A stretch of 64,000 nt of DNA, from NCBI RefSeq assembly GCF_025947345.1, contig NZ_CP110011.1, positions 1,860,001 to 1,924,000 of the forward strand, given 5' to 3'. Positions 1-64,000 of the stretch are shown here, piece by piece. The notes under the pieces are model-generated. The model had not been told where the DNA came from, did no database searches, and worked only from the letters and a program-made list of their open reading frames with translations. A program made the position numbers and the translations under genes. Each line of letters starts with the position of its first letter. The stretch's first letter is position 1. Source of the DNA: Flavobacterium sp. N502536. Lineage in GTDB: Bacteria > Bacteroidota > Bacteroidia > Flavobacteriales > Flavobacteriaceae.

Positions 1-16
1 TAAGTATTATGCGGCG

Positions 17-24
17 TATATTTG
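17..24 (+). promoter_or_regulatory. possible promoter -7 box TATATTTG
   Basis: TATATTTG fits the Bacteroidetes -7 consensus TAnnTTTG. The -33 region would lie outside the window. A transcript from here would run only about 110 bases to the hairpin at 115-142 and contains just a 7-codon ORF (57-80). It may be a short untranslated RNA or belong to an upstream gene not visible here. Confidence 0.3.
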
Positions 25-114
25 TACTATAAGAATTGAACAAGAGTTGTTTAGAAATGGTTTACGAATTAGAAGTTTAAGTAGTTTATTTTTTTTTATA
101 GTAGTTAATTGGGG

Positions 115-142
115 AAACGCTGCAAATTTTGCAGCGTTTTTC
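115..142. terminator. bidirectional Rho-independent terminator
   Basis: Arms AAACGCTGCAAA / TTTGCAGCGTTT form a 12-bp stem with a one-base loop, followed on the plus strand by TTTTTC. It lies just after the stop of the minus-strand small gene ending at 155, so it can serve both strands. The core CGCTGCAA/TTGCAGCG recurs in the hairpins at 488-519 and 2945-2976. Confidence 0.7.
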
Positions 143-154
143 TTTATCATAATT

Positions 155-421
155 TCAAGGGTTCAGGATTTGAACACAGGCTTTTTCGATTTCCTGGTCG
201 CTGAAGGATTCCAATGCTTTTGCGAGCATTTTGCTGGTTTTTATACAGCTGATCATTTTGGTTCGCAGATCGAGATCGTCTCCAATTTCGGTTTTGAGAA
301 TGTCCTCAAAAATTTCGGCTAAATAATCAGGTTGATCTCTAAACTAAAGCACCGATAAAAATTGAGCTACGGCCAGCATTCCTTGATTTTGATTTTGCGG
401 ATTGTGATTTTCTTCTTGCAT
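155..421 (-). pseudogene. small conserved-looking gene interrupted by an in-frame TAG
   Basis: Reading the minus strand from ATG at 421 gives MQEENHNPQNQNQGM..., then a TAG at 346-344 (codon 26). The same frame then stays open to a TGA at 157-155, for 89 codons in total. The downstream part (FRDQPDYLAEIFEDILK... to ...ACVQILNP) is acidic, helical and protein-like, with normal codon use. A single base change to TAG in a genuine small gene explains this best; stop readthrough is the alternative. I do not recognise the family. A 32-bp perfect palindrome lies 25 bp upstream of the start and a terminator follows the stop. Confidence 0.5.
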
Positions 422-445
422 GGCGTTAATTTTTCAATGATATAA

Positions 446-477
446 TTTTAATTCCATCGAATTCGATGGAATTAAAA
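446..477. repeat. 32-bp perfect palindrome
   Basis: Every base from 446 to 477 pairs with its mirror: TTTTAATTCCATCGAA followed by its exact complement. It lies between the start of the broken small gene (421) and the terminator of the peroxidase operon (488-519). It could be a dimeric repressor's operator or a hairpin terminator. No long T-run follows on either strand. Confidence 0.6.
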
Positions 478-487
478 GGAATAAAAC

Positions 488-519
488 AAAAAAGCGCTGC
501 AAATCCTGCAACGCTTTTC
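488..519 (-). terminator. terminator of the DyP operon
   Basis: On the minus strand AAAAGCGTTGCA pairs with TGCAGCGCTTTT across a short loop with one mismatch, followed by a T-run. It lies 60 bp past the stop of the DyP gene. Confidence 0.7.
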
Positions 520-579
520 TATTTCAAAAAAAGAATAAATTCCTTCTTAACCATTTCAAAAAGAATTCTCGATGTTAAG

Positions 580-2091
580 CTACACCGGAATTTTCCCTTG
601 CGAGATGAATTTCAAACCTGAAATTCCGGGTAAAAACAAATACAAACTGCCATCTGTACGTACAAAACGCGTTAGGTTCGGGGTTTCTACATAAGTTCCC
701 TTTTTATTATAAGCAAAAATAGAATTGTCCGGACTAGTATCTGCGGCCTGTGGTCCAAAAATTGGATCAACACCACTGTAATTAGGCGATGCATCCGGAT
801 TTCTAAAACCTCCCCGCTCCAACCAGGCTTTGGTAACAAAACGAAACTGAAAATCAAGAACAGCTCCAATAAACAATCCAACCAATCCTCGTTGTATGCC
901 GGGTTTTTCGGCAGGATCATACACGGGACCGTAAGGCGATGCCCGCCTTAGAATTCGATGGGTTTCGGCATTATCATCATTGTCGGTTACGTTTATGTCA
1001 TCACGTGGGTTTGCTCTCCGTATGTGTGCTGCATAAGGACATTTTAAAGCCAGTTCATCACTGCTTTGATCGCCTTGCTGATTTGGACTTGCCTTTAAGT
1101 AATTAAAGTTGGTAAAGTTGAAGTTTTTGGTACTGGGTTCTCCCAGACTTTTATCTTCTTTATTGGGAGATACAACAAGAGGTGTACCGTCGCGCCAGCG
1201 TCCGCAAATCTTTGCAGCCATTAATTCGGGTGAAGTTTCACTGTTGGAATGAATGAAAGCATTAAACTTGGCTTCGTCCTGATACAACAATCTAAAAGCC
1301 GCAAAAGTGCCATTTACTAATAGGGTATGGGCATTATAATCCTTTGCTTTCTTACTTATTACAAAGCGATCCAAAGGTACCTTTGGCCTGTCATCGATGC
1401 TGCTTATACCCATTAATTTTAGCATTTTGGGCTTGTTCCACAAAATATCATCAATACGTGGCTGAGACAGACTATCGCGATATCCAAAATGTACATAATC
1501 TGAATTTCCGTCGACGGTTATGGGATCTGAATCCTGATAATATACCGGAACTACAGCTGGTCCTGATGGCGTTTTGGCTATCATACCTAACAAATCCGAA
1601 TAGTATTTTTCTCTGTTTTCAGGGGTTAAGGTAAAAAGCGTCAATTGAATATGAAGCTCACTGCCATCAGTACTTGGCGCTTCTTTTGCAATCCACCCTC
1701 CGTTTTTCCACCAGTTTGCAGGAGCACTCTCTCCGGTGTCACCCATTAGTCGGGCATCAGTTATTGCTCCTTTTTTAAAGGCTAGAAATACTTCGGCACT
1801 CGAATCATCCTTGACCGTTTTACTATTATCTTTACCTATCAGTTTTTCTAAACCGAAGTATGTAAAACCAATATTAAGACAATAGTCCGGTTTTTGCAGG
1901 TTTTCCCAGGGTTCTGCACTGGTGATCGACAAACCACCGGGAGCAGTTCCCGAAGCAAGATCTGCACAAAATTGTTTTGCTCCGTCGGGATCTTCTATGC
2001 GGAAAATAATATATCTGATGTGAGGAAAATTATAGCCTCGTAATATTAGTCCCTGTATATCATTCATTTCAACTGATTTGGAATTACTCAT
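580..2091 (-). CDS. DyP-type heme peroxidase family protein
   Basis: This 503-residue protein belongs to the dye-decolorizing peroxidase family, which oxidises substrates with H2O2 at a heme b. The family signature is seen as HFGYRDSLSQP (201-211), with the catalytic Asp at 206. The proximal heme ligand motif is AHIRRANPRD (355-364, His356), and an Arg-rich HRILRRASPYGP segment (378-389) follows. The last Gly of the usual GxxDG motif is Ser here (GYRDS). The C-terminal GLVGLFIGAVLDFQFRF block (402-418) matches the conserved DyP core. No signal peptide is seen, so it is probably cytoplasmic. It lies 30 bp downstream of a gene on the same strand and probably shares its mRNA. No encapsulin gene or cargo-loading tail is visible. 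Confidence 0.85.
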   Translation of the reverse strand: MSNSKSVEMNDIQGLILRGYNFPHIRYIIFRIEDPDGAKQFCADLASGTAPGGLSITSAEPWENLQKPDYCLNIGFTYFGLEKLIGKDNSKTVKDDSSAEVFLAFKKGAITDARLMGDTGESAPANWWKNGGWIAKEAPSTDGSELHIQLTLFTLTPENREKYYSDLLGMIAKTPSGPAVVPVYYQDSDPITVDGNSDYVHFGYRDSLSQPRIDDILWNKPKMLKLMGISSIDDRPKVPLDRFVISKKAKDYNAHTLLVNGTFAAFRLLYQDEAKFNAFIHSNSETSPELMAAKICGRWRDGTPLVVSPNKEDKSLGEPSTKNFNFTNFNYLKASPNQQGDQSSDELALKCPYAAHIRRANPRDDINVTDNDDNAETHRILRRASPYGPVYDPAEKPGIQRGLVGLFIGAVLDFQFRFVTKAWLERGGFRNPDASPNYSGVDPIFGPQAADTSPDNSIFAYNKKGTYVETPNLTRFVRTDGSLYLFLPGISGLKFISQGKIPV

Positions 2092-2121
2092 AGTTTATCT
2101 TCATTAAGATTAGATTTAAAA

Positions 2122-2799
2122 CTATTCGCAATCCGGTTTTTGAGCTTTTGGAAAATTATAACTTACCTGACCCGGAACCGGTGGCCATATTTTATCGGCA
2201 TTTGGATAGTTATCGATAACTTTTGCTACGGTAAGTCCCGGAAAGTTGGTACCAAAAACATATTTTCCATCTTTATCGCCTGCGGAAAAAACTGGATCTC
2301 CAAAATTGTAACGCATCAACAAGCAGTAAAATGCAGCTGCATTTTTAACCACTCCGCCTCTGTCTTTGGCTCTAATGAATTTTGCCGATGTTGGTCCATC
2401 CGGATCCACACCCGGAATTCCTTCTTCGTCTATAAGATGTAACAAGAGGTTTAAACCATTCACAACCTGCTCTATCTTGAAGAACGCTCTGATATAATCA
2501 TCAAATTGCCCGTCATAGATAGACATTACTACCAATACATCTTTTCCCGGATAAGACTGAAATCCCGGAACGGGTATCCCCGGAGTTGGAGCGCCGTCTG
2601 CTTGTGCATAAATCGTAAAATAATGAACTCCTGTTGTTTTACGAAGATCTCCAACCGGAGGTTCTGTAGTGGCAGCTTCTCTAATGCTTTGAGCAGCAAG
2701 TAATGCTTCGGGTAAAGCGCCTTTTTTTAAAGGAATAAATAAAAATAACAGATGTTGCTGATCTGAAATAGGTACTGTGATTACCGGGGATGTTGACAT
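2122..2799 (-). CDS. hypothetical protein co-transcribed with the DyP peroxidase
   Basis: A 225-residue protein of unrecognised family. It has no signal peptide or membrane segment. The N-terminal pattern of strand-helix-strand (HLLFLFIPL, a helix of ALPEALLAAQSIREAA, then GVHYFTIYA) resembles a ferredoxin-like or dimeric alpha-beta barrel half. That is also the DyP fold, so it could be a distant relative without the heme motif or a partner protein. Neither the GxxDG motif nor a HIRRANPRD-like heme ligand motif is present. It is first in a two-gene operon with the peroxidase. The functional link is inferred from position only. Confidence 0.75.
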   Translation of the reverse strand: MSTSPVITVPISDQQHLLFLFIPLKKGALPEALLAAQSIREAATTEPPVGDLRKTTGVHYFTIYAQADGAPTPGIPVPGFQSYPGKDVLVVMSIYDGQFDDYIRAFFKIEQVVNGLNLLLHLIDEEGIPGVDPDGPTSAKFIRAKDRGGVVKNAAAFYCLLMRYNFGDPVFSAGDKDGKYVFGTNFPGLTVAKVIDNYPNADKIWPPVPGQVSYNFPKAQKPDCE

Positions 2800-2944
2800 G
2801 ATTTAGTTGTTTATTGGATCGCCCTACTCTGTTAAGGCTTTTCGGGAAACGCCTCTTAATTGCTTAAGCAGGACGAATTTAGACATACTAAACACAACCA
2901 ATACCAGTACTTATACCTGATTTACCAACGGTTAATTTTAAAAA

Positions 2945-2976
2945 AAATAGCGCTGCAAGTAATTGCAGCGCTATTT
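2945..2976 (-). terminator. terminator of the C1 peptidase gene
   Basis: AAATAGCGCTGCAA, loop GTAA, then TTGCAGCGCTATTT gives a perfect 14-bp stem. On the minus strand it is followed by TTTTAAAA. It lies 26 bp past the peptidase stop and 145 bp upstream of the DyP operon. Confidence 0.85.
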
Positions 2977-3002
2977 CTATATTTTCAAAAATCCGGAATA
3001 AA

Positions 3003-4199
3003 TTATACCCCTAATTTTTTAGCAATCTCAGCAGGGATTCCGCCTTTGTTTACTAATAAAGCAGTTGTTTTGTATTTTACGAAATTCTTAGTTACAAACA
3101 AGAAACCTTTGTAGTCGTTTGTTTCTCCCCATGAATTTTTTACGATGTAATATTCTTTTCCGGTTTGATCTTTGGCTAAACCAATGATGTGCATACCGTG
3201 ATCGTCTGTAGTAGTGTAGTTGTCAAATGCAGTCTGACGCATTTCAGGAGTAATTTCCGGCTCAGCTTTTGGTCCGTTAAACATGTCTGCTTTTTCTTCC
3301 GCAGTCATATCGTCGAATTTTTTACTAGCCACGTAAGCCACACCATTTTTCCAGCTAAAGCTTTTCTCACTTACGTCAGTTGCCCACGCTACAGTATATC
3401 CTTTTTTCAATGCGTTGTCGATAACATCGGTCATGTCGTTTACTTTTACGTTGTAAACCTGATCCAATGACCAGTTGTCCGGCACCATCATAGTCGTTTT
3501 TTGGTAGTATGGAGAGGTAGTAAAAGAAGACATTTCTACATACTCATCCGGATTAATTCCTACTACTTCTTTAGCAAAAGTTTGAGGTGTATAGTTTTTT
3601 CCTTTGTAGTTAAAGTTTTCCGGTACTTTTCCTAAATAAGAATCAATTACCGCTGCGTAAGCTTTTTTCCAGTTTGGTGTCAACTCTCCGTTAGGGTTTT
3701 TAACTACCGCTGCCAAAACACTTTCGATTAAAGCGCCCATTTCGCCAAATTTGTTTTTATCTGTTCCGTAGTTTAATCCTGTATATACTTCTCTCGGAAC
3801 AGTTCCGTATTTTTTGTACATATTAATTACATCATGCAAAGCTCCACCGTCACCAAGACTAATGGCTCCATGCATACGAACATAGTTTTCTCCTTTGTCA
3901 ACATACACGTTTCTTGCCGAAAAAATTTGAGACAATTCAACCGGTTGTTTTCCTAAACGAATCATTTCTGATTCTAAGAATGAGTTGGTTGAATAACTCC
4001 AGCAAGTTCCTGATGAACCCTGAGCTTTTACAGAAGTTGTTCCTAAATTGATCACTTCGGTAAATTTAAAGTTTTCTTTACTTTTGTCGCTGGCGTTTAA
4101 TTTAAGTGAGTTTACTAAAACGTCCTGCGCAAAACAGCCTGCTGTTCCAGCCAAAAATACCGATGCTGCAAACACTGATTTGAATGAAAATGTATTCAT
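3003..4199 (-). CDS. exported C1 family peptidase (bleomycin hydrolase/aminopeptidase C-like)
   Basis: This is a 398-residue papain-fold cysteine peptidase of the bleomycin hydrolase (C1B) group. The oxyanion-hole Gln60 and catalytic Cys66 sit in QGSSGTCWSYS. His337 (DDHGMHIIG) and Asn355 (VKNSWG) complete the catalytic set. An N-terminal signal peptide (about residues 1-24, ...GTAGCFAQ) predicts export, unlike the classic cytoplasmic enzyme. Cleavage after FA-24 is likelier than a lipobox at Cys22, because Thr is at -3. The protein is slightly shorter than the roughly 450 residues usual for the family. It is monocistronic, with its own terminator at 2945-2976. Confidence 0.9.
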   Translation of the reverse strand: MNTFSFKSVFAASVFLAGTAGCFAQDVLVNSLKLNASDKSKENFKFTEVINLGTTSVKAQGSSGTCWSYSTNSFLESEMIRLGKQPVELSQIFSARNVYVDKGENYVRMHGAISLGDGGALHDVINMYKKYGTVPREVYTGLNYGTDKNKFGEMGALIESVLAAVVKNPNGELTPNWKKAYAAVIDSYLGKVPENFNYKGKNYTPQTFAKEVVGINPDEYVEMSSFTTSPYYQKTTMMVPDNWSLDQVYNVKVNDMTDVIDNALKKGYTVAWATDVSEKSFSWKNGVAYVASKKFDDMTAEEKADMFNGPKAEPEITPEMRQTAFDNYTTTDDHGMHIIGLAKDQTGKEYYIVKNSWGETNDYKGFLFVTKNFVKYKTTALLVNKGGIPAEIAKKLGV

Positions 4200-4564
4200 A
4201 ATTTATATTTAATGTTTTGATAAATTAGTTGTGGTAATTTAAATTTTGTTACAAAACAATTAAATTTTAACTAATAAAACTAACCTGCAACCGTTAATTT
4301 TTATAAAATGTTTTTCTTAATCGATATAAACTTACAAAATACGCAAAACAAAAAAGCAGGTAAATCTGATCGGTTTTAAACTTGTTGCGTTTGATAGTGA
4401 TAGAGAATCAACACAGCCAGTTATTTACAAAAACAATAGAGCAGGCCCGGTCTTTAGGGAATTTTGCGACATCGACATCCATGCGGAGTTCGAATTTTCG
4501 TACCCGTAAATATCCAAAATCTGTTCTGTAGTGTATTTTAGTGATTGCTTTTGGGAGTATAAGT
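4200..4564. other. gene-free stretch between peptidase and DUF4136 genes
   Basis: AT-rich 365-bp intergenic region. The part near 4200-4330 should hold the peptidase promoter, but no clear TAnnTTTG box was seen. On the minus strand 4560-4408 is open for 51 codons and ends in a TGA. It has an ATG only for the last 24 codons, so it may be a gene relic; see the rejected list. Confidence 0.5.
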
Positions 4565-5146
4565 TTATTTTTTTGTTAATCCGGGAGGAAATCCAGCCAT
4601 AATTTTTTGGATCGCTGAGGTAATAAACTCTTCCGGATTGCTGGGTTTGCTGTCTATTTTAGCATTACCTATCCCTTGCCATATTAGTTTTTGTGTTTTT
4701 GAAGATACAATATCAATGATCAGAGAACCATCTACATAATCGTAGGTGTTGACCGTTGTATTGGCGCTTCCCATCATCGCGCCTCCACCCCAATATCGAT
4801 AGGGACGATACATACCGCCATAACCATAAAAATCAGTGTTTGCTGATACAGAAGTTTTGGTTTTTAAAATCGATACCGCATTTACTTTGAGATCCGGGTT
4901 TGTTGCAGTTTCTGTAAAACCCTTACTAATCATTTCGCTACGGATGGCTTTTGTTACACGATCAACATTTAGTTGACTAACCTGTCCTTCCTGTGCTTTT
5001 AAGTCGTAAACAGCAAAAGTTTTGTACTCGTTGAAATTAGTACTCGGGTCGTAATCGGTGGTAACTCTTACAGTTGGAGAGCAGCTGTAAATTAAACCCA
5101 ATAGAAGCATTGGGATTATACGAAGATTCTTTCTTTTAATATTCAT
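4565..5146 (-). CDS. DUF4136 domain-containing lipoprotein
   Basis: This 193-residue protein has a lipoprotein signal peptide (LGLIYSC, lipidated Cys22). The body has the DUF4136 pattern: VRVTTDYDPSTNFNEYKTFAVYD near residues 26-48, a central helix with an IRSEMISKGF-type segment, and a basic-aromatic strand region ending in an FPPG tail. DUF4136 proteins are envelope lipoproteins of unknown function. A short Gly/Tyr-rich stretch (YGYGGMYRPYRYWGGGAMMG, about 107-126) interrupts the domain. It has no close co-directional neighbour and is probably monocistronic. Confidence 0.88.
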   Translation of the reverse strand: MNIKRKNLRIIPMLLLGLIYSCSPTVRVTTDYDPSTNFNEYKTFAVYDLKAQEGQVSQLNVDRVTKAIRSEMISKGFTETATNPDLKVNAVSILKTKTSVSANTDFYGYGGMYRPYRYWGGGAMMGSANTTVNTYDYVDGSLIIDIVSSKTQKLIWQGIGNAKIDSKPSNPEEFITSAIQKIMAGFPPGLTKK

Positions 5147-5472
5147 CTTGTGGTATTTAAATTAATGATTAAATTAGTTTAACTTGATATTATTAAAATT
5201 TTGATGAAATCCGGAGTATAAATAAACAGAAGTGTTTGGGTAAGTAATTATTAGTAATATATACCGCTTTATAGTTAAAGATAAATTATTTTATTTAAAC
5301 GACATAATACTCGAGGTAAAATTCTTACTTGTTGGTCCTCGCCGATTTATCACTATTAAAAAAATGCGGGTTTTATGTGGGGATTATTTTCCCCGAAACA
5401 CAACGTAACTGGTTTGTTCGTCTATGATTTTGACCAGAGGGCGGTGAAAGAATTTTAAAATTAAAGAATAAA
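5147..5472. other. gene-free stretch upstream of the DUF4136 gene
   Basis: No coding signal was found. It contains a short GGGG-ATTATTTT-CCCC hairpin at 5379-5394 and AT-rich sequence that must include the DUF4136 promoter. No consensus TAnnTTTG was found on the minus strand. Confidence 0.4.
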
Positions 5473-5498
5473 AAAGCCATTCGATTAGGAATGGCTTT
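5473..5498 (-). terminator. terminator of the IPExxxVDY-pyk operon
   Basis: AAAGCCATTC, loop, GAATGGCTTT gives a 10-bp stem. On the minus strand it is followed by TTTTTATTC. It lies 30 bp past the pyk stop. Confidence 0.8.
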
Positions 5499-5527
5499 CG
5501 TTGTAAATGTAAACTTTAAGAAGTAAA

Positions 5528-6961
5528 CTATTCTATTTCAGAAACTCTCATGGTGTTAACCATTCCTTTTTCTTTAATCGGCATTGCAGCAAGGTTGATT
5601 AAATAATCTCCTTTTACAACATATCCTTTTTCTCTTGCGATTTCGTTAACATCAGTTACAGTATCATCTGTACTTTCGTCTTTATCGTAGAAGTAGGATC
5701 TTACTCCCCATAATAAATTCAATTGTGTTAAGATTCTTCTGTTTGAAGTAAATACTAAAATGTGTGCAGATGGTCTCCAGGCTGAAATTTGGAAAGCGGT
5801 ATAACCACTGTTTGTTAAAGTACAGATTGCTTTTGCTTTGATTTCATTAGCCAATAAAGCGGCCTGATGACAAACTGTTTTGGTAACAAAACGTTTAGTT
5901 TTTATTTGTGGTGTGTTTTGCGGAACCTGAATAAGCGGAGAATCCTCAACTGCCTCACAAATTTGTGTCATTTTTTGGATAACCTGTACCGGATAATTTC
6001 CTGTAGCTGTTTCTCCGGATAACATTACAGCATCGGCACCGTCCATTACTGAGTTAGCAACGTCGTTTACTTCAGCTCTTGTAGGAGTTAAACTTGTAAT
6101 CATTGTTTCCATCATTTGTGTCGCAACGATAACCGGAATTCTGGCAGTTTTTGCTCTGCGGATCAAATCTTTTTGTACCAATGGTACTTCGTGAGCTGGA
6201 AGTTCAACACCCAAATCTCCACGAGCTACCATTAAAGCATCGCAATACGCTACAATTTTATCGATGTTCTCAAGAGCTTCCGGCATTTCAATTTTAGCTA
6301 CGATCGGAATTTTATGCTCTGAATGTTTGGCGATTAACTCTTGAAGATCTTGTAAATCGCGAGGTGTTTTTACAAACGAAAGTGCAATCCAGTCTACTTT
6401 TTGTTCAATAGCAAAAATCGCATCAGCAATATCTTTCTCTGTTAAAGCCGGTAAAGAAATTTTGGTGTTTGGAAGATTAACTCCTTTTTTAGACTTTAAT
6501 TCTCCACCCTGAATAACTTTAGCGGTAACTTCTGTTTTTTTATCAGTAGTAAGGATTTCGAAAATCAATTTACCATCATCCAATAAAATACGCTCTCCCG
6601 GGTTAACGTCATTTGGGAAATTTTGATATTTCATGAACACTTTCTGTGCATTTCCAATAATATCCTCAGCAGTTGTAAACGTAATAACGTCACCGTCATT
6701 TACTACTGTTCCTTCTTCCATTACCCCAACTCTAAGTTTTGGCCCCTGTAAATCTCCTAAGATTGCAGTAGTATAACCAAACTCTTCATTAAGACCTCTA
6801 ATAATATTTATTTTATCTTTTACTCCGTCGTAATCAGCATGCGAAAAATTGATTCTAAACACATTAACCCCTGCCTCGATCATATCCTTGATAATCTCCC
6901 TCGTACTACATGCAGGCCCAAGTGTAGCAACAATTTTGGTTTTTTTGTTTGTTTTTAGCAT
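5528..6961 (-). CDS. pyk: pyruvate kinase
   Basis: Catalyses the last ATP-forming step of glycolysis, phosphoenolpyruvate plus ADP to pyruvate. The 477-residue length is normal. Conserved blocks are visible in order: the N-terminal KTKIVATLGPACS strand, NFSHADYDG, the metal and substrate region LSFVKTPRDL and VAKIEMPEALENID, the VARGDLGVELP loop, and the signature VIVATQMMETM followed by PTRAEVNDVANSVMDGADAVMLSGETA. The C-terminal allosteric domain is present but short. The gene starts 5 bp after the IPExxxVDY gene stop, so the two are one transcript ending at 5473-5498. Confidence 0.97.
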   Translation of the reverse strand: MLKTNKKTKIVATLGPACSTREIIKDMIEAGVNVFRINFSHADYDGVKDKINIIRGLNEEFGYTTAILGDLQGPKLRVGVMEEGTVVNDGDVITFTTAEDIIGNAQKVFMKYQNFPNDVNPGERILLDDGKLIFEILTTDKKTEVTAKVIQGGELKSKKGVNLPNTKISLPALTEKDIADAIFAIEQKVDWIALSFVKTPRDLQDLQELIAKHSEHKIPIVAKIEMPEALENIDKIVAYCDALMVARGDLGVELPAHEVPLVQKDLIRRAKTARIPVIVATQMMETMITSLTPTRAEVNDVANSVMDGADAVMLSGETATGNYPVQVIQKMTQICEAVEDSPLIQVPQNTPQIKTKRFVTKTVCHQAALLANEIKAKAICTLTNSGYTAFQISAWRPSAHILVFTSNRRILTQLNLLWGVRSYFYDKDESTDDTVTDVNEIAREKGYVVKGDYLINLAAMPIKEKGMVNTMRVSEIE

Positions 6962-6966
6962 TTTTT

Positions 6967-7455
6967 TTAAAAAATTAGATTGTTTTTTGATTTTATTTTG
7001 TCGGTATCGACGGCATATATAGCCGCAATACTTTCTATTTTGTTTAATTGTTGTTGAATTTCTGAAAAGTCAAGAGCTTCTTCGCTATTGTCTATTTTCA
7101 GGAAAAAATCTACTTTTTTGAATTCAGGAAGTAAATGAATTGTTGTTGAAACCTCACTTGTCTCATTGGAAAACAAATCTTGAGAATCATTTTTACTCAC
7201 TGAAATGATCTCATTTTTATTCTGAATCAGATTCCATGAAACTGCTTTTTCGGAATCATAATAATAAAATCTCGAAAAATTTGCCTCGCCTTCTTTAGTC
7301 TGAGCATGGATCTCGTTTTTGCTCTTACTTAAGTTTATCGGAAGGTTTTTATTGATAAAATAGGCCAATCTGTAATCTTCCAATGAAGTGTGGATTGCCA
7401 TTAAATAATAATCAATTTCGTCAAATTCGTCTAAATCCAATCTATGAATAGCCAT
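6967..7455 (-). CDS. IPExxxVDY family protein
   Basis: A 162-residue small protein of the Bacteroidetes IPExxxVDY family, named for a C-terminal motif. Here the motif reads LLPEFKKVDFFLKI (about residues 109-122), with Leu for Ile and Phe for Tyr. No signal peptide or membrane segment is seen. It is first in a two-gene operon with pyk (5-bp gap), an arrangement that suggests a link to glycolysis or its regulation. No biochemical role is known to me. Confidence 0.9.
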   Translation of the reverse strand: MAIHRLDLDEFDEIDYYLMAIHTSLEDYRLAYFINKNLPINLSKSKNEIHAQTKEGEANFSRFYYYDSEKAVSWNLIQNKNEIISVSKNDSQDLFSNETSEVSTTIHLLPEFKKVDFFLKIDNSEEALDFSEIQQQLNKIESIAAIYAVDTDKIKSKNNLIF

Positions 7456-7580
7456 GTCATGAAAAATAAAGGTGTAAATATACTATTTCTAACGGAGCAT
7501 CGATAGTTAAGAAGTGTATGTTTTTGTTAAATTATAAACGAAAACGTTATAGCTTTAAGATAGTTACAAGTGTTTTGTAG

Positions 7581-8321
7581 CTATTTCTTGTCTATTTTTT
7601 CCTGAAATGCAAAATATGCCCTTTGTGAAGCTTTTTCTTCTGCTTTCTTTTTTGAAGTTGCGCGTGCTCTTGCGACTACTTTATCGTCGATACTTAATTT
7701 GACACCAAACAAGCGTTGGCCATCAATGCCGTTATCTTCAAAAATGTCATAGTGAAAAATTCTTTTTTCTTTCTGACACCATTCGATAACCAAACTTTTA
7801 TAGCTAATTACTTTTCCCTCAAGTCGTGCAATATCGACATAAGGTGTAATCACTCTTTTTTGAATAAATCGTTCGCAAAACGAATAACCTTTATCGAGGT
7901 AAATGGCTCCAATAAGGGATTCGAAAATATTACCATGAATATTTTCGCCGAAATGTTGGATCGGAACTTTGCTTTCTACAAAGCGAACCAGATTCAGATC
8001 TTTACCCAATTCATTCAAATGTTCGCGACTTACGATTTTCGAACGCATTTTGGTCAGATAACCTTCGTCGCCGTTGGGTGCTTTGTTAAACAAATGTGCA
8101 GCAATTACAGCACTTAACATAGCGTCTCCTAAAAATTCCAATCGCTCGTAATTGATCGGATGTCCTGACTCGTCCAGTTTATTTGAAGAGCGATGTGTAA
8201 AAGCTTTCTTATAAAAATCGATAGAGGCAGGCTGAAAACCAAGTATTTTCTGAATAGTGTCAAAAAAAATCCCGTCTTCTAGAGAACGGGATTTTGAAAA
8301 TATTTTTTTGATAATATTCAT
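7581..8321 (-). CDS. rnc: ribonuclease III
   Basis: Double-strand-specific endoribonuclease for rRNA and mRNA processing, 246 residues. The signature ERLEFLGDAML (about 60-70) carries the metal-binding acidic residues, and ESLIGAIYLDKGY (about 134-146) carries the second Glu/Asp cluster. A C-terminal double-stranded-RNA-binding domain follows, ending in KKKAEEKASQRAYF. An N-terminal extension of about 20 residues precedes the catalytic domain. It starts 9 bp after the fabF stop, the common acpP-fabF-rnc order. Confidence 0.97.
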   Translation of the reverse strand: MNIIKKIFSKSRSLEDGIFFDTIQKILGFQPASIDFYKKAFTHRSSNKLDESGHPINYERLEFLGDAMLSAVIAAHLFNKAPNGDEGYLTKMRSKIVSREHLNELGKDLNLVRFVESKVPIQHFGENIHGNIFESLIGAIYLDKGYSFCERFIQKRVITPYVDIARLEGKVISYKSLVIEWCQKEKRIFHYDIFEDNGIDGQRLFGVKLSIDDKVVARARATSKKKAEEKASQRAYFAFQEKIDKK

Positions 8322-8330
8322 ATGCAGAAA

Positions 8331-9584
8331 TTAGTCCACTAATTTTTTAAACAATACGCAAGCATTGTGTCCACCAAAACCAAAAGTGTTACTCATCGCA
8401 ACATTTACTTCTCTCTTTTGAGGTTTGTTTAAGGTAAGATTCAATGAAGGATCAATGTTCTCATCAACTACAGTGTGATTAATCGTTGGAGGCACAATTC
8501 CGTGCTGCATTGCTAAAATAGAAGCAATTGCTTCAATAGCTCCGGCTGCACCTAATAAGTGACCTGTCATTGATTTTGTAGAGTTGATATTGATTGTTTT
8601 TGCATGATCTCCAAAAACAGCACTGATTGCTTTTAATTCAGCCACATCTCCTAATGGAGTAGAAGTTCCGTGTGTGTTGATATGATCAACATCTTCAGGA
8701 GTCATTCCGGCATCTCTAAGCGTGTTTTTCATTACCGCAATAACGCCAATTCCTTCCGGATGTGGTGCTGTTAAGTGGTAAGCATCAGACGACATTCCGC
8801 CACCGCCAATTTCACAGTAAATTTTTGCGCCTCTGGCTTTAGCATGTTCGTAATCTTCAAGTACTAATGCTCCGGCTCCTTCACCTAAAACAAAACCGTC
8901 TCTGGTTCCGTCAAAAGGTCTTGAAGCTGTTTCAGGGCTTTCGTTTCTTGTTGATAAGGCGTGCATAGAGTTAAAACCTCCCATACCGGCAATGGTAATG
9001 GCAGCTTCTGAACCACCGGATACAATAACATCACACATTCCTAAACGAATGTAGTTGAAAGCATCAATTAATGCATTTGCAGAAGATGCACATGCAGAAA
9101 CAGTAGTATAATTTGGTCCCATATATCCGTTACGCATCGAAATGTGTGCAGGTGCTATATCGGCAATCATTTTAGGGATAAAAAACGGATTGAATTTTGG
9201 TGTTCCGTCTCCTTTTGCATAATAAATTACTTCTTCCTGGAAAGTTTCCAGACCTCCGATTCCTGCTCCCCAGATAACACCTACTCTTTGTTTGTCGATA
9301 TTATCATTAGTAAGTCCGGCATCTTTAATAGCTTCATCACTGGCAGCAACCGCATATTGAGCAAATTTATCTAATCTACGAGATTCTTTACGATCCATAA
9401 AATCTTCAATATTGAAGTTTTTTACTTCACAGGCAAATTTCGTTTTATGCTTTTCTGTATCATAATATGTGATAGGAGCGGCTCCGCTAACTCCATTCAC
9501 AAGTGCATTCCAATATTCCTGGATATTATTCCCGATAGGAGTAAGTGCACCTAATCCTGTTACAACAACTCGCCTTAATGCCAT
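8331..9584 (-). CDS. fabF: beta-ketoacyl-ACP synthase II
   Basis: Condensing enzyme of type II fatty acid elongation, joining malonyl-ACP to acyl-ACP. Its 417 residues show the complete Cys-His-His triad: Cys165 in VSACASSAN, His305 in NTHGTSTPLGD and His342 in TGHLLGAAGA. The C-terminal NTFGFGGHNACVLF loop is typical of KAS II. It lies downstream of acpP and 9 bp upstream of rnc on the same strand. A 243-bp spacer with an A/T-rich inverted repeat separates it from acpP. Confidence 0.98.
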   Translation of the reverse strand: MALRRVVVTGLGALTPIGNNIQEYWNALVNGVSGAAPITYYDTEKHKTKFACEVKNFNIEDFMDRKESRRLDKFAQYAVAASDEAIKDAGLTNDNIDKQRVGVIWGAGIGGLETFQEEVIYYAKGDGTPKFNPFFIPKMIADIAPAHISMRNGYMGPNYTTVSACASSANALIDAFNYIRLGMCDVIVSGGSEAAITIAGMGGFNSMHALSTRNESPETASRPFDGTRDGFVLGEGAGALVLEDYEHAKARGAKIYCEIGGGGMSSDAYHLTAPHPEGIGVIAVMKNTLRDAGMTPEDVDHINTHGTSTPLGDVAELKAISAVFGDHAKTININSTKSMTGHLLGAAGAIEAIASILAMQHGIVPPTINHTVVDENIDPSLNLTLNKPQKREVNVAMSNTFGFGGHNACVLFKKLVD

Positions 9585-9754
9585 AAATATGTATTTTGTA
9601 CTTTAAACAAATAAAACCCACGCTTTCTTAACTGTATTGTTTACTTAAGAGCCATGGGCATTACAATATAAATATATCTTTTTGATTGAAAATCAATCGA
9701 AATTTAAATTTGAAAAAAAATAATAACACCCGACTCTTAAAAAAATCAAATTTC

Positions 9755-9795
9755 AAAAATCAAATTCCAAATTTTGGAATTTTGAATTTCAAAAA
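9755..9795. repeat. A/T-rich inverted repeat between acpP and fabF
   Basis: AAATTCCAAA faces TTTGGAATTT, flanked by further AATTTCAAAA units. Similar AATTCCAAATT blocks occur at 11880-11905 and 33538-33610, so this is an intergenic low-complexity family. It may act as an mRNA hairpin that adjusts acpP versus fabF levels. Confidence 0.5.
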
Positions 9796-9827
9796 TTGGG
9801 GCTTTTTAGAAATCGGGTGCAGTATTA

Positions 9828-10064
9828 TTATTTTTTAGCTTCTTCGATATAAGAAATAGCTTGACCAACAGTAGCAATGTTTTCTGCTTGATCGTCTGGA
9901 ATTTGAATATCAAATTCTTTTTCGAATTCCATAATAAGCTCAACAGTGTCTAATGAGTCAGCTCCTAAATCATTAGTGAAGCTTGCTTCTGTTACAACTT
10001 CGTTTTCGTCAACACCTAATTTGTCTACGATAATCGCTTTTACTCTTGATGCAATGTCTGACAT
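9828..10064 (-). CDS. acpP: acyl carrier protein
   Basis: A 78-residue acidic carrier of fatty acyl chains. Ser37 in the [11 protein letters not shown] motif is the 4'-phosphopantetheine site. Helix II ([23 protein letters not shown]) is highly conserved. It has its own promoter (TATTTTTG at 10102-10095), which probably also serves fabF and rnc. Confidence 0.98.
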
Positions 10065-10094
10065 AATCTTTAATTTTAGAATTTAATTTGTTGG

Positions 10095-10123
10095 CAAAAA
10101 TAAAAAACTTTATTTTAAAACAA
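10095..10123 (-). promoter_or_regulatory. acpP promoter
   Basis: On the minus strand TTG (10123-10121), 18 bp, then TATTTTTG (10102-10095) matches the Bacteroidetes -33/-7 pattern. It lies about 31 bp before the acpP start codon. Confidence 0.65.
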
Positions 10124-10239
10124 CGATTTAGTTTATAAATGTAACACTAATTTATAAAATTAATTTCAAGAAAGACTTTTTAAAGCTATTTATTTTCGAT
10201 TTTTATTCCGTTTTTTGCAGTCTAAAAATAAATTGGATT

Positions 10240-10803
10240 ATGAAAAAAATTGTTGTTTTTGCCTCAGGATCAGGAACTAATGCTGAAAACATTATAAAAT
10301 ATTTTGCAAGGACCAAATTTGCGAACGTCGTTTCGGTTTTTACAAATAACGCTTCGGCAAAAGTTATTGAAAGAGCAAAAAATCATCAAATTCCAGTCGA
10401 AATCTTCTCGAAAAATGAACTTTTAGAAAGAAATGTTTTACAAAAAATACAGGAAATAGGTCCGGATCTGATAGTTCTTGCAGGTTTCTTATTGAAATTT
10501 CCAGAACATATAATAGAACAATATCCCGATAAAATAATAAACATACATCCTGCGCTTTTGCCTCATTATGGAGGTAAAGGAATGTATGGTATGCACATAC
10601 ACAAAACTGTAGTGGACAATAAAGAAAAAGAAACCGGAATCTCTATTCATTTTGTAAATGAGAATTATGATGAAGGTGGTATCATCTTTCAGAAAAGTGT
10701 AGCCTTAACCGAACAGGACACCCCGGAAACAGTGGCCGAAAAGATTCATGAACTGGAACAAAAGTATTTTCCGGAAATCATTTCGAGATTGTTAGAAGCT
10801 TAG
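10240..10803 (+). CDS. purN: phosphoribosylglycinamide formyltransferase
   Basis: GART 1, which transfers a formyl group from 10-formyl-THF to GAR in purine synthesis. The 187-residue protein has the N-terminal FASGSGTNAENI phosphate-binding loop. The catalytic set is Asn101 and His103 (NIHPALLPHYGGKGMYG) and Asp144 (NENYDEGGIIF). It is divergent from acpP and followed by rnhA on the same strand after a repeat-rich 103-bp spacer. Confidence 0.97.
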   Translation: MKKIVVFASGSGTNAENIIKYFARTKFANVVSVFTNNASAKVIERAKNHQIPVEIFSKNELLERNVLQKIQEIGPDLIVLAGFLLKFPEHIIEQYPDKIINIHPALLPHYGGKGMYGMHIHKTVVDNKEKETGISIHFVNENYDEGGIIFQKSVALTEQDTPETVAEKIHELEQKYFPEIISRLLEA

Positions 10804-10898
10804 ACTTCTTAGAATTTTAGATTTCTTTTTTAAGTACTAAAATCAAAGAAATCGAACAATCCAATAGTCTAACAATCTAATAATCTAAGAAGTCTAAA
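10802..10898. repeat. inverted repeat between purN and rnhA
   Basis: TAGACTTCTTAGA near 10802 faces TCTAAGAAGTCTA near 10886. Between them lie several AATCTAA/CAATCTAA units. The arms could form a long stem at the purN 3' end. This resembles the low-complexity intergenic repeats common in flavobacterial genomes. Confidence 0.6.
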
Positions 10899-10906
10899 AA
10901 GAAAGA

Positions 10907-11383
10907 ATGAATCACGAAGTACATATATATACGGATGGCGCTGCAAAAGGAAATCCCGGAAACGGTGGGTATGGAGTAGTGATGGAATTGGTAGGAACTC
11001 CACATAAAAAAGAATTTTATGAGGGTTTTCGTCTTACAACCAATAATAGAATGGAGCTTTTGGCTGTAATTGTCGGGCTCGAAAAGCTGAAAAAGCCAAA
11101 TATGAAAGTTTTGGTCGTATCAGATTCAAAATATGTTATCGACTCTGTTGTGAAAAAATGGGTTTTTGGCTGGGAGAAAAAAAACTATACCGGTAAGAAA
11201 AATCCGGATTTATGGAAACGCTTCCTGATTATCTACCGCAAACATCAGGTCGATTTTAAGTGGATTAAAGGGCATAACAATCACCCTCAGAACGAACGCT
11301 GCGATGAACTGGCTGTTATGGCATCGATGCAAAAGAATCTTTCTGTAGATGTTTATTACGAAACCATCGGCTCAAAGTCATAA
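10907..11383 (+). CDS. rnhA: ribonuclease HI
   Basis: Degrades the RNA strand of RNA-DNA hybrids. The 158-residue protein carries the four catalytic acidic residues: Asp10 (YTDGAAKGNPG), Glu50 (NNRMELLAV), Asp73 (VSDSKYVID) and Asp133 (NERCDELA). The conserved His123 of KGHNNHPQNE is also present. There is a basic handle (KKWVFGWEKKN). It ends 3 bp before a strong terminator hairpin. Confidence 0.97.
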   Translation: MNHEVHIYTDGAAKGNPGNGGYGVVMELVGTPHKKEFYEGFRLTTNNRMELLAVIVGLEKLKKPNMKVLVVSDSKYVIDSVVKKWVFGWEKKNYTGKKNPDLWKRFLIIYRKHQVDFKWIKGHNNHPQNERCDELAVMASMQKNLSVDVYYETIGSKS

Positions 11384-11386
11384 AAA

Positions 11387-11423
11387 AATAACGCGTCGGA
11401 AACAATGGTTTCGACGCGTTATT
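11387..11423. terminator. bidirectional terminator between rnhA and the DUF6249 gene
   Basis: AATAACGCGTC-G-GAAAC, loop AATG, GTTTCGACGCGTTATT gives a 16-bp stem with one bulged G. A-rich and T-rich flanks on either side suit the two converging genes. Confidence 0.85.
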
Positions 11424-11451
11424 ACTTTTGTTAAAGTACTGCTTACTATTT

Positions 11452-11799
11452 TTACTCTTTGTCTAAGTCTTTTGCTTTGCTGAATCCGGCAAGTAAACCA
11501 ACTCCTGCCATAATAAAAATAATAGACGGGTATACTGCTGAATCTGACAGTGAAGTATAAGTTGTAATCAGTAAGGCAACAAAAATTCCAACCCCGCTTC
11601 CTATTAATAGAAAGGCCAGATTCAAAACCAAAACCTTCCAGGTGGGAACACCTTTTCCAGTTCCTTTTAAAAAGATACTGGCGTCAACGCCTTTTTCGAT
11701 AAGTGCTAAACGCTCTCTGTTTCTGGTTGAATAAATAAGATAAATGATTCCGAAGATCATTAGAAACAGGCTGATTGGTACTAAAATTTCTGGTCCCAT
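11452..11799 (-). CDS. small DUF6249-like membrane protein
   Basis: A 115-residue protein with three predicted membrane helices (about 6-24, 55-79 and 88-105). A short cytoplasmic loop (STRNRERLALIEKGVDASIFLKG) follows the first helix. The RERLALIEKG segment after helix 1 is typical of the DUF6249 family often found beside ECF sigma factors, and here a divergent sigma factor starts 283 bp away. The assignment is by pattern and the function is unknown. Confidence 0.75.
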   Translation of the reverse strand: MGPEILVPISLFLMIFGIIYLIYSTRNRERLALIEKGVDASIFLKGTGKGVPTWKVLVLNLAFLLIGSGVGIFVALLITTYTSLSDSAVYPSIIFIMAGVGLLAGFSKAKDLDKE

Positions 11800-11879
11800 A
11801 TTTTTTATTGTTTAATTGATTGATACTCCATAGGACGAGACCTTTTAATTTTAGGTTACAACTTTAGATGAAAAAATTC

Positions 11880-12035
11880 AAAAAATAAATTCCAAATTCC
11901 AAAACTTGTTGATTATGAGTTAATTTTGGATATCGAAACTTTAACAAAGGGCTAATATATTCAATAATCAGATTTTAGAACCTGAAACTTGAAACTTGAA
12001 ACTTGAAACTTGGAATTTAAAAATTGAAATTTATT
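11880..12035. repeat. low-complexity intergenic repeats
   Basis: Contains AAATTCCAAATTCCAAA near 11890 and a run of four GAAACTT units at about 11985-12010, followed by AATTTAAAAATTGAAATTT. The same GAAACTT/GAAACCT family borders the four-helix-bundle gene at 42.1-42.7 kb. The region also holds the divergent promoters for the DUF6249 and sigma genes. Confidence 0.6.
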
Positions 12036-12081
12036 TTAAAATTCTTGTAACCTGCAACAACAAACTATCGTCCTATATAAT

Positions 12082-12669
12082 ATGAGTACAATACCGGATC
12101 AACATTATATCGATAAAATTCTGCAGGGCGACACCAATGCGTTTGCCGTGCTGGTAGATCGTTATAAAAATATGATCTTTACTCTGGCGCTTCAAATGGT
12201 TAAAAACAGGGAAGAGGCGGAAGAAGTTTCGCAGGATACTTTTATCAAAATTTATAGTTCGCTGAGTAAATTTAAGGGAGATTCAAAATTTTCAACCTGG
12301 GCTTACAAAGTAGCTTATAATACCTGTTTGGACCGTTTGAAGAAAAATAAAAAAGAAGATCTTAATATTTCGATAGATGAGTTTTCGGCACATTTGATTA
12401 AGACTATGGACAATGCTTTGAGTGCTTTGGAGGATAAAGAACGAAAGCAGACGATTCAGAACTGTTTAAACCTGTTGCCGAGAGAAGAAAATGTTCTGTT
12501 GACTTTATTTTATTTTGAAGATCAGAATTTAGAAGAAATTGGAAAAGTTATGGGGATTACAGCCAACAATGTCAAGGTGAAATTATTTAGAAGCCGACAA
12601 AAACTAGCCGTAATTTTGAAAAAACAATTAGAACCAGAAATAGTACAGTGTTATGAAAGAGAGCGATAA
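12082..12669 (+). CDS. RNA polymerase sigma factor, ECF-type sigma-70 family
   Basis: A 195-residue sigma factor with region 2 (FAVLVDRYKNMIFTLALQMVKNREEAEEVSQDTFIKIYSSLSKF, about 21-65, with the DNA-melting motif FSTWAYKVAYNTCLD) and region 4 (LLPREENVLLTLFYFEDQNLEEIGKVMGITANNVKVKLFRSRQKL, about 133-177, a helix-turn-helix). There is no extra C-terminal domain. The next gene overlaps it by 17 bp and encodes a membrane protein, the usual anti-sigma position. Confidence 0.93.
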   Translation: MSTIPDQHYIDKILQGDTNAFAVLVDRYKNMIFTLALQMVKNREEAEEVSQDTFIKIYSSLSKFKGDSKFSTWAYKVAYNTCLDRLKKNKKEDLNISIDEFSAHLIKTMDNALSALEDKERKQTIQNCLNLLPREENVLLTLFYFEDQNLEEIGKVMGITANNVKVKLFRSRQKLAVILKKQLEPEIVQCYERER

Positions 12670-13048
12670 AAACTTAGAAAATCTTATTGATAAAATGATG
12701 AGCGAAATCCCTTTGGATATGCCGTCAATTGATTTTACTTCAAAAGTAATGGCTCAGGTTTTGGTGGCTGAACAGAGCAAGGTTAAAATTTACAAACCCT
12801 TGATTTCTAAATTTACCTGGTTTGTGATTGGATTTGGTTTGGCGGCTTTGGCTGTTTATGCCTCGTTTTTTAACGGAAGCAATGCTACTTTAGCAACAGG
12901 AAGCACTTATGCAGATAAAATTTCGGCACTGTTTTCAGGCATTCATTTTTCTGAAAATGTTTTGTATGCGATTTTAGTGGTTCCTTTTATGATGCTCATT
13001 CAGCTTGGGGTTTTGAAGAATTATTTTGATAAAAAATATCAATTATAG
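12653..13048 (+). CDS. membrane protein, possible anti-sigma partner
   Basis: A 131-residue protein with a soluble N-terminus (about 45 residues, acidic then MPSIDFTSKVMAQVLVAE) and two membrane segments (about 46-66 and 104-123). Its ATG overlaps the sigma-factor stop by 17 bp, so translation is coupled. The layout, a cytoplasmic N-terminus before the membrane helices, suits an anti-sigma factor, but no zinc motif (HxxxCxxC) is present and I recognise no family domain. The role is inferred from context. Confidence 0.8.
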   Translation: MKESDKNLENLIDKMMSEIPLDMPSIDFTSKVMAQVLVAEQSKVKIYKPLISKFTWFVIGFGLAALAVYASFFNGSNATLATGSTYADKISALFSGIHFSENVLYAILVVPFMMLIQLGVLKNYFDKKYQL

Positions 13049-13234
13049 ATCCTGTCTTTGGGGAGTTATTCTGCAAAAGCTTTTAAAGTATTTTATAAAA
13101 ATAAATCTTGCGATTTAAATCCGGAAAACCTATTTTAATCTTTTAAAAGGTTTAAATATAAAGTTCTCATTTACAATGGTTTTATCCCTAAAAACGGCCT
13201 TGTTTTTTTATGAAAATTTTGAGAACCTAAACCG

Positions 13235-13265
13235 TTGCAATATTGTAACTTATGAAGTATCTTTG
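13235..13265 (+). promoter_or_regulatory. promoter of the PfkB kinase gene
   Basis: TTG (13235-13237), 20 bp, TATCTTTG (13258-13265) fits the Bacteroidetes consensus. The start codon follows 24 bp later. Confidence 0.65.
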
Positions 13266-13288
13266 CACCCTAATTCGAAATTCATAAA

Positions 13289-14212
13289 ATGAATAAATTA
13301 TTGATTGTTGGAACGGTTGCTTTCGACGCGATTGAAACTCCTTTCGGAAAAACAGATAAAATATTAGGTGGTGCTGCGACTTACATTGGTTTATCAGCAT
13401 CTTTTTTCAACCTGCAATCGGCTATTGTTTCTGTAGTTGGAGACGATTTCCCTCAAGAGCATTTGGATTTATTGACTTCAAAAAATATTGATATCTCAGG
13501 TATCGAAATTGTAAAAGGCGGAAAAACCTTTTTCTGGAGCGGTTTGTATCACAACGATCTAAATTCAAGAGACACTTTAGTAACAGAACTTAATGTTTTG
13601 GCTGATTTTCAACCAAAAGTTCCGCAAAACTATAAAGATGCTGATGTGGTAATGTTAGGAAACTTACATCCGTTAGTACAAAGCAGTGTTTTGGATCAGT
13701 TAGAGAAAAAACCAAAATTAGTAGTTTTAGATACAATGAACTTCTGGATGGATTGTGCTTTACCTGAATTACTGGACGTTATCAAACGTGTAGATGTAAT
13801 CACGATCAACGACGAAGAAGCAAGACAGCTTTCAGGAGAATATTCATTAGTAAAAGCTGCGGCTAAAATCCAGGAATTGGGACCAAAATATGTGGTGATC
13901 AAAAAAGGAGAGCACGGTGCACTTTTATTCCACAACAGAGAAGTATTCTTTGCTCCGGCATTGCCATTGGAAGATGTTTTTGATCCAACAGGAGCAGGAG
14001 ACACTTTTGCCGGTGGTTTCTCAGGATTCATTGCGCAAAGCGAAAACATTTCGTTTGGCAATATGAAAAATGCGATCATCTACGGTTCAAATTTAGCTTC
14101 ATTTTGTGTAGAGAAATTCGGAACAGAAAGGATGGAAACCTTAAGCAAAGCTGAAGTGGCGATTCGATTACAACAGTTTAAGTCGTTAACTCAGTTTGAC
14201 ATAGAAATATAA
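13289..14212 (+). CDS. PfkB family carbohydrate kinase
   Basis: A 307-residue ribokinase-fold sugar or nucleoside kinase. The N-terminal GGAATYIGLSASFF motif (about 27-40) and the C-terminal catalytic signature DPTGAGDTFAGGF (about 231-243, with the general-base Asp) are both intact. The specific substrate cannot be read from the sequence. It lies upstream of the PurF gene but is separated by a terminator. It has its own promoter. Confidence 0.93.
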   Translation: MNKLLIVGTVAFDAIETPFGKTDKILGGAATYIGLSASFFNLQSAIVSVVGDDFPQEHLDLLTSKNIDISGIEIVKGGKTFFWSGLYHNDLNSRDTLVTELNVLADFQPKVPQNYKDADVVMLGNLHPLVQSSVLDQLEKKPKLVVLDTMNFWMDCALPELLDVIKRVDVITINDEEARQLSGEYSLVKAAAKIQELGPKYVVIKKGEHGALLFHNREVFFAPALPLEDVFDPTGAGDTFAGGFSGFIAQSENISFGNMKNAIIYGSNLASFCVEKFGTERMETLSKAEVAIRLQQFKSLTQFDIEI

Positions 14213-14218
14213 TGCCCG

Positions 14219-14247
14219 AAAGCCTCGAATAATAGCGGGGCTTTTTT
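14219..14247 (+). terminator. terminator of the PfkB kinase gene
   Basis: AAAGCCTCG, loop, CGGGGCTTT with one G-T pair, then TTTTA. It starts 7 bp after the stop codon. Confidence 0.85.
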
Positions 14248-14294
14248 ATTACGTTAATACACACAACTTACAACAACACAAAATACAAAACACA

Positions 14295-16193
14295 ATGAGC
14301 GACGCTTTAAAACACGAATGTGGTATAGCTTTGGTTAGACTTCTTAAACCGCTTGAATATTACAAAGAAAAATACGGAACAGCTTTTTACGGAATACAGA
14401 AAATGTATCTGATGATGGAAAAGCAGCACAACCGTGGACAAGACGGAGCTGGTTTTGCAAGCATCAAATTAGATGTAGCTCCCGGTGAACGTTATATCAG
14501 CAGAGTTCGTTCCAATCATTCACAACCCATTCAGGATGTTTTTAAGCAAATCAATGAGCGTATTAATGAAGAGATGAGTTCTCATCCGGAATATGCAGAT
14601 GATGTTGCCAAACAAAAAGCAAACATACCTTATATAGGAGAGTTATTTCTGGGACACGTTCGTTACGGAACTTTTGGAAAAAACAGTATCGAAAGCGTAC
14701 ACCCGTTCTTGCGTCAAAGCAACTGGATGCACCGCAATCTGATTTTGGCGGGTAACTTTAATATGACCAATGTTAAGGAGCTTTTTGAAAACTTAGTAGA
14801 ACTTGGTCAGCATCCAAAAGAAATGGCTGACACGGTTACCGTTATGGAAAAAATTGGTCATTTCTTAGACAAAGAAGTGATGCAGCTTTATCAGGATTGC
14901 AAACTTGAAGGGTATTCTAAAAGAGAGGCTTCTCCTGTAATTGCAGACCGATTGGATATTGCAAAAATTTTGGCCCGTTCGGCTAAAAATTTAGACGGAG
15001 GATACGCAATGGCCGGATTATTAGGTCATGGTGATGCTTTTGTTTTTAGAGACCCTGCCGGAATTCGCCCAGCCTATTATTATCAGGATGATGAAGTGGT
15101 GGTTGTGGCTTCTGAAAGACCGGTTATTCAAACTGTATTTAATGTGCCTTTTGAAAGCGTGCAGGAAATCGAACCGGGAAATGCTTTGATCATTAAAAAG
15201 AGCGGAAAAGTTTCTATGAACCAAATCCTGGAACCAACGGTTAAAAAAGCATGTTCTTTTGAAAGAATTTATTTTTCAAGAGGAAGTGATGCCGAAATTT
15301 ATCAGGAACGTAAAAATTTAGGGAAATTAATTTTACCTGCTGTTCTTGAATCGATTGACAGTGATACAGACAATACCGTTTTCTCTTATATTCCAAATAC
15401 AGCCGAAACCTCCTTTTATGGTTTGGTTGAAGCAGCTCAGGACTTTTTAAATCAAAGAAAAAACAACTATATTTTAGCCAACAGAAATACGCTTACGGCT
15501 GAAACCTTACAGGAATTGTTGTCTGTAAAGATTCGTACAGAGAAAGTAGCGATTAAAGATGCTAAACTTAGAACCTTTATTACCGAAGACAGTAGCCGTG
15601 ATGATTTGGTGGCACACGTTTACGATGTTACTTATGGAGTAATCAAGCCAACGGATAATCTGGTTATTATAGATGATAGTATCGTTCGTGGTACTACTTT
15701 AAAGATGAGTATTATAAAGATGATGGATCGTTTAAAACCTAAGCGTATCGTAATCGTTTCATCTGCACCACAAATTCGTTATCCTGACTGTTACGGAATC
15801 GATATGGCGAAGCTGGAAGGTCTTGTGGCTTTTAGAGCGGCTTTGGCTTTATTGAAAGAAAGAAATTTATATCATATTGTCGACGAGGTTTATACCAAGT
15901 GTAAAGCTCAGGAAAATTATATAGACAGCGATGTTGTAAACTACGTTACTGCAATTTACGATCAGTTTACTCCTGAGGAAATTTCAGATAAGATTGCTGA
16001 AATGTTGAGCTCACCTGAAATTAATGCAGAAGTAAAAATCATTTTTCAAAAAGTAGAAGACTTGCATGTTGCCTGTCCGAAAAATCTTGGAGACTGGTAT
16101 TTTACCGGAGATTATCCAACACCAGGCGGAAACCGTGTTGTGAACAGGGCTTTCATGAATTTCTACGAAGGAAAAGACGCCAGAGCGTATTAA
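14295..16193 (+). CDS. purF: amidophosphoribosyltransferase, long form
   Basis: First enzyme of purine synthesis, PRPP plus glutamine to phosphoribosylamine. At 632 residues it is longer than the usual roughly 480-500. The nucleophile is Cys9 in HECGIALVRL, after an eight-residue leader. The glutaminase motif HNRGQDGAGFASI and the GHVRYGTFG loop follow. The PRPP-binding loop is VIIDDSIVRGTTL (about 457-469). Extra sequence lies in the glutaminase domain (about 60-100, RVRSNHSQPIQDVFKQINERINEE) and at the C-terminus. It could be a paralogue alongside a shorter PurF elsewhere; the symbol rests on the family. Confidence 0.88.
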   Translation: MSDALKHECGIALVRLLKPLEYYKEKYGTAFYGIQKMYLMMEKQHNRGQDGAGFASIKLDVAPGERYISRVRSNHSQPIQDVFKQINERINEEMSSHPEYADDVAKQKANIPYIGELFLGHVRYGTFGKNSIESVHPFLRQSNWMHRNLILAGNFNMTNVKELFENLVELGQHPKEMADTVTVMEKIGHFLDKEVMQLYQDCKLEGYSKREASPVIADRLDIAKILARSAKNLDGGYAMAGLLGHGDAFVFRDPAGIRPAYYYQDDEVVVVASERPVIQTVFNVPFESVQEIEPGNALIIKKSGKVSMNQILEPTVKKACSFERIYFSRGSDAEIYQERKNLGKLILPAVLESIDSDTDNTVFSYIPNTAETSFYGLVEAAQDFLNQRKNNYILANRNTLTAETLQELLSVKIRTEKVAIKDAKLRTFITEDSSRDDLVAHVYDVTYGVIKPTDNLVIIDDSIVRGTTLKMSIIKMMDRLKPKRIVIVSSAPQIRYPDCYGIDMAKLEGLVAFRAALALLKERNLYHIVDEVYTKCKAQENYIDSDVVNYVTAIYDQFTPEEISDKIAEMLSSPEINAEVKIIFQKVEDLHVACPKNLGDWYFTGDYPTPGGNRVVNRAFMNFYEGKDARAY

Positions 16194-16224
16194 TAAAATA
16201 CTAACAAAAGGTTAATTTGTGCAT

Positions 16225-16378
16225 TTCATCGGTTTTTTTTACCGTTCATCTTATTTGTTTGGTGAAAATGAAAAGCTACAATACTTTTGAAATACCATAA
16301 CATTAGTAGGTTAAGTTTATGGTAGATTTGGGGCAAAAAGGGTGGAAGTAATTCCACCTTTTTTATTGGAATAAAGTC
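16225..16378 (+). ncRNA. putative small RNA, copy 1 of a tandem duplication
   Basis: The second half (16294-16378) is nearly identical to 16478-16562, with 3 differences in 85 bases. It holds a hairpin at CCATAAC...GTTTATGG and a terminator GGTGGAA-GTAA-TTCCACC plus T6. No ORF fits. Shared landmarks (TTCATCGG at 16225 and 16409; AAAAGCT-like and ATAC blocks) keep the same 184-bp offset, so this is an old tandem duplication with a well-preserved 3' half. The promoter of this copy is less clear than in copy 2. Confidence 0.5.
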
Positions 16379-16417
16379 AACTATTTCTAAAGTAAGATTT
16401 TACGTCACTTCATCGGA

Positions 16418-16562
16418 TATATTTGCTTTTCGTCTAGAAAGTTTTTTTCATTAAAATAGCTGCCATACATTTACAGAACCATAACATTAGTAGGTTAAGT
16501 TTATGGTAGATTTGGGGCAAAAAAGGTGGAAGTGATTCCGCCTTTTTTATTGGAATAAAGTC
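16418..16562 (+). ncRNA. putative small RNA, copy 2 with promoter and terminator
   Basis: TATATTTG (16418-16425) is a good -7 box. A transcript from about 16432 would end at the terminator GGTGGAA-GTGA-TTCCGCC followed by T6 (about 16525-16548), about 115 bases. Relative to copy 1 the terminator stem changes a T-A pair to T-G, which keeps the pairing. Conservation is highest in the CCATAACATTAGTAGGTT...TTTGGGGCAAAAA stretch, as expected for a structured or base-pairing RNA. Confidence 0.55.
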
Positions 16563-16642
16563 TGGATTTAAAGAGAAGTAAGATTGTATAATAAAGAAGA
16601 TAGAATAAAGAGGTTGTTGAAAAGTCACAAAAATATAAAGCC

Positions 16643-16683
16643 AAAAAAAAGACGAATAACTGTTAAGCTATCCGTCTTTTTTT
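16643..16683 (-). terminator. terminator of the superoxide dismutase gene
   Basis: AAAAAAAGACG faces CGTCTTTTTTT across a loop of about 18 bases. The T-run follows on the minus strand. Flanking 16585-16611 and 16710-16735 form a further imperfect inverted repeat built on AAAGAAGATAGAATAAAG. Confidence 0.7.
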
Positions 16684-16748
16684 ATAATCTTTACTCTGTA
16701 GTTTATAGTCTTTGTTCTATCTTCTTTATTCTACAGACTGTAGTCTTC

Positions 16749-17357
16749 TTACTTGTCTAAAGCGTATCTTCTTGCAACTTCAGTCCAGTTAATTACACTA
16801 AAGAAAGCTTCAATATAATCAGGTCTTCTGTTTTGGTAGTGTAAGTAGTAAGCGTGCTCCCAAACATCCATTCCTAAAATAGGAGTTCCGCCACAGCCTA
16901 CTTCCGGCATTAATGGATTGTCTTGATTTGGAGTTCCGCAAACGTCTAATTTTCCGCCTTTTTGTACACATAACCAAGCCCATCCAGAACCGAATTGTGT
17001 AGCACCAGCTTTAGCAAATTTTGCTTTAAATTCTTCAAAAGTTCCAAAAGAAGCTTCAATAGCAGCTAACAAATCACCTGTTGGTAATCCGCCACCGTTT
17101 GGAGCCATTACAGTCCAGAATAAATTGTGGTTGTAAAAACCTCCACCATTGTTACGAACTGCTGCGTTTGATTTATCTAGATTGATTAAGATGTTTTCGA
17201 TTGTTTTTCCTTCCAAATCTGTACCGGCGATAGCTGCATTTAGATTTGTTGTGTAAGCATTATGATGTTTTGAATGGTGAATTTCCATTGTGCGGGCATC
17301 AATATGTGGTTCTAATGCATCATATGCATAAGGTAATTGAGGTAATTCAAAAGCCAT
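16749..17357 (-). CDS. sodB: superoxide dismutase (Fe/Mn family)
   Basis: Converts superoxide to H2O2 and O2. The 202-residue protein has all four metal ligands: His27 (MEIHHSKHH), His77 ([13 protein letters not shown]), Asp164 and His168 ([14 protein letters not shown]). GSGWAWL (123-129) is present. The bound metal, Fe or Mn, cannot be decided reliably by eye. No signal peptide is seen, so it is cytoplasmic. Monocistronic. Confidence 0.96.
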
Positions 17358-17495
17358 GATATTATGATTTTATGATTTATAATTATTTATTCCAAATTTA
17401 GACATTTAACTTTGGAATAGAAAATACTATTTCGTTATTATTCCATTTAATTAATTGATGGTTTGTTTTTTGGAAGGATAACGAATTGGAAATCT

Positions 17496-18122
17496 TTACT
17501 TTCCGTTGAAAGTGGTCATGGTGTTTTCAAGACCGGCTGTTCCAAAAGATTTAATAATCTCCGAAGCGACTTCCAGACGTTCTGGTAATTTTGCTTTTTC
17601 TTCTTCGTCCCAGTCTCCCAAAACGTAATCTACCTGTTGCCCTTTTTTAAACTGATCGCTGATGCCAAATCTAAAGCGGGTGTATTGTTGTGTGTTTAAA
17701 ACTAAATTGATGTTTTTAAGTCCGTTGTGTCCTCCGTCGCTGCCTTTTGGTTTGATTCGGATCGTTCCGAAAGAAAGGTTTAAATCGTCGGTGATTACCA
17801 GAATGTTTTCCAATGGAATATTTTCTTTATCCATCCAGTACTTTACGGCCTTACCGCTTAAGTTCATATAGGTGTTTGGTTTGAGCAGAAAAAAGCTTCT
17901 TCCTTTGAATTTGTATTCGGCCAAAGCGCCCAATTTTACAGTCTCGAATGAAAGACCTTCTTTTTTGGCTAAAAAATCAAGTACTTTAAAGCCTATGTTG
18001 TGTCGTGTGTTCACGTATTCGGCGCCAATATTGCCCAATCCGACGATTAAATATTTTTTCATATGATCAGTGTTCTCTTCTTTTGGTGTTGATGAAAACA
18101 GTTTTGTTATCCATTTTATCAT
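17496..18122 (-). CDS. pth: aminoacyl-tRNA hydrolase
   Basis: Recycles peptidyl-tRNA released during translation. Conserved catalytic residues are Asn31 (VGLGNIGAEY), His41 (NTRHNIGF) and Asp112 (VITDDLNLSFG), with the PKGSDGGHNGLKN loop. The 208-residue reading starts at MIKWITKLF, about 20 residues before the normal family start MKKYLIVGLGN (ATG at 18062). The upstream start is plausible but the shorter form would be complete too. Confidence 0.95.
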   Translation of the reverse strand: MIKWITKLFSSTPKEENTDHMKKYLIVGLGNIGAEYVNTRHNIGFKVLDFLAKKEGLSFETVKLGALAEYKFKGRSFFLLKPNTYMNLSGKAVKYWMDKENIPLENILVITDDLNLSFGTIRIKPKGSDGGHNGLKNINLVLNTQQYTRFRFGISDQFKKGQQVDYVLGDWDEEEKAKLPERLEVASEIIKSFGTAGLENTMTTFNGK

Positions 18123-18460
18123 GACGCAAAAATAAACTTAATTGGGGAATGTGCCAATGGGTTAATTGGATAATTTGTAAATGTGTCAATTAGATAATTA
18201 GATAATTGGATTTATTGAGGAGGCTTATGAAAACATGATTTTCTGCTGTCAGGCTGAGCGAGGTCGAAGCCTGGCGGCAGGAAATTTTAGAGCCTTAGTA
18301 TCTCAGTACCTCTAAAACAAAAAACAAGCTTCGACTTCGCTCAGCTTGACAAATAATAAGCGTGTCAGGCTGAGCGAAGTCGAAGCCGCCCTGTAGTAAA
18401 AAAAACTTAGCCCCTCAGTACCTTAGCATCTCAGTACCTCAGAACCTATAAAGCAAAAAA
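18123..18460. repeat. interspersed repeats between pth and rplY
   Basis: Three copies of a 23-bp repeat with core GCTGAGCGAAGTCGAAGC: 18248-18270 (plus orientation), 18328-18350 (inverted) and 18364-18386 (plus). Neighbouring inverted copies can fold into long hairpins. CTCAGTACCT-type units (five or so between 18295 and 18446) and GATAATTAGATAATTGGAT units fill the rest. This looks like an intergenic repeat family, not a gene. Confidence 0.75.
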
Positions 18461-18488
18461 AAAGCACCAATCTTTCGATTGATGCTTT
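18461..18488 (-). terminator. terminator of rplY
   Basis: AAAGCA-c-CAATC, loop TTTC, GATTG-a-TGCTTT with one internal mismatch. The minus strand then runs into nine Ts. It lies 21 bp past the stop. Confidence 0.75.
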
Positions 18489-18508
18489 GTATTTTGAATT
18501 GAAAAAAA

Positions 18509-19120
18509 TTATTTTTTCTTTCCTTTTGCAGGAGCTTTTGCAGCTTTTGCAGCTTCTTGAGCAGCTTTCATAGCAGCACGAGAAATTCTTACCTGAGCAA
18601 CAACAGTGTTGTCTGGGTGCATAACTTTGTATTCAGGAGCACCAACTTTAGTAACGTATAATTTGTTACCCATTTCAAGTGGAGTGATGTCTGCTTCAAC
18701 AAAATCAGGAAGATTTTTAGGTAAAGCTTTAACTTTTAATTTACGTTGGTTCAAACGTAAAACACCTCCCGCAAGAACACCTTTAGATGTACCAACGATT
18801 TTCACAGGAACTTCCATAGTGATTTCTTTGTCATCAAACAATTGGAAGAAGTCAATGTGTAAAATTCTGTCAGTAACAGGGTGAACCTGGATATCTTGCA
18901 AAATTGCATTGAATGATTTTCCTTTTCCAAGTTCAATCACAACTGTGTGTGCATTTGGAGTGTAAACCAAGTTTTTGAACGCTGCAGCGTCTGCTGAGAA
19001 GTGTACTGCCTGATTTCCTCCGTATAACACGCAAGGAACCGCTCCAGCATTACGTAAGGCTTTAGTTGACACTTTGCCCACGCTTTCTCTTTCTGATCCT
19101 TTAATTGTAATCGATTTCAT
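18509..19120 (-). CDS. rplY: 50S ribosomal protein L25/general stress protein Ctc
   Basis: Binds 5S rRNA. The 203-residue protein has an N-terminal L25 domain (about 1-95, with [25 protein letters not shown] and HIDFFQL) and a C-terminal TL5/Ctc beta domain (about 100-185). It ends in a basic Ala/Lys-rich tail ([14 protein letters not shown]). It is downstream of prs on the same strand, about 108 bp apart, the frequent prs-rplY-pth order. Confidence 0.96.
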
Positions 19121-19228
19121 TGTAAAAAAATATAGTTATTAAATAAATATTCTAAATCTGCTGTAAGCTTTAGGCTTTTTTGTAATCGTGAAATAGCTTA
19201 TGGCTTAAAGCCTAAAGCGTATAGCTTC

Positions 19229-20170
19229 TTACATTATGAATTTTCCACTAATGGAATTGTTGTGGTGCACCATGTGCATAACTTCTGCAAAAAGAGGTGC
19301 ACAACTCACCACTCTGATTTTCTTTGATTCTTTCTTTAATGGGATAGAATCGGTAACAATTAACTCACTTAATTTAGAGTTTTCAATTTTTTCGTAGGCA
19401 TCACCCGATAAAATAGCGTGTGTACAAATAGCTCTAACGCTTAATGCTCCTTTTTCGATCATTAAATCTGCGGCTTTTGCTAATGTTCCGCCTGTATCGA
19501 TCATGTCGTCTACTAATATTACGTTACGGCCTTTTACTTCACCAATTAGTTCCATAGTGTCGATAACGTTGGCTGCTTTTCTTTGTTTGTAACAGATTAC
19601 TACATCTGATTCCAGGAACTTAGAGTAAGCATATGCTCTTTTTGAACCTCCCATATCTGGAGATGCAATAGTCAGATTGTCTAATTTTAAACTTTCTACG
19701 TATGGTAAAAAGATGGTAGAAGCAAATAAATGATCTACTGGTTTTTCGAAAAACCCTTGAATTTGATCTGCGTGCAAATCCATTGTCATTACTCTTGTTG
19801 CTCCGGCAGCATCTAATAAATTAGCTACTAATTTTGCTCCAATCGGAACTCTTGGTTTATCCTTTCTGTCTTGTCTTGCCCAACCAAAATAAGGCATGAC
19901 AGCTGTAATGTGTCTTGCTGATGCACGTTTTGCTGCATCAATCATGAGTAACAATTCCATCAAATTATCGGCAGTTGGAAAAGTTGAACACACGATAAAA
20001 ACACGTAATCCTCTAATTGATTCTTCGTAAGATGGCTGAAATTCTCCATCACTATACTTCGACATCGTTACTTTGCCTAACGGAATTCCGTATTGTTCCG
20101 CAATTTTTTCTGCAAGATAGACACTTTGTGAACAAGCAAAAATTTTAGCTTCTGGTTCTAGGTGCGACAT
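19229..20170 (-). CDS. prs: ribose-phosphate pyrophosphokinase
   Basis: Makes PRPP from ribose 5-phosphate and ATP for nucleotide, His and Trp synthesis. The 313 residues include the ATP loop FGWARQDRKDKPR (about 96-108), the metal and flexible-loop DLHADQIQGFF (about 132-142), and the PRPP-binding VILVDDMIDTGGTL (about 215-228). The gene is first of a prs-rplY-pth run. A TAAATTTG -7 box lies at 20228-20221 on the minus strand. Confidence 0.97.
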   Translation of the reverse strand: MSHLEPEAKIFACSQSVYLAEKIAEQYGIPLGKVTMSKYSDGEFQPSYEESIRGLRVFIVCSTFPTADNLMELLLMIDAAKRASARHITAVMPYFGWARQDRKDKPRVPIGAKLVANLLDAAGATRVMTMDLHADQIQGFFEKPVDHLFASTIFLPYVESLKLDNLTIASPDMGGSKRAYAYSKFLESDVVICYKQRKAANVIDTMELIGEVKGRNVILVDDMIDTGGTLAKAADLMIEKGALSVRAICTHAILSGDAYEKIENSKLSELIVTDSIPLKKESKKIRVVSCAPLFAEVMHMVHHNNSISGKFIM

Positions 20171-20220
20171 TTAATTTGTTGTTTTGTAGTTAGTTGTGTG
20201 TGCTTCGTTTTAACGAGGTG

Positions 20221-20228
20221 CAAATTTA
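20221..20228 (-). promoter_or_regulatory. prs promoter -7 box
   Basis: TAAATTTG on the minus strand, 50 bp before the prs ATG. No clear TTG was seen at -33. Confidence 0.5.
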
Positions 20229-20294
20229 GAAAATTTATTGGACACTGAAAGGAAAAAATTAAGTATTTTTATTAGAATTTTTAATTTTATTTTT

Positions 20295-20302
20295 TACATT
20301 TG
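20295..20302 (+). promoter_or_regulatory. tRNA-Leu promoter -7 box
   Basis: TACATTTG fits TAnnTTTG and is followed by GCACC. The tRNA begins about 97 bp further on. Confidence 0.5.
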
Positions 20303-20398
20303 CACCGTGTTAAAGGAATAAGCACAGTTATGACATCATAATTCACTTATTCTATTGCGTTGAAATAATCAAATTTTGATTGTTTTTTCGTCTGCTAA

Positions 20399-20478
20399 GC
20401 CCGGATGGCGGAATTGGTAGACGCGCTGGTCTCAAACACCTGTGGGAAACCGTGCCGGTTCGACTCCGGCTCCGGGTA
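20399..20478 (+). tRNA. tRNA-Leu (CAA)
   Basis: Acceptor GCCCGGA pairs with TCCGGGT (one G-U), discriminator A. The D-arm is GCGGAATTGGTAGACGC. The anticodon loop CTCAAAC gives CAA. There is a class II variable arm (TGTGGGAAACCGTG) and a T-arm GCCGG-TTCGACT-CCGGC. CCA is not encoded. A short hairpin AAGCCTCTTCTGAAAAGAAGGGGCTT with a T-run follows as terminator at about 20482-20515. Confidence 0.93.
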
Positions 20479-20652
20479 CTTAAAGCCTCTTCTGAAAAGA
20501 AGGGGCTTTTTTTTGTGCCTTTTTTTAAAATTTTGCCCGCAGTTTCAACTTTGTGCTATAGAATGGTTTTTGTTTTGGAAAGAAATGGTGGAGTGGAGAT
20601 GTGAGTGGAATCTGGTTGATAAAGCTTTGTATTGCAGTGTGGTAAAACTTGT

Positions 20653-20660
20653 TAACTTTG
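20653..20660 (+). promoter_or_regulatory. promoter of the SRPBCC gene
   Basis: TAACTTTG is a -7 box with TTG at 20632-20634, 18 bp upstream. It precedes the ATG at 20687 and supports that start over the longer open frame running back through the tRNA. Confidence 0.6.
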
Positions 20661-20686
20661 AGTATGGGAACAATAATCAGTTGAAA

Positions 20687-21115
20687 ATGGAAAAAATAGA
20701 GCATGTCAATTATATTAAGGCACCAATTTCGGAGGTTTATAAGGTGTTAACGACGCGGGAGGGGCTTGGTGCTGTCTGGACGGAAGAATTAGTTGTTAGA
20801 CCGGAATTGGGTTTTGTTAATGAGTTTAATTTCGGGGACGAGGATGTCACGAAAATGAAGGTGGTCGAATTGGCTGAAAATAAAAGAGTGTTGTGGGAAT
20901 GTATAGATTCGGACCCGGAATGGATTGGAACGGGTATTTCGTTTGATTTAAAAGAAAAGGACGGGGTAACGGCGGTTGTTTTAAAGCATTTTGGCTGGCG
21001 TGAGCTAACGGAATTCTATCAATGGTGCAATTACAACTGGGCGATGTTTCTTTTGAGTCTTAAGGGGTATTGTGAAGACGGGGAGGGGACTCCGTATCAA
21101 AAACGAAAGTTTTAG
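20687..21115 (+). CDS. SRPBCC (AHSA1-like) domain protein
   Basis: The open frame extends back to 20405, but that part overlaps tRNA-Leu. The real start is ATG 20687, giving 142 residues beginning MEKIEHVNYIKAPISEVYKVLTT. This is the START/AHSA1 fold: IKAPISEVYKVLTT near the N-terminus, VWTEELVVRPELGFVNEFNF, and the long C-terminal helix with WAMFLLSLKGYCEDGEGTPY. Such proteins bind small hydrophobic ligands or act as chaperone activators. The ligand here is unknown. Confidence 0.88.
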   Translation: MEKIEHVNYIKAPISEVYKVLTTREGLGAVWTEELVVRPELGFVNEFNFGDEDVTKMKVVELAENKRVLWECIDSDPEWIGTGISFDLKEKDGVTAVVLKHFGWRELTEFYQWCNYNWAMFLLSLKGYCEDGEGTPYQKRKF

Positions 21116-21228
21116 CTTTAGTGTTGTTTAAAAGACGGTTGGTGTGTTAGATTGTTGGGTATTTTGAAGAAAGGATGAGTAAGATCCGCGCATAGTCTGT
21201 GTGCTGGAATAAAATAAAGGGTAAAAAA

Positions 21229-21256
21229 AATACCACTTACGTTTGTAAGTGGTATT
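21229..21256. terminator. bidirectional terminator, SRPBCC gene/tRNA-Asn
   Basis: AATACCACTTAC, loop GTTT, GTAAGTGGTATT gives a perfect 12-bp stem. Poly-A precedes it, so the T-run is on the minus strand, 7 bp past the tRNA-Asn 3' end. Confidence 0.8.
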
Positions 21257-21263
21257 TAATAAG

Positions 21264-21337
21264 CTCCCCCTCTTGGGCTCGAACCAAGGACCCTCTGATT
21301 AACAGTCAGATGCTCTAACCAACTGAGCTAAGGAGGA
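21264..21337 (-). tRNA. tRNA-Asn (GTT), copy 1
   Basis: On the minus strand acceptor TCCTCCT pairs with AGGGGGA, discriminator G. The D-arm is AGCTCAGTTGGTTAGAGC, the anticodon loop CTGTTAA gives GTT, and the T-loop is TTCGAGC. 74 bases, no CCA encoded. Identical to the copy at 21374-21447. Confidence 0.96.
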
Positions 21338-21373
21338 ATCACCTTAAAGGTAAATATGTTTGCTAAAAAGTTG

Positions 21374-21447
21374 CTCCCCCTCTTGGGCTCGAACCAAGGA
21401 CCCTCTGATTAACAGTCAGATGCTCTAACCAACTGAGCTAAGGAGGA
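21374..21447 (-). tRNA. tRNA-Asn (GTT), copy 2
   Basis: Identical to copy 1, 110 bp upstream on the same strand. Both are probably on one transcript that ends at 21229-21256. Confidence 0.96.
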
Positions 21448-21533
21448 AGTTGCTGTTCTTTTTAGCGAGTGCAAATATAAGAGGTTTTTTAGTTTCTCAA
21501 AAATATTTTGACACTTTTTATTGATTTTTTTTT

Positions 21534-22874
21534 CTATTTCATAATTGCCTTATAAATGTCGTTTCCATTAGCAAATAAAAGCAGTGCTATAAGTAAAACG
21601 AAACCAACCATTTGGGCGTTTTCAAGGAATTTATCACTTGGTTTTCTACCACTAATTATTTCGTATAATAAAAACATTACATGACCACCATCAAGAGCCG
21701 GAATTGGTAATAAATTCATTACTCCAAGCATAATTGACAACAAAGCGGTGATCGACCAAAAGGTTTCCCAGCTCCAGCTGCTTGGAAAAATGTTGAAAAT
21801 CGCTGCAAAACCACCTACTTGTTTGTAAGCTTTCGTTTCAGGATTAAAAATCATCTTAAGTTGTTTTCCGTAACCTACCAACTGATCTTTACCTTTTGTA
21901 AGTCCAACCGGAATAGACTCAAAGAAAGAATAGTTTTTAGTGCTTACCTTATAGTATCCTAATTTTTCTAAAGATTCGATATTTAAACCTCCAACGCCAA
22001 CACCCAGTTTTCCTGCTACCGAAACTTTAACCGTAATCGGTACTTTCTTTAAATCACGTAAAACAACGGCAGGAATTGTTTTGCCTTTGTTGCTTTCTAA
22101 AATAGATTTTACCTGATCATAGTATCTTGCATCCTGACCGTTTAGGCTAACAATTAAATCTTTTGCCTTTAAAGCAGTATTTCCGGATTCTTCTGTAACG
22201 TTTGCCACCGCAAAAGGGATTCTCATATTTACAAGAGGTGCCTTTTCCTGTTTTGACAATTGATCTACAAAATCAGTTGGCATTTTTATCGTTTGCTGTT
22301 GTCCGTTTCTTTCGATTAAGATTTCTTTCGCCATGATAATTTTCATGTTGATATCGTTGTCGAAGTTTTCGAGTTTTTGTCCGTCAACAGTCAGTAGTTT
22401 GTCTCCCGTTTTAAAACCCGCTTTTAACATTACCGGATTTTCAATTAAAACACCATCTTTCAGATCGGCATTAGCGACATAGGTATCACCATAAACAAAT
22501 GCCATTCCGATATAAATAATAAAGGCCAGGATAAAGTTTACCGTAACACCACCCAACATGATGATTAAACGTTGCCATGCCGGTTTAGAACGAAATTCCC
22601 AAGGTTGTGGAGGAAGGGCCATTTGGTCCTTGTCCATACTTTCGTCAATCATTCCGGAGATTTTTACATAACCACCTAATGGCAGCCATCCAATCCCGTA
22701 TTCAGTTTCTCCAATTTTCTTTTTTAAGAGAGAATATTTAATATCAAAAAATAAGTAAAATTTTTCGACTCTTGTTTTAAACAATTTTGCAGGAATAAAA
22801 TGCCCTAATTCGTGAAGAATAATAAGTAAAGATAAACTCAATAGAAATTGAGAGAGTTTGATAACTATATCCAT
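21534..22874 (-). CDS. rseP: RIP metalloprotease (site-2 protease)
   Basis: An intramembrane zinc protease that cuts membrane-anchored regulators such as anti-sigma factors. The 446-residue protein has the zinc site HELGH (21-25) in the first membrane helix. The third ligand motif, NLLPIPALDGGH, lies near residues 387-398 between the last helices. Membrane segments are about 8-20, 105-127, 370-390 and 422-440. Two PDZ-like stretches lie between them (about 130-310). No dxr or other classic neighbour is adjacent. Confidence 0.95.
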   Translation of the reverse strand: MDIVIKLSQFLLSLSLLIILHELGHFIPAKLFKTRVEKFYLFFDIKYSLLKKKIGETEYGIGWLPLGGYVKISGMIDESMDKDQMALPPQPWEFRSKPAWQRLIIMLGGVTVNFILAFIIYIGMAFVYGDTYVANADLKDGVLIENPVMLKAGFKTGDKLLTVDGQKLENFDNDINMKIIMAKEILIERNGQQQTIKMPTDFVDQLSKQEKAPLVNMRIPFAVANVTEESGNTALKAKDLIVSLNGQDARYYDQVKSILESNKGKTIPAVVLRDLKKVPITVKVSVAGKLGVGVGGLNIESLEKLGYYKVSTKNYSFFESIPVGLTKGKDQLVGYGKQLKMIFNPETKAYKQVGGFAAIFNIFPSSWSWETFWSITALLSIMLGVMNLLPIPALDGGHVMFLLYEIISGRKPSDKFLENAQMVGFVLLIALLLFANGNDIYKAIMK

Positions 22875-23229
22875 TTTGTATTTTTAGTTCGTATTTAACG
22901 CACAAAAGTAACGTTTCTATTTTAATTTGATAGCGCAATATAATACATAAGGCTTTAAATGTTTGTTAATACTTCACTCTTATTTTTTTTAATACTTCAC
23001 TAAAGTCTTTTTCGTAAAAAGGGAAGAAATTGCATTTCTTTTTCTGCTGCTTCATAAAAAAAGGACACACATATGTAAAATAAGTCTTATTACGATAGTC
23101 TTATGGCTTATTGAGACAAGTCGTTGCAAAAAACTTTTCTAATTTTCCTACTTTATTGAGAATAGAACTTTTTTAAGAAGGATTCAATTCTGGACGATTT
23201 ATGTTTCACCTATTTTATTAAGGCAGGCG
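22875..23229. other. gene-free stretch before the HTH gene
   Basis: Holds the divergent rseP and HTH promoters. It carries the left copy of a 19-bp direct repeat (22952-22970), a tandem AATACTTCACT pair (about 22968-23001), and two TTATTGAGAnnAG elements at 23108-23120 and 23153-23165, 45 bp apart. The last two could be operator sites for the adjacent HTH protein. Confidence 0.45.
22952..22970. repeat. 19-bp direct repeat, left copy
   Basis: GCTTTAAATGTTTGTTAAT, exactly repeated at 24293-24311. The pair bounds the HTH and small membrane peptide locus. Confidence 0.75.
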
Positions 23230-23502
23230 ATGAGTTTTATAAAGAAAATAGAGCGAATGAAAAGGATTCATCAGTTAATCTGTGAAGAAAAAACAGGTTC
23301 GCCGGCTGCTTTTGCAAAAAAAATGTTTCTAAGCAGAAGTCAGCTCTATAATGAACTGGAAATAATTAAAGGGTTTGATGCGCCCCTGAAGTATTGTAAA
23401 AAGAGAGAGAGCTTTTACTATGAAACTTCTTTTGAATTAGTAGTGCATTATTCTCTAAGTACCATTAAAAATGAAGAAAGGAAAGAAATTTTTGGAGGAT
23501 AA
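23230..23502 (+). CDS. small helix-turn-helix protein
   Basis: A 90-residue protein. Residues about 20-50 (GSPAAFAKKMFLSRSQLYNELEIIKGF) form a winged-helix/HTH pattern with the recognition helix at LSRSQLYNELEII. An aromatic wing (PLKYCKKRESFYYE) follows. Such stand-alone HTH proteins occur in Flavobacteria near very small peptide genes. A 10-bp hairpin starts directly after the stop, and two small membrane peptide ORFs lie downstream on the same strand, so it may regulate them. Confidence 0.7.
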   Translation: MSFIKKIERMKRIHQLICEEKTGSPAAFAKKMFLSRSQLYNELEIIKGFDAPLKYCKKRESFYYETSFELVVHYSLSTIKNEERKEIFGG

Positions 23503-23557
23503 GAGTTCCGTCCAATGTTATTAGACGGAACTCTGTTAAGTTTGTTGTAGTAAAATA
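23503..23557 (+). repeat. hairpin repeat A
   Basis: GAGTTCCGTC, loop, GACGGAACTC (23503-23533) is a perfect 10-bp stem directly after the HTH stop. The 55-bp unit matches 23923-23977 at 40 of 55 positions, including the GTTATT loop and the following GAGTTTGT...AGTAAAA-like tail. It may be a 3'-end hairpin of the HTH mRNA or a leader for the next ORF. Confidence 0.6.
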
Positions 23558-23619
23558 CTTATGAAAGAGATTAGCTTTGTTTGCTTTTTTCTTTTGCGAT
23601 TAAACTAGAATAAACCAAA

Positions 23620-23757
23620 ATGAGAAAGAAAATAGTAAAAGTCGAAAACTTGTTTTTAAGTACATTGATTATTTTTTATACCTGTTCGATATTCATGGTA
23701 GTGTTTTATTTTGTGAGGAAACTGATGGGGGATGCTTTACACTTTGTAGCACATTAA
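23620..23757 (+). CDS. 45-residue membrane peptide
   Basis: MRKKIVKVENLFLSTLIIF... has a basic N-terminus, one membrane helix (about 11-31, LFLSTLIIFYTCSIFMVVFYF) and a short tail VRKLMGDALHFVAH. No similarity is recognised. It is supported by its start codon, charge pattern and the parallel arrangement with the 69-residue peptide at 23991. Each is preceded by a copy of the same hairpin repeat. Confidence 0.45.
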   Translation: MRKKIVKVENLFLSTLIIFYTCSIFMVVFYFVRKLMGDALHFVAH

Positions 23758-23922
23758 AAAAGTGGGGTTTAGTTTTCTATTTGGTATAGAGACACTCTAA
23801 CAAAGAAGGTTCTTTTTGCATTTTCATTTCTCCTCGTATTTGCATGAACTACTACGCCTGTATTTTGGGCTTTAATTTTTAGAAAGTATACAGTACTTAA
23901 AGATTCCTGTCATAGGGATCAG

Positions 23923-23977
23923 CACTTTCGTTCAAGGTTATTGAACAGAATTCTGATGAGTTTGTCTCAGTAAAAAA
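23923..23977 (+). repeat. hairpin repeat B
   Basis: GTTCAA-GGTTA-TTGAAC (23930-23946) forms a stem. The unit aligns with 23503-23557 at 40 of 55 positions without gaps. A further small hairpin GATTCCT-GTCAT-AGGGATC lies at 23902-23920. It ends 13 bp before the 69-residue ORF. Confidence 0.55.
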
Positions 23978-23990
23978 AGTTTCCGGAAAA

Positions 23991-24200
23991 ATGATTTTTC
24001 CAAAAATAGTAATGAATGGTTTTAAAATTATGGAATCAGAAGGTTTTGATTATGGGAAGCTAGCAGCTAAAGAGGTAAGTAATGAAGTTATTTTAATTTC
24101 TGCGCTAGTCGTTATTATGATATTAGTTGCCACAATAGTAATTGTTTTAAATTATAGGAATAATAGAAAAAGCAAAGAATTTGGTGGGGAAAATGATTAG
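23991..24200 (+). CDS. 69-residue single-pass membrane protein
   Basis: Cytoplasmic or exported N-terminus of about 30 residues (MIFPKIVMNGFKIMES...KEVSNEV), one long membrane helix (ILISALVVIMILVATIVIVL, about 34-53), then a charged tail YRNNRKSKEFGGEND. Unknown family. Possible starts also include Met8 and Met14. It is the second small membrane product in the locus controlled, by inference, by the HTH protein. Confidence 0.55.
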   Translation: MIFPKIVMNGFKIMESEGFDYGKLAAKEVSNEVILISALVVIMILVATIVIVLNYRNNRKSKEFGGEND

Positions 24201-24292
24201 AAAAATACTTTATAATGGCGAACCAGATCAGCGCAACAGTCTGCCTGGTCAAAAATAAAAAAACAGTATAAGCTTTGCAGCAAACAACATTT

Positions 24293-24323
24293 GCTTTAAA
24301 TGTTTGTTAATTAATAAACATTT
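24293..24323. repeat. 19-bp direct repeat, right copy, with palindrome
   Basis: GCTTTAAATGTTTGTTAAT at 24293-24311 is identical to 22952-22970. The right copy also starts an AAATGTTT...AAACATTT palindrome (24298-24323), which the left copy lacks. It lies upstream of the OYE gene and may double as an operator. Confidence 0.65.
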
Positions 24324-24418
24324 CGATTTCTACTTTTAAGCAGATGGTTTAACTTTACTTTTTGATACACTAACCTACCTAAATAGGAGTGTAAAATCAT
24401 TAAAAAAAAGTTACACCT

Positions 24419-25489
24419 ATGGCTTCATTATTGTTTTCACCGCTTACAATAAAAAAAATCACTTTAAAAAACAGAATCGTTATTTCACCTATGTGTCAAT
24501 ATTCGGCTATAGACGGATTTGCAAACGATTGGCATTTGGTTCACTTAGGCAGTCGTGCCAGTGGCGGAGTGGGTTTAATTATTCAGGAAGCCACCGCGGT
24601 TTCTCCTGAGGCGAGAATTTCTCCTTCCGATTTAGGTCTGTGGAAAGAGGAGCATATTGAGAAACTTCAAATCATCAATACCTTTATTGTGTCGCAAAAT
24701 GCGATTCCCGGAATTCAATTGGCACACGCTGGACGTAAGGCAAGTGTTTCGATACCGTGGGAAGGCAATAAAAAACTGGACATCGCTCAGGGCGGATGGC
24801 ATACTGTTTCGGCAAGTGCGATTCCGTATCATGATGATGAGCCTTTTCTTCCAGAAGCTTTAGATACCGATGGAATTCAAAAAGTAATTTCCGATTTTAA
24901 GTCCGCAACAAAAAGAGCGGTTAAAGCAGGTTATCAGGTAATGGAAATTCATGCCGCGCATGGATACTTACTGCACCAGTTTTTATCACCTTTAACAAAT
25001 GTGAGAACAGATGAATATGGAGGGACTTTTGAAAACAGAATCCGTTTTACTTTAGAAATTGTAGCCGCAGTGCAATCAGAATGGCCGTCAGATTTACCTT
25101 TGTTTGTTCGAATTTCGGCCACCGATTGGGCAGAAGGAGGATGGAATCCGGAAGAATCAGTGAAACTTTCCGTAATTTTAAAAGAAAAAGGAGTAGATTT
25201 AATTGATACCTCTTCAGGCGGATTAGTTTCGCACCAGCAAATTCCTTTAAAACCAAATTATCAGGTTCCTTTTGCAGCCAAAATCAAAAAAGAAGCTGCT
25301 GTTTTAACAGGCGCTGTTGGTTTAATCACAGAAGCCGCACAAGCCGAAGAAATTTTAAGCAGCGGTCAGGCTGATGTGATTTTGTTTGCGAGAGAGTCCC
25401 TTAGAAATCCGAATTTGCCTCTGGATTTTGCCAAAGAATTAAAGGAAGATATTCAATGGCCGAAACAATACGAAAGAGCGAAACTTTAA
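24419..25489 (+). CDS. NADH:flavin oxidoreductase, old yellow enzyme family
   Basis: FMN-dependent ene-reductase of 356 residues, closest in pattern to the YqjM/NamA (thermophilic-like) class. The FMN-site motif VISPMCQYSAIDG carries the Cys typical of that class (Cys26), followed by HLVHLGSRASGG. HAGRKAS and the substrate-binding pair in EIHAAHGYLLHQFLSPLTN follow, then the phosphate-binding GAVGLI...ADVILFARESLRNP region. It is followed by an oxidoreductase 60 bp away on the same strand, probably one operon. Confidence 0.93.
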   Translation: MASLLFSPLTIKKITLKNRIVISPMCQYSAIDGFANDWHLVHLGSRASGGVGLIIQEATAVSPEARISPSDLGLWKEEHIEKLQIINTFIVSQNAIPGIQLAHAGRKASVSIPWEGNKKLDIAQGGWHTVSASAIPYHDDEPFLPEALDTDGIQKVISDFKSATKRAVKAGYQVMEIHAAHGYLLHQFLSPLTNVRTDEYGGTFENRIRFTLEIVAAVQSEWPSDLPLFVRISATDWAEGGWNPEESVKLSVILKEKGVDLIDTSSGGLVSHQQIPLKPNYQVPFAAKIKKEAAVLTGAVGLITEAAQAEEILSSGQADVILFARESLRNPNLPLDFAKELKEDIQWPKQYERAKL

Positions 25490-25549
25490 TATTTTTTTCG
25501 TCATGAATTTAATTTATGAATTCGCGGCAACCAAACAAAAACAAAACCA

Positions 25550-26590
25550 ATGCAAAAGATTAGAACAGCATTATTATCATACGGAATGTCGGGTAAAGTA
25601 TTTCACGCCCCATTTTTAAACATACACGACGGATTTGAACTATTAGGTTCCTGGGAAAGAAGTAAAAAACTCATTCAGGAAGATTATCCGGCGGTAAAAA
25701 GTTATCCCACAATTGAAGCGTTACTGGCAGATGATGTCGATTTGGTAATTGTAAACACACCGGTTGGAACGCATTATGAGTACGCAAAAAAGGTACTTTT
25801 GAGCGGAAAACATGCTGTAGTAGAAAAAGCTTTTACCACCACAGTCGCTGAAGCGCAGGAATTAGCCGCAATTGCAAAAGAAAAAGGATTGAAATTAGCC
25901 GTTTTTCAAAACAGAAGATGGGACAGTGATTTTAAAACCGTTCAAAAAATAATCAACGATGGAGTTTTAGGAGATTTGGTAGAAGCTGAATTTCATTTTG
26001 ACAGATACAATCCATTGTTGAGCCCTAAAGCACATAAAGAAACGGTAAATGACGGAGCTGGAATTCTGAAGGATTTAGGGCCGCACTTAATTGATCAGGC
26101 CGTTTGTTTGTTTGGTTCTCCAAAATCGGTTTTCGGAGACATTCGTTTTACCAGAACGAATACCCTGGTTGACGACTGGATTGATTTGGTATTGATCTAT
26201 GACAATTTCAGAGTTCGTTTAAAAGCGAGTTTTTTTGTGAGAGAAGCCAATCCTGCTTATGTCCTGCAGGGTAAAAAAGGATCTTTTTTAAAGCCTCGTG
26301 GTGATGTTCAGGAAGATGATTTAAAATTGGGAAAAAAACCTAATCTGGAATTCTGGGGAACAGAATCAGAAACCTTACAAGGACTTTTGCATACTGAAAT
26401 CGACGGAAAACAAATCAGAGAGAAAATCCCAACACTTCAGGGGAACTACTTTTCCTTTTTTGATGGTGTTTATGATGCTATCGTAAAGGACAAAGAAGAA
26501 CCGGTTAGCGCGCAGGACGGAGTAAAAGTAATGCAGATTATCGAAGCGGCAATCGCAAGTCACGCGCAACAAAAAGTAATTAACTTATAA
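25550..26590 (+). CDS. Gfo/Idh/MocA family oxidoreductase
   Basis: A 346-residue NAD(P)-dependent dehydrogenase. The N-terminal Rossmann fold has a non-classical glycine pattern, LLSYGMSGKVFHAPFL (8-23). It is followed by the conserved EKAFTTT (about 92-98, in place of EKPxAxx) and the catalytic-type DLGPHLIDQA helix. The YGMSGKVFHAPFL variant resembles YdgJ/MviM-type enzymes acting on sugars. The substrate is unknown. Co-directional with the OYE gene, gap 60 bp. Confidence 0.9.
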   Translation: MQKIRTALLSYGMSGKVFHAPFLNIHDGFELLGSWERSKKLIQEDYPAVKSYPTIEALLADDVDLVIVNTPVGTHYEYAKKVLLSGKHAVVEKAFTTTVAEAQELAAIAKEKGLKLAVFQNRRWDSDFKTVQKIINDGVLGDLVEAEFHFDRYNPLLSPKAHKETVNDGAGILKDLGPHLIDQAVCLFGSPKSVFGDIRFTRTNTLVDDWIDLVLIYDNFRVRLKASFFVREANPAYVLQGKKGSFLKPRGDVQEDDLKLGKKPNLEFWGTESETLQGLLHTEIDGKQIREKIPTLQGNYFSFFDGVYDAIVKDKEEPVSAQDGVKVMQIIEAAIASHAQQKVINL

Positions 26591-26608
26591 AAAGTTACCC
26601 GCAGATTT

Positions 26609-26644
26609 AAGGATTAAACAGAGTATAACATTCTTTTAATCCTT
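26609..26644 (+). terminator. possible terminator after the oxidoreductase pair
   Basis: AAGGATTAAA, 16-base loop, TTTAATCCTT gives a 10-bp stem but no strong T-run. Downstream, CTTTGCC/CTTTGCT/CCTTTG units at 26700-26740 belong to a common intergenic repeat. Confidence 0.4.
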
Positions 26645-26844
26645 GAAAACTGTGAAAAAAAAGCACCTATTTATTACACTGCATTAAGGTTTACAAAAAA
26701 CCTTTGCCACTTTGCTTCTTTGAACCTTTGCTCCTCAAAAAAAATTATAAACATACAACGTTGTAAATCGAGGAACTGGTAGGTTTTATAGGTGGTAAAG
26801 TAGCTTTTTAGTACTTTTATACTTTAAATCCAAAACGAAACATT

Positions 26845-28061
26845 TTGATCAACTTCAATCCACTAGCATTATTCCAAACCAAAGGGAAGATTAAGAAAGT
26901 TTACAGAGAAGCTAAAATCTCTTATTTAAACCGAATACGTTTTGCTGTTGGGATGTTTTATTTTGGGATGGGATTGAGTTTTGCTACCTGGGCAAGCAGG
27001 ATTCCGGATATCAAAACGGCCTTACATTTAACCGAAGGAGATCTGGGTTCTATTCTTTTTGCTTTGCCAATGGGGCAATTGCTTATTATGCCATTTTCCG
27101 GTAAGATGGTTACAAAATTCGGGAGCCATCGCATTTTGATTTTTTCTTTAATCATGTATGTGTTATGTCTGGCCAATTTAGGTTTGGCAACTACAGCCTT
27201 ACAATTGTCATTGGGATTATTCCTGTTCGGATTGTTTGGGAATCTGGCCAATATTGCCGTTAATACACAAGGTGTTTATACCGAGGAACTTTTTAGAAAA
27301 ACAATAATGTCTTCTTTTCACGGGATGTGGAGTTTTGCCGGATTTACCGGAGCTTTAGTAGGCTTAGGAATGCTGGCTTTAAAACTAAGCCCGCTCCATC
27401 ATTTTATGATTGTGGCAGGAGTTGTATTGCTGATGATCGCTTTTAACTTTAAATTTTTAATCAAAGCCAAAGAAAAGATCAAAGTCAAAGGCGAGAAGAA
27501 AAAGTTATTTGTGAAACCAGACACTGCATTAATCTGGCTTGGCGTGATTGGATTTTGCAGCATGGCCAGTGAAGGTGTTATGTTTGACTGGAGTGGTGTA
27601 TATTTTAAAGATGTGGTAAAAGCACCAGGACCGTTGGTAATTTTAGGATACACTTCTTTCATGATTATGATGGCAAGCGGACGATTTTTAGGAGACGGTC
27701 TTATCAATAAATTTGGACGTGAACGTGTGATGCAAATTAGCGGAGTTATGATTTCGGCCGGACTTTTTACAGCCGTTTTTCTTCCTTATCTTATACCTTG
27801 TACTATTGCTTTTATGGCTGTTGGTTTAGGAGTAGCCACTATCGTTCCTACCGTTTACAGTATGGCAGGGAAAAACCCGACAGTTCCGCCGGAGAAGCTT
27901 TAACTATTGTTTCGAGTGTAAGTTTTCTGGGTTTCTTAATGGGACCACCGGTTATCGGACATATTGCTGAAACTTTCGGACTTCAGTTTTCATTTGCTTT
28001 TATTGGAATTTTTGGCGTTTTGATCGCCTTTATGGTTTCTAAAATTAGAGTAACTTCTTAA
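26845..28061 (+). pseudogene. MFS transporter broken by a single-base frameshift
   Basis: Starts at TTG 26845 (MINFNPLALF...); the next in-frame ATG is about residue 37. The first frame runs to a TAA at 27901-27903 (352 residues, about 10 of 12 helices: VGMFYFGMGLSFATWASRIPDIK, the RxGxR-like loop KFGSHR, and so on). The rest, GEALTIVSSVSFLGFLMGPPVIGHIAE...KIRVTS, continues in the -1 frame to 28061. Adding one base near 27886-27893 (GTTCCGCCGGAG) restores a normal protein of about 405 residues with VP-AGEALTIVSS. It is either a real lesion or a sequencing error. The substrate is unknown; the family is FucP/YbjJ-like. Confidence 0.85.
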
Positions 28062-28160
28062 TTGAAACAGGCATAAAAGGGCTAAGGTTAAAAAACTGCC
28101 ACAGCTATACTATTTTTAAATAATTTTATTTAACAGGAAAATACTTTCGTATTTTTTGTT

Positions 28161-28168
28161 TATATTTG
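28161..28168 (+). promoter_or_regulatory. promoter -7 box of the receptor operon, with leader hairpin
   Basis: TATATTTG, followed by a leader of about 140 bases that contains a hairpin ATTAAAAC-AATAG-GTTTTAAT (about 28177-28197) before the ATG at 28315. Confidence 0.5.
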
Positions 28169-28314
28169 AATTCCGGATTAAAACAATAGGTTTTAATTCG
28201 TACTTTTTTATTCCTTCCAAAACCCAATTTTATCTTTTGATGTAAGAGATTGAATGTTTTGTAGCCAAAACCAATTCAATCCAAAACTAAATTCTAAAAG
28301 TAAATTGGAGGTTC

Positions 28315-31152
28315 ATGACAAAGAAAGGGATCATACTATTTGTGTTATTGCCTATTGGTTTTCTATTTGCACAGGAACAGACTACTTTTTTGGGAATTGT
28401 GATTGATGCAAAGACCCAAAATCCTTTGGGGAATATTGTCGTAAACATTCAGAATTCTTCCATAACACAACTAACCAATGCAAAGGGGAAATTTGAATTG
28501 CAAGCTGCTGTAAAGGGAGAGCAATTATTATGGATACACAGTCAGGGCTATAAGGATCTCCTTTTAAAAATACAGTCTAATCCGGGGCAAAAGGTAGATT
28601 TAGGAATCTTGCCCTTAGAAGATAATTTTTCGGATGAAACACCGGCAGCCTTAATCACACTATCAGATAGCGAACTTTCCGAGGATAATAGTTCTTCTGA
28701 AATGACTTCAGGTTTTTTGCAATCTTCAAAAGATGCTTTTATGCAGGCTTCCGCTTTCAATTGGGGACAGGCCCGATTTCGGGTTCGGGGTTTAGACAGT
28801 GAAAACGGAACGATGATGTTAAACGGTACGATCATGAATAAAATTTACGACGGAAGACCACAATGGAGTAATTGGGGAGGCTTGAATAATGTATTGCGAA
28901 ATCAGGAGTTTTCGATTGGTGCAGCTGCTTCAAATTATACTTTCGGAGGGATTTTAGGAACACAACAAATCACGACACGTGCTTCAATGTACAGGAAAAC
29001 CAGTCAGCTTTCCCTTTCAGGAAGTAATACTACATACAACTGGCGGGCCATTACGAGTTATGCTTCAGGAATGAGTGCTTCGGGTTGGGCTTATGTCCTT
29101 TCCGGCGGGAAACGCTGGTCGGGTGAAGGGTATTTTGAAGGGACAAACTTCGCAGCGGAGTCTTTTTTTGTGAGTATTGAAAAAAAACTAAGCGGCAAAC
29201 ACTCATTGAATTTTACCGGATTTTATACCCCAAATTCGAGGGGAAAAAACTCAGCCCATACCGCGGAGGTTATTCAATTAACAAATAAAAAATACAATTC
29301 TTATTGGGGATTTCAAAACGGAGAAAAACGAAATGCGAGGGTAAAAAGAGTCGAAGAACCACTCTTGATGCTAAATCATTATTACAAAATAAATGAAAAA
29401 GCCGATCTGAATTCGAGTGTCCTGTATCAATTGGGACAGGTCGGAAACAGTGCGATTGATTATCAAAATACAGCCAGTCCGGATCCGGTGTATTATCAAA
29501 AACTACCCAGCTATTACACCTCACTTTATGGAAAAGACAAAGGGGAGTTTTCAGGAGATTTTACCCCCGATGCTGTAAATGCCGCACAGGCAAAAACAAA
29601 ATTTATCGAGAATCAGCAGATCAATTGGGAGGAGTTGTATCGCGCCAATCGGAAACCAACATTAAATTCTGATGGAACAATTGAAGGATATGAGCCTGCC
29701 CAAAGTCATTATGTTTTATATGAAGACCGAACAGATGATAAAACCTTGGCGGCCAGCTCCAATCTAAACCTACAAATAACAGAGCACAGTGCTTTTGATG
29801 GAGGGGTAACTTTTAGGCGTTTAAAATCACATCAGTTTCAATACCTTTTAGACTTGCTGGGCGGAGAATATTTTGAAGATATTGCTCCTTTTTATAGCGG
29901 AAGCCAGGCACAGTCAGATTTGCAGAACCCAAATCGTCAGGTACAAAAAGGGGACACTTACGGCTATAATTATAATTTTTTAGCAACAACAATTGATGCT
30001 TTCACACAATTTAAATTCAATTACAAAAAGATAGATTTTTATTTCGGTCAGTCCTATTCCGTTTCCAATTATCAGCGAGAGGGATTGTACCAAAACGGAA
30101 TTTATCCGGCTTCTTCTCTTGGAAAAAGTAAAAATGTGGGTTTTGAAAATTTTGGTTTTAAAGGCGGTTTCACGTATAAAATTTCAGGGAAACAATGGTT
30201 GTTTTTGAACGGAATGCATCTTAGCAGAGCACCATCTTTAAGAAATACGTTTGCAAATTCCCGATTGAATAATTCAATTGTTGACGGAATCGAAAATGAA
30301 AATATCAGCAGCGCCGAAGGAAACTATGTCTTTCGTTCTCCAAATTTTAAAATTCGTTCAACCGTTTATTATACGCTAATCAAAAACACAACCCGAACTT
30401 CTTTTTTCTACGCAGAAGGAATTTTTGACAAAGCTGCGGCTTATAACAATACGGATGCTTTTGTGAGTCAGACGTTAACGCATTTAGACAAGAAGAATAT
30501 TGGGATGGAATTCAGTATGGAATATCAGGTTTCATCAACATTTAAAACGACCTTCTGTGCAGCTTATGGTCATTATAGTTACAGCAGTAACCCCAATGTA
30601 ACGATTACGAACGATGCCAATGTTGCGAAAGGCAACACTTCAGCTGTTTTTGATTTTGGAGAATCTTACCTTAAAAACTACAAACAACCGGGAATGCCCC
30701 AACAGGCTTTTTCGATGGGATTGGAATACAGAGATCCTAAATATTGGTGGCTGGGAGTAAATATTAATTATTTGTCTGAGAATTACATCGATGTTTCGCC
30801 TATTGCAAGAACGAATCGGTTTTATAAAAATCCTGTAAATGGTCTTGTATTTCCGGAGGCGACGGAAGAACGGGCAACCGTTTTACTGAAACAGGAAAAA
30901 TTTGATCCAATTTCATTATTAAATATTACAGGGGGAAAGTCCTGGCGCCTATCACATAAGTACATTGGTCTTTTTTGGAGTATCAATAACATTCTGGATG
31001 TGAGCTATAAAACAGGTGGTTTTGAGCAGGCCCGAAATGCCAATTTCAGGGCTCTCAATCAGGATGTGTCGAGTGAAACACCGTCATTTGGACCCAAATA
31101 TTATTATGGATATGGAAGAACTTATTTTGTAAACTTTACCATCAGTTTGTAA
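28315..31152 (+). CDS. TonB-dependent outer membrane receptor with carboxypeptidase-like domain
   Basis: A 945-residue protein with signal peptide (1-19, ...GFLFAQ). An N-terminal CarboxypepD-reg-like beta-sandwich (about 23-100, FLGIVIDAKTQNPLGNIVVNIQNSS...TNAKGKFEL) comes first. A plug-like region follows with FRVRGLDSENGTMMLNGTIMNKIYDGRPQW (about 155-185), then a long beta-barrel ending in YGYGRTYFVNFTISL, with the usual C-terminal aromatic. It imports or binds a macromolecular ligand at the outer membrane. A DUF5689 lipoprotein starts 20 bp downstream, the usual partner position. Confidence 0.88.
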   Translation: MTKKGIILFVLLPIGFLFAQEQTTFLGIVIDAKTQNPLGNIVVNIQNSSITQLTNAKGKFELQAAVKGEQLLWIHSQGYKDLLLKIQSNPGQKVDLGILPLEDNFSDETPAALITLSDSELSEDNSSSEMTSGFLQSSKDAFMQASAFNWGQARFRVRGLDSENGTMMLNGTIMNKIYDGRPQWSNWGGLNNVLRNQEFSIGAAASNYTFGGILGTQQITTRASMYRKTSQLSLSGSNTTYNWRAITSYASGMSASGWAYVLSGGKRWSGEGYFEGTNFAAESFFVSIEKKLSGKHSLNFTGFYTPNSRGKNSAHTAEVIQLTNKKYNSYWGFQNGEKRNARVKRVEEPLLMLNHYYKINEKADLNSSVLYQLGQVGNSAIDYQNTASPDPVYYQKLPSYYTSLYGKDKGEFSGDFTPDAVNAAQAKTKFIENQQINWEELYRANRKPTLNSDGTIEGYEPAQSHYVLYEDRTDDKTLAASSNLNLQITEHSAFDGGVTFRRLKSHQFQYLLDLLGGEYFEDIAPFYSGSQAQSDLQNPNRQVQKGDTYGYNYNFLATTIDAFTQFKFNYKKIDFYFGQSYSVSNYQREGLYQNGIYPASSLGKSKNVGFENFGFKGGFTYKISGKQWLFLNGMHLSRAPSLRNTFANSRLNNSIVDGIENENISSAEGNYVFRSPNFKIRSTVYYTLIKNTTRTSFFYAEGIFDKAAAYNNTDAFVSQTLTHLDKKNIGMEFSMEYQVSSTFKTTFCAAYGHYSYSSNPNVTITNDANVAKGNTSAVFDFGESYLKNYKQPGMPQQAFSMGLEYRDPKYWWLGVNINYLSENYIDVSPIARTNRFYKNPVNGLVFPEATEERATVLLKQEKFDPISLLNITGGKSWRLSHKYIGLFWSINNILDVSYKTGGFEQARNANFRALNQDVSSETPSFGPKYYYGYGRTYFVNFTISL

Positions 31153-31171
31153 AAATTAAAACCAATTTAAA

Positions 31172-32521
31172 ATGAAAAATAGATTTTTAATTTTCGGCTA
31201 TGTCTTGTTCGTACTCTTTCTTTACAGTTGCAATAATGAAATCGAAATTCCGAAATTGGAATGTACGCAACCCGATTTAGTGGTAAACCAAAAGGTTCAG
31301 AAAGTGAAGGATCTTTCGGGGCCTGTGCCGAAACAATATGGGTATGACGATGTCATTGAGGCTTATGTCGTATCCAGCGATGAAGGAGGGAATTTTTTTA
31401 AGACTCTTTTTTTACAAACGATACCAACCGAAACCATACCGGCAATTGGATTGAATGTTCCGGTTGATGTTTCTGGTACGTACATCGATTTTCGTGTGGG
31501 GAGCAAAGTATATCTTAAATTGAAAAATCAGTTTACAGATTTGTATTTTGGCGGTTTGCGTATCGGAAGTTTGTATGTGAGCAATTCGGGAGATCCAACG
31601 ATTGGCCGAATTTCGAAAACGGATTATAAAAACGTTCTGAGTGCTTCATGTACGATAATTGATGAGAGCAAACTGGTAAAAACGATGGCTATAGAAGAGG
31701 CATTAAGCGAGAAGTGGCTTAATACATTGATCGAGTTAAAAGACGTTCAGTTTACCGAGGAAGCGATTGGGCGTCATTACTTTGAAGAATCAAATAATAT
31801 AGGTGGTGCAACAAATTGGAACCTTGGGGATAAAAGTGGCAATCAGATTATTTTCAGAACAAGTGCTTATGCTAATTTTGCGGCTAATTTGATACCTGAA
31901 GGCAGTGGCAAAGTGAGGGGAGTTTTGACAAAATTCGGATCAGATTATCAATTAATAGTTCGGTCAGAAAAGGATTTGGAGATGAAAGGGAAAAGAAATG
32001 TTCCGCTTTTTGCAGAAGATTTTCAGGGGGTAAAAAACAATGTGAATTTTAGTCTGCCGGGCTGGAGCAATATTGTCGAAAAAGCTTCAAAATTATGGGA
32101 GAGCACGGTGTATGCCGGAAATGGTTATGCAGAATTTAATACTACAGGCACAACCGGAGTTGTAAATATTGCCTGGTTGGTTACGCCAAAAATTAATCTG
32201 AGCGGCTATAAAAACGCAGTGCTGTCTTTTAGAAGTGCACAGCATGACTTAAAACTTGATTCACCATTAAACATTTTGGAAGTTTATATTTCAACTAATT
32301 TTGACGGTTCCAATGTAACCAAAGCAAAGTGGACAAAATTATCTGCAAAGGGGCCTTCTTTGTCAACACCCCCGCGAACGTTTATAAGTTCCGGAGCAAT
32401 TGATCTGTCTGCCTATTCAGAAAACATTCATATTGCATTTAAATATATTGGTTCGGGTAAGGACAAAACATTAAATGGAGCTTTTATGGTTGACGACGTC
32501 AGGATTTTTGCCGAAAAGTAA
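31172..32521 (+). CDS. DUF5689 domain-containing surface lipoprotein
   Basis: A 449-residue lipoprotein with lipobox LFLYSC (Cys20), followed by CNNEIEIPK. DUF5689 occupies about 30-270 (the DVIEAYVVSSDEGGNFFKTLFLQ and IGLNVPVDVSGTYIDFRVGSKVYLKL segments are typical). The C-terminal half (about 285-449, EDFQGVKNNVNFSLPGWSNI...YAGNGYAEFN...FMVDDVRIFAEK) has the pattern of a choice-of-anchor-J-type jelly-roll domain. Such lipoproteins partner with TonB-dependent receptors on the cell surface, and it is co-transcribed with the receptor here. Confidence 0.88.
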   Translation: MKNRFLIFGYVLFVLFLYSCNNEIEIPKLECTQPDLVVNQKVQKVKDLSGPVPKQYGYDDVIEAYVVSSDEGGNFFKTLFLQTIPTETIPAIGLNVPVDVSGTYIDFRVGSKVYLKLKNQFTDLYFGGLRIGSLYVSNSGDPTIGRISKTDYKNVLSASCTIIDESKLVKTMAIEEALSEKWLNTLIELKDVQFTEEAIGRHYFEESNNIGGATNWNLGDKSGNQIIFRTSAYANFAANLIPEGSGKVRGVLTKFGSDYQLIVRSEKDLEMKGKRNVPLFAEDFQGVKNNVNFSLPGWSNIVEKASKLWESTVYAGNGYAEFNTTGTTGVVNIAWLVTPKINLSGYKNAVLSFRSAQHDLKLDSPLNILEVYISTNFDGSNVTKAKWTKLSAKGPSLSTPPRTFISSGAIDLSAYSENIHIAFKYIGSGKDKTLNGAFMVDDVRIFAEK

Positions 32522-32660
32522 AGAGCTCCTGACTATTGATACAGTTAAGAGATTGATTTTTAGGAGATATATCGAATAGTGTGTTGTTTTTCAGATTTAA
32601 ACTGTTAAAAATTGATGGAATTTTGTATTTTGGTCACCCCAAATCAATACAAATACAACT

Positions 32661-33530
32661 ATGAAAATCTACTTTATTGCCATCTTAATGATGGTTTTTC
32701 CATGTTTAGTACACAGTCAGAATCAGGAGAATGCACCTGTGAGGCTGAAACAAATCAATATTGTAAAAACAAACTACCAAAACTCTAAAGATGGTGAGAT
32801 TGTAAACAAAACAATTGTTTTTAAAGACGGAAAAATACAAGCCATTACGACTTCAGATGTTATTCAGCATTTCTTTTACAACACCAAAGGGTTATTGGAT
32901 ATGACCGTAAAAGATAAGGTTGGAAGCGATTGGAAAGAAGTTGTGAATTATACGTATGATGCAGACAACAACATTACAAAGTTTGTAAAAAAATACCAGG
33001 AAGGTAACGATTACATTACCAAAGTCGTAACTTTTGGTTACGAAGGAGCGAGAGTAAAAGTAACTACGAAAAAGAGTACCAATCACCAGAATTTAGTGGA
33101 TGATATTGAATATATTGTTGAAAACGGGACCATTGTGAGACGTACTTCACGTGACAGAAATAAAGCAATTATTGGCAAAATTGAATATGTTTATTTCAAT
33201 GATAATGTCATAAAGCATAAAGGTCTGGTAGGAGATAAAATTTCGAAAAGTTTTACGTTTGATGATAAAAATTCGGTTGATCTTTTGATCGTTAAAAAAT
33301 TGTTCGGAGACAATTATAAAGTAATTGTACCAATGATTTCGTATCATGAAGAAGAATTTAGTTTTGAATCAATCTCTCCTAATAATGAAATTGTTTTTAG
33401 CCCTTCTTCTACTGTTTTGGTTGGAGTGAGTAGAAAATACAAATACAACAAACTGAATTTCCCGATTTCTTGCTCTCAGGTGGAGGAAAACGGAATTGTA
33501 AAAACAGAGAAGACTTTTATTTACGAGTAA
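32661..33530 (+). CDS. secreted protein of unknown function
   Basis: A 289-residue protein with signal peptide (1-19, ...PCLVHSQ). The body is rich in short beta-strands with Y-x-Y-D/N-x-x-x-x-(I/L) hairpins (YTYDADNNITKF, FFYNTKGLLDM, YKYNKLNFPISC). These resemble RHS/YD-type repeats and outer-surface beta-repeat proteins. No catalytic motif or T9SS tail is seen. Stand-alone, followed by the intergenic repeat block at 33538-33610. Confidence 0.8.
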   Translation: MKIYFIAILMMVFPCLVHSQNQENAPVRLKQINIVKTNYQNSKDGEIVNKTIVFKDGKIQAITTSDVIQHFFYNTKGLLDMTVKDKVGSDWKEVVNYTYDADNNITKFVKKYQEGNDYITKVVTFGYEGARVKVTTKKSTNHQNLVDDIEYIVENGTIVRRTSRDRNKAIIGKIEYVYFNDNVIKHKGLVGDKISKSFTFDDKNSVDLLIVKKLFGDNYKVIVPMISYHEEEFSFESISPNNEIVFSPSSTVLVGVSRKYKYNKLNFPISCSQVEENGIVKTEKTFIYE

Positions 33531-33537
33531 GGTAAAA

Positions 33538-33610
33538 TTGAAATTCCAAATTTCAAATTCCAAATTCCAGATTCCAAATCCCAAACTTCAATAAACAATT
33601 GGAATTTGGG
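33538..33610. repeat. AATTCCAAATT-type intergenic repeat
   Basis: Several tandem AAATTCCA/AATTTCA units are followed by an inverted copy (AATTGGAATTTGGGATTT near 33596-33613), so it can fold as a hairpin and may end the upstream transcript. Same family as 9755-9795 and 11880-11905. Confidence 0.6.
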
Positions 33611-33687
33611 ATTTTTATAGAATAGGGTAATTTCCCAAATAGCACTTAAAAAAGATATTCTATAAGTGTTAGTACCTTACAAATCAT

Positions 33688-33695
33688 TAAATTTG
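33688..33695 (+). promoter_or_regulatory. hflX promoter -7 box
   Basis: TAAATTTG followed by GCACC, 16 bp before the hflX ATG, implying a very short leader. Confidence 0.55.
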
Positions 33696-33711
33696 CACCT
33701 TATTCAAAGCT

Positions 33712-34941
33712 ATGTTAGAAAAAGAAGTTATAAATTTTGAGCGAACTGCCATTGTAGGTATTATAACTCAAAATCAGAGTGAAGAAAAACTTAACGAATA
33801 TCTGGACGAATTAGAGTTTTTGACTTTTACCGCAGGAGGTGAAGTGATTAAGCGCTTTTCGCAAAAAATGGAACGTCCAAATCCTAAAACTTTTGTAGGG
33901 ACAGGGAAAATAGATGAAATCAATCTTTTTGTAAAAGAAAACGACATATCGACTTTAATTTTTGATGATGAATTATCGCCATCACAACAAAAGAATATTT
34001 CCAGAATTATAGATTGTAAAATCTTAGACCGTACGAATTTAATTCTCGATATTTTTGCACAAAGAGCGGAGACCTCTTATGCAAGAACACAGGTTGAATT
34101 GGCACAATGTCAATATTTATTGCCAAGACTTTCGGGTTTATGGACACACCTTGAGCGTCAAAAGGGTGGTATTGGTATGCGTGGTCCTGGAGAAACTGAG
34201 ATCGAAACGGACAGACGTATTGTACGTGACCGAATTTCGTTGCTAAAAGACAAAATCAAAACAATCGATAAACAAATGAGTATTCAGCGCAGTAATCGCG
34301 GTGCGATGGTGCGTGTGGCATTAGTAGGATATACCAATGTTGGAAAATCGACACTGATGAATGCGATTGGTAAAAGTGATGTTTTCGTTGAAAATAAATT
34401 GTTCGCAACTTTAGATACCACCGTTCGAAAAGTAGTGATTAAAAATCTGCCTTTCTTATTGTCCGATACAGTAGGTTTTATTAGAAAATTACCAACGCAA
34501 TTGGTTGACTCTTTTAAAAGTACCCTGGATGAGGTTCGTGAAGCCGATTTGTTATTGCATGTTGTAGATATTTCACATCCTGATTTTGAAGATCATATTG
34601 CATCGGTAAATCAGACTTTATTAGAGATCAAGAGTAATGATAAACCAACGATTATGGTTTTCAATAAAATTGATGCCTACAAACATCTGACTATTGATGA
34701 AGATGATTTGATTACCGAAAGAACGAGAAGACATTATACGCTTGAGGAATGGAAACAAACCTGGATGGGTAATGTTGGAGAAGATAAAGCCTTGTTTATC
34801 TCGGCAACACAGAAAGAGAATTTTGAGGAATTTAGAGAGATTGTTTACGAAGCAGTTCGTCAGATTCACATCACGAGATTCCCGTACAATAAGTTTTTGT
34901 ATCCGGATTACAAGGATGCAATCGAAAAAGAAGAAGAATAA
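33712..34941 (+). CDS. hflX: ribosome-associated GTPase HflX
   Basis: A 409-residue translational GTPase that splits stalled ribosomes. The N-terminal HflX domain ends with the glycine-rich signature GGIGMRGPGETEIETDRR (about 161-178). A coiled-coil linker follows, then the G domain: G1 GYTNVGKST (about 204-212), G3 DTVGFIRKLP and G4 NKID. It ends with a short C-terminal domain. Promoter at 33688 and a perfect terminator directly after the stop make it monocistronic. Confidence 0.96.
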   Translation: MLEKEVINFERTAIVGIITQNQSEEKLNEYLDELEFLTFTAGGEVIKRFSQKMERPNPKTFVGTGKIDEINLFVKENDISTLIFDDELSPSQQKNISRIIDCKILDRTNLILDIFAQRAETSYARTQVELAQCQYLLPRLSGLWTHLERQKGGIGMRGPGETEIETDRRIVRDRISLLKDKIKTIDKQMSIQRSNRGAMVRVALVGYTNVGKSTLMNAIGKSDVFVENKLFATLDTTVRKVVIKNLPFLLSDTVGFIRKLPTQLVDSFKSTLDEVREADLLLHVVDISHPDFEDHIASVNQTLLEIKSNDKPTIMVFNKIDAYKHLTIDEDDLITERTRRHYTLEEWKQTWMGNVGEDKALFISATQKENFEEFREIVYEAVRQIHITRFPYNKFLYPDYKDAIEKEEE

Positions 34942-34976
34942 AAAAACGGCTTTTGAATTACTCAAAAGCCGTTTTT
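34942..34976. terminator. bidirectional terminator between hflX and the DUF3078 gene
   Basis: AAAAACGGCTTTTGA, loop ATTAC, TCAAAAGCCGTTTTT gives a perfect 15-bp stem with T-runs on both sides, suiting convergent genes. Confidence 0.9.
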
Positions 34977-34984
34977 GTTTTTTA

Positions 34985-35935
34985 TTAGAATCCGAAATTA
35001 ACTCCTAAGCCGAAAACTTCTCTGGTTTGAAAACCTTTAAAAGCATTGTCGTCATAAATTGCCTGGAAGGATAAATTGGCAGATAAAAATTTGTTTACTT
35101 TCATGATAATGTTCAGCGAGTAATTGATGTCTACATTTTGTGGATCTTCTAAATAATTAGAGTACAGGTTCAAAGTGTTTTCTGCAGTAACATTGGTCAT
35201 AATGGCCAATTTGTAATAAACAGAGGCATAGAAACCTAGTTCGTAACGCATGCTTTTGTTGGCATCTACACCAAAATAAGCACCATCGATATAAGGTAAA
35301 CCGGTTGTCTGATCAATTCCTGAGGTATAAGCGCTGTCTACAAAAGTAAATTTTGAAGTTAAGGGTGCAAAGTTTATTTTAAGATTTTCATCTTTTGACC
35401 AATAAATCCCGGGACCAGTAGTCAGATAACCCGGAGACATGAATTTGGTGTTTTCGGTTCTGATTTCTTTTCCGTTTGCGTCTTTACCATAAATGTAACC
35501 CGTGGTAAACTGGGTTCTGAAATTTAGGAAATAAGAATAGTACCATTCTCCAAAAGCTCTTTTACCTACAATCGAATTGAATTCAAGACGGTCATCTGTC
35601 TTTTTTCCAAAATCGGTATTTTTAGTTTGTAAGATACCGTAAGAAGCCAGGATTTTATTGTCCCAGGTAAGATCTTCTTTTTTGTAATTGAAATCATAGT
35701 TGATTCCTAAAGTTCCGGAAAAGCTGTCTTCACCTCCCGCAAGCCAGTTGTTAAAGCTGGATTGATTTAGCAAAAGAGAGACTGTTCCTTTGGCTTTCCA
35801 TCCTTCATCCTCTATTGTATCATTTATTTTTTTTACCGCTTTTTCAGTATTTTGGATGAGTTCTTTTTCTGAATTTTGGGCTTGAACAAAAGTAAAGTTC
35901 GTTAAAATAAGAAGTAATAACGCTAGCTTTTTCAT
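34985..35935 (-). CDS. DUF3078 domain-containing outer membrane-type protein
   Basis: A 316-residue protein with signal peptide (1-19, ...FTFVQAQ). The conserved DUF3078 block WKAKGTVSLLLNQSSFNNWLAGGEDSFSG begins at residue 45. The rest is alternating beta-strands ending in EVFGLGVNFGF, the C-terminal aromatic of a beta-barrel. It is presumably an outer membrane protein of unknown function. Confidence 0.9.
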   Translation of the reverse strand: MKKLALLLLILTNFTFVQAQNSEKELIQNTEKAVKKINDTIEDEGWKAKGTVSLLLNQSSFNNWLAGGEDSFSGTLGINYDFNYKKEDLTWDNKILASYGILQTKNTDFGKKTDDRLEFNSIVGKRAFGEWYYSYFLNFRTQFTTGYIYGKDANGKEIRTENTKFMSPGYLTTGPGIYWSKDENLKINFAPLTSKFTFVDSAYTSGIDQTTGLPYIDGAYFGVDANKSMRYELGFYASVYYKLAIMTNVTAENTLNLYSNYLEDPQNVDINYSLNIIMKVNKFLSANLSFQAIYDDNAFKGFQTREVFGLGVNFGF

Positions 35936-36015
35936 GATATCTGGTTTAAAAGTGTAAGAACAAATATACTAAATAATCGTTAAAAAGACTTATGGGATGT
36001 AGTTGGTAAGGGATG

Positions 36016-36525
36016 TTATTTCTTTGATTCTTTGTATAAAGGCACCGCCGAACAGGCCTCACCATACATAATACTTCTTGCAAATGGCTGTAGGTAAGTT
36101 GCTGCTAAAATGTAAGCACGGGTTGGAACCGGTTTTCGGGAGCATCCTTTTACAATTACAGGTTTGTTTTTGTAAGCAGTATAGTCAAGTTTGCTCAGTA
36201 TTTCTTCGTACAAACTTGCTTCTAGATCCTCTATAGTTCCATTGATCACTTTTTTGGCGTAGGGAGCCAATTGTATGGCCACAAGAATAGAAGACCAGGC
36301 AGGAACAATAGCATCTGTGCTACAGTTTATGGCCACATATTGATCTTGATATTGCGACCAATCGTGATTTTTTAAGTGCTCTCTAAAGTCTTTTTCTTTT
36401 AACAAAAAACCTTCTAAAAGCCATTGTGATATATCGATCTGCACACGAACACCTTTTGGATAATAATCTTCAAGATCAAAAACCTCCAGGGCACTATTGG
36501 CAACTTTATTGATGATTTCTTCCAT
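36016..36525 (-). CDS. DUF2480 family protein
   Basis: A 169-residue soluble protein. The visible family pattern includes VRVQIDISQWLLEGFLLKEKDFREHLKNHDWSQYQDQYVAINCSTDAIVPAWSSIL (about 25-80) and a VIVKGCSRKPVPTRAYILAA segment (about 123-142) with a conserved Cys. Its position downstream of sufS-sufE-SufT genes suggests a link to iron-sulfur or cysteine metabolism. The biochemical role is unknown. Confidence 0.88.
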   Translation of the reverse strand: MEEIINKVANSALEVFDLEDYYPKGVRVQIDISQWLLEGFLLKEKDFREHLKNHDWSQYQDQYVAINCSTDAIVPAWSSILVAIQLAPYAKKVINGTIEDLEASLYEEILSKLDYTAYKNKPVIVKGCSRKPVPTRAYILAATYLQPFARSIMYGEACSAVPLYKESKK

Positions 36526-36548
36526 TTTTATTTAGTTTTCAGTCGCGG

Positions 36549-36586
36549 TCTCAGTCGTAGTATTTAACTGCGACTGAGACTGTAAA
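36549..36586 (-). terminator. hairpin between the DUF59 and DUF2480 genes
   Basis: GTCTCAGTCG-tag...ct-CGACTGAGAC forms a strong stem of about 12 pairs in the 73-bp gap. It has no long T-run, so it may be a processing or attenuation hairpin. Confidence 0.45.
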
Positions 36587-36598
36587 CTGTATACCTTT

Positions 36599-36922
36599 TT
36601 AAAGCATTCCTAATTCTAATTTTGCTTCTTCGCTCATTAAATCTTTACTCCATGGCGGATCGAAAGTAATTTCAACATCAACATCTTTTATGTTTTCAAT
36701 TGTTTTTACTTTCTCTTCAACCTCTCTTGGTAAACTTTCTGCAACAGGGCAGTTTGGAGAAGTTAGGGTCATTAAGATTTTTACTTCATAATCGGTGTTG
36801 ACCATTACATCGTAAATTAATCCTAACTCATATATGTCTACAGGAATTTCCGGATCATAAATGCCTTTTAAAACTTTTACGATTGATTCTCCTAATTCGT
36901 TTGTGTCAATTTCTTGTTCCAT
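36599..36922 (-). CDS. SUF system DUF59 (MIP18/SufT-like) protein
   Basis: A 107-residue protein of the MIP18/PaaD-like family that helps insert Fe-S clusters. The signature is YDPEIPVDIYELGLIYDV (about 22-39), followed by LTSPNCPVAESLP with the conserved Cys (about 57-69) and FDPPWSKDLMSEEAKLELG at the end. It is downstream of sufE and is normally part of Bacteroidetes suf operons. Confidence 0.92.
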   Translation of the reverse strand: MEQEIDTNELGESIVKVLKGIYDPEIPVDIYELGLIYDVMVNTDYEVKILMTLTSPNCPVAESLPREVEEKVKTIENIKDVDVEITFDPPWSKDLMSEEAKLELGML

Positions 36923-37029
36923 TGTTTTTGTTTTTTGAACACTAAGTGTTTTTATTTTTTACCATTAAGAGATTAAGAGAAAGTAGGGCTGACGCTTTAT
37001 AAAACTTAATGTCTTAAGGGTTAATTTTT

Positions 37030-37455
37030 TTAATTTTTGTTTTTCGAATCAAAGGCCAAAGCGTACATTTTGATGTTTTTGATCATCGATACTAAACCAT
37101 TTGCACGTGTTGCGGATAAATGTTCTTTTAAGCCGATTTCGTCAATAAAATCAACATCTGCACTCAAAATATCTGCTGCTTTTTGATTGGAGAATGTACG
37201 AATCAAAATGGCAATAATTCCTTTGGTCAGAATGGCATCACTATCAGCAGTAAAGACAATTTGATCCTCTTTTTGTTCTCCTTGTAACCAAACTTTCGAT
37301 TGGCATCCTTTGATTAAATTCTCGTCGGTTTTATATTCTTCTTTGATTAACGGAAGACTTTTTCCTAATTCGATGATGTACTCGTAACGTTGCATCCAGT
37401 CATCAAACATCGAAAATTCGTCTATTATTTCGTTTTGTATCTCTTTTATTGTCAT
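37030..37455 (-). CDS. sufE: SufE family cysteine desulfuration protein
   Basis: Accepts persulfide sulfur from SufS and passes it to the SufBCD scaffold. The 141-residue protein has the acceptor Cys51 in LIKGCQSKVWL. It starts 2 bp after the lipoprotein gene and lies downstream of sufS on the same strand. Confidence 0.94.
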   Translation of the reverse strand: MTIKEIQNEIIDEFSMFDDWMQRYEYIIELGKSLPLIKEEYKTDENLIKGCQSKVWLQGEQKEDQIVFTADSDAILTKGIIAILIRTFSNQKAADILSADVDFIDEIGLKEHLSATRANGLVSMIKNIKMYALAFDSKNKN

Positions 37456-37457
37456 AA

Positions 37458-37883
37458 TTATTCTTTCGTAAAATCCAGCAGCAAATTTACCAATTTTTCT
37501 ATCTCTTTTGGCGGATATCCATCATCGAAACCCAGAGTTTCATATGTTTTCTGATGCTGAGTGATTTTTAAATTTCCTAATGCAGCACCATCATGAAAAC
37601 GTTTTTGCGTTGGTCCTTTTAGGTTTGGAATGTTTTTAATATTGATTTTTGAAAATTCAGCTACAATCTGTTTCCATTTTAAATCATCTATTTTGCTTTC
37701 AACGGGTTTCGCATTACGGCCATTGGTAACCGAAACTGTTTTATTCTGTACCACGATCACTTTGTAAGTGCCTCGGGAAACGGCAGAATATTCAATTTCA
37801 GTAGCTTTCATGTCGGCTTTTTTTTGACCGGAACAGCTTGTTCCTATAAAAAACGTTAAGAGCAATAAAGATAATATTCTCAT
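37458..37883 (-). CDS. hypothetical lipoprotein in the sufS-sufE segment
   Basis: A 141-residue protein with a lipoprotein signal peptide (LLTFFIGTSC, Cys17) followed by CSGQKKADMKATEIEYS. The rest, about 110 residues, is a small alpha/beta domain with a conserved-looking FHDGAALGNLKI segment. No family is recognised. It lies between sufS (13 bp) and sufE (2 bp), so it is co-transcribed with Fe-S genes although it is an envelope protein. The reason is unclear. Confidence 0.75.
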   Translation of the reverse strand: MRILSLLLLTFFIGTSCSGQKKADMKATEIEYSAVSRGTYKVIVVQNKTVSVTNGRNAKPVESKIDDLKWKQIVAEFSKINIKNIPNLKGPTQKRFHDGAALGNLKITQHQKTYETLGFDDGYPPKEIEKLVNLLLDFTKE

Positions 37884-37896
37884 AAAAAAGGTTTTT

Positions 37897-39107
37897 TTAG
37901 CTTAACATCGTTTTTGCCTTTTTAACGGCTTCAACCATTATGTCAATTTCTTCTATGGTGTTGTAGAAAGAAAAAGAGGCGCGAATAGTTCCCGGAATGC
38001 AGAAAAAACTCATAATGGGCTGCGCACAATGATGTCCGGTTCTAACGGCGATTCCCAGTTTGTCGATAATTGAACCAATATCGTACGGATGGATTCCATC
38101 TATATTAAACGAAATCACAGAGGCTTTATTTCCGGTTCCGTAAATTTTTAAACCTTCAATTTCTAATAAACGTTTTGTTGCATGCTCTAATAAATGCGCT
38201 TCGTGCTCATGAATAGCATCAAAACCAATGTGATTCAAATAATCAACGGCAGTTCCTAAAACGATCCCCCGGCAATATTTGGAGTTCCTGCTTCAAATTT
38301 ATGAGGCAAATCAGCATAAGTCGTTTTCTCGAAAGTAACTTCTTTAATCATTTCGCCACCACCCTGATAAGGAGGTAGTTTGTTTAGCCATTCTTCTTTT
38401 CCGTAAAGAATTCCGGTTCCGGTTGGTCCACACATCTTATGCCCTGAAAAAGCATAAAAATCACAATCTAAATCCTGAACATCAGGTTTTAAATGCGGAA
38501 CAGCCTGCGCACCATCAATCAAAACCGCCGCACCAACAGCGTGGGCTTTTTCGATCATATATTTGACAGGGTTGATAATTCCTAATGCGTTTGAAATATG
38601 ATTTACTGTTACCACTTTGGTCTTTTCAGACAATAAGGCATCATAGGCTTCCATTATAAGTTCGCCTTCTTCATTCATCGGAATAACTTTTAGAGTTGCT
38701 CCCGTTTTTTCACATAACATCTGCCAAGGCACGATATTACTGTGATGTTCTAATGAAGAAACCACTACTTCGTCTCCAGGTTTTAAAATGGAAGCAAAAC
38801 CATTGGTCACTAAGTTGATTCCGTGAGTAGTTCCCGAAGTAAAAAGTACTTCGTGCGAAAATTTCGCGTTGATATGATGTTGGATTTTTACTCTTGAAAT
38901 TTCGTAAGCATCAGTTGCCAACTGGCTTAAAGTATGAACCCCACGATGAATATTGGCATTAATTTCCTGATAATATTTTGCAATCGCATCAATCACAATT
39001 TGTGGTTTTTGTGAAGTTGCGCCGTTGTCGAAATATACTAAAGGTTTTCCGTTTACTTTTTCTGAAAGTATCGGAAAATCAGCTCTTATTTTTTGGATGT
39101 CTAACAT
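37897..39107 (-). pseudogene. sufS: cysteine desulfurase SufS, broken by a one-base deletion
   Basis: PLP enzyme that takes sulfur from cysteine for Fe-S assembly. The first frame (39107 to 38256) carries the N-terminus and PLP lysine Lys224 (SGHKMCGPTG). It stops at GGSF-TAG just after a run of five G on the minus strand (plus 38266-38270, CCCCC). The second frame (to 37897) carries NHIGFDAIHEHEAHL... and the active-site Cys in RTGHHCAQP. Adding one G restores GTPNIAGGIVLGTAVDYLNHIG and a normal roughly 404-residue SufS. Since suf genes are usually vital, a sequencing or assembly slip in the homopolymer is likely. Confidence 0.9.
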
Positions 39108-39132
39108 GTCTTATTTAGAAAAATTCTACTTA

Positions 39133-39140
39133 CAAAAGTA
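39133..39140 (-). promoter_or_regulatory. sufS promoter -7 box
   Basis: TACTTTTG on the minus strand (CAAAAGTA on plus), 26 bp before the sufS ATG. It supports a separate sufS-lipoprotein-sufE transcript, since a divergent gene separates it from sufD. Confidence 0.5.
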
Positions 39141-39327
39141 CTAAAACAAAATTGGTTTATCCATTAAAACTATAATTTCCTTTTATGGTGCTATCAATTG
39201 AGAATTTGTGTATTGTTTCTTCAAAATTTGCCCGCGTTCTTTAAATTTTATGAATTGTATTTCTAAAATAAGTTGTATAATCTTGATTGTAAATTATTTA
39301 TATTGCATTAAAATTATTTTTAGCGCT

Positions 39328-40677
39328 ATGAAAAAATTTCTAAAATTATTTGCACTTGTTTTAGTTCTTGCATTTTTGTATTTCGGGTTTACTACTTATC
39401 CCAAATTGGATTTGATTTCCGGTTTTTCGGCCAAAAGTATTGCGTCAGGTCATTTTATTGATCATCGCTCGAAGGAATTAATCGAAAAAACCGATAATGA
39501 TATCAAGATGATTACTTTGGCGACCAACACCATTAATGATGCAGGAAAATTTGCTGCCTCTACGGTTTATGGTTTCAAAGAAAGAAAGGCGATTTACAGG
39601 GAAGGGCTGGGAGCAACCCTGATCAATGATGATTATGATATTGCAAAGCCTTATCTGCTTCCAAAAAGAACCAAATTAGAGAACAACCTCTCTTTTCCTT
39701 ATGGGAATAAAGAGCCCAAGGATACCATGTTTTCGAATGTGGACTATACCAAGCTGAAAAAGGCAGTAGACGGTTCTTTTGATGCAGCCGGAGAAAAGGT
39801 GAAACGAACGCGTGCTGTGGTAATTCTGTATAAAGACAAATTGATTGCTGAAAAATACGATACAGGTTTTAATAAAAACAGTAAGATTTTGGGATGGTCG
39901 ATGACTAAAAGTATTACGAGTTCGGCTTTTGGAGTTTTGGCCAGACAACGAAAAATAGATATCTATAAACCTGCTCCAATTGCAGAATGGCAAAATGACG
40001 ATCGTAAAATTATTACGACTAACGATTTGCTTCATATGAATTCAGGTTTGGAATGGGAGGAGGATTATACTAAAATTTGTGATGCTACTGAAATGCTTTT
40101 TCAGGCAGAAGATATGGGGAAGGTACAACTGGATAAACCGGCTAAGTTTAAACCCAATACGCATTGGTATTATTCTTCCGGAACCACTAATTTATTATGC
40201 CGAATTTTAAGAAGTCAGTTTAAAACACAGCAGGAATATCTTGATTTTTGGTACAGCGCCGTAATCGATAAAATCGGAATGAACTCGATGATTGTGGAGC
40301 AGGATATGTCGGGGATTTTTGTGGGATCTTCATACGCTTGGGCAACAGCGAGAGATTGGTCAAAATTTGGATTGTTGTATTTGCATAAAGGAAACTGGAA
40401 CGGAGAACAGGTTTTGGATGAGAGTTGGGTAAAGTATACAGCAACGCCAACAAATACCTCTAAAGGGGCTTACGGTGCGCAGTTCTGGTTAAATGTCGGA
40501 GGGAAGTTTCCTGATGCACCTCGTGATATGTTTTACTGCGACGGTTATCAGGGGCAAATGGTAGCGATTATTCCGTCTTTAGATCTGGTAATCGTTAGGA
40601 TGGGAGTGGACAAAGCAGGACCCGGTTTTGATTTTAATGAATTTTTGAAAGAGGTTATTTCTTCAATAAAAAAGTAA
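39328..40677 (+). CDS. beta-lactamase family serine hydrolase
   Basis: The frame is open from 39208, but the Lys-rich signal-anchor start MKKFLKLFALVLVLAFLYFG (ATG 39328, 449 residues) is the likely one. The serine beta-lactamase/transpeptidase fold is marked by the SxxK motif SMTKSITSSAFG (near residue 190), a YSSGTTNLL motif (about 277-285) and the DGYQGQ segment near the C-terminus. It is anchored or exported and probably acts on peptidoglycan or an ester. It interrupts the SUF cluster on the opposite strand. Confidence 0.85.
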   Translation: MKKFLKLFALVLVLAFLYFGFTTYPKLDLISGFSAKSIASGHFIDHRSKELIEKTDNDIKMITLATNTINDAGKFAASTVYGFKERKAIYREGLGATLINDDYDIAKPYLLPKRTKLENNLSFPYGNKEPKDTMFSNVDYTKLKKAVDGSFDAAGEKVKRTRAVVILYKDKLIAEKYDTGFNKNSKILGWSMTKSITSSAFGVLARQRKIDIYKPAPIAEWQNDDRKIITTNDLLHMNSGLEWEEDYTKICDATEMLFQAEDMGKVQLDKPAKFKPNTHWYYSSGTTNLLCRILRSQFKTQQEYLDFWYSAVIDKIGMNSMIVEQDMSGIFVGSSYAWATARDWSKFGLLYLHKGNWNGEQVLDESWVKYTATPTNTSKGAYGAQFWLNVGGKFPDAPRDMFYCDGYQGQMVAIIPSLDLVIVRMGVDKAGPGFDFNEFLKEVISSIKK

Positions 40678-40680
40678 ATT

Positions 40681-40777
40681 TAACCGCAAAGACGCCAAGT
40701 AAAAAGCGCAAAGTTCGCAAAGTTTAAAACTAAACCCTGCGAACTTTGCGTAACTCTTTGCGAACCTTGCGGTCAAA
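40681..40777. repeat. CGCAAAG-type intergenic inverted repeat
   Basis: ACCGCAAAGACGCC...GCGCAAAGTTCGCAAAGTTT faces AACTTTGCGTAACTCTTTGCGAACCTTGCGGT. The arms can fold a long hairpin in the 105-bp gap between convergent serine hydrolase and sufD genes, where it may act as a bidirectional terminator. Confidence 0.7.
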
Positions 40778-40782
40778 TCATT

Positions 40783-42099
40783 TTACAAATCAAATCCTAA
40801 ATTCACACCTAATTTTGTAGCGATGATTTTAGTGATTCGTTGTTTTAATTCTGGTATTTTAATGCTTTCGATTACGGCATTTGAGAAGGCGTACATCAAT
40901 AAAGCTTTAGCTTCTTTTTTCGGAATTCCACGCGATTGCATGTAGAACATTGCAGTTTCGTCTAATTGTCCAACAGTACAACCGTGAGAACATTTAACGT
41001 CGTCAGCAAAAATTTCTAATTGTGGTTTGGCATTGATGGTTGCTTTGTCGCTCAATAAAATATTGTTGCTTTTTTGGAAAGCATTTGTTTTTTGAGCTTC
41101 TTTTTCCACCAAAACTTTTCCATTGAAAACTCCTGTTGAGCGGTCAGAGAAAATTCCTTTATAATCCTGGAAACTCTCACAGTTTGGCTGTGCATGGTTT
41201 ACCAAGGTATAATGGTCAACGTGTTGTTTGTCATTCAAAATAGAAATTCCGTTAAGCGTACTTGTCAGTCTTTCTCCAAAATGGTAAAAGTTTAAGTTGT
41301 TACGCGTTAGGTTTCCTCCAAATGAAAAAGTATGAACATAAGCATGACTTTCCTGTTGTTGAGAAACGTAAGTGTTGTCTACTAAGTTTGCTTCGCTATT
41401 ATCATTTTGAATTTTATAATAATCCACAATAGCACGTTTTTGAGCAAAAATCTCGGTAACCGAATTTGTTAAAACCGGGTTTTCGTTCAGACTCTGGTGG
41501 CGCTCGATAATTTGAACATGTGAATTTTCGCCCACAATAATAAGGTTTCTCGGCTGAACCATTAACGCAGCTTCATTACCCGTCGAGAAATACATGATTT
41601 CGATAGGTTTGTCGGCTACTTTCTTTTTTGGGATATTGATAAAAGCTCCTTCACTTGCAAATGCGGTGTTCAGCGAAGTCAGACTTTCCTCTTTACTTGC
41701 AATCTGATTGAAGTAAGTATCAATAATCATTTTATATTTTGGTTTGGTCAATGCCGATGACATCAAACAAACATCGATTCCGTCATGTGTAGTTGAAGAC
41801 AAATGGGAGCTGAATACACCATCGATAAACACTAATTTATAAGTGTCGATTTCATGTAAAAAGTATTTTTTTACCTGATTAAACTCGATTGCATTCTCTT
41901 CCTTAGGAAAAACCGTAAAGTCATTTTTTAAGATGGCATTTAGCGATGTGTATTTCCAAGCTTCTTCTTTTTTGGTTGGGAAACCTTTATTTTCAAAGTT
42001 TTTTAGTGCTTTGGTGCGAATGTCATGCAAATCTGAATGTACATCGACACGCTCTTCAAAAGCCATAAAAGACGATACTAATTTTTCTTTTAAATCCAT
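40783..42099 (-). CDS. sufD: Fe-S cluster assembly protein SufD
   Basis: Scaffold subunit of the SufBC2D complex, a 438-residue beta-helix core protein of the SufBD family. The C-terminal block ADDVKCSHGCTVGQLDE (about 365-381) and MQSRGIPKKEAKALLMYAFSNAV are the family signatures. The N-terminal helical region ends near residue 120. It is last in the first suf segment. A gene for a four-helix-bundle protein is inserted before it. Confidence 0.95.
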   Translation of the reverse strand: MDLKEKLVSSFMAFEERVDVHSDLHDIRTKALKNFENKGFPTKKEEAWKYTSLNAILKNDFTVFPKEENAIEFNQVKKYFLHEIDTYKLVFIDGVFSSHLSSTTHDGIDVCLMSSALTKPKYKMIIDTYFNQIASKEESLTSLNTAFASEGAFINIPKKKVADKPIEIMYFSTGNEAALMVQPRNLIIVGENSHVQIIERHQSLNENPVLTNSVTEIFAQKRAIVDYYKIQNDNSEANLVDNTYVSQQQESHAYVHTFSFGGNLTRNNLNFYHFGERLTSTLNGISILNDKQHVDHYTLVNHAQPNCESFQDYKGIFSDRSTGVFNGKVLVEKEAQKTNAFQKSNNILLSDKATINAKPQLEIFADDVKCSHGCTVGQLDETAMFYMQSRGIPKKEAKALLMYAFSNAVIESIKIPELKQRITKIIATKLGVNLGFDL

Positions 42100-42119
42100 T
42101 GTTCTTTTGTTTCCTTTGG

Positions 42120-42132
42120 GTTTCAGGTTTCA
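42120..42132. repeat. 13-bp terminal inverted repeat, left
   Basis: GTTTCAGGTTTCA, exact inverse of TGAAACCTGAAAC at 42662-42674. Further GTTTCAGGTTTAAAG-like copies lie at 42180-42196. Confidence 0.6.
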
Positions 42133-42204
42133 AGTTTCAGGTTGACTATTGGAACTTATTTCTTTGAAATCCGTTTTTTGTTTCAGGTTTAAAGTTTCTG
42201 TTTT

Positions 42205-42594
42205 TTATTGAAACTTATTTCCTTTGAAATCTTTTTTATTGAGATAAGTGATAAAGTTTTTTATTTTGCCACTTAAATTTTCGTAATCTTTTTTTAAAGC
42301 TTCAAATTTTTGTTTTGAAATATATTCAAAATCAAAAACCCGGTATAATTGAGATCTTGTTTCTCCAGCAGATCCTTTTGCAATGGATAAAAATTGTCGA
42401 AATTCTAAATTTCCATCTCTTTCAAAACCTTCAGCGATGTTATCCATTACTGAGCCGGAAGAACTTTTTATTTGATTTTTAAACCTGAGATCTGATTTTA
42501 AGTCTGTTTCAGTTGCAATAAGATGAATTTCTTTTGCTAATCGTCTGGCTTCTTTCCAAATTTCTAAATCCTCAAATCTATTAATCGTTGCCAT
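42205..42594 (-). CDS. four-helix-bundle protein (23S rRNA intervening-sequence protein family)
   Basis: A 129-residue all-helical protein with the family pattern [21 protein letters not shown] (7-27) and [18 protein letters not shown] (42-59, the SVxxNIAEGF signature), then [15 protein letters not shown]. These proteins were first seen in rRNA intervening sequences and occur as single mobile-looking genes in many Bacteroidetes. Here the gene sits between sufC and sufD on the same strand, flanked by 13-bp inverted repeats in a GAAACTTGAAACC repeat context, so insertion into the operon is likely. The function is unknown. Confidence 0.92.
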
Positions 42595-42661
42595 ATTTCT
42601 GCTTTTCGTTAAATAAGTTTAAACTTACAAAAAAGTAGTTTAACTTGAAACTAAAAAAACA

Positions 42662-42674
42662 TGAAACCTGAAAC
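42662..42674. repeat. 13-bp terminal inverted repeat, right
   Basis: TGAAACCTGAAAC, exact inverse of 42120-42132, 7 bp before the sufC stop codon at 42681. It is preceded by a TTGAAACT unit. Confidence 0.6.
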
Positions 42675-42680
42675 GAAAAT

Positions 42681-43427
42681 TTAGTTTTCTGCTTTAATCC
42701 AGTCGTATCCTTTTTCTTCCAATTCGTAAGCTAGTTCTTTTCCTCCTGATTTTACGATTCTTCCGTTGTAAAGAACGTGAACGAAATCCGGAACGATATA
42801 ATCTAACAAACGTTGGTAGTGTGTGATTACGATAATGGCATTTTTCTCGCTTTTCAATTTGTTAACTCCGTTAGCTACAATTCTAAGCGCATCGATATCA
42901 AGACCAGAATCGGTTTCGTCAAGGATAGCTAATTTTGGCTCTAACATTGCCATTTGAAAAATCTCATTTCTTTTTTTCTCTCCTCCTGAAAAACCTTCGT
43001 TTAGCGAACGGGATAAAAATTTACGATCGATTTCTAATAATTCCGATTTCTCACGAATTACTTTTAGCATTTCATTAGCAGGCATTTCTTCCTGACCGTT
43101 TGCTTTACGAGTTTCGTTGATTGCAGTTTTCATGAAGTTGGTTACACTAACTCCGGGAATTTCTACAGGATATTGAAAAGAAAGGAAAACTCCTTTGTGC
43201 GCTCTTTCTTCAGGAGCAAGATCGGCAAGATCTTCTCCATCAAGGAAAACTTCTCCATCAGTAACTTCATAGTTTTCGTTTCCGGCAATTACAGCCGAAA
43301 GTGTACTTTTTCCGGAACCGTTTGGTCCCATGATAGCGTGTACTTCGCCAGCTTTTACTTCTATATTAATTCCTTTAAGGATTTCTTTATCACCAATTGA
43401 GGCGTGAAGGTTTTTTATTGATAACAT
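42681..43427 (-). CDS. sufC: Fe-S cluster assembly ATPase SufC
   Basis: ABC-type ATPase of SufBCD, 248 residues. Walker A is GPNGSGKST (about 34-42), the Q-loop is [11 protein letters not shown], the ABC signature is [15 protein letters not shown] (about 143-157), Walker B is [12 protein letters not shown] (about 171-182), and the H-loop is VITHYQRLL. It is downstream of the FMN reductase and upstream of the inserted four-helix-bundle gene. Confidence 0.97.
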
Positions 43428-43439
43428 TGTTTTTTTATT

Positions 43440-43928
43440 TTATATAAATGTCAATTCTATTTTTGTTGTTTGGTTTAGGATGTTGGCATTAAAATGCGCG
43501 TGTCCTAAATATTCCATGCCCAGATAATCGGCTGATTTTTTGAACGGAATGTAAAAACTATCTTCAATTTCATTATCGTGTGAATTGGAAATCACACCAA
43601 TTTTCTTTCCTCTGAGTTTTCTTCCGGTTTCTTTTTCAATTCGGATTAAATCCGAAAAGCGATCAAAGAATACCTTCATGATTCCACTCATATTATACCA
43701 ATATATGGGTGTTGCAAAAATTAAAGTGTCGTATTTTTCGATGATCCTTTTTATTAAAGGAAAAAAATCATCTTCTCTGTTCTTGCTTTCGTAATCATAA
43801 TAGGAAATATTATAATCACTCAGATCAATTACTTCTATTCCGGTTTCTTTAGAAATTTCATCCGCAATTCGGGTTGTATTCCCGTTTTTTCTGGATGAAC
43901 CTAAAATGATTACTTTTTTACCTTCCAT
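43440..43928 (-). CDS. NADPH-dependent FMN reductase/flavodoxin-like protein
   Basis: A 162-residue flavodoxin-fold protein of the NADPH-dependent FMN reductase family. The phosphate-binding loop is ILGSSRKNGNTTRIADEI (8-25), and the flavin-contact loop is FATPIYWYNMSGIMKVFFDRFSD (about 72-94). It lies between sufB (7 bp) and sufC (12 bp) on the same strand, so it is co-transcribed with Fe-S assembly genes. It may supply electrons or flavin for cluster assembly or oxidative-stress recovery (inference). Confidence 0.88.
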   Translation of the reverse strand: MEGKKVIILGSSRKNGNTTRIADEISKETGIEVIDLSDYNISYYDYESKNREDDFFPLIKRIIEKYDTLIFATPIYWYNMSGIMKVFFDRFSDLIRIEKETGRKLRGKKIGVISNSHDNEIEDSFYIPFKKSADYLGMEYLGHAHFNANILNQTTKIELTFI

Positions 43929-43935
43929 TTCGTGA

Positions 43936-45384
43936 TTAACCTACAGATCCTTCTAGAGAAATTTCTAATAATTTTTGAGCTTCAACAGCAAATTCCATTG
44001 GCAATTTGTTCAAGACATCTTTACTGAAACCGTTTACAATTAAGGCAATCGCTTTTTCAGTCGGGATACCTCTTTGGTTGCAATAAAAAACCTGATCTTC
44101 TCCAATTTTACTTGTTGTTGCTTCGTGCTCTATTTTAGCAGATGGATTTTTACTTTCGATATATGGGAAAGTATGTGCTCCGCAATTGTTCCCCATTAAA
44201 AGAGAATCACATTGCGAAAAGTTTCTGGCATTTTCTGCTCTCGGACTAATCTGAACTAATCCGCGGTAACTGTTTTGTGATTTACCAGCCGAGATACCTT
44301 TAGAAATAATAGTCGATTTAGTGTTTTTTCCTAAATGGATCATTTTAGTTCCTGTATCGGCTTGTTGGTAATTATTGGTAACGGCAATAGAGTAAAATTC
44401 TCCAACCGAGTTGTCTCCTTTTAATACACAAGAAGGATATTTCCAGGTCACAGCAGAACCTGTTTCCACCTGTGTCCATGAAATTTTAGCGTTTGTTTCG
44501 CACAAACCTCTTTTGGTAACGAAGTTGTAAACTCCACCTTTTCCTTCTTTGTTTCCAGGGAACCAGTTCTGAACGGTAGAATATTTAATTTCAGCGTCAT
44601 CTAAAGCGATTAATTCAACCACTGCAGCGTGCAATTGGTTTTCGTCACGACTTGGAGCAGTACAGCCTTCCAGGTAAGATACGTAACTTCCTGCGTCGGC
44701 AATAACCAAAGTTCTTTCGAACTGACCTGTTCCTGCCTGGTTGATTCTGAAATAAGTTGAAAGTTCCATTGGGCAACGAACGCCTTTTGGGATGTAGCAG
44801 AAACTTCCGTCAGAGAAAACGGCTGAGTTTAATGCTGCGTAGAAGTTGTCTTTTTGAGGGACAACAGTTCCTAAGTACTTCTTTACTAATTCAGGATGTT
44901 CTTTTATAGCTTCTGAAATCGGGCAAAAAATGATTCCTTTTTCAGCAAGTGTCTTTTTGAAAGTAGTGGCTACAGAAACAGAATCGACTACAATGTCCAT
45001 AGCGACATTGTTCATCATTTTTTGTTCGTCCACAGAGATTCCTAACTTTTTGTACATTTCTAAAAGTTCAGGATCTACATCATCCAAAGTTTTGTTTGGA
45101 TCTACTTGTTTGGGTGCTGAATAATAGGAGATGGCCTGAAAATCAGGTTTCTCATAATGTACGTTAGCCCATTCCGGCTCAATCATTTCTTTCCAGGCAC
45201 GAAAAGCTTCAATGCGCCAGTCAGTCATCCATTGAGGTTCTTCTTTTTTAAGAGAAATAGCTTTTACGATGTCTTCGTTTAAGCCAATAGGAAAGGTCTC
45301 CGATTCAATATCAGTATAAAATCCGTATTCGTATTCTTTAGTTTCGAGTTCGATTTTTAAATCGTCTTCTGTGTATTTTGACAT
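43936..45384 (-). CDS. sufB: Fe-S cluster assembly protein SufB
   Basis: Main scaffold subunit of SufBC2D, 482 residues, the standard length. Typical blocks are [77 protein letters not shown], and [20 protein letters not shown] with the conserved Cys. It is downstream of sufA after a hairpin-bearing 78-bp gap. Confidence 0.97.
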
Positions 45385-45398
45385 TTTTTAGTTTTTTA

Positions 45399-45432
45399 AA
45401 ACACTTAAGAAAAGGGTTTTTCTTAAGTGTTT
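45399..45432 (-). terminator. hairpin between sufA and sufB
   Basis: AAACACTTAAGAAAA pairs with TTTTCTTAAGTGTTT, a 15-bp stem around a loop of about 4. The minus strand then reads TTTTAAAAAAC. It may attenuate the downstream genes or process the message so that sufA exceeds sufB. Confidence 0.6.
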
Positions 45433-45462
45433 AAATTTTTGCTTTTGTTAGATTCTTTTAAT

Positions 45463-45792
45463 TTATAGCGAAAAAGACTCTCCGCAACCACAAGTTCTGC
45501 TTGCATTTGGATTATTGAATACAAATCCTTTTCCGTTCAATCCTCCTGAAAATTCAAGGATTGTTCCGGCTAAATACAGGAATGATTTTTTTTCAACTGC
45601 AATTGTTATGTCGTTGTCTACAAATATTTTATCGTCGTCGCCTTTCGTTTTGTCAAATTTTAAATCATATGACAAACCAGAGCATCCGCCACTTTTCACA
45701 CCTACTCTTACGTAGTCGCTAGCGGCATCAAAACCATCATCTTTCATTAAGTCGATGATTTTCTTTTTAGCTGTATCAGAAACTTTTATCAT
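45463..45792 (-). CDS. sufA: iron-sulfur cluster assembly accessory protein (HesB/IscA/SufA)
   Basis: A-type Fe-S carrier, 109 residues. It has the three conserved cysteines: Cys38 in VKSGGCSGLSY and the C-terminal CGCGESF pair (about 103 and 105). It leads the suf cluster behind a consensus promoter. Confidence 0.95.
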   Translation of the reverse strand: MIKVSDTAKKKIIDLMKDDGFDAASDYVRVGVKSGGCSGLSYDLKFDKTKGDDDKIFVDNDITIAVEKKSFLYLAGTILEFSGGLNGKGFVFNNPNASRTCGCGESFSL

Positions 45793-45898
45793 TGTTTATA
45801 GTATTTGTTTGTGCTTTCACTTCAAGCTGCATTCAAAACGGTAATCCAATTATTACATTTTAAAGTGCTGTCTTTCAATGTTGAAATGAAATTATCTG

Positions 45899-45906
45899 CA
45901 AAGATA
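45899..45906 (-). promoter_or_regulatory. promoter -7 box of the suf operon
   Basis: TATCTTTG on the minus strand followed by GCAG, 107 bp before the sufA ATG. The long leader could hold regulation. The 45793-46131 gap (339 bp) otherwise holds only AT-rich sequence and the divergent MBL promoter. Confidence 0.55.
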
Positions 45907-46099
45907 CGACTTAAAAACCTTTTTCCATAACGGTTCACATTATTATAACAAATGTTAAAATAGATATTAGTTATTTTAAAGAAGGGAGGTGTTATTTCTG
46001 ACCCATAAAAAAGGAATAAGAAGCATTCAAATTCCATTTATGAAATGAAGTTTTGATTTTTTTAAACAAAAATATTTAGCATAAGGGAATTGTATTTCC

Positions 46100-46107
46100 T
46101 AGCTTTG
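46100..46107 (+). promoter_or_regulatory. promoter -7 box of the MBL-fold gene
   Basis: TAGCTTTG fits TAnnTTTG, 25 bp before the ATG at 46132. Confidence 0.5.
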
Positions 46108-46131
46108 TTTTCCTATTAGAAATATATCCTC

Positions 46132-46989
46132 ATGAAACTTTACCCTATAGAATCCGGAAATTTTAAATTAGACGGAGGTGCCATGTTTGGCGTTGTTCCG
46201 AAAACCATCTGGAACAAAACCAATCCGGCCGATGCCAATAATTTAATTGATATTGCGGCACGCTGCCTGCTTATAGAAGATGGAAACCGCCTGATTTTGA
46301 TTGATACCGGAATGGGAGACAAACAGTCGGAGAAGTTTTTTGGCTATTATTCACTTTGGGGATCACATTCAATCGATAAATCTTTGGCGAAATATGGTTT
46401 TCACAGAGATGATATTACCGACGTTTTTATGACACATTTGCATTTTGACCATTGTGGTGGGAGTGTGCAATGGAATTCAGATAAAACAGGGTATGAGCCG
46501 GCTTTTAAAAATGCCAGATATTGGAGCAACGAGAATCATTGGGAGTGGGCAACAAAACCCAATGCGCGTGAAAAAGCTTCTTTTCTTTCAGAGAATATTT
46601 TACCCATGCAGGAAAGCGGACAGCTGAATTTTATTAAGCGTCCTGAAAATGATTTTGGCTTTTCTGAAGAATTGAACTTTGGAATTTATTATGTAGACGG
46701 TCATACCGAAAAACAAATGATTCCACATATTAAGTATCAGGATAAAACGATCGTTTTTTGTGCCGATTTGTTAGCTACGGCAGGGCATATCCCGTTGCCC
46801 TATGTAATGGGTTATGATACTCGACCTTTACTAACGATGCCCGAAAAATCAAAATTTTTGAATGCTGCTGCAGACAACAATCACTATTTGTTTTTAGAAC
46901 ATGATGCCCACAATCAGATTATAACGGTGGAACATACTGAAAAAGGAGTTCGATTGAAGGAGGTTTTTACCTGCGAAGAAATTCTTTAG
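46132..46989 (+). CDS. MBL-fold metallo-hydrolase
   Basis: A 285-residue metallo-beta-lactamase-fold enzyme. The metal motif is THLHFDHCGG (about 102-111, HxHxDH). Further ligands are in YYVDGHTEKQM (about 184-194) and VFCADLLATAGHIPLP (about 203-218). No signal peptide is seen, so it is cytoplasmic. It resembles quorum-quenching or lactonase-type MBL proteins, but the substrate cannot be told. It has its own promoter and is followed by a bidirectional terminator. Confidence 0.9.
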   Translation: MKLYPIESGNFKLDGGAMFGVVPKTIWNKTNPADANNLIDIAARCLLIEDGNRLILIDTGMGDKQSEKFFGYYSLWGSHSIDKSLAKYGFHRDDITDVFMTHLHFDHCGGSVQWNSDKTGYEPAFKNARYWSNENHWEWATKPNAREKASFLSENILPMQESGQLNFIKRPENDFGFSEELNFGIYYVDGHTEKQMIPHIKYQDKTIVFCADLLATAGHIPLPYVMGYDTRPLLTMPEKSKFLNAAADNNHYLFLEHDAHNQIITVEHTEKGVRLKEVFTCEEIL

Positions 46990-47004
46990 AAGAGACTTAA
47001 ATAT

Positions 47005-47039
47005 AAAAATCCCATTTCAAATTGAAGATGGGATTTTTT
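47005..47039. terminator. bidirectional terminator after the first LRR gene
   Basis: AAAAATCCCAT-TTCAA facing TTGAA-g-ATGGGATTTTT with one bulged G. It serves both the MBL gene (plus) and the LRR gene (minus). Confidence 0.8.
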
Positions 47040-47060
47040 AGTTGAACTAAATTGTATTGT

Positions 47061-50000
47061 TTATTCTAGGATCACTTTTTTAGCCGAAGCAGCATCCTGA
47101 TTGATTAAGTATACATAATAAACTCCTTTTGGTAAACCTTGTAAATTTATGGTATTAGTGGTGTCACTTGAATTTAAGGTAAATGATTTTACAAGTTGTC
47201 CTAAGCTGTTATAAACATTTGCTTTTTCTAAACTTGCATTTTGAATGTTTACTTCGCCTTTTGTTGGGTTTGGATAGATTGTTACTTTTTCAAAATTGTT
47301 GGTATCAATACCTAATGTTTTACAAGTGTTAGAATAAGTGGCGCTTTTTTCTTTAATGTTTGCCCAGTTGGCATTTGAATAATCGGCATCATCCACTTGT
47401 ATACAGCTTAGTGTTTTGTTTTCTAAGAAGCTGGTGTATATGGCGGTAGCAGCATTTTTTCCGGTTTGAGAGGGTAATATAAAATTTTTGTTATTACCAT
47501 TTTGAATATTCAGTGAAGTTAACGGGTTAAATTCAAGGAAAACAAGTTCTAAAAGGGGATTATGTGATAAATCTAGTGATGTCAACTGATTCCAGGCAAG
47601 ATTTAATCTTTTTAAACGAGGATTATTGCTAAGGTCTAAAGTGGTTAATTGAGCATTATCGAAATATAAGTCTTCTAATTTTGGATTAGAAGAAACATCT
47701 AGTTTTGAAATTTTAGTATAGACGCAGTTTAACTGCAAAAGATTAGGTTGATTTGATACATCTAATGTTGTTAGATCATTGTGACCGCAATAAAGTGATT
47801 CTAGTTCAGGATTTGCTGATAAATCAATGCTAGTTAACTCATTTCGATCCGCCGTTACGTAATGAACTTTTTTATTTTGCGATAAATCAATGGTTGAAAT
47901 TTGATTCATACTAAACATTAAATTAAAGAGTTCTTTGTTTGCAGTAACATTCAGAGCTTTTAGTTTATTGTCGTGCAGTGATAATTTCTTAAGTGATTTG
48001 TTCTGACTTACATTAATCGACTGTATATTGTTATAGTTAAGATCTAGGTAGGTCAATGACGTGAAATCTTCTATACCTTTAACATCACTAATATTGGAAT
48101 TAGAAAGGTCTAAGAAGGTTACTTTACTGATACTTTCGGTTGCAACTTTACCATTTTTACCATCTTTATCAATTTCGAGAGCAATCAATTTATCTTCGAA
48201 ATTAAAATCTGGAATTAAGGTGTATCTGGTACAGTCTACATTGTAGTTTGCAATCGCATCTTTGAAAGCAGTCCAATTAGTATTGGCATAAACATCGTCG
48301 TCAACTTGGATGCAATTTAAATTAGGATTATTCTTGAAATTAGAGTTTACATCAAAATTTATATTATTCCCATTCTTTAGATCTAAACTTTCTAAAGAAT
48401 TATTGGTACAATTAAGAAGGATTAAAGCTTTATTTTGAGAAAGATCTAAAAGAGACAATAGATTCCCGGAACAATTTAGAGAGTTTAAATTGGTAAAACC
48501 TTTAATTCCGGTTAAGTCTTTTATCCCACTTGAAGCAACGTCCAAAGAAGTTATATTTTCGATATCGCTGTTTAAAACAGATCCGTTTTTACCATCGGTA
48601 TCTATGTTTAGTGTTATTAATTTATCTTCAAAAGTCGGATCTGGGATTGCTGTAGCTTTATCGCAATCTATAGTTGTATATGTTGCTGACGCATCTTTGA
48701 AATTTTCCCAAATTTTGTTAGAATAAAGTGCATCATCGACTATGATACAAGTTAGTAATGGTGTTCTTGTAAAATTAGTAGCATTGTAAGTAATTTGCAT
48801 ATGGCGGTTGTTTCCATTTCTTATATTTATCGTAGTCAATAATTTATTTTCAGGGCATGTTAAAGATGATAAAGATGTGTTTTTAGAAAGATCTAAACTT
48901 GTTAACAGGTTTGAAGCGCACCATAATGAAGATAGATTTTTATTGTTGGATGTATCAATATTGGTTAGTTTGTTCGAATCGACGCTTAGAAGTCTCAAAT
49001 TAACATTTTGAGAAAGATCGAGATTTGTTATTTGATTGTAAGCTAGTGATAAGTATAATAGAGCAAGGTTTTTTGATGTATTTAATGTTGTTAGATTGTT
49101 GAAACTTGCTTGTAGGGATATTAATTGCAAATTTTGAGAGATGTCAAGACTGGTTATCTTGTTGGACATGCAACTTAATGACGTTAAAGCTTTAAAATCC
49201 TGAATTCCGGTTAAATCAGTAATATTACTAAAATAAAGATCTATTTCGGTAATAGTAGAAACTTTTGAAGTTAGAACTTTTCCGTCTGGAGCTCCAGAGT
49301 CGATTCCTAAAGCAATTAATTTTTTTTCAAAATTAATATCCGGAATTAAGGTGTAAGATTCAGGAGCGATACAAGGGGTTGAGGAAAAAGATGTAGTTGG
49401 GTCTTTTTTGGCTGACCAATTTGTATTTGCAGCTGCAACATCACTAACCTGAATACAAGTTAATTTTGGATTTGATGTGAAAGAGATTTGATTGCTAAGT
49501 AAGGATGTATTGTTAGTGAGATTTAAACTTGTCAATAGATTCTCTTGTAAATATAAAGTAGTTAGTCCCGGATTATTGGAAACCTCTAATGTTTCGAACT
49601 TATTTTGACGAAGGTCCAGACTACGCAAAGCTTTATTTTGAGAAAGATCTATCGTTGTTAATTGACTGTTTGCTGCAGTGAAAGACTCAAGAGCTTTGTT
49701 TTTGGTTAGATCATGACTTTTTGATAAATTGTTTCCGGAGACGGACAAATAAGTAAGTTTTAAATTTTGAGATACGTCAAGATCTGTTATTTTATTTTGA
49801 TTAATAGTAAGTGTTTCCAGAGCTTTATTAGCGGTTAAATCAATATTTGAAATTTGATTTGAGCTCACATTTAATTGAATTAATGAAAGGTTTTTGGTAA
49901 CATCTATAGTTGTTAGAATATTTCCTGCAATAAAAAATTTCTCTAATGATAAATTTTTAGTGATATCAATTGTTGTCAGTTTATTATAAGGACAATAGAG

Positions 50001-50390
50001 CAATTTTAAGGCTAAATTTTGCGATACGTCTAAGTCTGTTAGCTGATTTCCGGAGCAGTATAATGTGGTTAGCTTTGTGTTTTTAGTAACGTTTAATTTT
50101 GTCAATTTACCTGTTACTCCTCCATTAGGGTCGGAAGTTCCCGAGCAATACAAGGTTTCTAAGTTAGAAAAATCTTCAAGCCCTGTTAAGTCATAAATTA
50201 TTGTGGCGGCAAGGTCTAAAATTTTAACTTTTATAATATTGGCAGTTAATACTTTTCCATCGGCAGTTCCGGAGTCAATTCCTAATGCAATTAACTTGTT
50301 TTCAAAATTAACATCTGGAATCGCAGTGTATTGTTGCGCATAAATAGAAAAATTTACTAGTAATAGTAATACAAGTAGTTTTGTTTTCAT
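47061..50390 (-). CDS. secreted leucine-rich-repeat protein with T9SS sorting domain (1109 aa)
   Basis: Signal peptide 1-18 (...FSIYA). Four modules follow at about 21-345, 346-578, 579-721 and 722-1025. Each opens with a cap (YTxIPDxxFExKLIALGID...DGKV, then a DLTGIExF strand), runs 21-residue LRRs (LTxLDVSxNxxLTxLxCxxN), and ends with NPxLxCIQVDD...NW...KD...C, whose two Cys could pair. Module 3 has few LRRs. A type A T9SS sorting domain (YPNPTKGEVNIQN to the end, 1039-1109) directs export and probably surface anchoring. The ligand is unknown. Its promoter element matches those of the other two LRR genes. Confidence 0.9.
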   Translation of the reverse strand: MKTKLLVLLLLVNFSIYAQQYTAIPDVNFENKLIALGIDSGTADGKVLTANIIKVKILDLAATIIYDLTGLEDFSNLETLYCSGTSDPNGGVTGKLTKLNVTKNTKLTTLYCSGNQLTDLDVSQNLALKLLYCPYNKLTTIDITKNLSLEKFFIAGNILTTIDVTKNLSLIQLNVSSNQISNIDLTANKALETLTINQNKITDLDVSQNLKLTYLSVSGNNLSKSHDLTKNKALESFTAANSQLTTIDLSQNKALRSLDLRQNKFETLEVSNNPGLTTLYLQENLLTSLNLTNNTSLLSNQISFTSNPKLTCIQVSDVAAANTNWSAKKDPTTSFSSTPCIAPESYTLIPDINFEKKLIALGIDSGAPDGKVLTSKVSTITEIDLYFSNITDLTGIQDFKALTSLSCMSNKITSLDISQNLQLISLQASFNNLTTLNTSKNLALLYLSLAYNQITNLDLSQNVNLRLLSVDSNKLTNIDTSNNKNLSSLWCASNLLTSLDLSKNTSLSSLTCPENKLLTTINIRNGNNRHMQITYNATNFTRTPLLTCIIVDDALYSNKIWENFKDASATYTTIDCDKATAIPDPTFEDKLITLNIDTDGKNGSVLNSDIENITSLDVASSGIKDLTGIKGFTNLNSLNCSGNLLSLLDLSQNKALILLNCTNNSLESLDLKNGNNINFDVNSNFKNNPNLNCIQVDDDVYANTNWTAFKDAIANYNVDCTRYTLIPDFNFEDKLIALEIDKDGKNGKVATESISKVTFLDLSNSNISDVKGIEDFTSLTYLDLNYNNIQSINVSQNKSLKKLSLHDNKLKALNVTANKELFNLMFSMNQISTIDLSQNKKVHYVTADRNELTSIDLSANPELESLYCGHNDLTTLDVSNQPNLLQLNCVYTKISKLDVSSNPKLEDLYFDNAQLTTLDLSNNPRLKRLNLAWNQLTSLDLSHNPLLELVFLEFNPLTSLNIQNGNNKNFILPSQTGKNAATAIYTSFLENKTLSCIQVDDADYSNANWANIKEKSATYSNTCKTLGIDTNNFEKVTIYPNPTKGEVNIQNASLEKANVYNSLGQLVKSFTLNSSDTTNTINLQGLPKGVYYVYLINQDAASAKKVILE

Positions 50391-50410
50391 AGAAAATTGA
50401 TTAGGAGGTG

Positions 50411-50454
50411 CAAGTATACGATTTGTGATCGGTATTTCTTTACGGAAAGACGTA
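50411..50454 (-). promoter_or_regulatory. LRR-regulon element and promoter, gene 1
   Basis: On the minus strand TACGTCTTTCCGTAA plus AGAAATA (50454-50433), then 14 bp, then TATACTTG (50418-50411), 20 bp before the ATG. It is a variant of the elements at 57001-57044 and 62607-62650. Confidence 0.65.
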
Positions 50455-50491
50455 ATGGTTTGGCTGATTTTTTTTGGTTTCGAGAGGGCAT

Positions 50492-50531
50492 AAAAAATCC
50501 TGTTTTCAGTATATCGAAAACAGGATTTTTT
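50492..50531 (-). terminator. terminator of the FN3 lipoprotein/large LRR operon
   Basis: AAAAAATCCTGTTTTC, loop, GAAAACAGGATTTTTT gives a 16-bp perfect stem, 29 bp past the lipoprotein stop. Confidence 0.9.
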
Positions 50532-50559
50532 GGTTTAACTAATTGTAATTATTAAGATT

Positions 50560-51249
50560 TTAATTGGTTTTGAATTTCCAAATCTGACCGATTGTTTCTC
50601 CTCCTTTATTGTCTTTTACAACAACTTTCCAGAAATATTCTTTTGAAGTGCTAAGTGTTACATCAAATGAAGTTGAATTTGTATTTTCGGCAACTTTTGC
50701 TGTTGGTGGATTCGTCGTTCCAAAATACACATCATAAGTAAGAACATCATTACTGTCAACATCTGTGGCACTCCATTTTAAAATAGCCGTTGTTGTGTTC
50801 AAAACGGAGTTTATAACAGGCTGTATTAATTCCGGAGAAAAGGGCAAGTGATTGACCACTGCATCACCACTGGTGTAGAGTTTAAAAGTAGCGGAATAAG
50901 TGCTTGCCAGTCCTTTACTGTCGGTCGCTTTAACTCTCCAATAATAGGCAGTGTTTTTCTCCAATGCGATTGAAGTAGTATTAGTAGTTACTTCGGATGA
51001 TTTTGCAATTTGTGCAAACGTATTTTCTTTTGCTACCTGAATCTGATAGGTTATGGCATCTTTATTTGAATCGGTAGATAGGTCCCATTGAAAAGAAACG
51101 GTATTATCGACACATAATTTGTTATCAGCCGGAAGTTTTAATGCAGGTACAGTTGGTGCCTCATTAGCTGCTTCCGGAGATCCTGAATCATCGCTGCCGC
51201 AAGCGGCAAATAAAAGACCAATGATGGTGAGGGATATAAACTTCTTCAT
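50560..51249 (-). CDS. surface-type lipoprotein with two fibronectin III-like domains
   Basis: A 229-residue lipoprotein with lipobox GLLFAAC (Cys17), followed by CGSDDSG. Acid-rich residues right after the Cys are a known export signal for surface lipoproteins in Bacteroidetes (inference here). Two FN3-like domains follow (about 33-127, with PADNKLC...SFQWDLSTDSNKDAITYQIQVAKE and AYYWRVKATDSKG; and about 137-229, with WSATDVDSNDVLTYDVYFGT and YFWKVVVKDNKGG). It begins 2 bp after the stop of the 1907-residue LRR gene, so it is its operon partner. Confidence 0.88.
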   Translation of the reverse strand: MKKFISLTIIGLLFAACGSDDSGSPEAANEAPTVPALKLPADNKLCVDNTVSFQWDLSTDSNKDAITYQIQVAKENTFAQIAKSSEVTTNTTSIALEKNTAYYWRVKATDSKGLASTYSATFKLYTSGDAVVNHLPFSPELIQPVINSVLNTTTAILKWSATDVDSNDVLTYDVYFGTTNPPTAKVAENTNSTSFDVTLSTSKEYFWKVVVKDNKGGETIGQIWKFKTN

Positions 51250-51251
51250 CT

Positions 51252-54200
51252 TTATTTTTTTATAATTTTAATGTATTCCGGAGTCTCTAAATAGATTTTG
51301 GCAGCATAAATTCCTGACGGTTGATTGTCAAGATTTAATAACACTTTTCCGTTTTCAATCGTGTACGTTTGAGTCGAAACCAATTGACCCGAGAAGTTGT
51401 ATAGTTCTATTTTAACTTCATTTTTAGTGCTTGGAATCTCTATTTCAAAACTACCTGAAGTAGGGTTTGGATAAGCCGATAAAGTTTGTGACTCGAAATC
51501 TGAAACCGATACTTTTTTGGCAAAAATACCTTCACAAGCTTTTGCAGTCGCTACTTCTACTAAGCCATTTTTAGTAACATCTATAGTAAAAGTGGCCTCA
51601 TTGGTTTGAAATTGCTCTGTTCCGTTAACAAATACGGTAAATGGAGCTGTTCCTTGCGTAATTTCAACAGCAACCGTTTTAGCCGTTACGCTGGATTTTC
51701 CGGAAACAGTACCCCCTTTTGCAATGGTAACCGTAAAGTTTTGCTCGAAAATTACATCCGGAATCGTAATTTTAATCTTGTAGCTTCCTGGAGCCAGAGC
51801 CGTAATTTTTAAGCTGTTGTTGGCAAAAGTATAAGACTTATCATTTATAGTCGCGGTATACGCAAATGCTGCTTTCCCTGTGATACTTATTTCGCCATTA
51901 TTTTCACCAAGACAAGATTCACTTTTTGTTTCAATGGTAAAATTGTTGGCAGGCAAACTTAATTCTCCGGTACATTCTGTATTATAAGTTGCAAAGGCAT
52001 CTTTGCTATACGGCCAATTCGTCTTTGCATAATTTACATCATCAACCATAATACAATACAGTTTTGGATTTGATGAAAAAGAGACATAATTGTTGTTTAG
52101 TAAAGTGTTTTTACCATTTTTAAGATTCAAACTCGTCAATTGGTTAGAGTTAACCGTTAAAGTGGTTAATAGCGGGTTTTGCGACACGTCTATTGCTCCA
52201 ATTTTATTTTCGCTTACTTCCAGCCCGGTTAATAAAGTATTATTTGAAACGTCAAGAGTGGTTAATTGACATTTTTTAACATTCAAATAAGTTAATGCTT
52301 TATTTTTAGAAACATCTACCGCTTTTAATTCCGTTGAAAAAGCACTTAAAGTTGTCAACTCCACATTTTTAAATGTATTTACTACTGCTATTTTATTTCC
52401 ATAGATAGCGAGTTTTTTTAATGCTAAATTGGCAGCCACATCAATGTTTGTAAGCTGATTGGAACCCACTTCTAAATCCTCTAAAGCAAGATTTTGAGAC
52501 ACATCAAGAGTTGTAATTTGATTGTTATTAAGACGAAGCGTTTTTAAAGTTTTATTGGCTGACAGATCTATTGCTGTTAAATTGTTGAAACCGAAAGTTA
52601 CCGATTCCATAGCAGTGTTTTTAGAAAGGTCTAAACTGCTGATTTTATTTTCACGTAAGTCAATATACTTTAATTTAAGATTGTTAGAAAGATCTATTTT
52701 AGTAATTGCTCCGTTATAACAGGTCAGTTTTTCTAATGCTGTAAAATCTTCGATCCCTTTTAAATCTGTAATTTTATAAGTGGAGTCAGTTACATCTAAT
52801 TCCTGAAGATTTTTAATGCTGGAAGTTGCAATTTTTCCGTTTTCACCATCTTTATCAATACCTTTTTTGATTAAAACTTTTTCAAAGTTACTGTCCGGGA
52901 TTAACGTATACTGAACATTTTCAGGACATATTCCGGTAGAATAACTGGCTTGTGAATCTTTTGCAAACCATTTCTCCGTAGAGAATGCCGCATCATCAAC
53001 CTGAATGCAAAGTAAATTTGGATTTTCGGTGAAATTTCCAAAAATCATACGTTGCATGTTGGCATTGTTTCCATTCTTTACATTTAAACTATAGAGATTA
53101 TTGCCTGCACAATCAAACTCTTTTAAACTTTTATTTTTAGAAACATCCAGATTTGTAATTTTATTAAAACTTGCACTTAGAGTAAGCAGCAGCGTGTTTC
53201 TGGAAACATCTAAAGTCTGAATGTTGTTAGAACTACAATTTACGTTAGTTAGTAAAGTGTTGTAATAAACCGGTAACTCGCTCAGTTGATTTTTAGAACA
53301 ATTTAAGGAAGTCAAAGAATTAAAGTCCTTGATTCCGGTTAAGTCTTTAATATTACTGTTCGAGACATTTAAAGAGGTGACATTAATAATACTGGCCGTT
53401 AAAACTTTTCCGTTTTTACCGTCCTGATCAATTTGTAGCGCTATTAGTTTATCTTCAAAATTGGAATCAGGAATTGCAGTATATGCTGCTACAACCGGAC
53501 ATGAGTTTGAATAACTGGCAGTTGCATCTTTAAATTTTGCCCAGTTTGCATTAGAATACGCAACATCATCAACCTCAATGCAGGTTAATTTTGTATTGAC
53601 AAAACCGGCATAAGCAAAGGTATTGGTTGAGAAGTTTTTATTGTTCCCGTTTTTTAAATTCAAATAGGTTAAATTCGAATTATAGGCACAAGATACACCC
53701 GTTAATAAAGTGTTTTTAGAGACATCCAAAGTTCTAAGATCGTTAAATTCACAATATAATGACCCCAGTTTTGTGTTTTTAGAAAGATCCAGTATTTTTA
53801 GATCGTTGCGTTCTACACCTAAATATTGAAGGTTAGTATTGTTCGAAACGTCTAAGGTTTTGATACCGGTTTCTGAACCGCTAAGGGTAACCAATGCCGT
53901 GTTTTTGGTGACATTTAGTTCGACTAGAGGATTTTGTCTAATGTCTAAAGATTTTAAAGCTGTATTTTTTGAAAGGTCAACTTTAGAAATTTTATTTTTA
54001 GTTACACTTAAAATCTCTAAAAATAAATTATTTGAAGTATCAAGTGTTGCTATGTTATTGTAAGAACAATCTAAGTAGGTAAGATTTTTAAGTGCTGAGA
54101 TGTCTAGTTTTGTCAGTTTACTAGGTGTAGAATAGTTGGTAGCAGAACAATCTAATGATTTTAAATTTTTAAAATACTCTAATCCTGTTAAATCCGTTAC

Positions 54201-56975
54201 TAATCCTCCGTTGAAATACAAATTCTCGGTGCTTTCCACTCTTGATTTTAGAACTTTCCCATCTAAAACACCATCTACGTTATTGCTGATTAAGGCTTTT
54301 TCAAACGCTGCATCTGGAATTAAAACATATTCCGGAGCTGTGCAGGTTAAAGAATAAGTAACATGCGCATCTTTAGATGTTGTCCACTTTGCATTAGCAT
54401 AAGCAACATCATCCACAAGTATACAGCTTAGACTTGGATTGTTTTTCAAATTGATAGAGCTTATCTGACTATTTTTACCGTTTTGAAGGTTCAAAGTTGT
54501 CATTTCAAGATTTGCATTACACATTATGGTAGACAAAGCAGTGTTTTTGCTTAGGTCTAGTGTGCTTAGACGATTTGACGGAGCGCTTAAGTACACTAAG
54601 TTTTTATTTGCAGAAACATCTAATGAAGTTAATTGATTTGAACCGCAATACAGGTAAAGCAATTTGGTATGTTTTGAAATGTCTAACGAGGTGAGTTGAT
54701 TGGAAATGCAGCTAAGAACTACTAAATTCAAATTATTAGAAATATCGAGAGTGGTCCATTTAAGATTCTGAATGTCCAGCTCCTTCAAGTTTGTATTTTT
54801 AGAAATGTTTAAACTTGGTAAAGAAGTAGATCCACAATACAAATAAGTTAAGACCAGATTTGTTGAAAGATCAAGTGAAGCAATTGGGTTATTGCTTATA
54901 CTTAAGCTTTCCAGAACAGGGTTCGCAGCGGTACTTAGAACAGAAATTTTATTATAGTTAATACCTAAAGTAGTCAATTTCGGATTCTTAGAAATGTCTA
55001 AACTGCTAAGTTGATTCCCTGAAAGATGTAAAGAGGTCAAATTAGTATTTTTAGAAACGTTTATCGCTTTTAGTTTACCATTTCCTCCGGCACCGGTATA
55101 TGAACTTGCATTACAACTTAATGTCTCTAAAGCCTCAAAAGCCTCTATTCCTGTTAAATCAGAAACTGTCGAAGCTTCAATAGTTAACGATTTAACGGTT
55201 TTGATCTTATCAGTCAATACTTTTCCATCGGCAGCTCCTGAATCGATTCCAAGCGCAATAAGTTTACTTTCAAAATTGACATCCGGAATTAGCGTATAGG
55301 CACAATCTATACTATAACTGGCCGATGTATCTTTTGTAGGACTCCAGTTTGTGTTAGCATAAGTTACATTGTCAACCAGTATACAATTTAACTGAAGATT
55401 CTGCTTAAAATTAGAAGTTTGAGCTTGAAGTCTGTCGTTATTCCCATTTTTCAGATTTAAAGAGACCAGCTTATTGTTGTTACATCTTAATGAAATGATC
55501 ATGCTATTTGATGAAACATCAAGGTTTGTAAGTTGATTGCTTCCACAGTCTAACTCTTTTAAAAATAAGTTTTTAGAAACGTTTAAAGCCGCAATTTTAT
55601 TGTTGTACGCGTTTAGAACAGTCAGCTCAGTATTTGCGGAGACATCTAAAGTGGTAATTTGGTTAGTGTAACAAAGTAAATCGGTTAAGAGCGTATTTTT
55701 TGATATATTTAAACTTGTTAACAAATTTTCTCCACAGTATAACTTGGTTAAAGCGGTAGTATTGTCAAGGTTTAAATTGGTTAGTTTATTGCCTGCAACA
55801 TTTAGTTCCTTTAAGAGTTTACTATTCGATAGCTCTAAAGAACTTAATTGATTAAAGTTAACATTCACCGATAACAAATTGGTGTTTGTTGACAGATTTA
55901 AACTGGTAATTTTATTCGTCTGCGCATAAAGATTCTGTAAAAGAACATTTGCGGTAAGGTTTAATTCGGTCAGTTGATTTTCGCTAACATCCAGTCTGGT
56001 TAATTTTTTGTTCTGTGATAAATCGATCTTTGTTAATTGATTTCTTTTACAAGATAAATAGGTGAGCGATGTAAAGGCTTCAATCCCGGTTAAGTCAGAA
56101 ATAAGCCTGCTTTCAACTTCTAACGAGGTTACAGAAGCCACATTTGCCGTTGGTATTTTTCCGTCAGGATTACCTGAATCAAGACCCAGGCTGATCAGTT
56201 TGTTTTCGAAATTGATATCCGGAATCAAGGTAGTAGCGGCACAATCTGTACTGAAACTTGCTATTCCGTCTTTTTGGTTAGACCAATTCGCATTAGCATC
56301 TCCCTCGTTATCTACCTGAATACATTTTAGATCCGGGTTTAATCTGAAGCCTACATTAATAAGGAAAAAATTCTTCCCGTTTTGTATATTCAAACTGGTT
56401 AGTTTATTTAAGGAACACTGTATGGTAGTTAGTTTAACATGTTTAACGAGGTTAAGATTCTCTAGCAAATTATCATAACACGTCAAGTTGGACAGATTCA
56501 GGTTGGAAGACAAGTCGAGAACCTTGATTTTATTTTTGGCACAATTTAAACTGGTTAGCATCAATTGATTAGAGGTGTTGATGCTTGTAAGTTGATTGTC
56601 GTCACAAGAAAGGGTTGTAAGTGCTTGGTTGTTAGATAGATTTATTGTTGTTAGAAGGTTCTTGGAACAATCTAAATTATCCAACAGAGTATTTTTAGAC
56701 AAATTCAACTGTGTCAATCTGTTAGAGGAACAACTTAGTCTTTTTAAACTAATAAAATCTTCAATTCCGGTAAGGTCAGTGATGGAGCTGTTATCAACAA
56801 ACAAAGTAGTGATACCAGCTACATTGGATTTTAAAACTTTCCCGTCGGGAGCACCTGAATCAAAGCCCAGACTTATTAGCTTGTTTTCAAAATTCACATC
56901 AGGAATTGAAGTGTACTGTTGTGCATGAATCGAAAAACTTGCTAACAACAGTAAGAAGAGTAGTTTTGTTCTCAT
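51252..56975 (-). CDS. giant secreted leucine-rich-repeat protein with T9SS sorting domain (1907 aa)
   Basis: Signal peptide 1-18 (...FSIHA). Six modules begin at about 21, 247, 559, 883, 1165 and 1356, each with the IPDxxFExxL cap, 21-residue LRRs and a C-cap with CIxVDD...W...KD...C. Residues 1672-1830 form a different region (LSLPANNFTIETKSESC..., then SYTFANNSLKITALAPGSYKI and GTAPFTVFVNGTEQF, PKD/Ig-like strands). The tail is a T9SS type A domain (AYPNPTSGSFEIEIP to IKIIKK) of a different subtype from those of genes 1 and 3. It is first in a two-gene operon with the FN3 lipoprotein. Confidence 0.9.
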   Translation of the reverse strand: MRTKLLFLLLLASFSIHAQQYTSIPDVNFENKLISLGFDSGAPDGKVLKSNVAGITTLFVDNSSITDLTGIEDFISLKRLSCSSNRLTQLNLSKNTLLDNLDCSKNLLTTINLSNNQALTTLSCDDNQLTSINTSNQLMLTSLNCAKNKIKVLDLSSNLNLSNLTCYDNLLENLNLVKHVKLTTIQCSLNKLTSLNIQNGKNFFLINVGFRLNPDLKCIQVDNEGDANANWSNQKDGIASFSTDCAATTLIPDINFENKLISLGLDSGNPDGKIPTANVASVTSLEVESRLISDLTGIEAFTSLTYLSCKRNQLTKIDLSQNKKLTRLDVSENQLTELNLTANVLLQNLYAQTNKITSLNLSTNTNLLSVNVNFNQLSSLELSNSKLLKELNVAGNKLTNLNLDNTTALTKLYCGENLLTSLNISKNTLLTDLLCYTNQITTLDVSANTELTVLNAYNNKIAALNVSKNLFLKELDCGSNQLTNLDVSSNSMIISLRCNNNKLVSLNLKNGNNDRLQAQTSNFKQNLQLNCILVDNVTYANTNWSPTKDTSASYSIDCAYTLIPDVNFESKLIALGIDSGAADGKVLTDKIKTVKSLTIEASTVSDLTGIEAFEALETLSCNASSYTGAGGNGKLKAINVSKNTNLTSLHLSGNQLSSLDISKNPKLTTLGINYNKISVLSTAANPVLESLSISNNPIASLDLSTNLVLTYLYCGSTSLPSLNISKNTNLKELDIQNLKWTTLDISNNLNLVVLSCISNQLTSLDISKHTKLLYLYCGSNQLTSLDVSANKNLVYLSAPSNRLSTLDLSKNTALSTIMCNANLEMTTLNLQNGKNSQISSINLKNNPSLSCILVDDVAYANAKWTTSKDAHVTYSLTCTAPEYVLIPDAAFEKALISNNVDGVLDGKVLKSRVESTENLYFNGGLVTDLTGLEYFKNLKSLDCSATNYSTPSKLTKLDISALKNLTYLDCSYNNIATLDTSNNLFLEILSVTKNKISKVDLSKNTALKSLDIRQNPLVELNVTKNTALVTLSGSETGIKTLDVSNNTNLQYLGVERNDLKILDLSKNTKLGSLYCEFNDLRTLDVSKNTLLTGVSCAYNSNLTYLNLKNGNNKNFSTNTFAYAGFVNTKLTCIEVDDVAYSNANWAKFKDATASYSNSCPVVAAYTAIPDSNFEDKLIALQIDQDGKNGKVLTASIINVTSLNVSNSNIKDLTGIKDFNSLTSLNCSKNQLSELPVYYNTLLTNVNCSSNNIQTLDVSRNTLLLTLSASFNKITNLDVSKNKSLKEFDCAGNNLYSLNVKNGNNANMQRMIFGNFTENPNLLCIQVDDAAFSTEKWFAKDSQASYSTGICPENVQYTLIPDSNFEKVLIKKGIDKDGENGKIATSSIKNLQELDVTDSTYKITDLKGIEDFTALEKLTCYNGAITKIDLSNNLKLKYIDLRENKISSLDLSKNTAMESVTFGFNNLTAIDLSANKTLKTLRLNNNQITTLDVSQNLALEDLEVGSNQLTNIDVAANLALKKLAIYGNKIAVVNTFKNVELTTLSAFSTELKAVDVSKNKALTYLNVKKCQLTTLDVSNNTLLTGLEVSENKIGAIDVSQNPLLTTLTVNSNQLTSLNLKNGKNTLLNNNYVSFSSNPKLYCIMVDDVNYAKTNWPYSKDAFATYNTECTGELSLPANNFTIETKSESCLGENNGEISITGKAAFAYTATINDKSYTFANNSLKITALAPGSYKIKITIPDVIFEQNFTVTIAKGGTVSGKSSVTAKTVAVEITQGTAPFTVFVNGTEQFQTNEATFTIDVTKNGLVEVATAKACEGIFAKKVSVSDFESQTLSAYPNPTSGSFEIEIPSTKNEVKIELYNFSGQLVSTQTYTIENGKVLLNLDNQPSGIYAAKIYLETPEYIKIIKK

Positions 56976-57000
56976 AGATTAGATTTATAGTTAGGTCGGG

Positions 57001-57044
57001 CAAGTGTACAAAATGAAACTGATATTTCCTTACGGGAAGACGTA
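57001..57044 (-). promoter_or_regulatory. LRR-regulon element and promoter, gene 2
   Basis: TACGTCTTCCCGTAA plus GGAAATA (57044-57023), then 14 bp, then TACACTTG (57008-57001), 25 bp before the ATG. Confidence 0.7.
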
Positions 57045-57084
57045 ATCTGCAGAATTTAAATGGTTAACATAAAAAAGGCATAAA

Positions 57085-57122
57085 AAAAATCCCATTTTCG
57101 TTTGAATGAAAATGGGATTTTT
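57085..57122 (-). terminator. terminator of the third LRR gene
   Basis: AAAAATCCCATTTTC, loop GTTTGAAT, GAAAATGGGATTTTT gives a perfect 15-bp stem. The T-run is on the minus strand, about 18 bp past the stop. Confidence 0.88.
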
Positions 57123-57139
57123 GCTTTAATTAAATGGTA

Positions 57140-60100
57140 TTACTCTACCACAATTTTTTTCGCCGAAGCTGCTTCCTGATGAATCAAATACAGGTAGTAA
57201 ACTCCTTTTGGCAAATCAGATAAATTGATGGTATTATTGGTATCAGCCGGGTCTAGGGTGAATGATTTTACCAATTGTCCTAATGAGTTGTAAACAGCTG
57301 CTTTCTCTAAAGTAATATTGGTAATGTTTACTTCGCCTTTCGTTGGGTTTGGATATAAAATTACATTTTTAAGAGTAGTTTCCTCAATACCCAGCGTAGC
57401 GCAAGTTGCCGAATAAATGGCTGTTGGTTCTTTAATTTTAGACCAGTTTGCATTAGAATAATCAGGATCATCTACTTTGATACAGCTCAATTTGTCCAGA
57501 CCAAGAAAAGAGGTGGTGATCGCATTTGCTGCGTTTTTGCCAGTTTCGGATGCTACGATAAAATTCCTGTTATTGCCATTTTGAAGGTTTAAAGAAATTA
57601 ACGGATTGTTTGCAACATAGATAACTTTTAGATTTCTGTTTTTAGAGAGATCAAGAGTAGTGATTTGATTAAAAGCGGCATTTAATGTTTCTAAAGCCAC
57701 ATTTTTGCTAAGATCTAAAGACGTTAGTTGATTGTTTTCACAGTTTAAATGTACTAACGAAGTAAAGTTTTCGATACCAGACAAATCGGTAATGTTGCTA
57801 TTAGAGAGATCCAAAGAGGTAATAGCCGTTACATCTGCAATGGTGATTTTACCGTTTAGTCCGTCGGTATCAATTCCTAAATCAATTAATCTTTGTTCAA
57901 AGTTTTGATTTGGAATCAAGGCAAATTCTGCCGTACAACTTGTATTGTAAGCAGCTGTGGCATCTTTTTGAGTAGACCAGTTCGCGTTGGAATACCCAGC
58001 ATTATCGACCTGAATACACGTTAAATTTGGATTGTTTCTAAAATCTACATTGTAAACAATAACACCCGGATTTGGGTTGTAGGGCACTAAAAGTGTATTG
58101 TTTCCATTCTTTACATTTAAATAGATAAGTTTATTAGACGCACATTTAAAGGTACGAAGGTTTGGATTTAAGGAAACATCCAGTGTTGTCAGTTGATTAT
58201 TATTGCAATCCAGCAAACCTAATTTAGTGTTTTTTGAAACATCCAGTTTGGATAACTTATTATTGGCACAATACAAATAATTTAATTTTAGGTTTTTAGA
58301 AACATCTAAAGCCGTTATCGTATTAAAAGTACAGTCAAAAGTCTCCAGATTAGTATTGGAGGACACATCAATGCTCGTTAATTGATTTCCGTAAACAAGA
58401 AATCGTGTCAAGGCTAAATTTTTAGAGACATCTATATTCGTCAGTTTATTGGTATTGCAAATTAAACTGGTTAGAGCTGTGTTTTTAGAGACATCTAAAG
58501 TTGTAAAAAAGTTATTTCCAGACCATAACTCATTTAAAGCGGTGTTTTTACTAATGTCTAAATTAGACAATTGGTTTGAAGTACAGGTTAACGACTTCAA
58601 TTCTGTGTTTTTTGAGACGTCTAAAAGAGCTATTTTATTATAACCACAATCTAATTTAGTTAACAAAGTATTTTGTGTAACATCTAAAATTGCGATCTGA
58701 TTGGAAGCACATTGTAGTGTTACCAAGGCTTTATTTTTCGAAACATCTAATGTTTGTAATCCGTTAGAATAACAATTTAAATAGGTCAAAGCTGTATTTT
58801 TTGACATGTCTAATTTAGCTACCAGATAATTGTTGTTACTGTCTAAATGAGTTAAGGCTATGTTTTCTGAAACGTCTAGTGTTTTTAACTGATAATTACC
58901 ATAACATTCTAACTTGGTCAAAGCTTTGAAACCCTGAATTCCGGTTAAATCGGTTATAGAGCTATAGGAAACATTCAAAGAAGTTACGGTGTTGATGTTT
59001 GAAGTTAAAACCATTCCATCAGCAACGCCGGAATCAATACCCAGCGAAATCAGTTTGTTCTCAAAATTCACATCAGGGATAAGCGTATACAAATCAGAGG
59101 AGGAACATGACAATGAAAAACGGGCAGTTGCATCTTTAGCCTTAGCCCAATTTGCGTTGGCATAAGTTACGTCGTCTACCTCAATACAACTAAGATTTGG
59201 ATTTTTAACAAGTGTTAAAATAGAACTGTTTAATAAGGTGTTTTTTCCGTTTTTCAAATTCAAAGAAGACAAATCATTCCAATCGCAGAAAAATGAAATC
59301 AGGGCCGGATTTTTAGAAAGGTCTAAGTCTTTTAATCGATTTGAGCTGCAGGAGAAGTAGTTCAAATTACTATTTTTAGAAACATCTAATGCGGTTAAAA
59401 AGTTTGAATTACACTGGAATTGTGCTAAATTGATGTTTTTGGAGACGTCTATAACCGCTAATTTATTAAAACCACAATCGAAGTTTTTTAATAAAACATT
59501 TTTAGAAACATCTAATGTACTAATGTCGTTTGCGCCACAAAACATAGAAACTAGCTCGATATTGGCGGTAATATTTAATGCTGATAATCGGTTAGAGCTA
59601 CACCATAAAATATTTAAAGTTGTGTTTTTAGAAAGATCTAAACTGGTGATCTGATTGCTGCTGCAATCTAGCGTAGTTAATAATGTATTTTTGGAGACAT
59701 CCAAACTAGTTAATTTTCCCTCTCCGCGAGTGTTCGAATTTCCATCAAGACCACTACAGCGCAAGCTGGTTAGTAAAGTATTTTGGGTTACGTCTAAACT
59801 TAACAGCTGTTTTGAACTACAATTCAGACTGGTGAGTAAAGTATTTTTTGATACATCTAAACTTGTCATGTAATTTCGACTACAGTCCAGTGTTTTCAAA
59901 GCGCTAAAGCTTTGAATCCCGGTTAAATCCTGTATGGAGCTCGATGAAACGTCTAGAGAAATTACAGTTTTAATCTTTGAAGTTAAAACTTTCCCATCAG
60001 CAATACCGGAATCAATACCCAAAGCGATTAATTTCTTCTCAAAATTAAGATCAGGAATAGCAGTGTAATAAGGATCGCAGACGGTCAAATAATTGGCGGT

Positions 60101-62581
60101 AGAGTCTTTTTTACTTCCCCAATTTGTATTCGAATACGCAACATTATCTACTTGTATGCACGTTAAATTAGGGTTATTTGTAAAATCGATATAGCTTGAT
60201 AATGAAGTGTTTTTTCCGTTTTTTAAGTTGAAATCGGTTAATTGATTCGATTTACAGGACAGAGCGGTAAGTGCTGTGTTTTTAGAAACATCAAGACTGG
60301 TTAGCTTATTAAAATTACAGTCGATATTGTAAAGCGCAATGTTTTTAGAAACATTCAGAGAGGTCAGCTTATTTGATTCACATCGTAAATCTAAAAGAGC
60401 AGTATTTTTAGAAAGATCGAGAGTAGTCAAATCATTAGATCCGCAGAACAATTGAGTCAGGAGCGTATTTTTAGAAACATCCAAACTCGTCAATTGATTT
60501 GAAATAGCATACAATTCTGTTAGTTTAACATGTTTCGTGATATCGATAGTTTTTAAAGGATTCGAACTAACACGCAAAGAAGTCAAATCTAAATTTTTAG
60601 TAATATCCAGCTCCGAAAATTGATTGTTTTGGCACCATAAACCCGTCAGTTTAGTATTTTTAGTGACATCAAGCGTTTTTAATAAATTACCATTACAATC
60701 TAATTTAGTCAACGCAAGGTTCTGAGATACATCCAGACTTGTTAATTGATTGTACCTGCAATCTAAATAAGTCAAATCAGGATTTTTAGTAACGTCCAGA
60801 GTCGTTAATCGATTAGGGCTATTGGTCGTGGAGTCGCAGGATAAATAAATCAATTTGACATTTTTTGTTACATCCAGGCTCACTAAAGGGTTACTGCCGG
60901 TATACAACGTGGTCAGATTCACATTTTTAGTAACATCCAGATTGGTCAACTGGTTGGAGTCGCAGTATAATTCATTTAAGGCTAAATTCTCACTAACATT
61001 CAGATGGGTTAATTGATTAGAGTAACAAACCAATTGAGTTAAGGAAGTGAAACCCTCTATCCCTGTTAAATCGGTGATATCACTAGAGGCAACATTTAGC
61101 GTTTTGACAGCCGAAATTCTTGATGTTTGAACTTTTCCGTTCATACCGTCATCGTCAATGCCTAATGCAATTAACTTGTTTTCAAAAAGAGGATCGGGGA
61201 TAAGCGTGTACGATTCGCAACTATTATTAAAAACGGCTGCTGCGTCTTTTTTTGAGCTCCAGTTGTTAGTAGAATAGAAAACGTCATCTACCTCAATACA
61301 AGTTAAATTCGGATTGTTGGTAAAGAGAATATCGTTGCTTACAAAAGCACTGTTATTTCCGTTTTTTAAATTTAAATAATAAAGCGCATTATTCTCACAT
61401 CGCAAAGAGGTGATAAGCGGATTTTTAGAAATATCAATAGATTTTATTTGGTTAGAACTGCAATTTAGAGCTTGTAATTTGGCAAAGTATTCAATTCCGG
61501 ATAAATCTGTAATTAAACTGTTTGAAAGGTCAAGTGTCGTTATATTGCTAATATTTGCAGTTGAAACAAATCCATTTTTACCATCTGTATCAAGCCCCAG
61601 ACTGATTAATTTGTCTTCAAATTTTTCATCCGGAATCCTAGTGATACCAGCGCAGCTTATTTCAGAATATAAACCACCTGTTTTATTAAGGGTTGGCCAG
61701 TTTTTGTTTGAAAAAGTGGCATTATCTACCTGAATACAGAATAATTTAGAATTGTATGTAAAATCTAAATTATAACCGTTGATGTAATTATTACCACCGT
61801 TTTTTAAGTTTATAGAGGTTAATTCGTTGAAACTGCAATTTAATCGGGTTAGAACTCTGTTTTTAGATAAATCAAGCGTTGTTAATCGATTGGAATAGCA
61901 AATTAAATCTGTTAAAGATATATTTTGGGTTACATTCAGGCTGGTAAGGCTATTTTGTGAACAATCTAAACGGGCTAAACTTGTGTTTCGGGAGGTATTG
62001 ATACTACTAAGTTTGTTTTCCTGACAATAAAGGGATTCTAGTTTAGTGTTTTTAGTCAGATCCAAAACCGTTAGTTGATTTTGTCTTAGGTTTAAACTCC
62101 GTAGTTGGAAATTTAGCGAAACATTCAATCCGGTTAACCTATTTACATCGCAGGATAGATTGACAAGCTCTGCATTGTTAGAAACGTCCAGGTTTGTTAG
62201 TTGATTGGATCGACAGTTTAAAGTAATAAGATTCCTGTTTTTTGTAACGTCGAGTGTCGTTAAACTATTGTTATTACAGTACAAAGCAGCCAGCAGCGTA
62301 TTTTTGGAAACATCCAGACTAGTCAGTTTATTAGAATAACAAGACAAATCTGTTAACGAGACAAAATCCTGAATTCCGGTTAAATCAGAAATATCGCTTG
62401 AAATTACATTCAAAGAAGTCAGATTTGAGATTTTTGAAGTAAGTACTTGTCCATCAGTAGCGCCGGAGTCAATCCCTAAAGCGATTAACTTTTTTTCAAA
62501 GTTAATGTCAGGGATTGCGGTATATTGAGCATAAATAGAAAAGTTTGCTAACAACAGCAACAAAAGTAGTTTTGTTCTCAT
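57140..62581 (-). CDS. giant secreted leucine-rich-repeat protein with T9SS sorting domain (1813 aa)
   Basis: Signal peptide 1-18 (...FSIYA). Six modules start at about 20, 313, 458, 839, 1165 and 1553, of uneven LRR count. Module 2 is the shortest; modules 3, 4 and 5 are long and carry the cleanest LTSLDVSKNTxLTxLxCxSNQ repeats. The T9SS type A tail (LYPNPTKGEVNITN to the end, about 1743-1813) closely resembles that of gene 1. The 63-bp DNA repeats are near-identical in places (TTTTTAGAAACATCTAA on plus), so repeat number may vary by recombination. It has its own element-bearing promoter and terminator. Confidence 0.9.
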   Translation of the reverse strand: MRTKLLLLLLLANFSIYAQYTAIPDINFEKKLIALGIDSGATDGQVLTSKISNLTSLNVISSDISDLTGIQDFVSLTDLSCYSNKLTSLDVSKNTLLAALYCNNNSLTTLDVTKNRNLITLNCRSNQLTNLDVSNNAELVNLSCDVNRLTGLNVSLNFQLRSLNLRQNQLTVLDLTKNTKLESLYCQENKLSSINTSRNTSLARLDCSQNSLTSLNVTQNISLTDLICYSNRLTTLDLSKNRVLTRLNCSFNELTSINLKNGGNNYINGYNLDFTYNSKLFCIQVDNATFSNKNWPTLNKTGGLYSEISCAGITRIPDEKFEDKLISLGLDTDGKNGFVSTANISNITTLDLSNSLITDLSGIEYFAKLQALNCSSNQIKSIDISKNPLITSLRCENNALYYLNLKNGNNSAFVSNDILFTNNPNLTCIEVDDVFYSTNNWSSKKDAAAVFNNSCESYTLIPDPLFENKLIALGIDDDGMNGKVQTSRISAVKTLNVASSDITDLTGIEGFTSLTQLVCYSNQLTHLNVSENLALNELYCDSNQLTNLDVTKNVNLTTLYTGSNPLVSLDVTKNVKLIYLSCDSTTNSPNRLTTLDVTKNPDLTYLDCRYNQLTSLDVSQNLALTKLDCNGNLLKTLDVTKNTKLTGLWCQNNQFSELDITKNLDLTSLRVSSNPLKTIDITKHVKLTELYAISNQLTSLDVSKNTLLTQLFCGSNDLTTLDLSKNTALLDLRCESNKLTSLNVSKNIALYNIDCNFNKLTSLDVSKNTALTALSCKSNQLTDFNLKNGKNTSLSSYIDFTNNPNLTCIQVDNVAYSNTNWGSKKDSTANYLTVCDPYYTAIPDLNFEKKLIALGIDSGIADGKVLTSKIKTVISLDVSSSSIQDLTGIQSFSALKTLDCSRNYMTSLDVSKNTLLTSLNCSSKQLLSLDVTQNTLLTSLRCSGLDGNSNTRGEGKLTSLDVSKNTLLTTLDCSSNQITSLDLSKNTTLNILWCSSNRLSALNITANIELVSMFCGANDISTLDVSKNVLLKNFDCGFNKLAVIDVSKNINLAQFQCNSNFLTALDVSKNSNLNYFSCSSNRLKDLDLSKNPALISFFCDWNDLSSLNLKNGKNTLLNSSILTLVKNPNLSCIEVDDVTYANANWAKAKDATARFSLSCSSSDLYTLIPDVNFENKLISLGIDSGVADGMVLTSNINTVTSLNVSYSSITDLTGIQGFKALTKLECYGNYQLKTLDVSENIALTHLDSNNNYLVAKLDMSKNTALTYLNCYSNGLQTLDVSKNKALVTLQCASNQIAILDVTQNTLLTKLDCGYNKIALLDVSKNTELKSLTCTSNQLSNLDISKNTALNELWSGNNFFTTLDVSKNTALTSLICNTNKLTNIDVSKNLALTRFLVYGNQLTSIDVSSNTNLETFDCTFNTITALDVSKNLKLNYLYCANNKLSKLDVSKNTKLGLLDCNNNQLTTLDVSLNPNLRTFKCASNKLIYLNVKNGNNTLLVPYNPNPGVIVYNVDFRNNPNLTCIQVDNAGYSNANWSTQKDATAAYNTSCTAEFALIPNQNFEQRLIDLGIDTDGLNGKITIADVTAITSLDLSNSNITDLSGIENFTSLVHLNCENNQLTSLDLSKNVALETLNAAFNQITTLDLSKNRNLKVIYVANNPLISLNLQNGNNRNFIVASETGKNAANAITTSFLGLDKLSCIKVDDPDYSNANWSKIKEPTAIYSATCATLGIEETTLKNVILYPNPTKGEVNITNITLEKAAVYNSLGQLVKSFTLDPADTNNTINLSDLPKGVYYLYLIHQEAASAKKIVVE

Positions 62582-62606
62582 AGATTAGAGTTAGGATTAG
62601 GTCGAA

Positions 62607-62650
62607 CAAGTGTACAAAATACAAATGGTATTTCCTTACGGGAACACGTA
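62607..62650 (-). promoter_or_regulatory. LRR-regulon element and promoter, gene 3
   Basis: TACGTGTTCCCGTAA plus GGAAATA (62650-62629), then 14 bp, then TACACTTG (62614-62607), 25 bp before the ATG. Element, spacing and -7 box match those of the other two LRR genes. Confidence 0.7.
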
Positions 62651-62872
62651 TTCAGGAACTTATCTTTAAAGTTTAAAAGCCAGAGAATCAATTAGTCGTT
62701 TTTTTAAAGAGGTTAATGAGATCAGATTTTTTGATACGGAAGGGATTACAAGGTTCTTAAGGTTTCTTAAATGTTAAGGCAAAAATCATAAGACAGTGTT
62801 AATCGTTAGTTTTATGTAACAAAAAATCATAATTTAGGCGCATATTTAACTTTACAATATTTATTTAGATAC

Positions 62873-64000
62873 ATGAGACCTATAAAATCCCTCAAATTAT
62901 CTGCTTTTGCATTAATCGTTTTAGCAGGTTGCAGCACCACTATGCAAGCGCAAACATCGGCAACAAAAGAATTTATTAAAGCTCCTTTAGCCGTTGTTAA
63001 AAAAGCCCCTGTTAGCGAAAATGAATTAAAAAGATGGAGCCATCTTGATCTAATCAAAGATTCGATTCCGGGAATGAGTGTCGATAGGGCTTACGCTGAA
63101 TTATTGCAAGGCAAAACAGGACAAAAAGTGATCGTCGGAATTGTAGATTCGGGTGTCGATATCGAACATGAAGATCTAAAAGGGATGATCTGGACCAATC
63201 CTAAAGAAATACCGGGTAACGGAATCGACGATGACAAAAACGGATTTGTGGATGACATTCACGGGTGGAATTTTCTTGGAGACGCTATTCACGAAAATCT
63301 CGAACTGACACGTGTCGTTAAAAAAGGCGATGATGGATCTGCCGAATACAAAGAGGCTTTGGCGCAGTATACTAAAAAATACGAAGATGCCTTACAAGAT
63401 AAACAACAAGCCGATTTTTTACTTGAAGTTCATAAAACAATACAAAAAGAACTCAATAAAACGACCTATAAATTAGAAGACTTAAGTACCATAACTTCTA
63501 CAGATTCACGAGTTTCTCAGAGCAGAGATATCATGACTCAGGTTTTGACAAATGCCGGGCCAACTTTTGATCCTGATACAGAGTTAAAAGAATATAGTAA
63601 ACAGGTTTACGATCAGTTAAACTACAACTTAAACAAAGAATACGACGGTAGAAAAATCGTAGGAGATAATCCTGAGGACATTAAAAACACAAATTATGGA
63701 AATAATATTGTTTTTGGACCAGATAAAGAGGAAGCACTTCACGGAACGCACGTAGCCGGAATTATTGCACAAATTCGTGGAAATGCTTTGGGAGGAGACG
63801 GAGTTACTAACAATGTAGAAATCCTGACCGTAAGAGCCGTTCCGGATGGTGATGAGTACGACAAAGATATTGCTTTGGCGATTCGTTATGCTGTAGACAA
63901 TGGAGCAAAAGTAATCAACGGAAGTTTTGGAAAAAGCTTTTCTCCTCATAAAAAATGGGTTTATGACGCGATAAAATATGCGGCCAAAAAAGATGTTTTA
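62873..64000 (+). CDS. S8 family serine protease lipoprotein (partial, runs off the window)
   Basis: The first 376 codons are present. A lipoprotein signal peptide has lipobox IVLAGC (Cys20). The catalytic Asp92 lies in GIVDSGVDIEHED and the catalytic His290 in HGTHVAGII. The oxyanion and Ser motifs lie beyond the window edge. About 200 residues separate Asp and His, far more than in subtilisin, a feature of the Bacteroidetes long-insert S8 proteases. KVINGSFG (about 355-362) belongs to the substrate-binding strand. It is divergent from the LRR cluster and could process secreted proteins (inference). Confidence 0.88.
   Translation, partial: MRPIKSLKLSAFALIVLAGCSTTMQAQTSATKEFIKAPLAVVKKAPVSENELKRWSHLDLIKDSIPGMSVDRAYAELLQGKTGQKVIVGIVDSGVDIEHEDLKGMIWTNPKEIPGNGIDDDKNGFVDDIHGWNFLGDAIHENLELTRVVKKGDDGSAEYKEALAQYTKKYEDALQDKQQADFLLEVHKTIQKELNKTTYKLEDLSTITSTDSRVSQSRDIMTQVLTNAGPTFDPDTELKEYSKQVYDQLNYNLNKEYDGRKIVGDNPEDIKNTNYGNNIVFGPDKEEALHGTHVAGIIAQIRGNALGGDGVTNNVEILTVRAVPDGDEYDKDIALAIRYAVDNGAKVINGSFGKSFSPHKKWVYDAIKYAAKKDVL

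Follow-up and report, generated by a model that had tools for sequence, protein, structure and literature searches.

RcsB and the NarL/FixJ response regulators are the closest described relatives of the system analysed here; the features in common are a receiver plus helix-turn-helix fold and a 14-bp dyad that adjoins or covers the −35 region. The likeness to RcsB is one of fold and geometry, and we claim no membership. Unlike Rcs, the present system has a kinase/regulator pair that adjoins its site, Bacteroidota −7/−33 promoters, and operator copies within kinase genes. The RcsB half site likewise differs from TACGG. To our knowledge, few target sites have been described for Bacteroidota kinase/regulator pairs. 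The Flavobacterium psychrophilum sigma-A promoters SM1–3 and SM5 have −7 boxes of the forms TAnnTTTG and TAnnTTGY (PMC9723704), at the same place as the boxes described below. The accessible portions of that paper name no such upstream activator dyad for the SM promoters, whereas here a dyad replaces the −33 box. They also place tandem LRR proteins of F. psychrophilum among its secreted adhesins, with 17 induced by fish plasma (PMC9723704); the tandem arrangement of T9SS LRR proteins is common to that species and our locus. Two-component control touching the T9SS is known from PorX/PorY (PMC4800418). In the PorX/PorY–SigP pathway, as far as the available text describes it, an ECF sigma factor leads to secretion components, whereas the sites described here precede secreted cargo genes. 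In the accessible parts of the open-licence literature on the element, DUF5932, LuxR/TPR kinases, LRR or defence control, and internal promoters, we recognised no description of the element.

The window, the whole 64,000-nucleotide stretch of Flavobacterium sp. N502536 DNA that was analysed, carries three LRR genes on its minus strand: gene 1 (47061–50390, 1109 aa), gene 2 (51252–56975, 1907 aa), and gene 3 (57140–62581, 1813 aa). All three products match LRR_4 and Por_Secre_tail, a T9SS sorting domain, that of gene 3 also matching TIGR04183, and each has a start judged signal-peptide-like from the translation (MRTKLLLLLLLANFSIYAQ in gene 3). With LRR, sorting domain, and such a start, the three fit predicted T9SS-secreted LRR surface proteins. 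A gene for an fn3/SusE-like lipoprotein (50560–51249, minus strand) lies 2 bp behind LRR gene 2 and, from this spacing, likely shares its operon. Two minus-strand hairpins with a T run, found by eye and putatively terminators, lie between LRR gene 3 and the gene 2 element (57081–57120) and between the lipoprotein gene and the gene 1 element (50492–50530).

Upstream of each LRR gene, the first-pass annotation had described a 22-bp element separated by 14 bp from a −7 box. Inspection of the minus strand found all three 22-mers exactly where it had placed them: TACGTCTTTCCGTAAAGAAATA before gene 1 (50433–50454), TACGTCTTCCCGTAAGGAAATA before gene 2 (57023–57044), both also retrieved by a scan with the composite of element and −7 box, and TACGTGTTCCCGTAAGGAAATA before gene 3 (62629–62650), which has no mismatches to that composite. 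The −7 boxes, TATACTTG for gene 1 (50411–50418, minus strand) and TACACTTG for both gene 2 (57001–57008, minus strand) and gene 3 (62607–62614, minus strand), begin 36 bp past the first base of the element (+36), and the gap is exactly 14 bp in all three genes. The inverted repeat TACG-N6-CGTA is likewise present in the core, which is better written TA[C/T]GG-N4-CCGTAA. An RNA element was considered and rejected: transcripts from this promoter would not include the element, which precedes the −7 box, and Rfam searches of 14 loci matched no family at the elements. The two matches returned were a weak, terminator-like one to rliE (E 0.45) and one due to chance; the hairpin at 50492–50530 falls inside the former. 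A DUF805b match in the window is a different sequence from the element.

The element is not a product of chance. In the 64-kb window, the 15-mer with up to two mismatches occurs 3 times; shuffled sequences gave a mean of 0.33, and one of 100 shuffles reached 3. Over the whole genome the 15-mer alone, with at most one mismatch, is uninformative (13 matches, 13 for the reversed control). The pattern TACGNNTTNCCGTAA..GAAA matches five times in the same genome and 44 times across 150 genomes of the genus, against none for the reversed pattern in either set. The genome-wide scan proposed when the element was first described thus does yield sites in this genome beyond the three LRR genes. With the composite, up to two mismatches gave 20 genomic matches against 8 for the control, and weight is placed on the rows with none (n = 4) or one (n = 3). 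Three two-mismatch rows are also cited, 2566667 (an exact-element site) and the weaker 3366470 and 3731674.

The first-pass annotation had further taken the differing spacers as a sign of selective conservation. This fails for the 57-kb and 62-kb elements, which plainly resemble each other in spacer, leader, and first codons, so that the likeness of the three sites is partly duplication; selection itself stands, its proof being carried by sites before other genes in other genera. Recent duplication of LRR genes together with their promoters, as the sole reason for the likeness, would also accord with a whole module common to the LRR-leader genes of 16 genomes. Nevertheless, unrelated genes in other genera and families have the same element and spacing, and it is missing from genes that share the first codons and differ in their bodies. 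Among the 33 leader genes examined (from 37 rows), 20 bear the element, and 11 of the 13 that do not have other bodies, as judged by eye, despite the same first codons. Three later additions brought the count to 21 of 36: gene 3392080 of the same genome and one G096 gene have no element and other bodies, and one G103 gene has the element. Two LRR-family genes, L269 and L285, have the same leader and no element. As a sole explanation, duplication is already contradicted and we give it next to no credence; it still belongs to the history of the LRR copies.

With the −7 box placed as in the available part of PMC9723704, the 14-bp dyad is centred at −41.5, over the missing −33 TTG; for LRR gene 3, numbering the −7 box as −12 to −5 puts the dyad at −48 to −35. 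On inspection, all three LRR promoters have the −7 box and none has a −33 TTG, which marks them as a factor-type variant and not the standard −33/−7 Bacteroidota sigma-A promoter. Among 44 genus sites picked by the element alone, the box TANNNTTG occurs at exactly +36 in 32 and at any other position from 20 to 50 in none; the remaining 12 lack it at +36. The sequence geometry therefore supports the earlier suggestion of an activator-type site standing in for the −33 TTG, with a rigid spacing to the −7 box, and a dyad at −41.5 with a fixed distance corresponds to class II activator geometry. A protein on the dyad might instead be a repressor blocking the −33 region, since a site over the −33/−7 region is able to repress; the accessible text of PMC5651002 describes repression of gadA by RcsB at a site within the −10 and −35 regions. 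We regard this as improbable: a repressor needs no exact distance, whereas the observed one is invariant and is kept even in the intragenic copies described below, and the three promoters, without a −33 TTG, look activator-dependent. It is very improbable that an alternative sigma factor reads rGAAATA-N14-TAnACTTG in place of an activator with sigma-A. The rGAAA does lie near the expected place of the −33 box, but the −7 box fits the sigma-A consensus TAnnTTTG or the SM5 variant TAnnTTGY reported in the portions of PMC9723704 at hand, and in the 22 sites selected by regulator gene rGAAA is conserved only in part, unlike the dyad arms, most of whose bases were fixed by the search pattern.

In related bacteria the element closely follows genes from a single family of NarL/RcsB-like response regulators (RR), an adjacency that is new relative to the first observation. 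The dyad occurs within 400 bp downstream of 22 of 30 RR genes picked by protein (reversed control, 0); two of the eight loci without it (L253 and L254) each lead a tandem pair of RR genes. Of 20 RR loci fetched, 14 showed the element. Within the RR1 clade, just a decayed element is left at 2 of the 12 orthologs fetched with at least 80% identity, and a 74% ortholog has none; orthologous RR-adjacent sites share descent and are not independent. On genome contigs, with classes assigned in order (RR within 200 bp, then LRR leader, then other), 56 of 120 element sites follow a response-regulator gene by at most 200 bp, and another 19 precede LRR-type leader genes. Three of the 27 element-bearing genomes of the genus (G038, G076, and G147) gave no RR match at E 1e-30. 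By eye, the element site of G147 resembles coding sequence.

The protein family has the features of a DNA-binding response regulator. Response_reg matches 54 of 60 members, DUF5932 31, and GerE one; the alignment has invariant D10, D59, S94, and K117 and a nearly invariant E9. The receiver is predicted to have the phospho-Asp, acidic pocket, and Lys, and the family carries a four-helix GerE-type DNA-binding domain. Foldseek places RcsB among the best solved structural relatives of this receiver plus helix-turn-helix fold, the VIA-align lists re-examining Foldseek matches only. The RR1 gene lies at genome position 736346–737011. Its kinase contains TPR and HATPase_c, and the C-terminal part is matched by the MctS, UhpB, LiaS, and NarX models, all below cut-offs. 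We consider it probable, reasoning from sequence, that an RR dimer on the dyad recruits the primary sigma factor in place of the −33 box, in a Bacteroidota-wide promoter class that includes the LRR genes. The RcsB/NarL-like dimer would occupy the dyad centred at −41.5, the trigger would be phosphorylation by the neighbouring TPR-containing kinase, and sigma factor recruitment by the bound regulator would turn the LRR genes on; RR1, and not another NarL-type protein, would be the one that serves them.

Which regulator reads the LRR sites bears on two operator dialects kept by two paralogs, TACGG..CGTAAGGA for RR1 and TATGG..CCGTAAAATACTG for RR2. Scoring assigns the three LRR sites to RR1, whose matrix (11 sites retained from 14 loci) fits them far better than does the RR2 matrix (19 from 20). 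Their own flavour, TACGT, is the commonest among element-bearing leader genes (13 of 20) and is absent from all 11 RR1-adjacent sites. The LRR dyads may thus be operators of the same type read by another NarL-family regulator, RR1 serving just the genes behind its own. The genome had 14 candidate RR loci at first look, which makes it likely to encode further such regulators, and the three element-bearing genomes without an RR match point the same way. Against this stand the matrix scores, the TACGG half site in 5 of the 20 element-bearing leader genes (L260, L263, L275, L276, and L281), and the RR1 ortholog present in all 16 genomes with such LRR genes, a co-occurrence that follows a clade and is weak alone. 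We judge another regulator unlikely, though well above negligible in probability.

The reading with RR as activator extends to the regulator's own gene. At 23 of 42 RR loci, found partly by protein and partly by element and including some close relatives, a second operator with its own −7 box lies within the kinase gene, compared with a mean of 0.14 in synonymous shuffles. This copy lies about 90–125 bp before the regulator gene, keeps the 36-bp distance, and occurs at none of 35 RR1-type loci. A comparison of paired with unpaired kinases gave 45 of 160 for the paired ones, a count in which some stretches overlap within one locus; its 68 unpaired kinases are mostly from RR1-clade neighbourhoods. 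Coding coincidence as the source of dyads upstream of RR genes was dropped after the synonymous shuffles, the kinase comparison, and matrix scoring. Outside the RR1 clade, the intragenic operator and −7 box would form an internal promoter through which the regulator would amplify its own expression.

The proposed regulon of surface proteins proved too narrow. One exact or near site in the same genome stands upstream of a small membrane protein/nuclease pair adjoining a response-regulator gene; others precede a lipoprotein gene, an HSDR_N nuclease gene, and a KAP-NTPase defence candidate, and many sites elsewhere lie behind RR genes. The predicted targets extend past surface proteins and include some defence genes. 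PADLOC gave 11 matches among 20 targets, most of them chosen for defence hints (Pfam or first residues), and none among the five unhinted ones (L107, L118, L123, L125, and L140). Twenty further ‘other’ sites, all the unscanned ones with an ORF above 95 aa, gave two matches. Overall, 9 of 35 scanned ‘other’ sites matched (from 45, of which five had no ORF and the five shortest were left out), compared with 1 to 8 among 65 control ORFs of the same genome (67 before a very long and a nested ORF were dropped). At three PADLOC-matched loci of the genus set (L025, L050, and L028), the box at +36 has no TA. These defence results slightly lower our confidence in the broad reading that follows.

More tentatively, and at less than even confidence, one Bacteroidota-wide two-component promoter code, with a second operator-plus-promoter inside the kinase gene, may switch on Flavobacterium LRR proteins and the anti-phage genes of relatives, as a master switch governing contact and conflict with other organisms. 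The sequence reveals regulator gene, target site, and promoter geometry side by side, which makes the regulon directly testable. The two-dialect specificity code of RR1 and RR2 could be mapped onto recognition helices, and the intragenic copies would illustrate clearly how selection on codons preserves an operator and promoter within a coding region. With surface LRR proteins and some restriction or other defence genes among its targets, one signalling family would be linked to hosts, phages, and neighbours.

Inspection of the sequence bore out the first-pass annotation's description of three 22-mers, each followed by a 14-bp gap and a TAyACTTG box, at exactly the positions it had given on the minus strand (50454–50433, 57044–57023 and 62650–62629). 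The genes 3′ of the elements at 62650, 57044 and 50454 encode LRR proteins of 1813, 1907 and 1109 aa, respectively. All three proteins begin with a signal-peptide-like stretch and carry a T9SS sorting domain, and a gene for an fn3/SusE-like lipoprotein lies 2 bp 3′ of the second LRR gene. Terminator-like hairpins, identified by eye, occur 5′ of two of the three elements, so each element is likely the head of a separate transcription unit. In the related genes across window positions 47061–62581, the leader starts resemble one another, as do the T9SS tails, while the LRR bodies between them vary, which suggests modular exchange. Elsewhere in the window, an Rfam DUF805b cis-regulatory RNA match (2821–2855, minus strand, 38.2 bits) is unrelated in sequence to the element.

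The element is real. Its 15-mer at one mismatch shows no excess in the whole N502536 genome (13 matches vs 13 for the reversed control); the exact core followed by GAAA occurs five times there and 44 times in 150 genus genomes, in 27 of which the sites lie, against zero for the reversed control in both searches. These 44 sites, five of them from N502536, were picked blind to the promoter box. In 32, TANNNTTG lies exactly 36 bp from the element's first base, and it was found in none of the 44 at any other offset within 20–50; TANNTTGY lies at 36 in two further sites and at 29 in one. In promoters of Flavobacterium psychrophilum, −12 to −5 is the place of both the TAnnTTTG box of sigma-A and the TAnnTTGY box of SM5 (PMC9723704). 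Given this and the 36-bp offset, the 14-bp dyad within the element would span −48 to −35, centred at −41.5. An activator site replacing the −33 TTG had been proposed; the TTG is indeed absent at the three LRR promoters and the dyad's placement fits class II activator geometry, whereas activation itself is what we infer from that placement. A −7 box of the SM5 type described in PMC9723704 occurs at +36 at L012/L018 (N502536 genome, 2566643–2566686), L078 and L235. We did not find the element described in the titles and abstract openings of the open-licence literature searched on motif, regulator-family, defence-control and internal-promoter topics.

The composite of element, 16 bases and TANNNTTG has at least 120 exact matches in genome_contigs. 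All matches listed are from Bacteroidota, including Flavobacterium, Chryseobacterium, Epilithonimonas, Elizabethkingia, Pedobacter, Sphingobacterium, Maribacter, Lacinutrix and others. In N502536, the site at 737029 begins 14 bp past the stop codon of a response regulator gene, RR1 (736346–737011). Among the matches listed, a gene of this family lies within 200 bp upstream of 56 of 120 composite sites, 17 of which adjoin regulators <60% identical to RR1. Of 119 genomes of the order, 22 were found to contain relatives in a protein-first test, and 30 of the 32 matches were fetched. TA[CT]GG-N4-CC[AG]TA lies ≤400 bp downstream of the regulator gene at 22 of these 30 loci (20 of 28 with the N502536 paralogs RR1 and RR2, known beforehand, left out), compared with none for the reversed pattern and a shuffle mean of 0.01 at the same loci. 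The box at +36 is TANNNTTG at 20 of the 22, the SM5 box TAACTTGC at one and TAGGTTTA at one. Eight loci lack a downstream dyad, and in two of them the regulator gene opens a tandem pair. Within the genus, the site was found at 14 of 20 fetched regulator loci. The AlphaFold2 model of the regulator, built from an alignment of 60 relatives in which D10, D59, S94 and K117 are invariant, predicts with high confidence in the chain (pLDDT) and moderate confidence in the overall fold (pTM) a receiver domain plus four C-terminal helices. The sequence profile ranks RcsB first among families (E 9.5e-10), and RcsB, including RcsB on DNA, is among the top fold matches. Adjoining kinases contain TPR repeats and match HATPase_c below the cut-off. 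The element very probably serves as promoter and predicted operator for a family of NarL/RcsB-like response regulators in Bacteroidota.

A second copy of the dyad lies within the kinase frame, 90–125 bp before the regulator start, at 12 of the 30 loci picked by protein, with TANNNTTG at +36 in all 12. Its arms stay constant despite residue changes (N-M-E-N-R, S-T-V-S-R, N-T-D-S-R). The kinase-internal composite occurs at 23 of 42 kinase/regulator loci with regulators of <60% identity, against a mean of 0.14 and a maximum of 2 in 1000 synonymous-codon shuffles, which ignore shared descent, so that independent cases number fewer than 23. It is present in every one of the 20 RR2 loci retrieved within the genus (in N502536 at L086:4297–4340, about 474796–474839) and absent from 35 RR1-type loci and from 68 kinase stretches that have no family regulator behind them. 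Loci with the kinase-internal copy include L292–L311, L233, L235, L238–L241, L244–L247, L250 and L251. Such an operator and −7 box would form an internal, self-regulated promoter of the regulator gene.

The two paralogs appear with different operator dialects. A site lies 3′ of the ortholog of RR2 (474897–475562, 50% identical) in 19 of 20 fetched genus loci, mostly as TATGG-N4-CCGTAAAATACTG; the 11 RR1-adjacent sites (from 14 loci) read TACGG-N4-CCGTAAGGA, with the first C changed to A in two. When both matrices were scored, N502536 sites 475646, 479182, 2955392 and 3366470 fit RR2, and 2566667 (a lipoprotein) matches the RR1 dialect. The three LRR sites score 17.2, 21.9 and 25.1 with the RR1 matrix and 5.8, −4.6 and −4.6 with that of RR2, and RR1 is therefore the predicted activator of the LRR genes. 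However, the TACGT of these sites occurs in none of the 11 RR1-adjacent sites, which counts against the assignment. An RR1 ortholog (≥80% identity) is present in 16 of 16 genomes with the LRR-leader element and in 24 of 150 overall; this co-occurrence follows clade and is a weak point of the assignment.

Genes sharing the starting codons of the LRR genes were found in 25 of 150 genus genomes. At ≤4 mismatches, the element lies 64–70 bp before the ATG in 20 of 33 such leader genes examined, vs 12 of 1650 shuffled upstream regions; with three more genes added, the count is 21 of 36. Eleven of the 13 without it have unrelated bodies by eye, and L269 and L285 are LRR-family leader genes without the element. 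On this pattern, promoter and leader act as one constant 5′ module, placed in front of LRR bodies and of others. The TACGT form also precedes secreted proteins resembling RCC1 repeats by eye (L043, L100, L150, L163), the first three with an fn3/SusE-like lipoprotein gene just upstream.

Among the matches listed, 45 'other' sites are neither regulator-adjacent (within 200 bp) nor LRR-leader sites, and none is enclosed by a same-strand open frame >150 aa. In several Bacteroidota the element precedes SIR2/ThsA, restriction, caspase, PLD, PD-Lambda-1-like and other defence-type genes (also at L099, L131, L132 and L186): a ThsA-like SIR2 protein (L025, 656 bits), a type I methyltransferase (L101) and restriction subunit (L159), PADLOC candidates PDC-S71 (L103) and PDC-S06 (L050), and PD-Lambda-1 (L201). 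At L025 and L050, the box at +36 is missing its TA. N502536 site 3731674 (L227), before a KAP-NTPase gene that matches the PADLOC candidate PDC-S20 (590 bits), has a TATGG-N4-CCATAA dyad and TATATTTG at +36 and fits both matrices poorly. Behind RR2 (L086:5411–9808, about 475910–480307) lie genes for a small DUF4236-like protein, a protein with a TerB domain, a membrane protein resembling a coiled coil and an HSDR_N nuclease; the nuclease gene has a separate RR2-type site. PADLOC at 1e-5 matched 9 of the 35 'other' sites scanned, again among the matches listed, vs 1 to 8 of 65 control ORFs, a comparison that is suggestive only. A regulon of surface proteins had been proposed for the element; the LRR genes are likely members of the predicted response-regulator regulon, but its predicted targets are wider than surface proteins and include some defence genes.
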